Shown: piece by piece, positions 1-46,601 of the stretch
Layout of the letters: the number at the start of each line of letters is the position of its first letter
Position numbering within the stretch: position 1 is the first letter of the stretch
From: an uncultured Pelagibacteraceae bacterium
Lineage (GTDB): Bacteria; Pseudomonadota; Alphaproteobacteria; Pelagibacterales; Pelagibacteraceae
Length of the DNA: 46,601 bases
Assembly (NCBI GenBank): GCA_902600635.1
Contig: CACKKE010000003.1
Location: 1 to 46,601 of the forward strand
Direction: 5' to 3'
Notes under the pieces: generated by a model
The model's database searches: none
What the model saw: the letters and a program-made list of their open reading frames with translations, nothing else
Told to the model about the DNA's origin: nothing
Translations under genes and position numbers: made by a program

Positions 1-1499
1 AAAATTATACAGACAAAAGTGAGGTTATTAATGAATATATTCCACAAGAAGAAATTAAAAATTTAATCCAAGAAGATTTACCTTTTATAAAAGCTGACGA
101 AATAAAAAAAACTGAAATACAAAAATTTAAATTACCTAGCCTAGATTTACTTAAAATTCCATCTAAAAAGGAAAGAGAAAATTCTGAAAAAAATCAATCA
201 AGCAATCCTGAATTTTTAGAAAAAATATTATTAGATTTTGGTGTTAATGGAAAAATCAAAAAAATAAGTCACGGACCAGTTGTTACATTGAATGAATTTG
301 AACCTGCTGCTGGCGTAAAGGTTTCGAAAATTATAAATCTATCTGACGATATCGCGAGAAATACTAGTTCTGAGTCAGCCAGAATTTCAACCATTCCAGG
401 AAGTAACACTGTTGGAATTGAATTACCTAATTCATCAAGAGAAAATGTTTATTTGAGTGAGATTTTAAATAACTCCGACTTTAAGAAAAAAGAAATTAAA
501 TTACCGATTGCTTTAGGTAAAAGTATTTCTGGAAATCCAATAGTTGGCGATTTATCTTCAATGCCTCATTTGTTGATAGCTGGAACAACTGGATCTGGAA
601 AGTCAGTTTGCATAAACACAATAATATTGTCACTCCTTTACCGTCATACTCCTGAGAGATGTAAATTTATTTTGATTGATCCTAAAATGCTTGAACTATC
701 AACGTATGAAGGTGTGCCTCATCTTTTGTGTCCAGTGATAACTGAGGCAAAAAAAGCTGCCTCAGTTTTAGGCTGGGTGGTTAAAGAGATGGAAAGTAGA
801 TACAGACTTATGACTAAAGAAGGAGTTAGAAATATAGATGGTTACAACTCAAAACATAAACTTCCAATGCCCTATATAGTCGTAGTGGTCGATGAAATGT
901 CAGATTTGATGTTGGTTGCAGGAAAAGAAATTGAAAACTATATTCAAAAATTATCTCAAATGGCAAGGGCAGCTGGAATACACATTATCATGGCTACTCA
1001 AAGACCGAGTGTTGACGTTATTACAGGAACAATTAAAGCAAACTTTCCTACACGAATATCTTTCCAAGTGACATCTAAAATAGATAGTAGAACCATATTA
1101 GGGGAGCAAGGTGCTGAACAATTATTAGGTAAAGGTGATATGTTGTATATGTCATCTGCTAACAGAGTTGTAAGAATACATGCGCCATTTGTATCTGACA
1201 ATGAGATTGAAAATATTAACAATTCTCTAAGATCCCAAGCAGAACCGGATTATGTGGACGAAATTCTGAATTTTGCAGATGAAAAAGAAGTGGGTGATGG
1301 ATCAAAAAATATGGGCGATAAAGATGAGCTTTATCAAACAGCTGTGGAAATCATAAAATCTGAAGGGAAAGCATCAACGTCTTTTTTACAAAGAAAACTA
1401 CAAATTGGATATAATCGAGCAGCAAGAATAATTGATATGATGGAAGAAGAGGGAATTGTGAGTAAGGCCAATCATGTAGGAAAACGTGATGTTCTTTGA
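1..1499 (+). CDS. ftsK: DNA translocase FtsK, C-terminal part (5' truncated by window edge)
   Basis: Frame is open from base 3 through the listed ORF; Walker A GTTGSGKSVCIN, Walker B VVVVDEMSDLM, ATQRPSVDVITG and a C-terminal winged-helix gamma domain (LQRKLQIGYNRAARIIDMMEEEGIV). Confidence 0.97.
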   Translation, partial: NYTDKSEVINEYIPQEEIKNLIQEDLPFIKADEIKKTEIQKFKLPSLDLLKIPSKKERENSEKNQSSNPEFLEKILLDFGVNGKIKKISHGPVVTLNEFEPAAGVKVSKIINLSDDIARNTSSESARISTIPGSNTVGIELPNSSRENVYLSEILNNSDFKKKEIKLPIALGKSISGNPIVGDLSSMPHLLIAGTTGSGKSVCINTIILSLLYRHTPERCKFILIDPKMLELSTYEGVPHLLCPVITEAKKAASVLGWVVKEMESRYRLMTKEGVRNIDGYNSKHKLPMPYIVVVVDEMSDLMLVAGKEIENYIQKLSQMARAAGIHIIMATQRPSVDVITGTIKANFPTRISFQVTSKIDSRTILGEQGAEQLLGKGDMLYMSSANRVVRIHAPFVSDNEIENINNSLRSQAEPDYVDEILNFADEKEVGDGSKNMGDKDELYQTAVEIIKSEGKASTSFLQRKLQIGYNRAARIIDMMEEEGIVSKANHVGKRDVL

Positions 1500-2047
1500 T
1501 GATTAGTAAATTAATTTTTTTATTTCTTTTGTTTTCAATTGTTGAGGCTTCAGCAAATGTTAAACAAAAAATTATTCAAAATTTAGAAACTACTAATAAC
1601 TTGACATTTAACTTTGAGCAAAACATTAATGGTAAAACGGAAAACGGCCATTGTGCTCTTTTATATCCACAAAAAATTTTTTGTAAATATAATTTGAAAA
1701 ATAAAAAAATTTTAGTTTCCAATGGAAAATCTATAGTCATTAAAACTAAAAGTAGCTATTACCTATATCCCCTTAAACGAACACCATTAAATTTAATATT
1801 AAATAAAGAATTTTTAATTAATAAGATCGAAAATTTGAATGAAAGAATCCTAGATAATAAATTTATAAATTTTAAGTTTTTTGAAGAAGATTTCGAGGTG
1901 AATATTTTCTTTGATTATAAAACTCTTAATTTGATCGGTTGGCAAACTAAAGATATTTATCAAAATCTTAGTATCACTTTTTTAGACTCGGTTAAAAAAA
2001 ACCAAAAATTAAATAGTAATTTATTTATTTTACCTGAACAAAATTAA
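1496..2047 (+). CDS. lolA: Outer-membrane lipoprotein carrier protein LolA-like
   Basis: N-terminal signal peptide; LolA-like pattern (NLTFNFEQNINGKTENGHCALLYPQKIFCKY, SYYLYPLKRTPLNLIL); directly downstream of ftsK. Confidence 0.8.
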   Translation: MMISKLIFLFLLFSIVEASANVKQKIIQNLETTNNLTFNFEQNINGKTENGHCALLYPQKIFCKYNLKNKKILVSNGKSIVIKTKSSYYLYPLKRTPLNLILNKEFLINKIENLNERILDNKFINFKFFEEDFEVNIFFDYKTLNLIGWQTKDIYQNLSITFLDSVKKNQKLNSNLFILPEQN

Positions 2048-2547
2048 ATTGAAACAGACTCTGTTTTATAGATTCTCATGCCCCTTGAAATATAATTATT
2101 TAATGCATTTTTATGATCTAAAGAGCAAGTGTGCACCCAGACTCTATTAGTATTTTCAGAAAAAGAATTTTTTATAGCTGATGTTAAAAGGTAAGAGCCT
2201 AATTTTTTATTTTGATATTCTTTGAGCAAACCAAGATAAGCAATTTCTGTCTCCTTTTTTTCCTCATGGAAAATAAGTTCAAAATATCCAGCCATATCGT
2301 TAGCTTTTTTAAGAATATAAGTTTTTACCTTTTGATCTGAAATATATTCCATCCATTGTTTATCTGTCCAAACTAATCGATCTGTCCATCGATGTTCTTT
2401 ACCGATACTTTTATAGAAAAACTTATTTATTTGAAAATCTGCTGGATCACTAAGATCAATTAAACAGTCATCCGGAGAAAATTTAGATTTTTTTAAGTCT
2501 TTAAGTGAATTAATTTCTAAATAATTTCTCTCAACTTTAGTACTCAC
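2044..2547 (-). CDS. GNAT-family N-acetyltransferase
   Basis: GNAT pattern AGYFELIFHEEKKETEIAYLGLLKEYQNKKLGSYLLTSAI. Confidence 0.82.
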   Translation of the reverse strand: MSTKVERNYLEINSLKDLKKSKFSPDDCLIDLSDPADFQINKFFYKSIGKEHRWTDRLVWTDKQWMEYISDQKVKTYILKKANDMAGYFELIFHEEKKETEIAYLGLLKEYQNKKLGSYLLTSAIKNSFSENTNRVWVHTCSLDHKNALNNYISRGMRIYKTESVSI

Positions 2548-2909
2548 TCCACCATCTTTCCAACTTTTTCACCTCCAAATAGATGAAAATGTAAATGAGG
2601 TACTTCTTGACCACCGTGTTCAGATATATTAGCTAAAGCACGATAACCTTTACCGCCGTCTACTGATATACCAAGTTTTTTTGCAACAATATTAATACCC
2701 TTTAATAAACCCACCATTTCCTCTGGGGAGGCGTTTTGACTAAAATCATCAAGGTCAATATATTTTCCTTTCGGTATTACCAGCGCATGAATTTTTTTTT
2801 GTGGATTAATATCATGAAATGACAAAACGTGATCATCCTCGTAAATCTTTTTACAAGGAATTTCCCCTCTTAAGATTTTAGCAAAAATATTATTATCATC
2901 GTAACTCAT
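2544..2909 (-). CDS. HIT-family (HinT-like) protein
   Basis: HIT motif HGGQEVPHLHFHLFGG; N-terminal IFAKILRGEIPCKKIYEDD. Confidence 0.95.
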   Translation of the reverse strand: MSYDDNNIFAKILRGEIPCKKIYEDDHVLSFHDINPQKKIHALVIPKGKYIDLDDFSQNASPEEMVGLLKGINIVAKKLGISVDGGKGYRALANISEHGGQEVPHLHFHLFGGEKVGKMVE

Positions 2910-3178
2910 TTTTTTCTTTTATTGAGTTCTTCCATTACATCCTCAATTTTCAGATCATTTGCTTCTAGATACATTACCAAATGATAAAAAACATCAGCTG
3001 CTTCATGAATTTTATTTGAATTTTTTTCTACTGCCTCAATAAGTTCATTAATTTCTTCTAGGATCTTTTCCTTACTCAAAGATTTATCACCAAGTAATTT
3101 ATTAGTGTAAGAACCATCTACTGGAGTTTTTTTCCGTTCTCTTGCAAGATTAAATAAGCTTTCTAAAGTATTAAGCAT
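2906..3178 (-). CDS. hisE: Phosphoribosyl-ATP pyrophosphatase
   Basis: Small MazG-like protein (KILEEINELIEAVEK...EAADVFYHLVMYLE) at the end of the his cluster. Confidence 0.93.
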   Translation of the reverse strand: MLNTLESLFNLARERKKTPVDGSYTNKLLGDKSLSKEKILEEINELIEAVEKNSNKIHEAADVFYHLVMYLEANDLKIEDVMEELNKRKK

Positions 3179-3179
3179 G

Positions 3180-3935
3180 TTAAATTCTAACAGGTATTCC
3201 TTTTGAGTCCAAATAATCCTTAGCTTCTTTTACCGAGTGTTTTCCATAATGAAATATAGATGCTGCCAAAACTGCACTAGCTTTTCCTAATTTAATTCCA
3301 TCCACTAGGTGATCTAAATTTCCCACCCCACCAGATGCAATAACTGGAATATTCACTTTTGATGAAATTTTTGACATGAGATCAATATCATAACCTACTT
3401 GTGTTCCATCTCTATCCATAGAAGTTACTAATAACTCCCCTGCACCGTTTTTTTCCATTTGTTCAGCATACTCTAAAGCGTCAATACCACTATTATTTCT
3501 TCCTCCGTGAGTAAACACTTCCCATTTATCTCCATTTTTTTTAGCATCGATTGCAACTACAATACACTGAGACCCAAATTTTTTTGAACTATCGATAACA
3601 ACTTTTGAATTTTCAACTGCTGCAGTGTTTATTGAAACTTTATCAGCGCCACAATTAAGTAATTTGTTAATATCCTCAACACTTCTGACACCACCTCCCA
3701 CAGTTAATGGCACAAAACACTTTTTTGAAGTTTTCTCCACAACATCATAAATTGTATCTCTATTTTCATTAGACGCAGTAATATCTAAAAAACAAATTTC
3801 ATCTGCTCCACCATCGCTATAAATTTTTGCTTGTTCCACTGGGTCCCCTGCATCCTTTAGATCAACAAAGTTTATACCCTTAACAACACGACCATTTTTT
3901 ACATCTAAACAAGGGATAATTCTATTTTTAAGCAT
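3180..3935 (-). CDS. hisF: Imidazole glycerol phosphate synthase subunit HisF
   Basis: [20 protein letters not shown]...[13 protein letters not shown]...[11 protein letters not shown]. Confidence 0.98.
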
Positions 3936-4644
3936 CTTCTTTCACCAGTTCTTCTAATTTTATATCTCCGTCATAAATAGCTTTACCAACGATTATACCC
4001 TCAACATTTTCTAACTTCTTTGCTTTCTTGATGTCATCTATTGATGAAACTCCACCAGATATAATTACGGGGCAGTTTGACATTTCTGCAACTTTCATTG
4101 TTTCATTAAAATTTGGACTTTGTTTCATACCGTCTCTATTAATATCAGTATAAATTAATCTACTAACACCATAGTCGTTAATTTCTTTTAAATAATCTAA
4201 AGTTAATTGATTAGAGCTTTCTTTCCATCCAGATACTGACAAATACCCATCTTTAGCATCTAAACCTAGAGCAATATGTTTTTGAAATTTTTTACATGAT
4301 TCTTTTAAGAAATTTTTGTCTTTAATAGCAGCACTTCCCAGAATTACTTTCTCTACACCAGCATCAATGTATTTTTTAATATTATCAGAATTTCTAATAC
4401 CACCACCCACTTCAACTTTTAAATTAAATTTACCAACTATATCCTGAATAATATCTAAATTTACTATTTCACCAGTTAAAGCACCATCTAAATCAACTAT
4501 GTGTAAATTTTTAAATCCATGATCCTTAAATTTTCCTGCTTGCTCAATTGGAGACAATTCATACTCAGTCTTTTTATCAAAATCTCCTTTAACTAATCTT
4601 ACACACTTTTTATCTTTAATATCTATTGCAGGAAATATTTTCAT
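3928..4644 (-). CDS. hisA: Phosphoribosylformimino-5-aminoimidazole carboxamide ribotide isomerase
   Basis: [22 protein letters not shown]...VEVGGGIRN...[11 protein letters not shown]. Confidence 0.98.
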
Positions 4645-4645
4645 T

Positions 4646-5272
4646 TTACAAATTTATAAAATTATCAATTATTTTAAGCCCAATCCTATCACTCTTCTCT
4701 GGATGAAATTGAGTTCCAAAAATATTTTCTTTTTCAACAGAGCAAACAATATTTGACGAATAATCTGTTGTTGCTGAAATCACTTTTTTATCATTTGGAA
4801 CAAATTCATAACTATGAACAAAATACATGTGTGAATTATTTTCTATATCTTTAAAAATTTTACTATCTTTGACAATATTAATTTGGTTCCAACCGATATG
4901 AGGAAGTTTAAATTTTCCATTTTGATTATCTATTTTTGAAACTTTACCTGAAATCCATCCTAAGCCTTTAGTTTCAGTTTCCTCATAGCCAATATCAGCA
5001 AACATCTGCAAACCAACACAAATTCCAAGTAGAGGTTTTTTATTAGTTATTGCAAATTCATTTAAAGTATCAGTGAGACCTTTAATTTTATTCAAGGCAT
5101 CTACACAACTTTTAAATGAGCCCTGCCCTGGTAAAACTACTTTGTCACTTGATTTTATCTTATTCAAATCTGAGGTAACCTCGATAGTTACTTTATCTTT
5201 TGCAACTTCTTTAAAAGAGTTTATTACCGAGCTTATATTACCCGATTTATAATCAACAATTGTGACATTCAT
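4646..5272 (-). CDS. hisH: Imidazole glycerol phosphate synthase glutamine amidotransferase subunit HisH
   Basis: Class I amidotransferase: GICVGLQMF nucleophile motif, FGTQFHPEKS. Confidence 0.97.
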   Translation of the reverse strand: MNVTIVDYKSGNISSVINSFKEVAKDKVTIEVTSDLNKIKSSDKVVLPGQGSFKSCVDALNKIKGLTDTLNEFAITNKKPLLGICVGLQMFADIGYEETETKGLGWISGKVSKIDNQNGKFKLPHIGWNQINIVKDSKIFKDIENNSHMYFVHSYEFVPNDKKVISATTDYSSNIVCSVEKENIFGTQFHPEKSDRIGLKIIDNFINL

Positions 5273-5277
5273 TAAAC

Positions 5278-5868
5278 TTATAAAGAACCTTTTGTAGAAG
5301 GAATAGTTTTTTTATTCCTCGGATCTATTTCCAATGCAGTTCTTAAAGATCTTGCTAATCCTTTATAGCAAGACTCGATAATGTGGTGACTATTGTCCCC
5401 GTAAATATTTTCAACGTGTAGAGTAATTCCAGCAGCTTGAGAAAATGCTTGAAACCATTCTTTAAAAAGTTCTGTATCCATTTCACCAAGTTTTTCGACC
5501 TTTAGATTAACTTTCCAAATTAAATAAGGTCTATTTGAAATATCAATTGCAACACGTGATAAAGTTTCATCCATTGGGATCATCGCGTGAGCATACCTTT
5601 TGATACCAACAGATTTATTTAAAGCTTTTTTTAAAGCTTCACCAATAGCAATTCCTGTATCTTCAGTTGTGTGGTGTAGATCAATATGAGTATCTCCTTT
5701 AGCTTTTATACTCATGTCTATTGAAGAATGCTTGGATAGTTGTTCAAGCATGTGGTTTAAAAAACCTATTCCTGTGTCAATTTTGTATTTACCTTTACCG
5801 TCAATATTTAAATCAACACTAATGCTTGTTTCTTTTGTTTTCCTGCTTATTTTGCCTTTACGCTTCAT
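5278..5868 (-). CDS. hisB: Imidazoleglycerol-phosphate dehydratase
   Basis: [47 protein letters not shown]-like and [17 protein letters not shown] motifs. Confidence 0.98.
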
Positions 5869-5924
5869 AATTAAAAACAGGTATACATATATTATTCAAT
5901 TATGGCAATAATACTAAACCTGGG

Positions 5925-5952
5925 CTTGAAGTATCAAATTTAGTATCCATTT
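5925..5952 (+). promoter_or_regulatory. Candidate sigma-32 (RpoH) type heat-shock promoter for hslVU
   Basis: CTTGAAG (5925-5931), 13-bp spacer, ATCCATTT (5945-5952), resembling CTTGAAA-N13-CCCCATNT; placed just upstream of hslV. Confidence 0.5.
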
Positions 5953-5959
5953 ATAAGCT

Positions 5960-6475
5960 ATGACAACGATTGTGTTAGTTAGAAAAAACAACGAAGTGGT
6001 AGTAGCTGGTGACGGCCAAGTAAGTATGGGCAATACTGTCGTAAAAAGCACTGCCTCAAAAGTCAGAAAAATTGAAAAGAGAGATGTCGTAGCTGGTTTT
6101 GCTGGATCAACAGCTGATGCATTAACTTTATTTGAAAGATTAGAAGGAAAATTAGAAAAACATGCTGGTAACTTATCTAGAGCTGCTGTGGAGTTAGCTA
6201 AAGATTGGAGAACAGATAAATATCTAAGAAGATTAGAAGCGCTAATGGCAGTCGGTGACAAGAACAATAGTTATATAATTTCAGGCACTGGTGACGTTCT
6301 AGAACCTGAGGGAGATGTTATTGGTATTGGCTCTGGTGGTAATTATGCTTTAGCTGCAGGAAAAGTCTTAATGGAAAGCAATATTTCAGCAGAAGAAGTT
6401 GCAAAAAAAGCTATAAAAGTTGCAGCTGATATCTGCGTATTCACAAATGAAAATGTCAAAGTTGAAAAAATATAA
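5960..6475 (+). CDS. hslV: ATP-dependent protease proteolytic subunit HslV
   Basis: [27 protein letters not shown]; catalytic Thr follows the initiator Met; hslU follows. Confidence 0.98.
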
Positions 6476-7848
6476 TGGATAAATCAAACGTAACTCAATT
6501 ACATCCTAAAGGTGATCAGCAAAAAGAGGAAGCTTCATTAGTAAGCTCTTTGTCACCAAGAGAAATTGTTTCTGAATTAGACAGATTTGTTGTAGGTCAA
6601 AATAAAGCTAAAAGAGCAGTTGCTGTTGCCTTAAGAAACAGATGGAGAAGACAAGCTTTAAAAGGTGAAATGAGAAATGAAGTTTTGCCAAAAAATATTT
6701 TAATGATTGGACCAACTGGTGTTGGAAAAACAGAAATTTCAAGAAGACTATCTAAATTAGCAGAGGCTCCTTTTGTAAAAGTTGAGGCAACTAGATTTAC
6801 TGAGGTGGGATATGTTGGAAGAGATGTAGAACAAATTGTAAGAGATTTAATTGAAATAGCAATTTCAATGGAAAAAGTAAAAAAAAGAAAAGAAGTCTAC
6901 GCAAAAGCTCAAAAATTAGCTGAAGAAAAAGTATTAGATGCCTTAGTTGGTAAAAAAGCAAGTGCGGCTACAAGAGAAAGCTTTAGAAAAAGACTTAGAG
7001 ATGGTGATCTAGATAATAACGAGATAGAAATAGCTGTCAGCGAAAGTGGTGGTAGTAGTACATCATTTGAAATTCCTGGAATGCCTGGTGCTAATGTAGG
7101 AATGATTAATATTGGCGAGATGCTTGGAAAATCTATGGGTAAGCAGGAAAAGAAGAAGAAAATGACTGTTAAAGAATCTCATGAAATTTTAATTAATGAT
7201 GAGTCTGATAAATTAATCGAACAAGATAAAATAATTAAAGCTGCAAAGATCTCTACAGAAAATAATGGGATAGTTTTCTTAGATGAAATAGACAAAATTT
7301 CTGGAAGAACAGACAGGGTTGGCGGAGATGTATCTAGAGAAGGTGTGCAGAGAGATTTATTACCTTTAATTGAAGGAACAACAGTTAATACAAAATATGG
7401 ACCTATAAAAACTGACCATATATTATTTATTGCATCTGGTGCTTTTCAATTAGCCAAGCCTTCTGATTTACTCCCCGAGTTACAAGGAAGACTGCCAATC
7501 AGAGTTGAGCTAGAGGCTTTATCAAGTGAGGATTTCAAAAGAATTCTTAAAGAACCTGATTTTAGTTTAATTAAACAGTATGTAGCTTTGTTAAAGACTG
7601 AGAATGTTGAGCTTGAGTTTACCGAAGATGGAATTGATGCAATTGCAAATATTGCATCAGAAGTAAATGCAACTGTTGAAAATATTGGTGCTAGAAGATT
7701 ACACACAATAATTGAGAAAATCCTTGATGAAATTAGTTTTACTGCAACTGACAGATCTGGTGAAAAAATCTCAATAAATAAAGAATATATAAACAAAAAT
7801 CTTGATAATCTTGTCAAAGATACAGATCTATCAAAATTTATTTTATAA
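6475..7848 (+). CDS. hslU: ATP-dependent protease ATPase subunit HslU
   Basis: [14 protein letters not shown] Walker [27 protein letters not shown]. Confidence 0.98.
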
Positions 7849-8256
7849 TTTTTTTTTTAAAAAAATATAAAAAGCCCCACTGCCACCATCTTCAATTTCG
7901 GCATCAGTTATAGATTTTATTTTTTTCATTAAGCTAGAATTATTTTTAATAAAATCAGGAACAGAATTTTTTAAAATACCAAATTTCTTTGAAATATATG
8001 GGTCTTTGTCATTTTGAGAATGCAGTCCTTTACCAGTGACAATTATAATTTTGGAGACTTTTTGATCAAAACAATCAACTATAAAACTCTCAACTTTTTT
8101 GTTTGCTTCATCAAGTGTGTAACCATGAAGATCCAATGATTTAGTAATATGAAGTTTATTCTCTTTTTTTTCTAAATCTTTATTTGGTAACTTTTCATTT
8201 TTTTCCAAAAAGTCTTTCCAATCCTTTTTGTCTTTATCTGAGATATTACTGTTCAA
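7843..8256 (-). CDS. Smr-domain protein
   Basis: Smr pattern [19 protein letters not shown]...[12 protein letters not shown]...GAFYIFLKK. Confidence 0.9.
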
Positions 8257-8853
8257 TTAAGAAAGAGTATCAACTAACTGCCAATTTGGATTATTAGTAC
8301 TTGTATCTCTTGAAAATACCCAGGTATCATAAATCTTCTTAATTTTTTCTGGGTCTCCAGAAACTATCTTTTTATCTTTATCTCTAATACAAGTGATTAC
8401 TTCACCTACAAATTCTACAGTTACCTGTAAAATTTTTCCTAAATACTTATGCTCTTTTATGTTCGCTGAATTTACTCCAATAAAAGTAATTTCGGCAAGA
8501 TGACCTCTTTTACCTCTTTCTTTTAGTGCGTTGTTAAACTGATCGTAAATTTTATTGCTTAATAAAGGCTTACTTGTTGTCAATTTATTATCACTATCAC
8601 CAAAGTCTGTAATGATAGTTTCGTATGCTATTTTAGCACCTTTTAAAAAGTCTTTTTTTGCATTTTCGTCAAAATCAGTTTTTTTATTTATTTTTGTTTC
8701 ACGATTTATATTTTTCAACATTTCCTCAAACTGGGGTGAGGCTTTTCCCTCAAAACCTGTTCTTTTTCCTAAAATTCCTCTAAGTCTTAAAAAGATGAAG
8801 CCAGCAATCATTGCTAATAAAATAATATCGATATATTCAAAACTATAATTCAT
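8257..8853 (-). CDS. Tim44-like domain protein
   Basis: N-terminal TM, FLRLRGILGKRTGFEG, C-terminal Tim44-like fold ending in DTWVFSRDTSTNNPNWQLVDT. Confidence 0.88.
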   Translation of the reverse strand: MNYSFEYIDIILLAMIAGFIFLRLRGILGKRTGFEGKASPQFEEMLKNINRETKINKKTDFDENAKKDFLKGAKIAYETIITDFGDSDNKLTTSKPLLSNKIYDQFNNALKERGKRGHLAEITFIGVNSANIKEHKYLGKILQVTVEFVGEVITCIRDKDKKIVSGDPEKIKKIYDTWVFSRDTSTNNPNWQLVDTLS

Positions 8854-8910
8854 ACACTAAACTTAATTACTATGTTGATTAATTTCAACTAACAATTACA
8901 TTAAAGACAA

Positions 8911-9336
8911 ATGAACACAGTACTTTTAGCTGTTATTTTAATCCCAATTATAGAGATTTACCTCTTTATAAAGATCGGGTCTCAAATAGGCGCTTTCAGT
9001 ACTATATTTTTAGTATTTTTTACTGCAGTTGTAGGAGTCTACTATGCCAGATACGAAGGGATTAACACCTTAAGATCTGGAATGATGCAAATAATTAAAA
9101 ATCAAATTCCAGCCCACGAATTAATTTCTGGTGCTGCAATAGCATTTGCGGCCGTTCTGTTAATCATACCAGGATTTGCAACTGACTTGATTGGTTTCCT
9201 CTTAATCGTCCCAATAACACGAAAGTTAATATTAGGAAGATTTAACAAAAAATTTGAAAATAAAGAGACAAAAAAGAGTGATTTTATTGAAGGAGAATTT
9301 GAAGATATAGAAGATGACAATGACAGAAAAATTTAA
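8911..9336 (+). CDS. fxsA: FxsA family membrane protein
   Basis: IPIIEIYLFIKIGSQIGAFSTI...LLIIPGFATDLIGFLLIVP. Confidence 0.88.
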   Translation: MNTVLLAVILIPIIEIYLFIKIGSQIGAFSTIFLVFFTAVVGVYYARYEGINTLRSGMMQIIKNQIPAHELISGAAIAFAAVLLIIPGFATDLIGFLLIVPITRKLILGRFNKKFENKETKKSDFIEGEFEDIEDDNDRKI

Positions 9337-9742
9337 AATTCTAGCAAAATACATAAAAGATATGTCAAGTGAAACACCTGATGTTGAAACTTACATATCT
9401 GCAGGAAATAACATGGGTAAATATCAATTAGATATAGATATCAAATCAATAGCACTTAAAAATAAAATGATTGAGGTTAATATAACATTAAAATTTCAAC
9501 ATAAAGACCCTCAAGTCAAAAAATCTCATTTTGAGATTGTTTACGCAGTAGCAGTAAAAATCGATGAGTCCATTAAAGAAAAAAAAGATCTAGAAAAAAT
9601 TGTTCTATGTGATGTACCTAATTCAGTTTATCCAGATTTAGAAAAATCATTTCTAGATATGATGCATAATTCTGGATACCCTAATCTCAAATTAGAAAAA
9701 AAAATTGATTTTACAAAGCTTTATTTAGAAAGATTTAATTAA
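9314..9742 (+). CDS. secB: Protein-export chaperone SecB
   Basis: YIKDMSSETP near N-terminus, LFPYARE-equivalent VYPDLEKSFLDMMHNSGYPNLKLEKKIDFTKLY; located in the conserved ppsR-maf-aroE-coaE-dnaQ-secB order. Confidence 0.87.
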   Translation: MTMTEKFKILAKYIKDMSSETPDVETYISAGNNMGKYQLDIDIKSIALKNKMIEVNITLKFQHKDPQVKKSHFEIVYAVAVKIDESIKEKKDLEKIVLCDVPNSVYPDLEKSFLDMMHNSGYPNLKLEKKIDFTKLYLERFN

Positions 9743-10401
9743 TAAAAGTTTTTTTTAAGAGACTTTTTTAAATAAATTTGATGATTTTTTATCTCCTCAG
9801 GAGAAGGTTTTATAACCTTAGTAGAATAGATAACTTTTCCAGTATTTAATTTTGAAGTTTCTTCCTCTTTATTTTTAAAATCTAAAGTTGGCTCTTTTTG
9901 ATCTATTAAATTTATATAGACTTTAGATAGCAAATCACAATCAATAAGTGCAGTATGCTGGACCCTTTTGGAGTTGTCTATTCTATATTTCTTACATAAA
10001 GCGTCCAAGCTTATTTGGGATCCTGGAAATTTATTTCTGGCTAATGATACCGTGTCTATTACTTCATTATCAATTTTGTTTTTTCCAATGATCTTTAGTT
10101 CATTATTTAAATGAGATAAATCAAACTCTGCATTATGAATTATTAATCTTTTATCTTTAATAAATCTTAGAAAATCATCAGCTATTTCTCTAAATTTCAT
10201 TTTGTCTGATAAAAAACTATCTGAATATCCATGTACTTCAAAAGCTTTCTCAGATACTTTTCTTTCAGGATTTAAATAACAATGAAATTTTTTTTTTGTT
10301 GGTATTAAATTATCTAACTCGATACACCCAATTTCTACAATCCTATGCCCCTCTTTTACTGAAAGACCAGTTGTTTCTGTATCTAAGACAATTTCTTTCA
10401 T
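9739..10401 (-). CDS. dnaQ: DNA polymerase III epsilon subunit (3'-5' exonuclease)
   Basis: DEDDh exonuclease: MKEIVLDTETTGL, HNAEFDLSHLN, HTALIDCDLLSKVY. Confidence 0.95.
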   Translation of the reverse strand: MKEIVLDTETTGLSVKEGHRIVEIGCIELDNLIPTKKKFHCYLNPERKVSEKAFEVHGYSDSFLSDKMKFREIADDFLRFIKDKRLIIHNAEFDLSHLNNELKIIGKNKIDNEVIDTVSLARNKFPGSQISLDALCKKYRIDNSKRVQHTALIDCDLLSKVYINLIDQKEPTLDFKNKEEETSKLNTGKVIYSTKVIKPSPEEIKNHQIYLKKSLKKNFY

Positions 10402-10967
10402 GCTAACTTTTTTATAATTTCCTTTACTCTAACTTTAACAGAATTTTTTTTAAAATTGTTCTTAATTATAAATTGAGACTTTTTTTTCTTTAAGACAAGT
10501 GAAAGTTGCATCTTTTTAAAGTTATTTAGTATTTCCATATTCAAATTTTTTCGTTTTTTTAATCTTTTTAAAATTTCTGATTTCTTAGACTCCACAAAAA
10601 TTAATATATCTTTTTTTTTATTAATCTTATTTTCCAATAGAAGAGGAATGTCTAATACAACAAGTTTTTTGTGTTTGTTCTTTCTTAAGAAATCATTCAT
10701 TTTTTTTCTAACTTCACGATGAACAATCTTAATAATCCTTTTCAAATTTTTCCTATTTGATAAAATTGCATCAATAATTTCTTTTTTTTCTACAGGAAAA
10801 GAATCAAAATAATTTGGGAGTTCTTTTTTTAATTTTTGAAAAACTTTTCTGTTATGTTTATAAATTTTAGCAACTTCTAAATCAGCGTTAAATACAGGAA
10901 AACCAAAACATTTAGCAATGTAAGTTTTGCCAGAACCTATATCTCCTAAAATACCTATTCTTTTCAT
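10398..10967 (-). CDS. coaE: Dephospho-CoA kinase, very lysine-rich
   Basis: GILGDIGSGKTYIAKCFG P-loop, VFNADLEVAKIY, VVLDIPLLLEN; syntenic position. Confidence 0.9.
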   Translation of the reverse strand: MKRIGILGDIGSGKTYIAKCFGFPVFNADLEVAKIYKHNRKVFQKLKKELPNYFDSFPVEKKEIIDAILSNRKNLKRIIKIVHREVRKKMNDFLRKNKHKKLVVLDIPLLLENKINKKKDILIFVESKKSEILKRLKKRKNLNMEILNNFKKMQLSLVLKKKKSQFIIKNNFKKNSVKVRVKEIIKKLA

Positions 10968-11758
10968 AAATCTAAAAATTTTTTTAATTCGTCGTTAATT
11001 TCTGGTTCAACCTTGTGCCATAATTTAAACGCTTCGAAAGCTTGATAAATAAACATCATTTTACCATTAGAAACCTGACAGCCTAAATTTTTTCCAGTTC
11101 TTAAAAAGTTGGTCTCTTTTGGATTGTAGATAACATCGTAAAATAGCTTTTCTTTATTTATATTTTTAAAGTTTAAATCTATATTATCTTCTTTGTTCAA
11201 GCCTAAACTGGTAGCGTTAATAATCATATCGAATTTAGGTTGATCGCCCCAATCAACTACATTGATGTCTAAAAAAATTTTTTTTAGGTTTTCAGTTTTT
11301 TGTTTAGTTCTATTACTTACTATAATTTTTGAAACACCTAATTTTTCTAAAGCATAAATTATAGAAGGCACCACACCTCCGGCTCCCAATATAAATATTG
11401 TTTTGTTTTCTAAATTAAATTGGGTTTCCTTTAAACTTAGTTCAAAACCTTTGATATCAGTGTTGTGACCAATAAGTTTTTGATCTTGTTTGTATATAGT
11501 ATTAACAGATTGCGTAATCTGGGACTCTTTGCTTAGCGTATCCAAAAAGGGAATAACGTCACTTTTGAAAGGAACAGTAACATTAATCCCATCTAATTTA
11601 TTATTCTTTATTTCATTAATAGTTTCTTCGATTTCGCTTTTATCTATTTTTCTTCTATCGTAATTTGCATCAATATTATTTTTTTCAAACCAATAATTGT
11701 GTAATTTAGGTGAAAGTGAGTGTTCGATCGGATTTCCAATTACAAGATATTTTTTCAT
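10964..11758 (-). CDS. aroE: Shikimate dehydrogenase
   Basis: VIGNPIEHSLSPKLHNYWF, GINVTVPFK, GHNTDIKGF, ILGAGGVVPSI. Confidence 0.97.
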   Translation of the reverse strand: MKKYLVIGNPIEHSLSPKLHNYWFEKNNIDANYDRRKIDKSEIEETINEIKNNKLDGINVTVPFKSDVIPFLDTLSKESQITQSVNTIYKQDQKLIGHNTDIKGFELSLKETQFNLENKTIFILGAGGVVPSIIYALEKLGVSKIIVSNRTKQKTENLKKIFLDINVVDWGDQPKFDMIINATSLGLNKEDNIDLNFKNINKEKLFYDVIYNPKETNFLRTGKNLGCQVSNGKMMFIYQAFEAFKLWHKVEPEINDELKKFLDL

Positions 11759-12339
11759 TTATATTTATCTAAATATTTTTTAATTTTTTCAATTGGAAGT
11801 CCCATTATTGTATTTTCGTTACCATCAATACTTGAGAATAAATCTCTTCCCTGGCCTTCTATTTGATAAACATTATAAGCATATAACGCCTCATCCGAAA
11901 TTTTTACTAAATAATTTTTTAGCTCTTCTTCTGTCATTTTTTTCATTGTCAGTGATGCTTTATCAGTATGGTTCCATACCATAGATCCATTTTTAGAGAT
12001 ACATACTGAGCTTATTAAATGATGTTTTTTACCATTAAGTTTTTTTAAAATATCTAAAGCTTCATTTCTATCGTTGGGTTTTGATATTAGTTCTCCTTCT
12101 AAATCAATTACACTATCAGCACCCAAAACTAAATCATCAACATATTTATTACTTACTTTGTTAGCTTTTAATTCAGCTAAATTTTTTGATATGATTTCTG
12201 GTGAAGCTTTTTCTTTTAATAAACTTAATTTCACAATATCTTCATCGACATTTGATGGTTTTACTTCATTAAAAATATCATTTTCGTCCAGTATTTTTTT
12301 TCTAACCTTGCTTTTGGAAGCTAGAATAATTTTAAGCAT
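11755..12339 (-). CDS. maf: Maf-like nucleoside triphosphate pyrophosphatase
   Basis: ILASKSKVRKKIL, LGADSVIDLEG, GQGRDLFSSIDGNENTIMGLPI. Confidence 0.95.
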   Translation of the reverse strand: MLKIILASKSKVRKKILDENDIFNEVKPSNVDEDIVKLSLLKEKASPEIISKNLAELKANKVSNKYVDDLVLGADSVIDLEGELISKPNDRNEALDILKKLNGKKHHLISSVCISKNGSMVWNHTDKASLTMKKMTEEELKNYLVKISDEALYAYNVYQIEGQGRDLFSSIDGNENTIMGLPIEKIKKYLDKYK

Positions 12340-13156
12340 TTTCTTTATATATCTCGTATATTTTAATTACTGAAGCTGCAGTTTCTTCTACAGATTTTCG
12401 TGTAACATCGATGAATGGCCATTTATATTTTTTGAAAGTATTTCTTGCCATATCTACTTCTTTCTTGATTTGCTCTAGATCTGTATAAAGTTTATTTTTG
12501 TTTTCCTTAAGAGAGTTCATTCTATTTTTCCTAATCTCTACAAGCCTTTCTGGCTCAGTATTTAATCCTATAATGCATGAGATTTTAGGGTTTTCTTTTA
12601 AAGCTTCTGGTAAAGAATTTTCATTTATCAAAGGTATATTGGATGTTTTAAACCCTTTGTTAGCTAAAAAGATTGCGGTTGGGGTCTTACTTGTTCTGCT
12701 TACCCCCAACAAAATTATATCAGATTCTTTTATTTCTTTTACAAGATTACCGTCATCATGGTTCATTGTAAATTGAATTGCTTCGATCCTTTTATAATAT
12801 TCTTCATCAAGAGCGTATTGTCCACTTGGTTGGTGTGAAGCTTTTTGATTTAAAAGTTTTGAAAAACTCAATATTAGATCACCTAACACCCCAAAGCATG
12901 GAATTTTTTTCGTGTCACTATTTTTTGCAAGATATTTTGCTAGATTACTATCAACAATGGAGTATAGAATTATTGAGTTTTTTTCTTTTTCTGCACTTTC
13001 TAAAATTTTTATAATTTGATTTTCTGTTCTGGTAAAAGAATAAGTGTGTATTTTATAATTTATATTTTTAAATTGAGCTTTGATGGCTATAAAAATACGA
13101 TCAAGAGTTTCACCAGTTGCATCTGATATAAGATAAATTTGATATAAGTTACTCAT
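12332..13156 (-). CDS. ppsR: Pyruvate,phosphate dikinase/PEP synthase regulatory protein (kinase-pyrophosphorylase, DUF299; RP001-like)
   Basis: LISDATGETLDRIF, DIILLGVSRTSKTPTAIFLANKGFKTSNIPLI, WPFIDVTRKSVEETAASVIKIY. Confidence 0.95.
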   Translation of the reverse strand: MSNLYQIYLISDATGETLDRIFIAIKAQFKNINYKIHTYSFTRTENQIIKILESAEKEKNSIILYSIVDSNLAKYLAKNSDTKKIPCFGVLGDLILSFSKLLNQKASHQPSGQYALDEEYYKRIEAIQFTMNHDDGNLVKEIKESDIILLGVSRTSKTPTAIFLANKGFKTSNIPLINENSLPEALKENPKISCIIGLNTEPERLVEIRKNRMNSLKENKNKLYTDLEQIKKEVDMARNTFKKYKWPFIDVTRKSVEETAASVIKIYEIYKENA

Positions 13157-13164
13157 GTATAATT

Positions 13165-13173
13165 TGTGTATAA
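13165..13173 (-). promoter_or_regulatory. DnaA box TTATACACA
   Basis: + strand TGTGTATAA; perfect match to TTATNCACA on the minus strand. Confidence 0.75.
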
Positions 13174-13240
13174 ATTTGTACTATTTTTATCATATTGAAC
13201 ATTTTCCATTTTTTAAAATTTTTGGTGTAAAACAATGCTT

Positions 13241-13249
13241 TTATTAACA
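13241..13249 (+). promoter_or_regulatory. Weak candidate DnaA box TTATTAACA
   Basis: One mismatch to TTATNCACA, inside the candidate origin. Confidence 0.35.
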
Positions 13250-13355
13250 AAATTAAACATGTTAAAATCTCCAGTAATCACTTGGCGTATTTAGTTAATA
13301 AGCTTCAATTTTGCGTATATATTTATTAAAATTTAAATTCTAAATGTTAACAAAC

Positions 13356-13364
13356 TGTTTATAA
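13356..13364 (-). promoter_or_regulatory. Weak candidate DnaA box TTATAAACA
   Basis: + strand TGTTTATAA; one mismatch to TTATNCACA on the minus strand. Confidence 0.38.
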
Positions 13365-13388
13365 AATGTTCAATAAATTTAATCACCA

Positions 13389-13397
13389 TTATTCACA
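13389..13397 (+). promoter_or_regulatory. DnaA box TTATTCACA
   Basis: Perfect match to TTATNCACA. Confidence 0.75.
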
Positions 13398-13438
13398 GAA
13401 TATACTAACATTACAATTAATTATATTTAATTATTAAT

Positions 13439-14440
13439 ATGTCTCCAATCGAAGAAGTAATAATAAACAAGAAAAGTGATATTAATCCTATTTGGATAAT
13501 GAGACAAGCTGGTAGATATTTACCAGAATTTAGAGAAATAAGAAAACAAAATCCTGATTTTATAAAATTATGTCTTAACGAAAAATTATCAAGTGAGATC
13601 ACTTTACAACCCTTGAGAAGATTTGATTTGGATGCAGCAATAATTTTTTCTGATATCTTAATGTTACCATATGGCTTAAATCAAATTGTTGAATTTAAAA
13701 AAAATGTAGGCCCATTACTTGGTAACTTAGACTTAAAAGAAATTTCGAATATTAAAGAAGTTGAATTTGTAGAAAGACTATCTCCTGTTTACGAATTAAT
13801 TAATCTAGTTAGTAATTCTCAATTTACTAAAAATAAAACTACTATAGGATTTGTTGGGGCACCGTGGACTTTATTAGTTTATATGATAAATAAAAAATCT
13901 CCAAAATTAAGCTTGAATGAAAATTTTTTTGAAGACAAATATTTAATTGATAAAGTTTTTAAGATTTTAGATAAATTTTTAAAAATACACATTAAAAATC
14001 AGGTAGATAATGGTGCTCAGGTAATTCAAATTTTTGATAGTTGGGCTGGTTTGTTAAAAGAAAAAGATTTACCTCATTACATTTATGACCCCACCTTAAG
14101 TTTGGTTAATTACACTAAATCTTTAAATGTGCCTGTTATCTGCTTTCCAAGAGGTATTAGAAATTACAAAGATTATTGTGAAATTATTAAACCAGACACA
14201 ATTTGCATTGATTATGAGGTTGATCCAGTAAAAATTAATAAAGAAATAAACATTCCTGTTCAAGGTGGAATGGACCCAAAGGTTTTGCTTTCTAACAAAG
14301 AAAATTTAAAAAAAGAAACAACGAAATATTTAGATATATTTAAAGATCATCCATATATATTTAATTTAGGGCATGGCGTTCTTCCAGAAACGGACCCTAA
14401 TATGATGGATTATTTAGTAAAAACTGTAAAAGATTATTAA
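13439..14440 (+). CDS. hemE: Uroporphyrinogen decarboxylase
   Basis: PIWIMRQAGRYLPEFRE, FVGAPWTLLVYM, FNLGHGVLPETDPNMM. Confidence 0.98.
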   Translation: MSPIEEVIINKKSDINPIWIMRQAGRYLPEFREIRKQNPDFIKLCLNEKLSSEITLQPLRRFDLDAAIIFSDILMLPYGLNQIVEFKKNVGPLLGNLDLKEISNIKEVEFVERLSPVYELINLVSNSQFTKNKTTIGFVGAPWTLLVYMINKKSPKLSLNENFFEDKYLIDKVFKILDKFLKIHIKNQVDNGAQVIQIFDSWAGLLKEKDLPHYIYDPTLSLVNYTKSLNVPVICFPRGIRNYKDYCEIIKPDTICIDYEVDPVKINKEINIPVQGGMDPKVLLSNKENLKKETTKYLDIFKDHPYIFNLGHGVLPETDPNMMDYLVKTVKDY

Positions 14441-15438
14441 TGGAAAAAAAGACAGAACACCCACTAGTTAATTTCGGAAAAACAGGGGTTTTAATTGTTA
14501 ATCTTGGAACTCCTGACTCAACAGGTTGGTTTGATATAAGAAAGTATTTAAAAGAGTTTTTATCAGACAGGAGAGTAATCGAAGTTAACCCAATAATTTG
14601 GCAAATTATATTAAATGTCATTATATTAACCTTTCGCCCATCTAAAACAGCTAAGGCTTATAAAGAAATTTGGATGAAAGACAAAAATATCTCTCCTCTT
14701 TTGCATTATACACAAAAGCAAGCAGAAAAACTTTCAAAATTAATATCTGAAAAAAACTTAATAATAGATTATGCTATGAGATATGGAAATCCCAGCATAA
14801 GAAGTAAAATTGCAACTCTTCATGAAATGGGTTGTGAAAATTTAATAATTCTCCCTCTTTATCCTCAATACGCAGCGGCGACCACTGCAACTGTCTGTGA
14901 CGAAGTATATAGAACTCTTATGAAAATGAGATGGCAACCATCTTTAAAAATAGTGCCACATTATGAGTCGGATCCTTTATATATAGAAGCGCTTGTAAAT
15001 TCTTTGAATAAGAAGATTAAAGAAATAAATTGGAAGCCAGATTTGATATTAGCTTCTTATCATGGAATACCACAAAAATATTTTGATAAAGGCGATCCTT
15101 ATCATTGCTATTGTCACAAGACCACGAGACTAATATCAGAAAAATTTACTTCAATTGAAATTATGACGACATTCCAATCTAGATTTGGTCCTGAAAAATG
15201 GCTTCAACCTTACACAGATAAAACTTTAGAAAATTTACCCAAGGAAGGTAAAAAAAATGTTTTAGCTATATGCCCTGGATTTTCTTCAGACTGTGTCGAA
15301 ACTCTAGAAGAAATCCAAATTCAAGGAAAAGAGAGCTTTTTAGAATCTGGTGGAGAAAACTTTGATATGGTGCCGTGTTTGAATGATAATGACGATCACA
15401 TAATTTTATTAAAATCTTTAATTAAAAAAAACATCTAA
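14440..15438 (+). CDS. hemH: Ferrochelatase
   Basis: GVLIVNLGTPDS, LASYHGIPQKYFDKGDPYHCYCHKT, CPGFSSDCVETLEEI. Confidence 0.98.
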   Translation: MEKKTEHPLVNFGKTGVLIVNLGTPDSTGWFDIRKYLKEFLSDRRVIEVNPIIWQIILNVIILTFRPSKTAKAYKEIWMKDKNISPLLHYTQKQAEKLSKLISEKNLIIDYAMRYGNPSIRSKIATLHEMGCENLIILPLYPQYAAATTATVCDEVYRTLMKMRWQPSLKIVPHYESDPLYIEALVNSLNKKIKEINWKPDLILASYHGIPQKYFDKGDPYHCYCHKTTRLISEKFTSIEIMTTFQSRFGPEKWLQPYTDKTLENLPKEGKKNVLAICPGFSSDCVETLEEIQIQGKESFLESGGENFDMVPCLNDNDDHIILLKSLIKKNI

Positions 15439-15441
15439 TTA

Positions 15442-15882
15442 ATGAACACTTACTTGCTTTTTAAATCGTTACATTTGATATCCGTTATTTCTTGGATGGC
15501 TGGATTGTTATATCTTCCAAGAATTTTCGTTTACCATTCTCAAAACAATACTCAGCCAATTATATCGGATGTATTTAAGGTTATGGAAAGAAAACTATTT
15601 TTTTATATCATGACGCCAGCAATGATATTGTCTTGGCTATTTGGCTTGCTACTCATCCATGAGATAGGATTTGAAAAACTTGGAGAAACTTGGATGATTT
15701 TGAAATTGATATTTGTGGTTATATTAACAATTTATCATTTTTATCTTGGTCGTATTTTAGGAAAGTTTAAATTTGACCTTAATACGCATTCACATAAATT
15801 TTATCGATTTATAAATGAAATACCCACATTATTGCTTATTTTAATCATATTTGTTGTGGTTTTTAAGCCTATCTGGGGTTGA
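15442..15882 (+). CDS. hemJ: HemJ-type protoporphyrinogen IX oxidase
   Basis: Small TM protein, LFKSLHLISVISWMAGLLYLPRIFVYH; adjacent to hemE-hemH. Confidence 0.92.
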   Translation: MNTYLLFKSLHLISVISWMAGLLYLPRIFVYHSQNNTQPIISDVFKVMERKLFFYIMTPAMILSWLFGLLLIHEIGFEKLGETWMILKLIFVVILTIYHFYLGRILGKFKFDLNTHSHKFYRFINEIPTLLLILIIFVVVFKPIWG

Positions 15883-15941
15883 ATATTTGCAAATAGCGTA
15901 TATATTTACCTTAATTATTAAGTCCTTAATAATCTCTAATC

Positions 15942-17210
15942 ATGAACATACAAGAATTAAAACTTAAATCATCAGAACAACTTATTACACAAGCAGAGGA
16001 GCTTGGTATTGAAAATGCCAGCACATTAAGAAAACAGGAAATTCTCTTTGCAATTCTTAAAAAGGTTGCTGAAAAAGAGGAAATTACAGGTGCAGGAGTT
16101 TTACAATTGCTTCAAGATGGATTTGGTTTTTTAAGAGCGATGGAGTCAAACTACCTTCCTGGTCCTGACGATATTTACGTCAGTCCAAGTCAAATAAGAA
16201 AATTCGGTTTAAGAACTGGAGATACTGTTGAGGGCCCTGTAAGAGCTCCTAAAGAAGGTGAAAGATATTTTGCTTTATTACAAGTCAGTAAAATAAATTT
16301 TGAGGAACCCGATAAATCTAGACACAAAATAGCGTTTGATAACCTAACTCCTTTGTATCCAGATAAACAATTAGTTATGGAAGTTGAGGCCACAAAGCCA
16401 GATAAAAAACAAGATTTAACACCGAGATTGATAGATCTTGTTAGCCCAATTGGAAAAGGTCAAAGATCGATAATTATTTCTCCACCTAAAGCAGGAAAGA
16501 CTATGATTTTACAAAGTATTGCAAACTCAATTGCTAAAAATTATCCAGAGTGTTATCTGATAGTATTATTGATTGATGAACGTCCAGAAGAAGTAACGGA
16601 TATGCAAAGAACCGTCAAAGGTGAGGTTATTAGTTCAACTTTTGATGAGCCTGCACAAAGACACGTTGCAGTAGCTGAAATGGTAATAGAAAAGGCCAAA
16701 AGACTTACTGAACATAAGAAGGATGTGGTGATACTACTAGACTCAATAACAAGACTAGGTAGAGCTTATAATGCTGTAATACCAAGCTCGGGAAAGGTTT
16801 TAACTGGCGGTGTAGATGCTAACGCACTCCAAAGACCCAAAAGATTTTTTGGTGCCGCAAGAAATATAGAGGAAGGCGGATCTTTAACTATCATATCTAC
16901 GGCTTTGATAGACACTGGAAGTAGAATGGATGAAGTAATTTTTGAGGAATTTAAGGGAACTGGAAATAGTGAAACCGTGTTAGATAGAAAAATCGCAGAT
17001 AAAAGGATTTATCCCGCTATTGATATAACAAAATCAGGCACTAGAAGAGAAGAATTGTTATTTGATAAAAATGATCTTCAAAAGATGAATGTTTTAAGAA
17101 GAATAATCGCTCCCATGGGAACAATGGATGCAATAGAGTTTATTAGTTCAAAGTTAAAAGATACTAAAAACAACTCTGATTTCTTTAATTCAATGAACAA
17201 ACCTAGCTAA
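15942..17210 (+). CDS. rho: Transcription termination factor Rho
   Basis: [63 protein letters not shown]. Confidence 0.99.
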
Positions 17211-18054
17211 TTTGAAGATAACCAAGTTCTTTTAATTCATTATTAAGCTCAGATTCCAATTCTTTCTGAATGTCTTTTGGTAGTGTCTTTTGCCAATCAT
17301 TGCTGGGTCCTTTGTTAAAGAATCTTACTTTTTCTCTTTTTCCTTTAACAAAAACGTTCTCTGTAAAATCTCCATTATCTTCAATTTTTTTTAAAGCTTC
17401 AAAGGAAGTTGATTTTATAACATTTTCTTTTTTGGTATCAGAAACCTCGAAATCAATGAAATTTTTAAGAAATGCAATAATTTTATCAATTTCTTGATGT
17501 ATATTATTTACTAAGTCCTCGTATTTAATAATTAACAAATTTTCATTATCTTTTGTCCAAAAATTATAATGTTCTTTCCATGAGCCAAGATATGTGATTA
17601 CGTTCCCACCTCTCAATTCAATTTCTTTACCAGGAGAAAGGATTTTTGATGTGAGAAGAAACTTTTTGGAATCTTCAATGGATTTACTGAAGTGATTTGA
17701 TATGGAGTCAATAAGATTTCTAGGATCTCTAACAATGTAAATCGTAGCTCGTGTACATTCTTTATTTGTAAAATGATAATTATCAACTTTACAATTTAAA
17801 TGGTGTGTTTTGAAAAATTTTATTTTTTTATCTAAGTTAATTCTTTCTTGAGATGTAATCCAATGCTTTTTGATTTCGTGAATATTATTATAATCTTGAG
17901 TAAAATATTCAAAAAAACGTCTTTGTGGATATTGATCAATTTTTTTTATGCTAGGAAAATCAAATTTTCCATCTTCTGAATAGATTAGAGATGAAATTAT
18001 AGACCTGACCCATGTATTTCCGCTCTTCGGATATGATGCTACCCAAATAATCAT
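17203..18054 (-). CDS. Sulfotransferase-domain protein (copy 1)
   Basis: PAPS-binding 5'-PSB-like [12 protein letters not shown] and 3'-PB-like [21 protein letters not shown]-terminal [14 protein letters not shown]. Confidence 0.9.
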
Positions 18055-18092
18055 AAAAGTTTATAATTATATAAAATAAAAAACCAAATTAT

Positions 18093-19424
18093 ATGACAAT
18101 TTATGCATTATCTAGTGGGCCAGGTATTTCCGGCGTAGCTGTTGTGAGAGTCTCAGGTCCAGATTCTTCAAAGGTGTTAAAATTGCTAACTAGGCGTGAA
18201 TTGCCAGCTCCGAGAGTGGCTACCCTTCGAAAAATAAACAATATCAACACTTCTGAACTTATTGATGAGGGGTTAGTTTTATGGTTTCCTGGTCCTAAGA
18301 GCTACACTGGTGAAGATATGGTCGAAATTCATATTCATGGTGGTAAAGCTGTCGTGGAGGGGCTTTTAAATACTCTTTCAAATATAAAAGAGTGTCGACT
18401 TGCAGAGCCTGGTGAGTTTACAAAACTTGCTTTTCAAAACAGTAAAATAAATTTGCTAAAAGCAGAGAGTATAGCTGATTTGATCTCGGCAGAAACTGAA
18501 ATTCAGAGATTGCAAGCTGTAAAAATGATGAAAGGAAAATCTTCAGAAAAATTTAATGAGTTGAGAGAAAAATTATTGAAAATTTTGTCATTTGTTGAGG
18601 CAAAAATAGATTTTCCCGATGAGGATTTGCCAGAAGAAAATTTAAAAAGTATAAAAGAGGATTCATCGAATGTCTTAAATGAGATTAAGAAAATTTTAAA
18701 TGATCAAAAAGTTGGGGAGATAATTCGTGAAGGTTTTAAAATTGCAATTGTAGGTCCAACCAATGCGGGCAAGTCTAGTCTATTAAATAATTTGTCAAAC
18801 AGGGAGGTTGCAATAGTCTCTGAAATTGCTGGTACCACAAGAGATGTTGTAGAGACACATTTAAACATAGATGGTTATCCAATTATAATTTCAGATACAG
18901 CGGGCATAAGAGACTCAAAGGACGAAATTGAAAAAAAAGGAATAAAATTATCATTAAAAAAAGCTGAAAATGCTGATCTAAAACTAGTAGTGGTTGATGC
19001 TAAAAGTATTGATTTAAGGGGTTTTTTGAATGATTTATTAAAAAAAAATGCAATTCTAGTTATTAATAAATCAGATCTGTTGCAAAAAAAATTAGACCCT
19101 GAAATTTCTAAATTTAATCATGTTTTGATTTCACTAAAAGACAATTTAAATATAGATAAATTAATTTCTAAAATAAAAAACCACTTAGAAAATAAATTTA
19201 TATCAGAGGAAGATATCTTAATTACAAGAGAAAGGCACAGACAACATTTGCTACAGTGTGTTGAACATTTGAAAAAGTTTTCAGATAAAAACGATAAAAA
19301 AGATTTTGACAAAGGTGCCGAGGATTTAAGATTAGCCACAAGACAATTAGGTATGATTGTTGGTAAAGTTGATGTTGAGGAGATATTAGGCAGTATTTTC
19401 AACGATTTTTGCATTGGAAAATAA
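18093..19424 (+). CDS. mnmE: tRNA modification GTPase MnmE
   Basis: IYALSSGPGISGVAVVRVSG, GPTNAGKSSLLN, C-terminal CIGK. Confidence 0.98.
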   Translation: MTIYALSSGPGISGVAVVRVSGPDSSKVLKLLTRRELPAPRVATLRKINNINTSELIDEGLVLWFPGPKSYTGEDMVEIHIHGGKAVVEGLLNTLSNIKECRLAEPGEFTKLAFQNSKINLLKAESIADLISAETEIQRLQAVKMMKGKSSEKFNELREKLLKILSFVEAKIDFPDEDLPEENLKSIKEDSSNVLNEIKKILNDQKVGEIIREGFKIAIVGPTNAGKSSLLNNLSNREVAIVSEIAGTTRDVVETHLNIDGYPIIISDTAGIRDSKDEIEKKGIKLSLKKAENADLKLVVVDAKSIDLRGFLNDLLKKNAILVINKSDLLQKKLDPEISKFNHVLISLKDNLNIDKLISKIKNHLENKFISEEDILITRERHRQHLLQCVEHLKKFSDKNDKKDFDKGAEDLRLATRQLGMIVGKVDVEEILGSIFNDFCIGK

Positions 19425-19541
19425 TAGCTGTTTTATGGGGTTTTTTTGAGAGTTTTTGTCGATTTTCCTTGATAAATAACCCTTTTTTTTAAAAAAAAAC
19501 AGAAATCTTGTAAATATCATAATCGAATATAAATTTAGCTC

Positions 19542-21413
19542 ATGAAAAAAGATTTGCAATTTGATGTAGTTGTTATTGGAGGTGGTCATGCTGGTTGTGA
19601 GGCAGCTGCTGCCTCAGCAAGACTTGGTATAAATACTGCTTTGTTTACACATAACAAAAATACAATCGGGGAAATGTCATGTAATCCAGCTATAGGTGGT
19701 TTAGGTAAAGGTCATCTAGTTAGAGAAATAGATGCTTTAGACGGTGTTATGGGAGAGGTTGCTGACAAGTCAGGAATACAATTTAGATTATTAAATAGAA
19801 GTAGAGGACCTGCGGTTAGGGGACCAAGAACTCAATCTGACCGATCACTATATCGTAAATATATGCAAGAAAAACTTGTAAACTACTGTAATTTAAGCAT
19901 TTTTTCTGATCCTGTAATAAAATTTATTTTTAGAAATAACCAAATAAGTGGATTTATAACACTTAAAGGTAACAAAGTGAGTTGTAACAAGTTAATCTTA
20001 ACAACAGGCACTTTTTTGAATGGTTTGATACATATAGGTGATGAAAGAACTCCTGCAGGACGATTTAATGAAAAACCAAGTACAGGTTTAAGTGAACAAT
20101 TAGAAAAGTATAATTTCAAAATTGGAAGATTAAAAACAGGCACACCTCCTAGATTAGACTCTAGAACAATTAATTTTGAAAATTTGGAAAAACAGTTTGC
20201 CGATGAAGATCCATATTTTTTTTCTTTCCTAACCAAAAAAAATTTAAACAAACAAGTGTCTTGTTCGATGACTTATACAAACGAAAAGGTTCATAAAATA
20301 ATAGAAAAGAATTTATCTAAAAGTGCAATGTATTCCGGAAGCATACAAGGTATTGGTCCTAGATATTGTCCCTCTATTGAGGACAAAATAGTAAAATTTG
20401 CTGATAAGGCAAGACACCAAATATTTCTAGAGCCTGAGGGTCTAAATGATCATACAATTTACCCCAATGGCATATCTACATCTCTACCTGAGGTTGTGCA
20501 ACATGAAATACTCAACAATATCAGTGGTTTAGAGAATGTAAAAGTAATTAGACCAGGATATGCTATTGAATATGATTATATCGATCCGAGAGAGCTCTTT
20601 TTAACACTGGAGACAAAAAAAATAAAAAACCTTTATCTTGCTGGTCAAATTAACGGAACCACAGGTTATGAAGAGGCAGCTGCTCAAGGCCTTATAGCTG
20701 GAATTAATGCTGTTCTATCTTTAAAGAATATGGAACCTTTTATTTTAGATAGATCAGATGCTTATATTGGGGTTATGATAGATGACTTAGTTACCAAAGG
20801 TGTTGCGGAGCCTTACAGAATGTTTACATCTCGAGCAGAATATAGACTAAGTCTCAGGTCAGATAATGCAGACTTAAGGCTTACTCATAAAGGAATTAAA
20901 ATCGGTTTAATAGCTGAAAATAGAAAACAACTCTTTGAGGACAAATTTAATAAATTAAGCAAAATATCTCTTCAAATGTCTAATTTAAACATTTCACCCT
21001 CTAAAGCAGATAAATTCGGAATAAAAATAGCCAAAGACGGTGTTTTTAGATCAGCAGAGGAAATTCTTACCCAAAAAAATGTTGATATGAGAAAAATTAG
21101 GAATATTTGGCCTGAAATTGCTGATTTTGGGAATGAGATTGATGAGCAGATTGAGATTAACTCTCATTACAGAGGATATTTAAAGAAACAAATGGCAGAT
21201 ATTTTAGCCTTTAAACGAGATGAGAATTTAAAAATACCAGATAATATTGATTATGATCAATTTTCTGGCCTCTCTAATGAGGTAAAAGCCAAATTTAAAG
21301 AAATAAGGCCTAAAACCATGGGTCAGGCTCTAAGAATCGATGGAATAACCCCTGCAGCTGTATATATTTTGTTGTCACACGTCAAAAGAAAGTCTATTAA
21401 GCATATAGCTTAA
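19542..21413 (+). CDS. mnmG: tRNA uridine-5-carboxymethylaminomethyl modification enzyme MnmG
   Basis: [36 protein letters not shown]. Confidence 0.99.
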
Positions 21414-22060
21414 TGGATAACTTAATTTTAAATTCTTATTCTAAAATTTCCAATTTAAATGTTTCACGTGAAACTTGTAATGAGCTTGAGAGCTTAATTA
21501 CGATGATACAGGAAAAAAATCAGAAAATTAATATTATCAGTAAAAGAATGTATGAAAAAGAGGAAATAAGAGAGCGCCACATAATTGATTCTGCACAAAT
21601 TATTGATTTTGTTGATTTAAATTGCAATACAACCTCAGATTTAGGTACAGGGGGTGGAATGCCCGGATTAATAGTGGCCATAGTAATGAAAAAAATTAAA
21701 AACGATCTGAAAGTAAATCTTTATGAAAAAAGCTACCACAAATGTGCTTTCCTAAGAGAAGTTTCAAAAAAATTAAATTTAAATACAGAAATAATTCAGA
21801 AAGATATTTTTTCACTTAAAAATATTGAAACAGGAACAATTATGTCCAGGGCGTTTAAGCCAATGCCTGTGATTTTAAACTTGGTTAATGAAAATTTTAA
21901 AAAATATAAAAATATTATTTTTTTTATGGGAAGTAGTGGAAGAAAAATTCTTAATGAAACACTTCAAGAGTGGGACCTAGATTATGTAGAAAAAAAAAGT
22001 TTAACAAGCAACGACTCGTTTATATTAAATATTAAAAAAATTAAAAAAAAGATTTCATGA
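21413..22060 (+). CDS. rsmG: 16S rRNA (guanine-N7) methyltransferase RsmG
   Basis: SDLGTGGGMPGLIVAI; follows mnmG; N-terminus contains NVSRETC encoded by parS. Confidence 0.95.
   Translation: MDNLILNSYSKISNLNVSRETCNELESLITMIQEKNQKINIISKRMYEKEEIRERHIIDSAQIIDFVDLNCNTTSDLGTGGGMPGLIVAIVMKKIKNDLKVNLYEKSYHKCAFLREVSKKLNLNTEIIQKDIFSLKNIETGTIMSRAFKPMPVILNLVNENFKKYKNIIFFMGSSGRKILNETLQEWDLDYVEKKSLTSNDSFILNIKKIKKKIS
21460..21475. promoter_or_regulatory. parS: parS centromere-like site TGTTTCACGTGAAACT
   Basis: Perfect 14-bp palindromic core GTTTCACGTGAAAC (21461-21474), 15/16 to TGTTTCACGTGAAACA; within rsmG just upstream of parAB. Confidence 0.93.
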
Positions 22061-22851
22061 AAATAATTTCAATTATAAATCAAAAGGGCGGGGTTGGAAA
22101 AACAACAACTGTTATCAATTTAGCATCAGCATTATCTCAACTCGATAAAAAAATTTTAGTAATTGATCTAGACCCTCAAGGGAATGCTACCACAGGATTA
22201 GGATTGTCCAACACCTCTCAATCCGATCAGACCATTTACGGGATTCTCAATGGCACAATGTCGATTTCAAACGTAATTAAAAAAACAGAATTTCAAAATC
22301 TTGATTTAATATCATCAAATGTAGATCTGTCAGGATTAGAGGTTGAGACGGCTGGTGATAGTGATAGAGCCTTTATACTTAAGACTAAATTAACCGCGTA
22401 TTTAAACGATTCTAGAGGATTATATGATTATATTCTCATAGATTGTCCTCCTTCTTTGAGTCTTCTAACAGTTATGGCTTTGGTATCATCTAACTCACTG
22501 CTTGTACCATTACAAACAGAATTTTTTGCTTTAGAAGGACTTACACAACTTATGAAGACTATTGAGAGAATTAAAACTAACTTGAATCCTGAATTGGAGA
22601 TTCAAGGCATACTTTTAACAATGTATGATCGAAGAAATAAACTTTCATCACAGGTTGAACAAGAAGCGAGAGATTATTTCAAAGATAAAGTTTACCAAAC
22701 GGTAATACCTAGAAATGTAAGATTATCAGAAGCACCATCTCATGGTATTCCAGTATTGATTTATGACAAGAATTGTCCAGGCAGTAAGTCTTATTATAGT
22801 TTTACAGATGAGTTCATGGCACAAGAAAATAAAGTTGGGAGCGCAGCGTAA
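22057..22851 (+). CDS. parA: Chromosome partitioning ATPase ParA/Soj
   Basis: NQKGGVGKTTTVINLA deviant Walker A, DLDPQGNATTGLG. Confidence 0.98.
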   Translation: MKIISIINQKGGVGKTTTVINLASALSQLDKKILVIDLDPQGNATTGLGLSNTSQSDQTIYGILNGTMSISNVIKKTEFQNLDLISSNVDLSGLEVETAGDSDRAFILKTKLTAYLNDSRGLYDYILIDCPPSLSLLTVMALVSSNSLLVPLQTEFFALEGLTQLMKTIERIKTNLNPELEIQGILLTMYDRRNKLSSQVEQEARDYFKDKVYQTVIPRNVRLSEAPSHGIPVLIYDKNCPGSKSYYSFTDEFMAQENKVGSAA

Positions 22852-23693
22852 TGAACAAGATAAAAAAAGGGCTAGGTAGAGGATTATCTTCCCTAATCGG
22901 TGAAACTAAGGTTGAGAATAAAACAAATAACTTAAGTTTAGCTGACATAGTCCCTAACAAATATCAACCAAGAAAAAATTTTGATGAAGAAAATTTGAAT
23001 GATTTGGTCAACTCAATAAAAGAACGCGGTGTTATCCAGCCAATTATTGTTAGAAAAATTAATACGGATAATTCTAAATACGAAATTATAGCTGGAGAAA
23101 GAAGGTGGTTAGCAGCTCAAAAAGCTGGTCTACATGATATTCCAGTAGTTGTAACAGATGCTGATGATCTTAAATCTTTAGAATTTGCTATTGTTGAAAA
23201 TGTTCAGAGACATGATCTAAATCCCTTGGAGGAAGCACAAGGTTATAAAAGATTGATAGATGAATTTGCATATGATCAAGATAAAGTATCAAAATTCATA
23301 GGTAAGAGCAGAAGCTATATTTCTAACTCATTAAGATTACTTAATTTGCCCAAAGAAGTTCTTGATTTTGTTGAACAAAAAAAAATTACAGCTGGTCATG
23401 CAAAGATATTAGTAGGGTTAGATAATGCTACTTTTCTAGCAAATAAATTTATCGAAAAAAAATTATCTGTTAGACAAGCTGAAAATTTGGTTAAAATATT
23501 CAGAAAAACTAAAAGAAATACCTCTAGTAGAGTAGACTCAAATATTAGAGATTTAGAAAACTCTATATCTGAAAAAATTGGACTTAGTGTCTCTATTAAA
23601 AATAATAAAAATAATAAAGGTACAATATCATTTTATTACAAAGAGCTTGATCAATTAAACAAGATTATTGATATAATTAAATCTGGATATTAG
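22851..23693 (+). CDS. parB: Chromosome partitioning protein ParB
   Basis: KKGLGRGLSSLIG, PNKYQPRKNF, GERRWLAAQKAG, helix-turn-helix KFIGKSRSYISNSLRLL. Confidence 0.98.
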   Translation: MNKIKKGLGRGLSSLIGETKVENKTNNLSLADIVPNKYQPRKNFDEENLNDLVNSIKERGVIQPIIVRKINTDNSKYEIIAGERRWLAAQKAGLHDIPVVVTDADDLKSLEFAIVENVQRHDLNPLEEAQGYKRLIDEFAYDQDKVSKFIGKSRSYISNSLRLLNLPKEVLDFVEQKKITAGHAKILVGLDNATFLANKFIEKKLSVRQAENLVKIFRKTKRNTSSRVDSNIRDLENSISEKIGLSVSIKNNKNNKGTISFYYKELDQLNKIIDIIKSGY

Positions 23694-24675
23694 TATTTTC
23701 AACTTTATCTAAAATCATATTGTTTATGATTTGATTAGAAATTTGAGGATTTTTTTTAATTAAACTCTCAGTATTGTTTAGATCTATAATAAAACTCTCA
23801 ATATCATTCAATTCCCATATTTTGATCTGTTGCTTAATTATGCTCTTATCCTTCCAGAATATTGGTGGCTTAAATGAGTTAATTACTTGATCAATATTAT
23901 TATTTTCTTTCAAATTTAATCTTAACTTTCTGAGTCTTTTTAACTTAATTAAAAAAGTTCTTAAAATTAAAATATTATCCTCGCTAGAAGGGATATTTTC
24001 ATTAAGAATATTGAGAGTTTTTCTTTTATTTTTACTCAGACAATTATCAACTAACTCTCCAGCACTGTAATTTTCGCTCAGATTTGTTAATTTTAAAATA
24101 TCTTCTAATTTTAATTTTTTATTGTTTTGACTTAGGTTTATAATTTTTTGTAATTCATTTTTTAAACTAATTCTATCTCCTTGTGACCTTTCAATGATTA
24201 AATTTATGTTTTCAGAAGATAAATTAATCTTATTTTTAAACAAAATTTTATTAGCGATAGATAAGAGAGTTTGTGGAGTATCTTCGTAAAAAGGAACAAT
24301 TAACACAGTCTTTTCTTTTTCAAAATAATTCCTAAGTTTTGATTTTTTTTCTAATTTTTTTGCGATCAAAATTATAACAACGTCATTTATATTTGATTCA
24401 ATTATTTCCTCTATTAAGCCTAATATTTTGTCAGAGACATCAGATATTAAAATTAACTTCTCATTTTCAAAAAAGGACTTGGAATAAATATTTTCTAAAA
24501 ATATTTGTTTATTTTCAATTATCTCTTTTTCGTTATATTTATATGTGTTTTCTTTAGTAAAATTTTTAAAATAAGCTAGAATAGCATCCTGTTTTTGACC
24601 CTCATTCTCACCATAAAATAAAAAATAATTAGTTTTATTTTTAAACTTTTCTATTTCATAATATTTAGAGATCAT
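23677..24675 (-). CDS. holA: DNA polymerase III delta subunit
   Basis: YFLFYGENEGQKQDAILAYF, AKKLEKKSKLRNYFEKEKTVLIVPFYED; position next to lptE-leuS. Confidence 0.9.
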   Translation of the reverse strand: MISKYYEIEKFKNKTNYFLFYGENEGQKQDAILAYFKNFTKENTYKYNEKEIIENKQIFLENIYSKSFFENEKLILISDVSDKILGLIEEIIESNINDVVIILIAKKLEKKSKLRNYFEKEKTVLIVPFYEDTPQTLLSIANKILFKNKINLSSENINLIIERSQGDRISLKNELQKIINLSQNNKKLKLEDILKLTNLSENYSAGELVDNCLSKNKRKTLNILNENIPSSEDNILILRTFLIKLKRLRKLRLNLKENNNIDQVINSFKPPIFWKDKSIIKQQIKIWELNDIESFIIDLNNTESLIKKNPQISNQIINNMILDKVENTNIQI

Positions 24676-25132
24676 TTTCTAAATTTCTTAAATATATATT
24701 AATATCTTGCAGAATTTGAGAAATCATATTTTTCTCAAGATTTGATCTATATTGGTCGAGTTCGAATTTGTTATTTTTAGAATTAAAAGACATGTCTTTG
24801 ATGAATTTTTTTGTGAAGTTTTTATTATTGGAATTGTTATTTAAACTTATATCAACTTCTAAAGTTAATTTATAACTAGCAGCATTACCTTTTTTATCTT
24901 TCGTAACAACGTCCTCTTTCTTAGTTGAATTTATGGATAAGTCAAAAATGTTATTGCTGTCAATATTTCTATATTTACCTAAATTTTTTAATATTTCTCT
25001 GTTGATATCTTTATCTCCTGAGGAATTTATGGTGTCGAGTTTGATGTTTAATTTTTGATCTGTTTGATAGATTGGTGTGTAACCACAACTCAAAACAAAC
25101 AGAAAGATAAAAAGATATTTCAAATTCCTCAT
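24665..25132 (-). CDS. lptE: LPS-assembly lipoprotein LptE-like
   Basis: Lipobox FVLSCGYTPIYQ; between holA and leuS. Confidence 0.8.
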   Translation of the reverse strand: MRNLKYLFIFLFVLSCGYTPIYQTDQKLNIKLDTINSSGDKDINREILKNLGKYRNIDSNNIFDLSINSTKKEDVVTKDKKGNAASYKLTLEVDISLNNNSNNKNFTKKFIKDMSFNSKNNKFELDQYRSNLEKNMISQILQDINIYLRNLENDL

Positions 25133-25133
25133 A

Positions 25134-27674
25134 TTAATTGATAATAAAATTTATTAATTTTTTTTCTATATATATTGTTTTTATAATTTCTTTATTATCA
25201 AGATATTTCTTAATTTGTTCGTCTTTTTTAATATTTTCAATTAATGTTTTTTCATCAATTGATTTGCTGATTGAAAAAACCTTTCTTTTTTTTCCATTAA
25301 TTTGAGTTACTATATTAAATATTTCCTGTTCAAGATATTTTTTATCAATCGTTGGCCATTCGATGTCTTTTGTTGACATCTTTAGTTTCTCAAGACATTC
25401 ATTTGAAAAATGTGGAACTATTGGGTTAATCGCTTTTAAAATATTTATATAATTTTTATGAAAATTGCTTCCCCAATCATCTTTATTTGTGTGTTGATTG
25501 AAAAAGGAGTGAACTTTATGAACTGATGCAATTGTTACATTAAAACCAAATCTGTCTAAGTCATCGCCTAGTTTTTTAATAATTTGGTTTGTAAATTTTT
25601 CTAATTCATTATCAAAATTTATGAATTTTGTTTTGTTATTAATAATTTTTTCGTTCAACAACCATAATTTTTGAAGAAATTTATGAGATGCACTTATACC
25701 TGTATCAGACCATTGTATATCTTTTTCTGGTGGACTATCAGATAAAATGAATAATCTTACAGCATCCGCTCCATACATCTTAATAATTTTTTCAGGATCA
25801 ATAGTATTTTTTTTTGATTTTGACATGGACTCTGATGGACCAACTATAACTTTTTCAGTTGGGTTATTATTTAGGAAATAGGTTTCACCATCTTTGCTAA
25901 AAACATCATCTGGATAAATCCAATTATTATCTTTATCTTTATAAGTTTCGTGACAAACCATACCTTGGGTGAATAAACCTTCAAACGGTTCTTCTAAAGT
26001 CATACCTTTATTATCTAAACTTATAGCTCTCATAAAAAAACGTGAGTAAAGAAGATGTAATATTGCGTGTTCAACACCACCAATATATTGATCAACAGGC
26101 ATCCAGTAATCTAATTCGTTTCTATCAAATGGTTCTTTAATATTTTGTGCAGAGCAAAATCTTAAATAATACCAAGAGGAGTCTACAAAAGTATCCAAAG
26201 TATCTGTTTCACGTATACATTTTTTTCCATTTATTTCCACTTCCTTCCACTTTTCCTGGCTATCAAGTGGATTGCCGTTAGTATTAAGATCTATCTCCTC
26301 TGGAAGTGTAACTGGTAAGAGTTCCTCTGGAACTTTAACTACATTATTATTTTCATCGTATGCTATCGGAATTGGACATCCCCAATACCTTTGTCTTGAT
26401 ATTCCCCAATCTTTTAATCTAAAATTAGTTTTTCTTTTACCTAATTTTTTCATTTCAAGAATTTTTATTGCTTCATTTATAGATTCATCTGGAACTTTTA
26501 AATTATTTAAAAATTTAGAGTTTATGATTACACCAGCACCAGAATAAGCCTCATTCCCAACTTTATAAGAGTCATCTTTATCAATTGGTCTAACAACAGT
26601 TTTTATTTCAAGATCATATTTTTTTGCAAAATCAAAGTCTCGCTGGTCGTGAGCTGGACAGCCAAATACCGCACCAAAACCATAGTCCATTAAAACAAAA
26701 TTGGCAAAAAAAACTGGAACTTTTGAGCCCTCATCAAAAGGATTGATAGCAGTGAGCTCAGTTTTAAAACCTATTTTTGTTGCTTGTGCAATAGACTCTT
26801 CAGTAGTTCCTGTTTTTGAGCATTCTTTTTTGAACTTCTGAAATTCCTCATTTTTCTCATAATATTTTGAAAGGGGATGATCCACAGATAGAGCCAAAAA
26901 AGAAAATCCAAAAAGAGTATCTGGTCTTGTTGTGTAGCATTTTATTGACTTTATGTTTACTGAACCTTCAATTTTAAAGTCAACTTCACACCCGTATGAT
27001 TTACCAATCCAATTTTTTTGCATTGTTTTAACTTTGTCTGGCCAATTATTTAAAGTTTCTAAACCATTTAATAGTTCCTCGGAAAAATGAGAAATCTTAA
27101 AAAACCATTGATTTAATTTTTTTCTTTCAACTATCGCGCCGGATCTCCAGCCTTTTCCATCTATAACTTGTTCATTAGCAAGCACGGTTTTATCAATCGG
27201 ATCCCAGTTAACATAACTTTCCTTTCTATAAACTAAACCTTTATCATAAAGATCTAAAAATATTTTTTGTTGATGTTTGAAATATTCTGGTGAACATGTT
27301 GAAATTTCCCTATCCCAATCAATAGATAGACCCAACATTTTCAATTGAGATTTCATAACTCCAATGTTGGTTTCTGTCCAAGTTTTAGGGTTTAAGTTAT
27401 TCTGTTTAGCAGCATTTTCTGCAGGCATTCCAAAAGAGTCCCATCCCATAGGGTGTAGAACATTGAAACCTTTTAAAGTTTTGTATCTAGAAAGCACATC
27501 CCCAATAGTATAATTTCTGACATGACCCATATGGATTTTTCCCGATGGATAAGGAAACATTTCTAAACAATAAAATTTTTTCTTATCTTTTTTTATTTCT
27601 GATTTAAAACTTTTATTTTCATGCCAGTGCTTCTGCCACTTTTCTTCCACTAACTTGAAATTATATCTTTCCAC
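25134..27674 (-). CDS. leuS: Leucyl-tRNA synthetase
   Basis: [44 protein letters not shown]. Confidence 0.99.
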
Positions 27675-27689
27675 AATTGATAAGATTAT

Positions 27690-28295
27690 TTAATCAGTCT
27701 TTTTTTTATTATCATTTCTGCTACCACCATGCTCCATTTCACCCATTACATATGGATTATCTTTTCTACGTTTAGCAAGCATTTCTTTTTGATATTTTGT
27801 AGCTCTTTTTAGAATATTAAAATTTAGGTCTCCTACAATATCGCTATTGTTTTTGCTGATAGAGCAATTGGTAAGATTTTCAGAGCATTTTTTAAGAAAC
27901 ACATTAATGTCAAGAGCATCAGATCTAATCTCATTCGTTAAAAACCTCACAGAAATTTTAACTGCCTCATTAGGTGAATTATTTTCACTATACCAATCAG
28001 TTACAACGATACCCCCGCTATAATTAGCTGAAACTAATGGCATAAAGTCTAAGGTGTCAAGCGTAGCTCGCCACAAAGGATTTGAACTTGCAAATTCGTA
28101 GGTTGTACCACCTTTCTTGAAATCATCCATAATTCTAAAACCTTTCCCCTCCTCAATATTTTTCTTTACTCTCTCTCTTGGATCTGGCGGAAAATCTTTT
28201 GCACTTACTTTTTTTGGTTTTAGTGCTTGGCAAGCTGTTTGAGATAACAGCACTAACAAGCAGAAAAATATTAATACACGTCTTGTGGTAATCAT
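27690..28295 (-). CDS. DUF3576-like lipoprotein
   Basis: Lipobox-like LLSQTACQ; adjacent to leuS; NPLWRATLDTLDFMPLVSANYSGGIVVTDWYS. Confidence 0.8.
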   Translation of the reverse strand: MITTRRVLIFFCLLVLLSQTACQALKPKKVSAKDFPPDPRERVKKNIEEGKGFRIMDDFKKGGTTYEFASSNPLWRATLDTLDFMPLVSANYSGGIVVTDWYSENNSPNEAVKISVRFLTNEIRSDALDINVFLKKCSENLTNCSISKNNSDIVGDLNFNILKRATKYQKEMLAKRRKDNPYVMGEMEHGGSRNDNKKKTD

Positions 28296-28496
28296 TTTTT
28301 AAAGTTTAAATTAGTTATTAACACAAAATACTATCTTTAATATTAGAATATATTTCATTTAAAAATGACGTTTTTAAGGGCTAAAAGTGATGTAAAAATA
28401 CAACACTCCGATAAATTATTGCTCAAATATGTAATAATTCCTAAGAAATTAGTAATTATTTGCTAATTGTTACCCTGTTTATAATTAATTATAAAA

Positions 28497-28502
28497 AAGG
28501 AG
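28497..28502 (+). promoter_or_regulatory. Strong Shine-Dalgarno (AAGGAG) for the porin gene
   Basis: AAGGAG 7 nt before ATG at 28510; possible -10 TATAAT at 28480-28485. Confidence 0.7.
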
Positions 28503-28509
28503 TAAATTT

Positions 28510-29436
28510 ATGAACAAACTAACAAAAGTAGGATTAACTGCTTTGGCTACATCGCTAGTTTCTACAGCTTCATTTGCTGGTGAAATGAGTGTAAGTGGTT
28601 CTGCATCTTTATCTTACACAGGTCTTAGCACCAACTCTGACGTAAATCCATGGGCTATGGGTGATAGCGTTAAGTTTAATGGTGGTGGAGACTTAGACAA
28701 TGGTATGACTGTATCAGTTTACTATGAGTTAGATGGTGGTACTTATGATGACTACAATCTAAAACTAGGTATGGGTGATATGGGTACATTATCATTCTCA
28801 GGTAACTCAAGCTCTGGAAGTGGTGTTGACAAGTTAAAAGACATCGTTCCAAATGCTTACACTCCAGTATATGAAGCAACAGATGCTACAGACAGTGGTT
28901 TAATTGATGCTTCAGGTAATAACCAAGCAGGTCAATGGGGTTACGATGTATCAGCAGGTGGATTTGATTTATCTGCTTCTTACAACCCAGAACCAGCAGC
29001 TGGTAAAACAGCTGAAACAGGTTATGCTGTAGTTTACGATGGCTTAATGGATGGTTTAACTTTAAGTGCTGGTTACTTTGATGATGGTGATGAAGCAGAA
29101 AACGATACTCTAGGTGTTAAATACACAATGGGTTCATTAACTGCTGCTTACCAAATGACAAAAGTAGACTATACAGCAACTGGTACAGCTGACGAAGACG
29201 CTACACATGTTGGTGTTTCTGTGGCTGTTAATGATCAGTTATCTGTATCAGCAGGTCAACAAACTATAGAGTTTGATGGTACTGCAGAAGACGAGAAAAA
29301 CTCAGGTATTATGGCATCATACACAATGGGATCAATCTCAATTGGTGGTGGTTTCAATAAACTTGAAAATAAAGGCGGATCTACTTCAGCAGCTGATGTT
29401 GAAGCATCTATCTTTAATATCTCGTTTGCATTCTAA
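28510..29436 (+). CDS. Outer-membrane porin (Gram-negative porin family), acidic beta-barrel
   Basis: Signal peptide ending ASFAGE, repeated amphipathic beta-strand patterns, terminal Phe (FNISFAF). Confidence 0.9.
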   Translation: MNKLTKVGLTALATSLVSTASFAGEMSVSGSASLSYTGLSTNSDVNPWAMGDSVKFNGGGDLDNGMTVSVYYELDGGTYDDYNLKLGMGDMGTLSFSGNSSSGSGVDKLKDIVPNAYTPVYEATDATDSGLIDASGNNQAGQWGYDVSAGGFDLSASYNPEPAAGKTAETGYAVVYDGLMDGLTLSAGYFDDGDEAENDTLGVKYTMGSLTAAYQMTKVDYTATGTADEDATHVGVSVAVNDQLSVSAGQQTIEFDGTAEDEKNSGIMASYTMGSISIGGGFNKLENKGGSTSAADVEASIFNISFAF

Positions 29437-29460
29437 TCATCTGATTAGTTAAAAATATTA

Positions 29461-29490
29461 AGGCCCCTAATTTTTAGGGGCCTTTTTTTT
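29461..29490 (+). terminator. Rho-independent terminator of the porin gene
   Basis: AGGCCCCTAA TTT TTAGGGGCCT followed by eight T (10-bp perfect stem). Confidence 0.95.
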
Positions 29491-30022
29491 GTTCAAAATA
29501 AGAAATACCCGCAAAACCAAAAGGTTTAATCATATTTAGCTTTTTTAAATTTTTATTGTTAATACCACCCAAAGAAATATCATTCATTTTTGTAGTCGCT
29601 CTTAGTTTTAGATATCTAAAAATATTTAATTGTTGATTTGTTTTTTTTTTAAATAAGGGAGATAAAAAAATCTCCTCAGTTTTTTGTAATTCTTTTATTT
29701 TTATTTCTTTAAGATTATGTGCTGATCCTAAAATTCTAAATTTTTTTTTTAAATTGGAAGTTTTTAGGTTTAAATTTTTGTTAGAGGACGATATATAAAC
29801 TCCATCTGCATTCAATTTTCTAGCTAATTTGATATCATTACTGATATAAAAACATCTTTGATTTTTTTTACAGAAATCACGTAATTCAGTTAATGTCTTT
29901 ATTGAGGTTTCTTTATCTTTATTTCTCCATATAAAAGATATATTTTTGTTTAAATTTATTAAGTGAGTGTAATTAAACTCATTTATAAAGTAGTATTTTT
30001 TTAAGTTATTTATATGCATCAT
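29474..30022 (-). CDS. Thiamine-phosphate synthase/TenI-like protein (divergent)
   Basis: ThiE/TenI-like pattern FYISNDIKLARKLNADGVYI, ILGSAHNLKEI, FLSPLFKKKTNQ, ISLGGINNKNLKKL. Confidence 0.7.
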   Translation of the reverse strand: MMHINNLKKYYFINEFNYTHLINLNKNISFIWRNKDKETSIKTLTELRDFCKKNQRCFYISNDIKLARKLNADGVYISSSNKNLNLKTSNLKKKFRILGSAHNLKEIKIKELQKTEEIFLSPLFKKKTNQQLNIFRYLKLRATTKMNDISLGGINNKNLKKLNMIKPFGFAGISYFEQKKGP

Positions 30023-30679
30023 ACTGAAAGCAATTTAATTGAAATAAATAATAAAATTAAGAGTAAAATTAATTCATTATCTTTAGATCAATATAATCCA
30101 AAAATAATTGCTGTATCAAAAACTTTTAAAGAACAAGATATTTTGCCTTTATTAGATTATGGCCATCTCGATTTTGGGGAAAATAAAGTTCAAGAGGCTT
30201 TATTAAAGTGGCCAAAACTTAGAGACAAATATAAGAACGTAAAATTACACATGATAGGAAAGTTGCAAACAAACAAAGTTAAGTTTGCAGTTGATATCTT
30301 CGATTACATTCACTCTTTGGATAATCTTAAGCTTGCCAATAAATTAGCAAGTGAAATTCATAAAAAAAATAAAAAAGTTAAGATGTTTATTCAGATTAAT
30401 TTAGGTGGTGAAAAACAAAAATCTGGAATAGAGCCTAATGATTTAGAAGTGTTTTATAAAAATTGTTTATCATTGAAATTAGATATTGTAGGAACCATGT
30501 GTATTCCACCAGACGAACAAGATCCAAAGTTATTCTTTAAAGAATTACTTAATTTGAACAAGAAAATTAAACTCCCTGAAATTAGTATGGGTATGACCAA
30601 TGATTATTTGGATGCTTTAGAGTATGGGTCAACTTATTTAAGAATTGGCACAGGTATATTTGGAAGAAGAATTAATTAA
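30014..30679 (+). CDS. YggS-family pyridoxal phosphate homeostasis protein
   Basis: IIAVSKTF, DFGENKVQEALLKW, LHMIGKLQTNKVKF, MGMTNDYLDALEYGSTYLRIGTGIFG. Confidence 0.95.
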   Translation: MHHTESNLIEINNKIKSKINSLSLDQYNPKIIAVSKTFKEQDILPLLDYGHLDFGENKVQEALLKWPKLRDKYKNVKLHMIGKLQTNKVKFAVDIFDYIHSLDNLKLANKLASEIHKKNKKVKMFIQINLGGEKQKSGIEPNDLEVFYKNCLSLKLDIVGTMCIPPDEQDPKLFFKELLNLNKKIKLPEISMGMTNDYLDALEYGSTYLRIGTGIFGRRIN

Positions 30680-31169
30680 TTTTAATTTTTGTCTTTTTAT
30701 TTATCAACTTAGCTAGAATTAAAAAATCTTTTTCAGACAATGCAACACATCCTTTTGTTGGTAAGTAATTTTTTGTTAAATGTAAAAAAATAGCACTTCC
30801 TTTTAACTTAATTGGATTTTTGTAATTATACTTTATCAAAATAAAAAAATCATATTTATGATCTTTACGGTATAATTTTTCGTGACTTATTTTAAGATTT
30901 TTTTTTATCTTTATTAATTTATTATAAGATTTGCTGTTTGGGTCATCGCACCACCCCATATTTTTTTTTATAGATATTGATTTAAGTTTTGAAAAAGGTT
31001 TTTGAACTCTATCTGATCTGTAATAAATATTCCCTAAATTGAATAACCCTTTTGGAGTTGTTAAATCACCTTCAACCTTTTTATTACAAACTCCTTTTTT
31101 TCCAATAGAACACTTGAATTTAAAATCATCAATTAAAAGTGTATCTTTATTTTTAACAATAATTATCAT
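30672..31169 (-). CDS. YkuD-type L,D-transpeptidase domain protein
   Basis: LTTPKGLFNLG and SAIFLHLTKNYLPTKGCVALSEKDF, an LDT active-site-like H...KGC motif. Confidence 0.87.
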   Translation of the reverse strand: MIIIVKNKDTLLIDDFKFKCSIGKKGVCNKKVEGDLTTPKGLFNLGNIYYRSDRVQKPFSKLKSISIKKNMGWCDDPNSKSYNKLIKIKKNLKISHEKLYRKDHKYDFFILIKYNYKNPIKLKGSAIFLHLTKNYLPTKGCVALSEKDFLILAKLINKKTKIKIN

Positions 31170-31180
31170 ATTTTAAATAA

Positions 31181-31744
31181 ATGATCTCTCGAATTTTAAT
31201 AATATATGAATATCAAATTTTATACCAAATATTAAACGAAATAAGCGAAAGTTTAAATTTTGAGATTACCCAATTTAACAGCAAGGATTTAAAAGAATTA
31301 AAGGATGATCCTAAAAATAATTATTTGATCGTTTCAAAAAAAAAAATTGAGGGAATTAAAAATAGTTTGATCCTGGAAAATGTACCAATTAAATTTGAAA
31401 AGCTTATTGAAATTATAAATATAAAGTTTTTAAAAAATAAATTTTTAGATCAATCAAACATAAAGATAGGAGAGTATGATTTAGATTTGAATTCGAGAAA
31501 AATTTCACTTGGAGATAAAGGTTTAAATCTAACTGAAAGAGAAACAAATTTAATAATCTTTATCAAAGATGAAAAAAATGTAACGATTAAAGAATTACAA
31601 AAAATGGTTTGGGATTATTCACCAGATCTAGAAACACATACTGTTGAAACACATATTTATAGATTAAGGAAGAAAATGAAAGAAACTTTTGGAGATGAAA
31701 ATTTTATATTAAACACTAGTAATGGTTATTCTATAGATCAGTGA
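31181..31744 (+). CDS. OmpR-type winged-helix regulator with degenerate receiver-like N-terminus
   Basis: C-terminal Trans_reg_C: LNLTERETNLIIFI...ELQKMVWDYSPDLETHTVETHIYRLRKKM...ILNTSNGYSI; N-terminus lacks recognisable phospho-acceptor pattern. Confidence 0.85.
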   Translation: MISRILIIYEYQILYQILNEISESLNFEITQFNSKDLKELKDDPKNNYLIVSKKKIEGIKNSLILENVPIKFEKLIEIINIKFLKNKFLDQSNIKIGEYDLDLNSRKISLGDKGLNLTERETNLIIFIKDEKNVTIKELQKMVWDYSPDLETHTVETHIYRLRKKMKETFGDENFILNTSNGYSIDQ

Positions 31745-32671
31745 TTAAATCCTTGCGCCTATTTTTTGAATAATTTTCGAAGATAATTCTGTTCCTTTGA
31801 TTAAACATTCTTTAACATTTAATTGGTTAATCACACCATGAAGATATCCTGCAGCGAATAAATCCCCGGCTCCAGTTAAATCTTTTATTTTTAAATTAGA
31901 TTGGGCATTGACCTCCACAACCTTATTCTCGTCTATTGAAACTGCACCTTTTTCACCCCTAGTAATTATCATATTTTTTTTGATTTCTTTTGAGAATGAT
32001 ACTGCTTCTTCAAATGTTTTTGCGTTAATTAATGATAATATTTCTTGTTCGTTTGCAAAAATAATATCCAACTTATTTTTAACTAATTCTAAAAAATCTG
32101 GTTTATGTCTTTCTACACAAAAAAGATCTGATAATGACATAGCAACTTTTTTTGAGTGCACGATTGCTTTATCAAAAGCTTTCTTTGGATCACCTTCATC
32201 CCACAAATAACCCTCTAAAAAAATCATCTCTGCATTTTTTATATCTTCTTCTTTAATATCATTATCATTAATTTTTCCAGCAGTTCCAAGAAATGTGCAC
32301 ATTGTTCTTTCAGAGTCAGGTGTTATTAAAATTAAACAAGATCCAGTTGGCATTTCTTCTTGTTTTTTTTTGTATAAGTATTTTACTTTTTCTTTTTTCA
32401 AACCATTTTCATATTTCTGACCAAGCTCGTCATTGCTAACTTTTCCAATAAATCCCACTTCATTTCCTAATTGAGATAAGCCAACAATTGAATTAGCTAC
32501 AGATCCACCTGAAATGGTTTCCTCAATTTTTAGCGATGTAAGTAATTTTTTGAATTCTGCTTCATCAATTAATTTCATAGTACTTTTTGTTAATGAATGT
32601 TGTGTTAAAAATTCATCTGATACTTTACAAAGCACATCAACAATAGCGTTTCCAATACCCAATATTTTCAT
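31745..32671 (-). CDS. PfkB-family carbohydrate/adenosine kinase
   Basis: GNAIVDVLCKV, GGSVANSIVGLSQLG, IITRGEKGAVS, DLTGAGDLFAAGYLHG. Confidence 0.93.
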   Translation of the reverse strand: MKILGIGNAIVDVLCKVSDEFLTQHSLTKSTMKLIDEAEFKKLLTSLKIEETISGGSVANSIVGLSQLGNEVGFIGKVSNDELGQKYENGLKKEKVKYLYKKKQEEMPTGSCLILITPDSERTMCTFLGTAGKINDNDIKEEDIKNAEMIFLEGYLWDEGDPKKAFDKAIVHSKKVAMSLSDLFCVERHKPDFLELVKNKLDIIFANEQEILSLINAKTFEEAVSFSKEIKKNMIITRGEKGAVSIDENKVVEVNAQSNLKIKDLTGAGDLFAAGYLHGVINQLNVKECLIKGTELSSKIIQKIGARI

Positions 32672-33324
32672 TAAGGTTTCTTTGCAAAAAAAGGTTTTTT
32701 TCGATTAGGATAGCAAGAAGTACAAATTTTACAACTCAATCCATAACAATCTCTTGCTTTACAATACTCCCTTCCATAATAGATAATTTGTAGATGCAAT
32801 TTATTCCAATATTTTTTAGGAAATAATCTTTTTAAATCATTTTCTGTTTGAGCAACATTTTTTCCATTTGTTAAACCCCATCTCTGGGCCAACCTATGAA
32901 TGTGAGTATCAATAGGAAAAGCAGGATGACCAAAACCTTGGGACATAACTACACTAGCAGTTTTATGTCCTACACCCGGTAATTTTTCAAGTTCTTCAAA
33001 AGTTTTAGGCACTTTACCCTTATAATTTTTGACCAGTATTTTTGACAAATTATAAATACTTTTTGCTTTAATCCTAAAAATACCAATTTTTTTAATTAAA
33101 GTTTCTATTTTTTTTCTTCCTAATTTAACAAAGTGCTCTGGTTTGTGATATTTTGGATAAATATTTCTAGTTACATTATTTACATTAACATCTGTACACT
33201 GAGCAGAAAGAAGAACAGATATTAGTAGCGTAAATACGTTTCGACTTTTTAGTGGGACTTTAATACTTGGATAAGTTTTATTTAGTATTTTAAGTATTAT
33301 TTTTGCTCTTTGAATTTCATTCAT
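32671..33324 (-). CDS. nth: Endonuclease III
   Basis: LLSAQCTDVNVNNVTR, LEKLPGVGHKTASVVM, 4Fe-4S Cys pattern CKARDCYGLSCKICTSC. Start moved to MNEIQRAKII, which forms TAATG with the dapB stop. Confidence 0.95.
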   Translation of the reverse strand: MNEIQRAKIILKILNKTYPSIKVPLKSRNVFTLLISVLLSAQCTDVNVNNVTRNIYPKYHKPEHFVKLGRKKIETLIKKIGIFRIKAKSIYNLSKILVKNYKGKVPKTFEELEKLPGVGHKTASVVMSQGFGHPAFPIDTHIHRLAQRWGLTNGKNVAQTENDLKRLFPKKYWNKLHLQIIYYGREYCKARDCYGLSCKICTSCYPNRKKPFFAKKP

Positions 33325-34106
33325 TATTTGAAATTCATTAAGTCTCTCATTGAATATAAACCAGGCTTTTTCTTCATTAACCAATTTGCGGCTGTGAGTG
33401 CACCTTCAGAATAAAGTTCTCTATCAAATGCCTCATGATTTAATCTTACTATTTCTTTTCCACTGGAAAATAAAACCTCATGTTCACCAATAATTTTACC
33501 TTTTCTAATTGAATTAAAGTTTATTCTTTTTGCGTAAGGAAAGTTTTTTTTATTTAAATATTTCTTACCCATAATTCCATAGAAATTTCTGTTTTTCCCA
33601 ATTGCAATTCCTTGACCTAACATTAATGCAGTACCAGAAGGGTGATCCTTTTTAAACTTATGATGTGCTTCAAAAACTTTACTTAAAAAATTATTTCCTA
33701 GAGATTTGGATGCAATTTCAGTTAAATACATCAAAAGATTAACTCCAAGGCTCATGTTTCCAGCTTTGAGTATTGGAATTTTTTTTGAAATCTTTTTTAT
33801 TATATTTTCCTGTTTAAACGTGAAACCTGTAGTACCAATTATTACTCTTTTTTTTTGTTTCTCAGCAATACTTAGAACTTCAAGTGTACATTTTGGAACT
33901 GTAAAATCTATTATTACATCACTCTGTTTAAAAGCTTCTGAACTATTTAATTTTGGTAAAATACCTAAGATTTTTTTTCTTTGTACTTTATTTTCTGTAA
34001 GACTACTTATTTTAAATCTTTTATCTTTCTTAGCAGATTTTATGAGTTGTTGCCCCATTCTACCTAGACATCCTGTAATTGTTAAATTTATTTTTTTAGT
34101 TTTCAT
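33324..34106 (-). CDS. dapB: 4-hydroxy-tetrahydrodipicolinate reductase
   Basis: ITGCLGRMGQQLIKS, VIIGTTGFT, EAHHKFKKDHPSGTAL. Confidence 0.97.
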   Translation of the reverse strand: MKTKKINLTITGCLGRMGQQLIKSAKKDKRFKISSLTENKVQRKKILGILPKLNSSEAFKQSDVIIDFTVPKCTLEVLSIAEKQKKRVIIGTTGFTFKQENIIKKISKKIPILKAGNMSLGVNLLMYLTEIASKSLGNNFLSKVFEAHHKFKKDHPSGTALMLGQGIAIGKNRNFYGIMGKKYLNKKNFPYAKRINFNSIRKGKIIGEHEVLFSSGKEIVRLNHEAFDRELYSEGALTAANWLMKKKPGLYSMRDLMNFK

Positions 34107-34938
34107 ATTTAAAGAATTTTAAGTCATTTTGATAATATTCGTTCATTCTTTTAATCATGCTTTCATCAAGATTTTTTTTCCAATCATTTTCTGGTCCTTG
34201 ATAAAAAAATTTTATTTTTCTATTATCTTTTAGAGAATATACGTTTTCACCAAACTTACCTGCATTTTCTATACTTTGAAGACTTTTAAAGTTTGTCGTA
34301 TTAATAGCATTTTTAAGTTTTTTATGATCGGTTTTATTATCAAATTTCATCAAAGTATTAACAAATACTACTAGTTTTTCAAAAGTCTGAGTTGGATTTT
34401 TAACCATGTCCTCATATCTAATTATTAATCTTCTAAACGATTTGTTACTTAACCAAGATTGGTAATTAATTCTCCAAGAATTAACAATATTTGTTTTTGC
34501 ATAGTTTTTTAAATGTGGATAGTCCTCTAATACTTTATTTTCATCCTGCATAAATTTTAATGCTTGATCATACGTATCTAGATCATTATGGTTTTTGACT
34601 GATGTTATAACATTTCGAGGATCTCTAATTACATAGATAACTCCTAGAGAATACTCAGGCTTAGTGAAATCATTTCCAAAAGCAGTGATTAAAGAATTGT
34701 GAGTTTTTAAGAATTTTACTTTTTTTTGCTCTCGTATATCTTTTTGTGATTTCTCCCAGTGTTTATGAATCTCACCTCGTTTTACTTTTTCCTTAAAAAA
34801 TTGTTTATTTGGATAATCCTCTATTAAGCTTAACTTTTTAATGTCAAATATTCCATTTTCACAAAAATAGTAAGCAGTAAGAAAAGATCTAACCCAAGTA
34901 TTTCCACTTTTTGGATATGAAGCAATCCAGATAATCAT
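34096..34938 (-). CDS. Sulfotransferase-domain protein (copy 2)
   Basis: [44 protein letters not shown]; clear similarity to the 17203-18054 protein. Confidence 0.9.
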   Translation of the reverse strand: MIIWIASYPKSGNTWVRSFLTAYYFCENGIFDIKKLSLIEDYPNKQFFKEKVKRGEIHKHWEKSQKDIREQKKVKFLKTHNSLITAFGNDFTKPEYSLGVIYVIRDPRNVITSVKNHNDLDTYDQALKFMQDENKVLEDYPHLKNYAKTNIVNSWRINYQSWLSNKSFRRLIIRYEDMVKNPTQTFEKLVVFVNTLMKFDNKTDHKKLKNAINTTNFKSLQSIENAGKFGENVYSLKDNRKIKFFYQGPENDWKKNLDESMIKRMNEYYQNDLKFFKYEN

Positions 34939-35007
34939 GTTTATTTATTAAACTAGGTATTAATTATTTCAACTTAAATATTCTATAATGAATTGTACTT
35001 GAACAAC

Positions 35008-36144
35008 TTAACTTTTCCAAAAATCTTTTGCCTTTTGAAAAAATTTTTTGATACTTGGATTAGATTTATCATTTTCTATTTCCCTAAATTTTTCTAAAAG
35101 ACTTCTTTGTTCTTTATTTAAATACACTGGAACTTCAGTTTTAATTTGTACATATAAATCTCCAAAATCTCCTCTTCTCATAAAAGGCATACCTTTGCCT
35201 TTCAACCTAAATTGTTTACCATCTTGAGTTCCATCAGGTATTTTTATTTTTGCTTTTTTACCATCTATTGTTGGTATTTCTATTGTTGTGCCAAGTGCTG
35301 CATCTGCTATTGAAATTGGAAACTCAAAGAATAAATTTACATCTGATCTTTTAAATAACTCGTGAGATTTTACATTTATAAATAAATATAAATCTCCGCT
35401 AGCACCACCCCTTGTCCCCGCTTCACCTTTGCCAGCAAGTCTAATTCTTGTCCCGTCATCAACCCCCTTTGGTATTGTGACAGATACTTTTTTTGAAGTT
35501 TGAGTGTTTCCTTGTCCATTACAGTCTGAGCAAGGATTGGTTATTTCCTCTCCGCTTCCAGCACATTGAGGACATGTTTGTTGAACTGTAAAAAAACCTT
35601 GATTAGATCTGACTCTACCGTTTCCTCCACAGTAAGTACATCTGTCAGGGCTAGACCCAGGCTTAGATCCATTTCCCTTACATGTGTTACATTTTTCTGA
35701 TGTGGAAAATTGTATATTTTGCTTCTTACCCGTGTAAGCTTCCTCTAATGTAATCGATAAATCATATCTTAAATCTGAGCCTCTATTATTTGAGCTTCTT
35801 CCCCTAGAACTTCTTCTTCCACCACCGAAGTCGCCAAAAAAATCTTCAAATATGTCTGAAAAATCTGCACCACTGAAACCTCCAAAACCACCAAACCCAC
35901 CTTGTCCAGCGCCCCCATTTTCAAAGGCGGCATGACCAAAATTGTCGTAATTTTCTTTTTTAGATTTATCAGATAGAATGCCGTAAGCCTCACTAGCTTC
36001 TTTAAATTTTTCTTCAGCTCCTTTATCACCAGGATTTTTATCTGGATGATATTTTACAGCTAACTTTCTATACGCAGATTTTAATTCTTCAGGGGATGCG
36101 CTTTTGTTTACGCCGAGGACGTCATAATAATCTCTTTTTGCCAT
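35008..36144 (-). CDS. dnaJ: Chaperone DnaJ
   Basis: J-domain with HPD, G/F-rich region, four CxxCxGxG zinc repeats. Confidence 0.99.
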
Positions 36145-36171
36145 TTAATACCCCGGACAGATAAATGTATG

Positions 36172-38097
36172 TTAAGCGCTCTTTTCTTTATTCTCGTCTT
36201 TTACTTCCTCAAAATCGGCATCAACAACATTATCCTCTTTTTTTCCTTTATCATCTTTACCATCATCTTTATTAGAATCTGGTTTTGTATTTTGTTGTGA
36301 TTTATATATTGCTTCTCCAAGTTTCATTGAAGCTTGAACTAATGCCTCAGTTTTTTTCTTGATATCATCTGTGTTTTCACTTTTAAGAGCCTCTTTTAAT
36401 TGACTTGAAGCATCTTCTATAGCTTTTTTGTCAGCCTCAGACACTTTAGAACCATGCTCTTTAAGGTTTTTATCTGTAGAATGAATTAAGGTATCTGCTT
36501 GATTTCTTACGTCTACAGACTCTCTTTTCTTTTTATCAGCTTCTTTATTAGCCTCAGCATCCTTTACCATTTTTTCAATTTCTTCATCACTCAATCCGCC
36601 TGAAGCTTGAATTTGAATTTTTTGCTCTTTTCCGGTGCCCTTGTCTTTCGCTGAAACATTAACAATTCCATTAGCATCAATATCAAATGTAACTTCAATT
36701 TGAGGAACGCCTCTAGGCGCAGGTGCAATTCCAACAAGTTCGAAGTTTCCTAAAATTTTATTATCAGCTGCCATCTCTCTTTCACCCTGTAACACTCTAA
36801 TAGAAACAGCAGGTTGATTATCTTCAGCAGTTGAGAACACTTGGCTTTTTTTAGTAGGTATCGTTGTATTTTTTTCAATTAATTTTGTAGAAACTCCACC
36901 TAAAGTCTCAATACCCAATGAAAGAGGGGTTACATCTAATAACAATACATCCTTAACATCACCTTGAAGAACACCAGCTTGAATAGCAGCACCCATAGCC
37001 ACAACTTCGTCTGGGTTAACACTTTTATTAGGCTCTTTCCCAAAGAAATTCTTAACTTCTTCAATTACTTTTGGCATTCTAGTCATACCACCAACCATAA
37101 CAACTTCATCAATTTCATTAGCTGTAATACCAGCATCTTTTAATGCAGTTTTACAAGGTGGCATTGTTTTGGCTATAAGATCCTCAACCAGCGCTTCCAA
37201 TTTTGCTCTTGTAAGTTTTAGATTAATATGTTTTGGACCAGTCTTGTCAGCAGTGATAAACGGTAAATTAATATCAGTTTGTTCAGCTGAAGATAATTCA
37301 ATCTTAGCTTTTTCTGCTGCTTCTTTTAACCTCTGAAGAGCAAGTTTATCTGATTTTAAATCTATTCCATTATCTTTTTTAAATTCTGAAATTAAATATT
37401 CAACCACAGAATTGTCAAAATCTTCACCACCTAAAAATGTATCTCCGTTAGTTGATTTTACCTCAAAAACTCCATCACCAAGTTCTAGTATTGAAACATC
37501 AAATGTTCCGCCACCTAAGTCATAAACTGCAATTTTTTTATTTTGTTTTTTATCTAAACCATAAGCTAATGATGCAGCCGTAGGTTCATTTATAATTCTT
37601 AAAACTTCTAGACCTGCAATTTTTCCAGCATCTTTTGTTGCTTGTCTTTGAGCATCATTAAAGTATGCAGGAACAGTAATTACAGCTTTTGTAACAGCTT
37701 GGCCTAAATATTTTTCTGCTGTTTCTTTCATTTTTTGTAAAATAAAAGCTGAAATTTGAGAAGGAGAGTATTTTTCACCTTTAGACTCTATCCACGCATC
37801 TCCTTTTTCTGAATTAACAATTTTAAACGGAGCCGCTTCTATATCTTTTTTAACAGTCGGGTCATCAAAGTTTCTTCCAATTAGTCTTTTAACTGCAAAA
37901 ATAGTGTTTTCAGGATTTGTTACAGCTTGTCTTTTAGCTGGTTGTCCTATTAATTTTTCTTTTTCATCAGTAAAAGCAACAACAGATGGCGTTGTTCTAG
38001 CACCTTCAGCATTTTCTAAAACTTTTGCTTGGCTTCCTTCCATTATAGCCACACAAGAGTTGGTTGTTCCTAAATCTATTCCAATAATTTTACTCAT
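36172..38097 (-). CDS. dnaK: Chaperone DnaK
   Basis: [38 protein letters not shown]. Confidence 0.99.
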
Positions 38098-38117
38098 AAT
38101 AAATAATTCTCCTCGTC

Positions 38118-38145
38118 ATATATGTGCTATTTTTGATTCTACAAG
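38118..38145 (-). promoter_or_regulatory. Candidate sigma-32 promoter for dnaK(-dnaJ)
   Basis: Minus strand CTTG (38145-38142), N17, CATATAT (38124-38118); 6/7 to the alphaproteobacterial CTTG-N17/18-CYTATNT. Confidence 0.55.
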
Positions 38146-38157
38146 TTGTTACAAGCA

Positions 38158-38796
38158 TTATTTAGTCTCCGGATTTTCTTTAGTTTCTTGGGTTTTGGTT
38201 GTTTTTTCTTGGGTTTTCTTGGCTACGCCAACTAAAGAGGGCCTTAGCAATCGATCTTTGATAGTGAAACCTTTTTGAATTTCTTGAATTATAGTTCCTG
38301 GCTCTTTTGTATTATCCTCAATTTCCATCATTGCCTGATGAAAGTTTGGATCTAATTTTTTATTTAAACTATCAATCTGTTTAATATCATTTTTGTTAAA
38401 TATGGATATTAAATCTTTATGAATTATATCAAAATGCTCTAAAGTTTTTTTAAGTGCTTCAGAGTCTTTCAATTTTTCATCACTCTCTAAGATATTTTTG
38501 GATCTTTCAAAATTATCTATAAGGCTAAGCGCTTCTTTAGCAAATGAAAAACCACCGTATTCAAAAGCATCTTCCTTCTCTTTCTCAAATCTTCTTCTTT
38601 GATTTTCCATTTCGGCAAATGTTCTAGCCAGTTTATCCTCAAGCTGTAAAATTTTTTCTTCTGGTGTTAATTCTTTTTTGTCCTCTTCCTCTTTTTTATT
38701 ATGATCATCAGTTTGATCTTGAGGCTTACTAGATTGATTATTTTCTTCCTTATCTAAATTTTCGTTTTGGATATTTTCTTTTTGCTCTTTTTCCAT
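38158..38796 (-). CDS. grpE: Nucleotide exchange factor GrpE
   Basis: RTFAEMENQRRRFEKEKEDAFEYG, NFHQAMMEIED, GFTIKDRLLRPSLVGVAK. Confidence 0.97.
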   Translation of the reverse strand: MEKEQKENIQNENLDKEENNQSSKPQDQTDDHNKKEEEDKKELTPEEKILQLEDKLARTFAEMENQRRRFEKEKEDAFEYGGFSFAKEALSLIDNFERSKNILESDEKLKDSEALKKTLEHFDIIHKDLISIFNKNDIKQIDSLNKKLDPNFHQAMMEIEDNTKEPGTIIQEIQKGFTIKDRLLRPSLVGVAKKTQEKTTKTQETKENPETK

Positions 38797-38832
38797 AGAA
38801 GCTTATATGGTAAGAAATTTAAGAATTTCTAG

Positions 38833-39435
38833 ATGTTAAAAAAAAAATTTTCAAAAATATTAATCGGTACAAACAATAAAGGAAAACTTAGAGAAATTAA
38901 GGGTTTATTGCCAAAATCAATTAAGATTTTCTCTACATCAGATTTTAATCTTAGAAGCCCACCAGAAAATGGACTAACATTTAAGGAAAATTCAATAATC
39001 AAATCTAAATATTTTTCAAAAAAATCTAATTTAGTTTGTATTGCCGATGACTCTGGTCTTGAAATAGATTGTTTGGATAAAAAGCCTGGAATCTTTTCAG
39101 CCAGATGGGCAGGATCCAAGGGGGATTTTAATAAAGCAATTAAAAGAGTATATAAAGAGTTAGATAAAAAAGATAAGAACTGGAAATTTAAAAAGATTAA
39201 AGCAAGATTTGTATGTGCGTTGTCAATTTGTTATTTAGACAAAATAATTGCAAGTGTCACAGGAAAAATTGAGGGTTCTATTTCAAACAAAATTAGGGGA
39301 AAAAATGGTTTTGGATACGATCCAATTTTTATTCCAAAAAAAAAAAGACAAACTTTTGGTGAAATGAGGTTTTCTAGCAAATGTAAAATCGATCATAGGT
39401 CAATCGCATTTAAGAAAATTAAAAAATTTCTTTAA
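38833..39435 (+). CDS. rdgB: Non-canonical purine NTP pyrophosphatase (RdgB/HAM1)
   Basis: ILIGTNNKGKLREIKGLL, IADDSGLEIDCLDKKPGIFSARWAG, GFGYDPIFIP. Confidence 0.96.
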   Translation: MLKKKFSKILIGTNNKGKLREIKGLLPKSIKIFSTSDFNLRSPPENGLTFKENSIIKSKYFSKKSNLVCIADDSGLEIDCLDKKPGIFSARWAGSKGDFNKAIKRVYKELDKKDKNWKFKKIKARFVCALSICYLDKIIASVTGKIEGSISNKIRGKNGFGYDPIFIPKKKRQTFGEMRFSSKCKIDHRSIAFKKIKKFL

Positions 39436-40573
39436 GTTTGCCATTATTAACCTCATAAAAATTTAATTGGTGATTAATTTTATTATCTTTAATTTCAAAA
39501 ATTCCTATTTTCCCTTTAAATGTATTTTGAGTTTTAAATGATTTATTTATTTCTAAAGACTCATTTTTTAGTGATAGGTAATATATTAATCCTATTAAAT
39601 CATAACTAAGTAATGATAAATAACTTGGTTTATAACTAAATTTTTTAAAAAATTTATCAGTAAACTCATCTAAATTTTGTTTGTTAATTGAAGGATAATA
39701 AATTGGTTGTAAATTTTTTTCTCTTAATAAACTTTCATCGAACCATTGGTTTAAAGTAATTATATATTTATTTTTTGGTGATACATCAGTATATAGTAAT
39801 GAAGTTACAACACTTTTTAAACTTTCATCAAAATCTGTAATTATGACAGAGTCAAATTTTACATTTCCAAGAGTGTATTTTTTTTCAAGATTTTCTATAA
39901 TTTTTTCTTTATTTGGATCATCCGAATTTTCAACTCTTGATATCTCATCTAGTAAGTTTTGTTTTCTAATTCCATAGTTTGTGATTTTTTCTATTTGTTT
40001 TGTTAATTTAGTGGGATCAATATCATAGTTGTATTGTTTAAAGAATTTTATCTTAGATTCTTTAATCCCCTTTTTAATCTCTAGGTCATAATTCAAATTA
40101 GGAATTAAAAAAATTGTTTTTTTTATCTCACTTATTTCTAAAAATTTTTTTATTGTGTTTAGTTGTGAAGAAGAGTTAATGCCACTGCTTATGATATTTT
40201 TATGAAGATCTAAAGTTTTGTTCGTTAAAGACAAAAAAGTGATATTTTTCACTTTATCTAAAAATAATAAGTTTTTATGAAAAACTGGACCGATAACCAA
40301 TGATATTCCTATTTTCTCAAATTCTAAAGCTGAGCGTAAGGTTACGTCGGGATCCGACTTAGTGTCTTTAGGATATATCTCAATATTATTATTTTTTATA
40401 TCAATTAAGGCCATCCTTATAGAATTGAGTATTTGTTTCCCCAAAGCAGAGTCTTCTCCCGATAGTGGAGCTAATACTCCAATTCTAATTTTTGCTTCCT
40501 CAGAGAAGGAAATGGATGTTTCAAATGATAAAACGAAAAATATAGAAAAAAGAATTTTAAAAAATTTATTCAT
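39419..40573 (-). CDS. Periplasmic-binding-protein-like protein (LpoA/penicillin-binding protein activator-like)
   Basis: Signal peptide; IRIGVLAPLSGEDSALGKQILNSIRMALID; divergent from rsmI. Confidence 0.8.
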   Translation of the reverse strand: MNKFFKILFSIFFVLSFETSISFSEEAKIRIGVLAPLSGEDSALGKQILNSIRMALIDIKNNNIEIYPKDTKSDPDVTLRSALEFEKIGISLVIGPVFHKNLLFLDKVKNITFLSLTNKTLDLHKNIISSGINSSSQLNTIKKFLEISEIKKTIFLIPNLNYDLEIKKGIKESKIKFFKQYNYDIDPTKLTKQIEKITNYGIRKQNLLDEISRVENSDDPNKEKIIENLEKKYTLGNVKFDSVIITDFDESLKSVVTSLLYTDVSPKNKYIITLNQWFDESLLREKNLQPIYYPSINKQNLDEFTDKFFKKFSYKPSYLSLLSYDLIGLIYYLSLKNESLEINKSFKTQNTFKGKIGIFEIKDNKINHQLNFYEVNNGKLKEIF

Positions 40574-40607
40574 TTAATGATTTATATAATTTTAGTATTG
40601 TATAATT

Positions 40608-41471
40608 ATGACTGTAAACCCTAAATTTCAAAATAAAGAAATTAAAAAAGGTCTATATATAATACCCACTCCAATTGGAAATTTAGGAGATATTACTTAC
40701 CGAGCAATAGAAATTTTAAAAAAATCTGATTTTATCCTATGTGAGGACACTCGAATCTCCAGAAAATTGATGGAAAAATTTGATGTTAAATCAAAATTAT
40801 TATCCAATCACAAATTTAATGAGAAGAAAAATTTATCTTTAATTATAAATCATTTGAGAAATGATAAAATTATATCTCTTGTTTCAGATGCCGGCACTCC
40901 TGGAATATCAGATCCGGGAGCCATCTTAGTAAGAGAATGTGTTAAAGAAAAAATAAATATTATTGCATTACCTGGGCCTTCTGCAGTAAGCACTGCTGTA
41001 TCAATTAGTGGTTTTTCTGAAAAATATTTTTTTTATGGTTTTTTTCCCTCAAAATTAAAGGATATTAAAAATGATTTAAAATTACTTTCCCAGCTGGACG
41101 CTAGCATTGTTTTTTTTATTTCATCAAAAAAAATGAGTAAAGCCATTCCATTCCTTAAAGAAAGTTTTTCTGAGAGAGAAATTTTGATTTGTAGAGAAAT
41201 GACAAAAATTTATGAGGAGTATTTGAGATATAAAGTTGACGATTTAAAAACTTTAGGTGAAAATTTAAAAGGCGAATTAACTCTTGTAATATCTGAAAAA
41301 AAAAGAACAAAAAAAAGTTCTCTTTTATTGAGTGAATCAGATAAGAATAATATAAGAAAAATGATAAAAAAATTAAGTATTAAAGAAATTGTAAATTTAA
41401 TTTCCCAAAATAATTCTGTACCTAAAAAAAAAATTTATAATTTTTGTTTAAAGATAAAAAATGAAGTTTAA
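40608..41471 (+). CDS. rsmI: 16S rRNA (cytidine 2'-O)-methyltransferase RsmI
   Basis: GLYIIPTPIGNLGDITYRAIEIL, CEDTRISRKL, SDAGTPGISDPG, LPGPSAVSTAVSISGF. Confidence 0.98.
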   Translation: MTVNPKFQNKEIKKGLYIIPTPIGNLGDITYRAIEILKKSDFILCEDTRISRKLMEKFDVKSKLLSNHKFNEKKNLSLIINHLRNDKIISLVSDAGTPGISDPGAILVRECVKEKINIIALPGPSAVSTAVSISGFSEKYFFYGFFPSKLKDIKNDLKLLSQLDASIVFFISSKKMSKAIPFLKESFSEREILICREMTKIYEEYLRYKVDDLKTLGENLKGELTLVISEKKRTKKSSLLLSESDKNNIRKMIKKLSIKEIVNLISQNNSVPKKKIYNFCLKIKNEV

Positions 41472-42054
41472 AGTTTTAACACTAATATTCATAACATTAT
41501 TTTTGTCAGGATGTGTTGGTGTTTCTTCAAAAGGAATTTTTGGAACAGGTGTTTCAGTCGCTTTAGATCCCAGGTCTTTAGGGACACAAATTGATGACTC
41601 TATAATGCAAAAAAATTTATCAGCAAGAATATTATTATTAGATAAAAAGTATTTTTTATCTATTAAATCAAAAGTTCTAGATGGAAGAATATTCTTAACT
41701 GGTAAAGTTGATGACCCTGAAGAAAAACTTCAAATAACCAAATTGGCTTGGGAAACTGAAGGGGCTAGATCAGTGAGAAACGATATTAAGATTAAAGAGA
41801 AATTTGACTTTCAACAATCTGCAAAAGATATTTTAATAACTTCACAATTAAGGACAGCTTTAATTTTAAATAAGGAGATAAAAGCAACTAACTACCAGAT
41901 AGACACTTATAAAAAAAAGATTTATGTTTACGGTATAGCTTTAACAACAGACGAAAAAGAACTAGTTGTAAAAGAGGCTAAAGAAATATTAGATGTTGAA
42001 GACGTGATAGCTAGTATTTTAATTGTTGATGATTTAAGAATTCAAAAAAATTAA
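41461..42054 (+). CDS. BON-domain lipoprotein (DolP/YraP-like)
   Basis: Lipobox LFLSGCVG; two BON-like repeats (DGRIFLTGKVDDPEEKLQITKLAWETEGARSVRNDI; YGIALTTDEKELVVKEAKEILDVEDV). Confidence 0.88.
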   Translation: MKFKVLTLIFITLFLSGCVGVSSKGIFGTGVSVALDPRSLGTQIDDSIMQKNLSARILLLDKKYFLSIKSKVLDGRIFLTGKVDDPEEKLQITKLAWETEGARSVRNDIKIKEKFDFQQSAKDILITSQLRTALILNKEIKATNYQIDTYKKKIYVYGIALTTDEKELVVKEAKEILDVEDVIASILIVDDLRIQKN

Positions 42055-44336
42055 TCTTTTTTATAATCAATTACGTCTGATGAATAAGCTGCAATTGATG
42101 CTAGATTAATAATTTCTGAAGTAGAGGTTCTTAGAGGAGCAATTTCTATTGGAAGACCCAAACCAATTAATAATGGTCCAATAACTTTTGCTCTACTCAT
42201 TGATTTTATCATTTTGTATGAAATAGCTGCGCTATGTTGACTAGGCATTATTAACACATTAGAATTTCCCACAATTTCTGAAAAAGGGTAAAGCTCTTTA
42301 TATAATTCTTCTAAAGCAACATCTGGCTGCATTTCACCATCAAATTTAAAATCAACTTTCTCTTTCTTTAGAATTTCAACAGCATCGCTTAGCCTTTTTG
42401 TTCTGTCAGTAGCCGGTTCTCCAAAAGTTGAATGAGATAAGAATGCAACTTTAGGATCGAATCCAAATAATCTAACCACTCTAGCTGCTGATTTTGCCAT
42501 TTCCGCCAGCTGATTTGCATCAGGATATTCAATGACAGAGGTATCGCATATGAAAATTGTTTTTCCTCTATTTACTATTAAATTTAGGCCGAACATTATT
42601 TCTCCAGCTCTTGGATCTACAACTTGAGTTATTTTTTCTAAAGATGAAGAATATCTTCTGGTATTTCCAGTGACCATCGCATCAGCATCCTTGCATGCTA
42701 CCATACAAGATGCCCAAATAACCCTGTCATTTCTGATCAAACGATCACAATCTCGCTCTAGCATGCCTTTATTTCTTTGAAGCTTGCTAAAAAGATATTT
42801 TACATATTTATCTCTTTTTTTTGCATCTTTTGAATTGGTAATTTCTATATCAAAATTTTCACTGTAACCTATTTTCTTTAATTGGCTCTTAATTAAATCT
42901 TCTTTTCCAACTAAGATCGGTATACCTAAATTCGAGTTTTTAAATGCTATTGCCGCTTTAAGCATGTTTTCATCCTCACCATCTGCAAAAATTACTTTTT
43001 TGGGTTTTTTCTTTATATAGTTATTTATACCCTGCATGATCGTAACTGTTGGATCTAATCTTTGTCTTAATTGATCTTTGTAATTATCAAAATCTTTTAT
43101 ATCTATTCTTGCAACACCAGTGTCTATTGCCGCTTTAGCTACCGCAGCAGGAATTACACTTATAAGTCTTGGATCAAATGTTGATGGAATTATATAATCT
43201 TTACCATAGTGTGGTCTCTCACCCCCCATCGCAGCAACAACTTCATCAGGAACTTCTTCTTTAGCTAAGTTTGCAATTGCGTGAGCAGCAGCAATTTTCA
43301 TTTCCTCATTTATTGTTTTAGATCTTACATCTAGTGCGCCTCTAAATATATATGGAAAACCAATAAGATTATTTACTTGGTTTGGATAGTCGGATCTTCC
43401 AGTGGCCATAATTGCATCACTTCTTACTTCAGCAACTTCCTCAGGTTTAATTTCTGGATCAGGATTTGCGCATGCAAATATAATGGGATTCTTAGCCATT
43501 TTTTTGACCATATCTTTTGTCAAAGCGCCTTTTGCTGATAAACCTAAAAATACGTCAGCATTACTGATTGCATCTAATAAAGTTCGATGTTCAGTTTCAA
43601 TAGCATGAGCTGATTTCCACTGGTTTAAATTTTCTCTTCCATTAAAGATTACCCCTGTTCTGTCAACCATTGTAATGTTTTTTTGTGGAACACCACTTTT
43701 CTTAAATAAATTAGCACAAGCCATCGCTGATGCGCCTGCACCGTTGACAACTATTTTTACTTCATTAATTTTTTTTTTTGTAATATCTAGTGCGTTGATT
43801 AATGCAGCTGTAGTTATGATTGCTGTACCATGTTGATCATCATGAAAGACAGGAATATCTAAAATTTCTTTAAGTTTTTCCTCGATAATAAAACAATCTG
43901 GAGCAGCAATGTCCTCCAGATTAATCCCTCCAAAACTTGGAGCAAAATTTTTAATACTATTAATTATTTCATTGTGATCTTGTGAGTCAATTTCAAGATC
44001 AATCGAGTCAATATCGGCAAATCTTTTAAATAATACTGCTTTTCCTTCCATAACAGGTTTTGAGGCTAAAGCTCCTAAGTTACCCATGCCTAAAATTGCA
44101 GAACCATTACTAATTACTGCCACAAGATTTCCTTTACTCGTGTAGTCAAATGCAGTTTCTGGATTTTCACTTATGGCTTTTACAGGCGCTGCCACACCTG
44201 GCGAATAAGCTAATGCGAGATCTCTTTTTGTAGTCATATTCTTTGAGGATGAGATTTCGATCTTGCCTGGTTTATTATGACGATGATAATCTAAAGCTTC
44301 TTTATCTGTATAATGATCAATTTTTGTTTTTTTCAT
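42051..44336 (-). CDS. maeB: NADP-dependent malic enzyme with C-terminal phosphotransacetylase-like domain
   Basis: [30 protein letters not shown]-like C-terminus [22 protein letters not shown]-type pattern. Confidence 0.96.
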
Positions 44337-44386
44337 TTAGCTTAATTAGGTGTACAAATGAGGTAAATTTAAGACTAATATGATTT

Positions 44387-45916
44387 ATGAATTTAGTTAA
44401 GTCAACAGGGACTTTTGGTTTCTATACTATTATTAGCAGATTACTTGGATATTTGAGAGATGTTTTGATAGCAATTTTTCTTGGAACAAGTTTTTTGGCT
44501 GATGCTTTTTTTGTAGCATTTAGAATACCTAACACTTTCAGAAGACTTTTTGCTGAGGGAACTTTTAACTCAGCTTTTGTACCAAGCTACACTTCTGAAT
44601 TAGTTAAAAATAAATCTAGGTCAAATAAATTTGCTAATGATGTTTTTAATTTATTATTCTTAGCTTTATTTTTTTTAGTTCTCATAATTGAAATTTTTAT
44701 GCCAATTTTTGTGGGACTGATAGCACCAGGCTTTATTGAAAATACTAAAAAATTTGAATTAGCAACCACTTTAACAAGAATTACTTTCCCTTTTTTAATG
44801 TTTGTAAGTTTATCTTCCTTTTTTGGTGCAATTTTAAACTCACATAATAAATTTGCTGCTGCTTCAGCAGCGCCTATTATTTTGAATATAGTTTTGATTA
44901 CCATTTTATTTTTTGGAAGATATTTAGGTGATGAATTAATTTACTATCTTTCATATGGGGTATCTATCGCAGGATTACTACAATTAATTTTTTTATATAG
45001 ATTTGTAAAAAAATATTATGTCTTAGATTTTGATTTTAGATTTAAAATCACTAATAAAGTAAAATTTTTTTTTAAAAAATTATTACCAAGTATTTTTTCC
45101 TCAGGAGTTACTCAAATAAATATTTTGGTTGGAACAATTATAGCTTCATTCCAGGCAAGTGCTGTATCATATTTATATTATGCAGATAGAATATATCAAA
45201 TTAATTTAGCAATAGCTGGTATAGCTATTGGTGTTGTTGTCCTGCCTCAACTCTCAAAACATGTTCACCAAAAAAAAAAGAAGAAAATATCATTAATTCA
45301 AAATAAAGCATTAGAGCTAAGTATGTTTTTAAGTATACCTGCCTCAGTAGCGTTAGTTATAGGATCTGAACAAATTATTTCAGCCCTATTTGGATATGGT
45401 TCTTTTACCGATAACTCAGTTTTTAATTCTGCGAATGCTCTTTATTATTTTGGCTTAGGACTTCCAGCATTTGCATTAATAAAAGTTTTTTCAACATTTT
45501 TTTTTGCAAATCATGATACTAAAACCCCATTTTATATTTCCTTAGTTTCTGTTTTGCTAAATATTTTGATAAGTGTTTACTTTTTTAAAGATATTGGTTT
45601 TATAATTATTCCTATAGCAACGACGATATCCTCATGGTTTAACTCTTCAATGTTATTTATTTATTTAAAAAATAATAATTTATTTGAATTTAACAAAACT
45701 TTTTTTAAACAATTTGTTAAAATAATTTTTGCATCAATTATGATGGGTATTTTTTTTCAATACTTGATCTTGTCATTTGAAAATCAATTAAGTTATACCT
45801 ATTTCTTTAAGTCTGCTTATTTATTGTTATGTGTTTTATTGACAATATTTTTTTATTTAGCACTGTCATATTTTATCAAAGCTTTTAATTATCAAGATAT
45901 TAAAATAAAGTATTAG
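44387..45916 (+). CDS. murJ: Lipid II flippase MurJ/MviN
   Basis: Polytopic; MNLVKSTGTFGFYTIISRLLGYLRDVLIA, FRIPNTFRRLFAEGTFNSAFVP. Confidence 0.97.
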   Translation: MNLVKSTGTFGFYTIISRLLGYLRDVLIAIFLGTSFLADAFFVAFRIPNTFRRLFAEGTFNSAFVPSYTSELVKNKSRSNKFANDVFNLLFLALFFLVLIIEIFMPIFVGLIAPGFIENTKKFELATTLTRITFPFLMFVSLSSFFGAILNSHNKFAAASAAPIILNIVLITILFFGRYLGDELIYYLSYGVSIAGLLQLIFLYRFVKKYYVLDFDFRFKITNKVKFFFKKLLPSIFSSGVTQINILVGTIIASFQASAVSYLYYADRIYQINLAIAGIAIGVVVLPQLSKHVHQKKKKKISLIQNKALELSMFLSIPASVALVIGSEQIISALFGYGSFTDNSVFNSANALYYFGLGLPAFALIKVFSTFFFANHDTKTPFYISLVSVLLNILISVYFFKDIGFIIIPIATTISSWFNSSMLFIYLKNNNLFEFNKTFFKQFVKIIFASIMMGIFFQYLILSFENQLSYTYFFKSAYLLLCVLLTIFFYLALSYFIKAFNYQDIKIKY

Positions 45917-45919
45917 TAT

Positions 45920-46601
45920 ATGAAAAAAAAAATTTTCTCCGGTGTTCAACCTACTGGAAATCTTCATTTAGGAAATTATTTAGGAGCGATAAAAAATTTT
46001 GTTGATTTAAATAATGATTCTCAAAATGAATGTATTTTTTGTGTAGTTGATCTTCATGCAATAACTGTAAGCCAAAATCCAAAAGATCTAAAATCAAATA
46101 TACATGAGACAGTCGCTACATTTGTTGCAAGCGGAATAGATCCTGAAAAAAGTATAATTTTTAATCAATCTCAAGTGAGTGCTCACTCAGAGGCAGCGTG
46201 GATTTTAAGTTGTGTTGCTAGAATGGGATGGCTAAATAGGATGACTCAATTTAAGGAAAAAGCTGGCAAGGATAAAGAAAAAGCAAGTATCGGTCTTTAT
46301 TCTTATCCTGTTTTAATGGCAGCCGACATTTTATTATATGACTCAACTCATGTACCAGTTGGAGATGATCAAAAACAACATTTGGAGTTATGTCGTGATA
46401 TAGCTCAAAAATTTAATAATGATTATAAAATCGAAAATTTTTTTATAACCCCCGAACCTTTAATTAAAAAAGAATTTTCTAGAATTATGAGCTTAAAGGA
46501 TGGTCTTAAAAAGATGAGTAAATCAGAGGTGTCAGACCTGAGTAGAATTAATTTAACTGATGATAAAGATCAAATTATAAATAAGATTAAAAAAGCAAAA
46601 A
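45920..46601 (+). CDS. trpS: Tryptophanyl-tRNA synthetase (3' truncated by window edge)
   Basis: Own translation from ATG at 45920: [30 protein letters not shown]...CVVDLHAIT; absent from ORF track because no stop in window. Confidence 0.96.

Follow-up and report, generated by a model that had tools for sequence, protein, structure and literature searches.

The ppsR–hemE intergenic region as the probable replication origin of a SAR11 bacterium

The 282-bp intergenic region between the divergent genes ppsR and hemE of a SAR11 bacterium is, judging from its sequence and from that of its relatives, very probably the one place at which the cell starts to replicate its chromosome (oriC), an origin of the hemE/COG1806 kind. 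The support that we computed consists of a conserved array of DnaA boxes, the genome-wide uniqueness of this array, the AT-richness of the region, its position in the GC skew and its proximity to parS. Experiments place the origin of Caulobacter in the hemE/COG1806 gap, and the same location has been proposed for Rickettsia (PMC1914354). An earlier reading of the same DNA, made from the letters alone, had described this address in agreement with that source; its proposal of an origin is supported here by the conserved five-box array, the skew trough and the nearness of parS. The location as such was expected, and the new details are the relaxed profile of the boxes, the absent CtrA sites and an element of period three.

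SAR11 bacteria are among the most abundant cell groups in the ocean. Metagenomic growth estimates based on the peak-to-trough ratio gain from a correct origin; one such tool, described in PMC7852909, assigns dnaA-carrying fragments to the origin, and the alignments of a recent paper on SAR11 genomes begin at dnaA (PMC12421898), which here lies about 60 kb from the gap. According to a study of SAR11 read depth (PMC9589681), coverage is V-shaped, with a single origin and a single terminus. We found no description of a SAR11 origin at the level of sequence in the open literature; predicted-origin databases lay outside this search, and a prediction for an isolate may well exist. A defined, conserved origin of 282 bp would provide a starting point for replication control in a lineage reported to be without CtrA and CcrM, and could possibly be useful for replicating SAR11 plasmids.

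The ppsR–hemE gap and its gene setting

The window, that is, the whole stretch of 46,601 nucleotides that was analysed, is contig C3 of a 706-kb genome that is 60% complete. Its PpsR is up to 99% identical to those of the nearest named relatives, which are Pelagibacteraceae (SAR11) single-cell genomes. The features are given below by position in the window.

12332–13156, minus strand: ppsR, PF03618 kinase/pyrophosphorylase (E=4e-88; DUF299/COG1806), the RP001 homologue
13157–13438, no strand: putative oriC, the divergent ppsR–hemE intergenic region, 282 bp, 82% AT, kept across relatives
13165–13173, minus strand: putative DnaA box L, TTATACACA, with TTATTAACA in many relatives (alignment of relatives)
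13226–13234, no strand: conserved TGTAAAACA, identical in 66 of 95 sequences
13241–13249, plus strand: putative DnaA box M1, TTATTAACA (so in 72 of 95; variants TTATCAACA and TTATTCACA)
13295–13312, no strand: conserved core TTAATAAGCTTCAATTTT, best 9-base windows 0.90–0.96 conserved, AAGCTTCAA in 67 of 95
13345–13353, minus strand: putative DnaA box M2, TTGTTAACA in the window and TTATTAACA in 56 of 95
13356–13364, minus strand: putative DnaA box M3, TTATAAACA (alignment of relatives)
13389–13397, plus strand: putative DnaA box R, TTATTCACA, terminal TTCACA nearly invariant
13399–13438, no strand: candidate DNA-unwinding element, the least stable 40 bp of the gap (stability; A's spaced by 3 nt)
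13439–14440, plus strand: hemE, uroporphyrinogen decarboxylase (PF01208, E=2e-81)
21460–21475, no strand: parS TGTTTCACGTGAAACT, inside rsmG and just upstream of parAB, the only near-perfect parS in this incomplete genome
22057–23693, plus strand: parA and parB (family search)

The gap has the position and the gene pair that the sequence-only reading gave it, with ppsR on the minus strand, hemE on the plus strand and 282 bp between them, and it is indeed very AT-rich, with 81.6% AT against 70.5% for the whole window; within the contig, 0.3% of windows of the same size are equally AT-rich. The AT content of the gap, 82–85%, compares with a genome average of about 71%. Downstream of hemE follow hemH, a hemJ-like gene (UPF0093), rho, a sulfotransferase gene on the opposite strand, mnmE, mnmG, rsmG, parA and parB, the names of rho, mnmE and mnmG being assigned from the sequence and not by family search. 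The statement that the gene blocks on each side run outward holds for the immediate blocks and has exceptions at 8911–9742 (plus strand) and 17203–18054 (minus strand). The latter interval is the sulfotransferase gene (PF00685), which runs against the strand of the otherwise co-directional block from hemE to parB.

We read 110 ppsR loci, from the relatives and the window, and hemE is divergent and at the same place in all 110 (loci L074 and L101 are counted as hemE-bearing, as their tblastn match merely begins late). In the 93 unique copies, the gap is 266–283 bp long, with a median of 282, and its GC content is 13–19%. On average, the commonest base of an alignment column has a frequency of 0.81 in the gap, as opposed to 0.55 at the fourfold-degenerate sites of the flanking ppsR and hemE genes of the same loci, which served as the control, and this difference implies strong purifying selection on the gap. 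Part of the conservation could come from the divergent promoters. ppsR was found in six genera of the family to which the window belongs. The order has another family, whose listed genomes all lack a ppsR match, and the origin neighbourhood may therefore be rearranged there.

An array of five putative DnaA boxes of relaxed form

In the alignment used for box counts (95 sequences, two complete relatives included), five 9-mers of the form TTATNMACA are fixed in position and orientation, namely L on the minus, M1 on the plus, M2 and M3 on the minus and R on the plus strand. Their pooled profile is T(.91) T(.93) A(.89) T(.96) N M A(.99) C(.97) A(.90), and most of the variation falls at positions 5 and 6, the same two positions at which TTATTAACA departs from TTATCCACA. 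Position 6 is A in 69%, C in 30% and T in only 0.6% of the pooled boxes; that it holds nearly only A or C, and that position 8 is C in 97%, within DNA of 82% AT, is the mark of a protein site. The proportion with A at position 6 is 91–97% in M1, M2 and M3 and about 60% (63%) in L, whereas 99% of the copies of box R have C there, and 51 of the 95 are exactly TTATTCACA. Among relatives, sites switch between TTATTAACA and TTATACACA at L and between TTATTAACA and TTATTCACA at M1. All five boxes are within one mismatch of TTATNMACA in 59 of the 95 sequences and four are in 30 more, so that 89 keep at least four of the five, at conserved positions; conservation of the boxes among relatives, which the earlier reading had named as a check on its proposal, is thus borne out. 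The strongly conserved TTAATAAGCTTCAATTTT and TGTAAAACA inside the putative origin match neither the DnaA nor the CtrA nor the IHF consensus.

The 46.6 kb of the window contain only four TTWTNCACA sites, and boxes L and R are two of these. In Markov sequence of the same composition, the probability of at least two TTWTNCACA is 0.007 and that of at least two TTATNCACA, of which strict form the gap in the window has two, is 0.0005; for at least four TTATWMACA it is 1.5e-4, this motif having been picked after the sites were seen. The sequence-only reading had called the two edge boxes perfect, which is exact for TTATNCACA, while each is one mismatch away from TTATCCACA; its two inner one-mismatch boxes, TTATTAACA at 13241–13249 (plus) and TTATAAACA at 13356–13364 (minus), are as it stated, and its count of four has to be raised by a site that it overlooked at 13345–13353 (minus). 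A strict TTATNCACA box is absent from 31 of the 95 putative origins, and searches with the strict motif would consequently overlook many SAR11 origins. The SAR11 dnaA product is full-length, aligns along its length to solved DnaA structures and has the RDHTT recognition motif of domain IV intact, so that a drastic shift in box specificity is not indicated. Another divergent gap in the window, of 214 bp (28296–28509), flanked by a DUF3576 gene and by the gene of a porin that is highly variable among relatives, carries a pair of TTATWMACA from 28315.

As had been stated from the letters alone, the gap has no canonical CtrA site (TTAA-N7-TTAA), and its two sites of the loose form TTWW-N7-TTWW are at the level of chance. 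Control by CtrA is not expected because SAR11 is reported to be without it: ctrA is given as missing in Pelagibacter (PMC2877005), and SAR11 is also given as an exception lacking CcrM (PMC3973325, where the source sentence is garbled). We did not treat CtrA sites as defining for hemE/COG1806 origins, as some published members are without them; those of E. ruminantium and of one Wolbachia strain are among these (PMC1914354). The IHF motif WATCAN5WTR does not occur in the window and is found nowhere in 62 of the 95 sequences, an absence that says little since the motif is short and degenerate; genes of the HU/IHF family are present. About 17.7 kb from the putative origin (31181–31744, plus strand), the window encodes a protein of 187 aa that has the DNA-binding domain of response regulators (PF00486) but no recognisable receiver domain and is possibly a degenerate OmpR/CtrA-type regulator, with scores well below the family cut-offs. 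PF00486 matches lie at a similar distance from the origin in the two complete relatives (1244375 in G012 and 927917 in G082).

Position in the chromosome and alternative explanations

The complete relatives used were the single-contig genomes G012 (1.343 Mb) and G082 (1.438 Mb). In both, the gap is the sole 282-bp stretch with at least three TTATWMACA (three in G012 and four in G082, at most two elsewhere). Since TTATWMACA was derived from this alignment, the test gives uniqueness and not independent discovery, and with the strict motif alone the gap is not outstanding in either genome. Cumulative GC skew puts the gap in a flat bottom, with only 1.2% (G012) and 0.8% (G082) of positions lower, and the skew maxima, at 616 kb and 159 kb, respectively, are 48% of the chromosome away and hence nearly opposite. 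The exact minimum lies about 30 kb to the hemE side of the gap in both genomes. When gene orientation is removed, the fit to third-position GC skew (GC3) gives an offset of −42 kb in G012 (95% −54 to +99) and of −6 kb in G082 (95% −12 to +57), with an R2 of 0.02–0.05, i.e., a weak replication-linked skew that takes up 2–5% of the variance. Given the distance of the minimum and the weakness of the signal, skew alone places the origin only to tens of kb. It is consistent with an origin at the gap, if coarsely, and the GC-skew test suggested by the sequence-only reading came out in its favour, as the gap is in the cumulative trough, at a skew transition, of both complete relatives and the orientation-corrected fit includes it. 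The replication signal in third-position T/A skew was too small to place an origin, and the region opposite the gap was searched for a dif site by which to fix the terminus, but nothing better than background turned up.

A marker of origin proximity that is independent of the boxes is parS. G000, G012 and G082 each have a single copy of its core GTTTCACGTGAAAC, and in 79 of the 79 genomes with parS and ppsR on one contig a perfect core lies to the hemE side, at 7.4–12.0 kb from the start of ppsR. The spread of this distance suggests variable gene content in between.

One could suppose that the true origin is elsewhere in the skew trough, either beside dnaA, where the alignments of the SAR11 genome paper begin (PMC12421898), or at the skew minimum of G012 and G082, which is about 30 kb from the gap in the direction of hemE. 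However, neither these places nor any other in the two genomes has a cluster of at least three boxes, and around dnaA, which is 63 kb (G012) and 61 kb (G082) from the gap, there is no strict box either; with an orientation-corrected fit that includes the gap and parS only 7.4–12 kb from it, an origin at another site is extremely improbable. It could also be that the gap does no more than provide the divergent promoters of ppsR and hemE, its conservation reflecting transcription signals and its boxes being due to chance or to DnaA acting as a transcription factor. A strongly conserved TATACT 33 bp before the hemE start would fit such a role, as would six sigma-70-like sites in the region, although shuffled sequences have as many (mean 5.4). 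Yet the fixed length of 282 bp and the five boxes exceed the needs of two promoters, the box array is the densest in the two complete genomes, the gap is within the skew trough and close to parS, and the gene address is the one that the Caulobacter origin occupies, all of which makes a promoter function alone very unlikely. Among the observations that run counter to an origin in the gap are the displacement of the skew minimum by about 30 kb, the weakness of the replication-linked skew, the 31 of 95 sequences with no strict box, the negative dif search and, in G082, the position of the least stable 40 bp, which lie at the ppsR end, whereas in the window and G012 they are at the end between box R and hemE.

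The hemE end, proposed initiation and comparison with known origins

In 79 of 90 relatives, exactly 41 bp separate the end of box R from the start codon of hemE. On the plus strand after box R, G is nearly absent, and A has frequencies of 1.00, 1.00, 0.99, 0.99, 0.98 and 0.90 at +7, +10, +13, +16, +19 and +22, while the intervening bases mostly vary. A permutation test of this period of three gave a P of about 0.01–0.02, and the signal is thus suggestive only. Coding was considered as its source and rejected, as two of the frames would put the invariant base at the third or the first position of the codons and the other frame is interrupted by a stop. The strand on which a basal unwinding system would be expected has the triplets 3'-TAT GAT TNT NAT GWT RRT-5'. 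The published rule for DnaA-trios asks for three or more 3'-NAN-5' triplets no farther than 16 bp from a DnaA box (PMC8287927); in the window, four of the six triplets from +5 fit 3'-NAN-5', with no three consecutive, and relatives vary at +12 and +18. The conserved TATACT occupies +4 to +9 and could be the hemE −10. We regard it as an even call whether the A's spaced by three represent this −10 and the initial transcribed sequence instead of DnaA-trios, an alternative that concerns the sub-element only. The resemblance of TATACT to TATAAT and the incomplete fit of the triplets favour it, but the A's run on to +22, past a −10 hexamer, an open frame does not explain them (in-frame TAA at 13406), and they follow a DnaA box on its 3′ side where the DNA is least stable, as would suit an unwinding element.

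If the gap is the origin, DnaA would bind the ordered array of five TTATN(A/C)ACA boxes (L−, M1+, M2−, M3−, R+), those with A at position 6 presumably more weakly, and the rightmost box R, which mostly matches TTATNCACA, would anchor a DnaA filament. This filament may melt the very AT-rich 40 bp from box R to the hemE start codon, where the helicase would be loaded and from where forks would depart both ways, and the nearby parS–ParAB system would segregate the new origins. Control would probably be exerted through DnaA, not CtrA. We suggest only tentatively, and with somewhat more doubt than belief, that these features form a lineage-specific SAR11 design with a fixed set of five relaxed boxes (TTATNMACA, mostly A at position 6), no canonical box in about one third of lineages, a period-three unwinding element read unlike the known DnaA-trio, and loss of control by CtrA and CcrM, in which case initiation would be set by DnaA alone.

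As in the basal unwinding system with DnaA-trios, known from Bacillus subtilis and others (PMC8287927, PMC10721633), the element of period three is 3′ of a DnaA box and in the expected orientation, and one SAR11 triplet, the second (+8 to +10), is 3'-GAT-5' when read on the expected strand (PMC10721633). Unlike in DnaA-trios, the invariant base is the T of the triplet (A on the plus strand) and not the central A. With the Cori of Caulobacter crescentus the SAR11 gap shares the flanking gene pair, an AT content above that of the genome and the number of boxes, five being reported for Cori (PMC1914354) and five conserved in SAR11. It differs in length (282 as against 404 bp), in being without TTAA-N7-TTAA sites and in having boxes with mostly A at position 6. 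The earlier description of a minimal origin with few boxes is therefore apt for the length, since the origins of Caulobacter and Wolbachia have roughly 400 bp, but not for the boxes, which equal the count of Caulobacter and exceed the three of Wolbachia (PMC1914354). The published analysis of the Rickettsia lineage also uses CtrA and IHF sites, both of which are at chance frequency in the window; of the features considered in PMC1914354, the flanking genes, the DnaA sites and the AT content are all found here, whereas CtrA and IHF sites do not exceed chance. The proposed origin of Rickettsia prowazekii, between RP_885 (hemE) and RP_001, is longer, with 384 bp as against 282 bp, and resembles the SAR11 gap in its flanking genes, in its AT content of about 82% and in belonging to an AT-rich reduced genome (PMC1914354).
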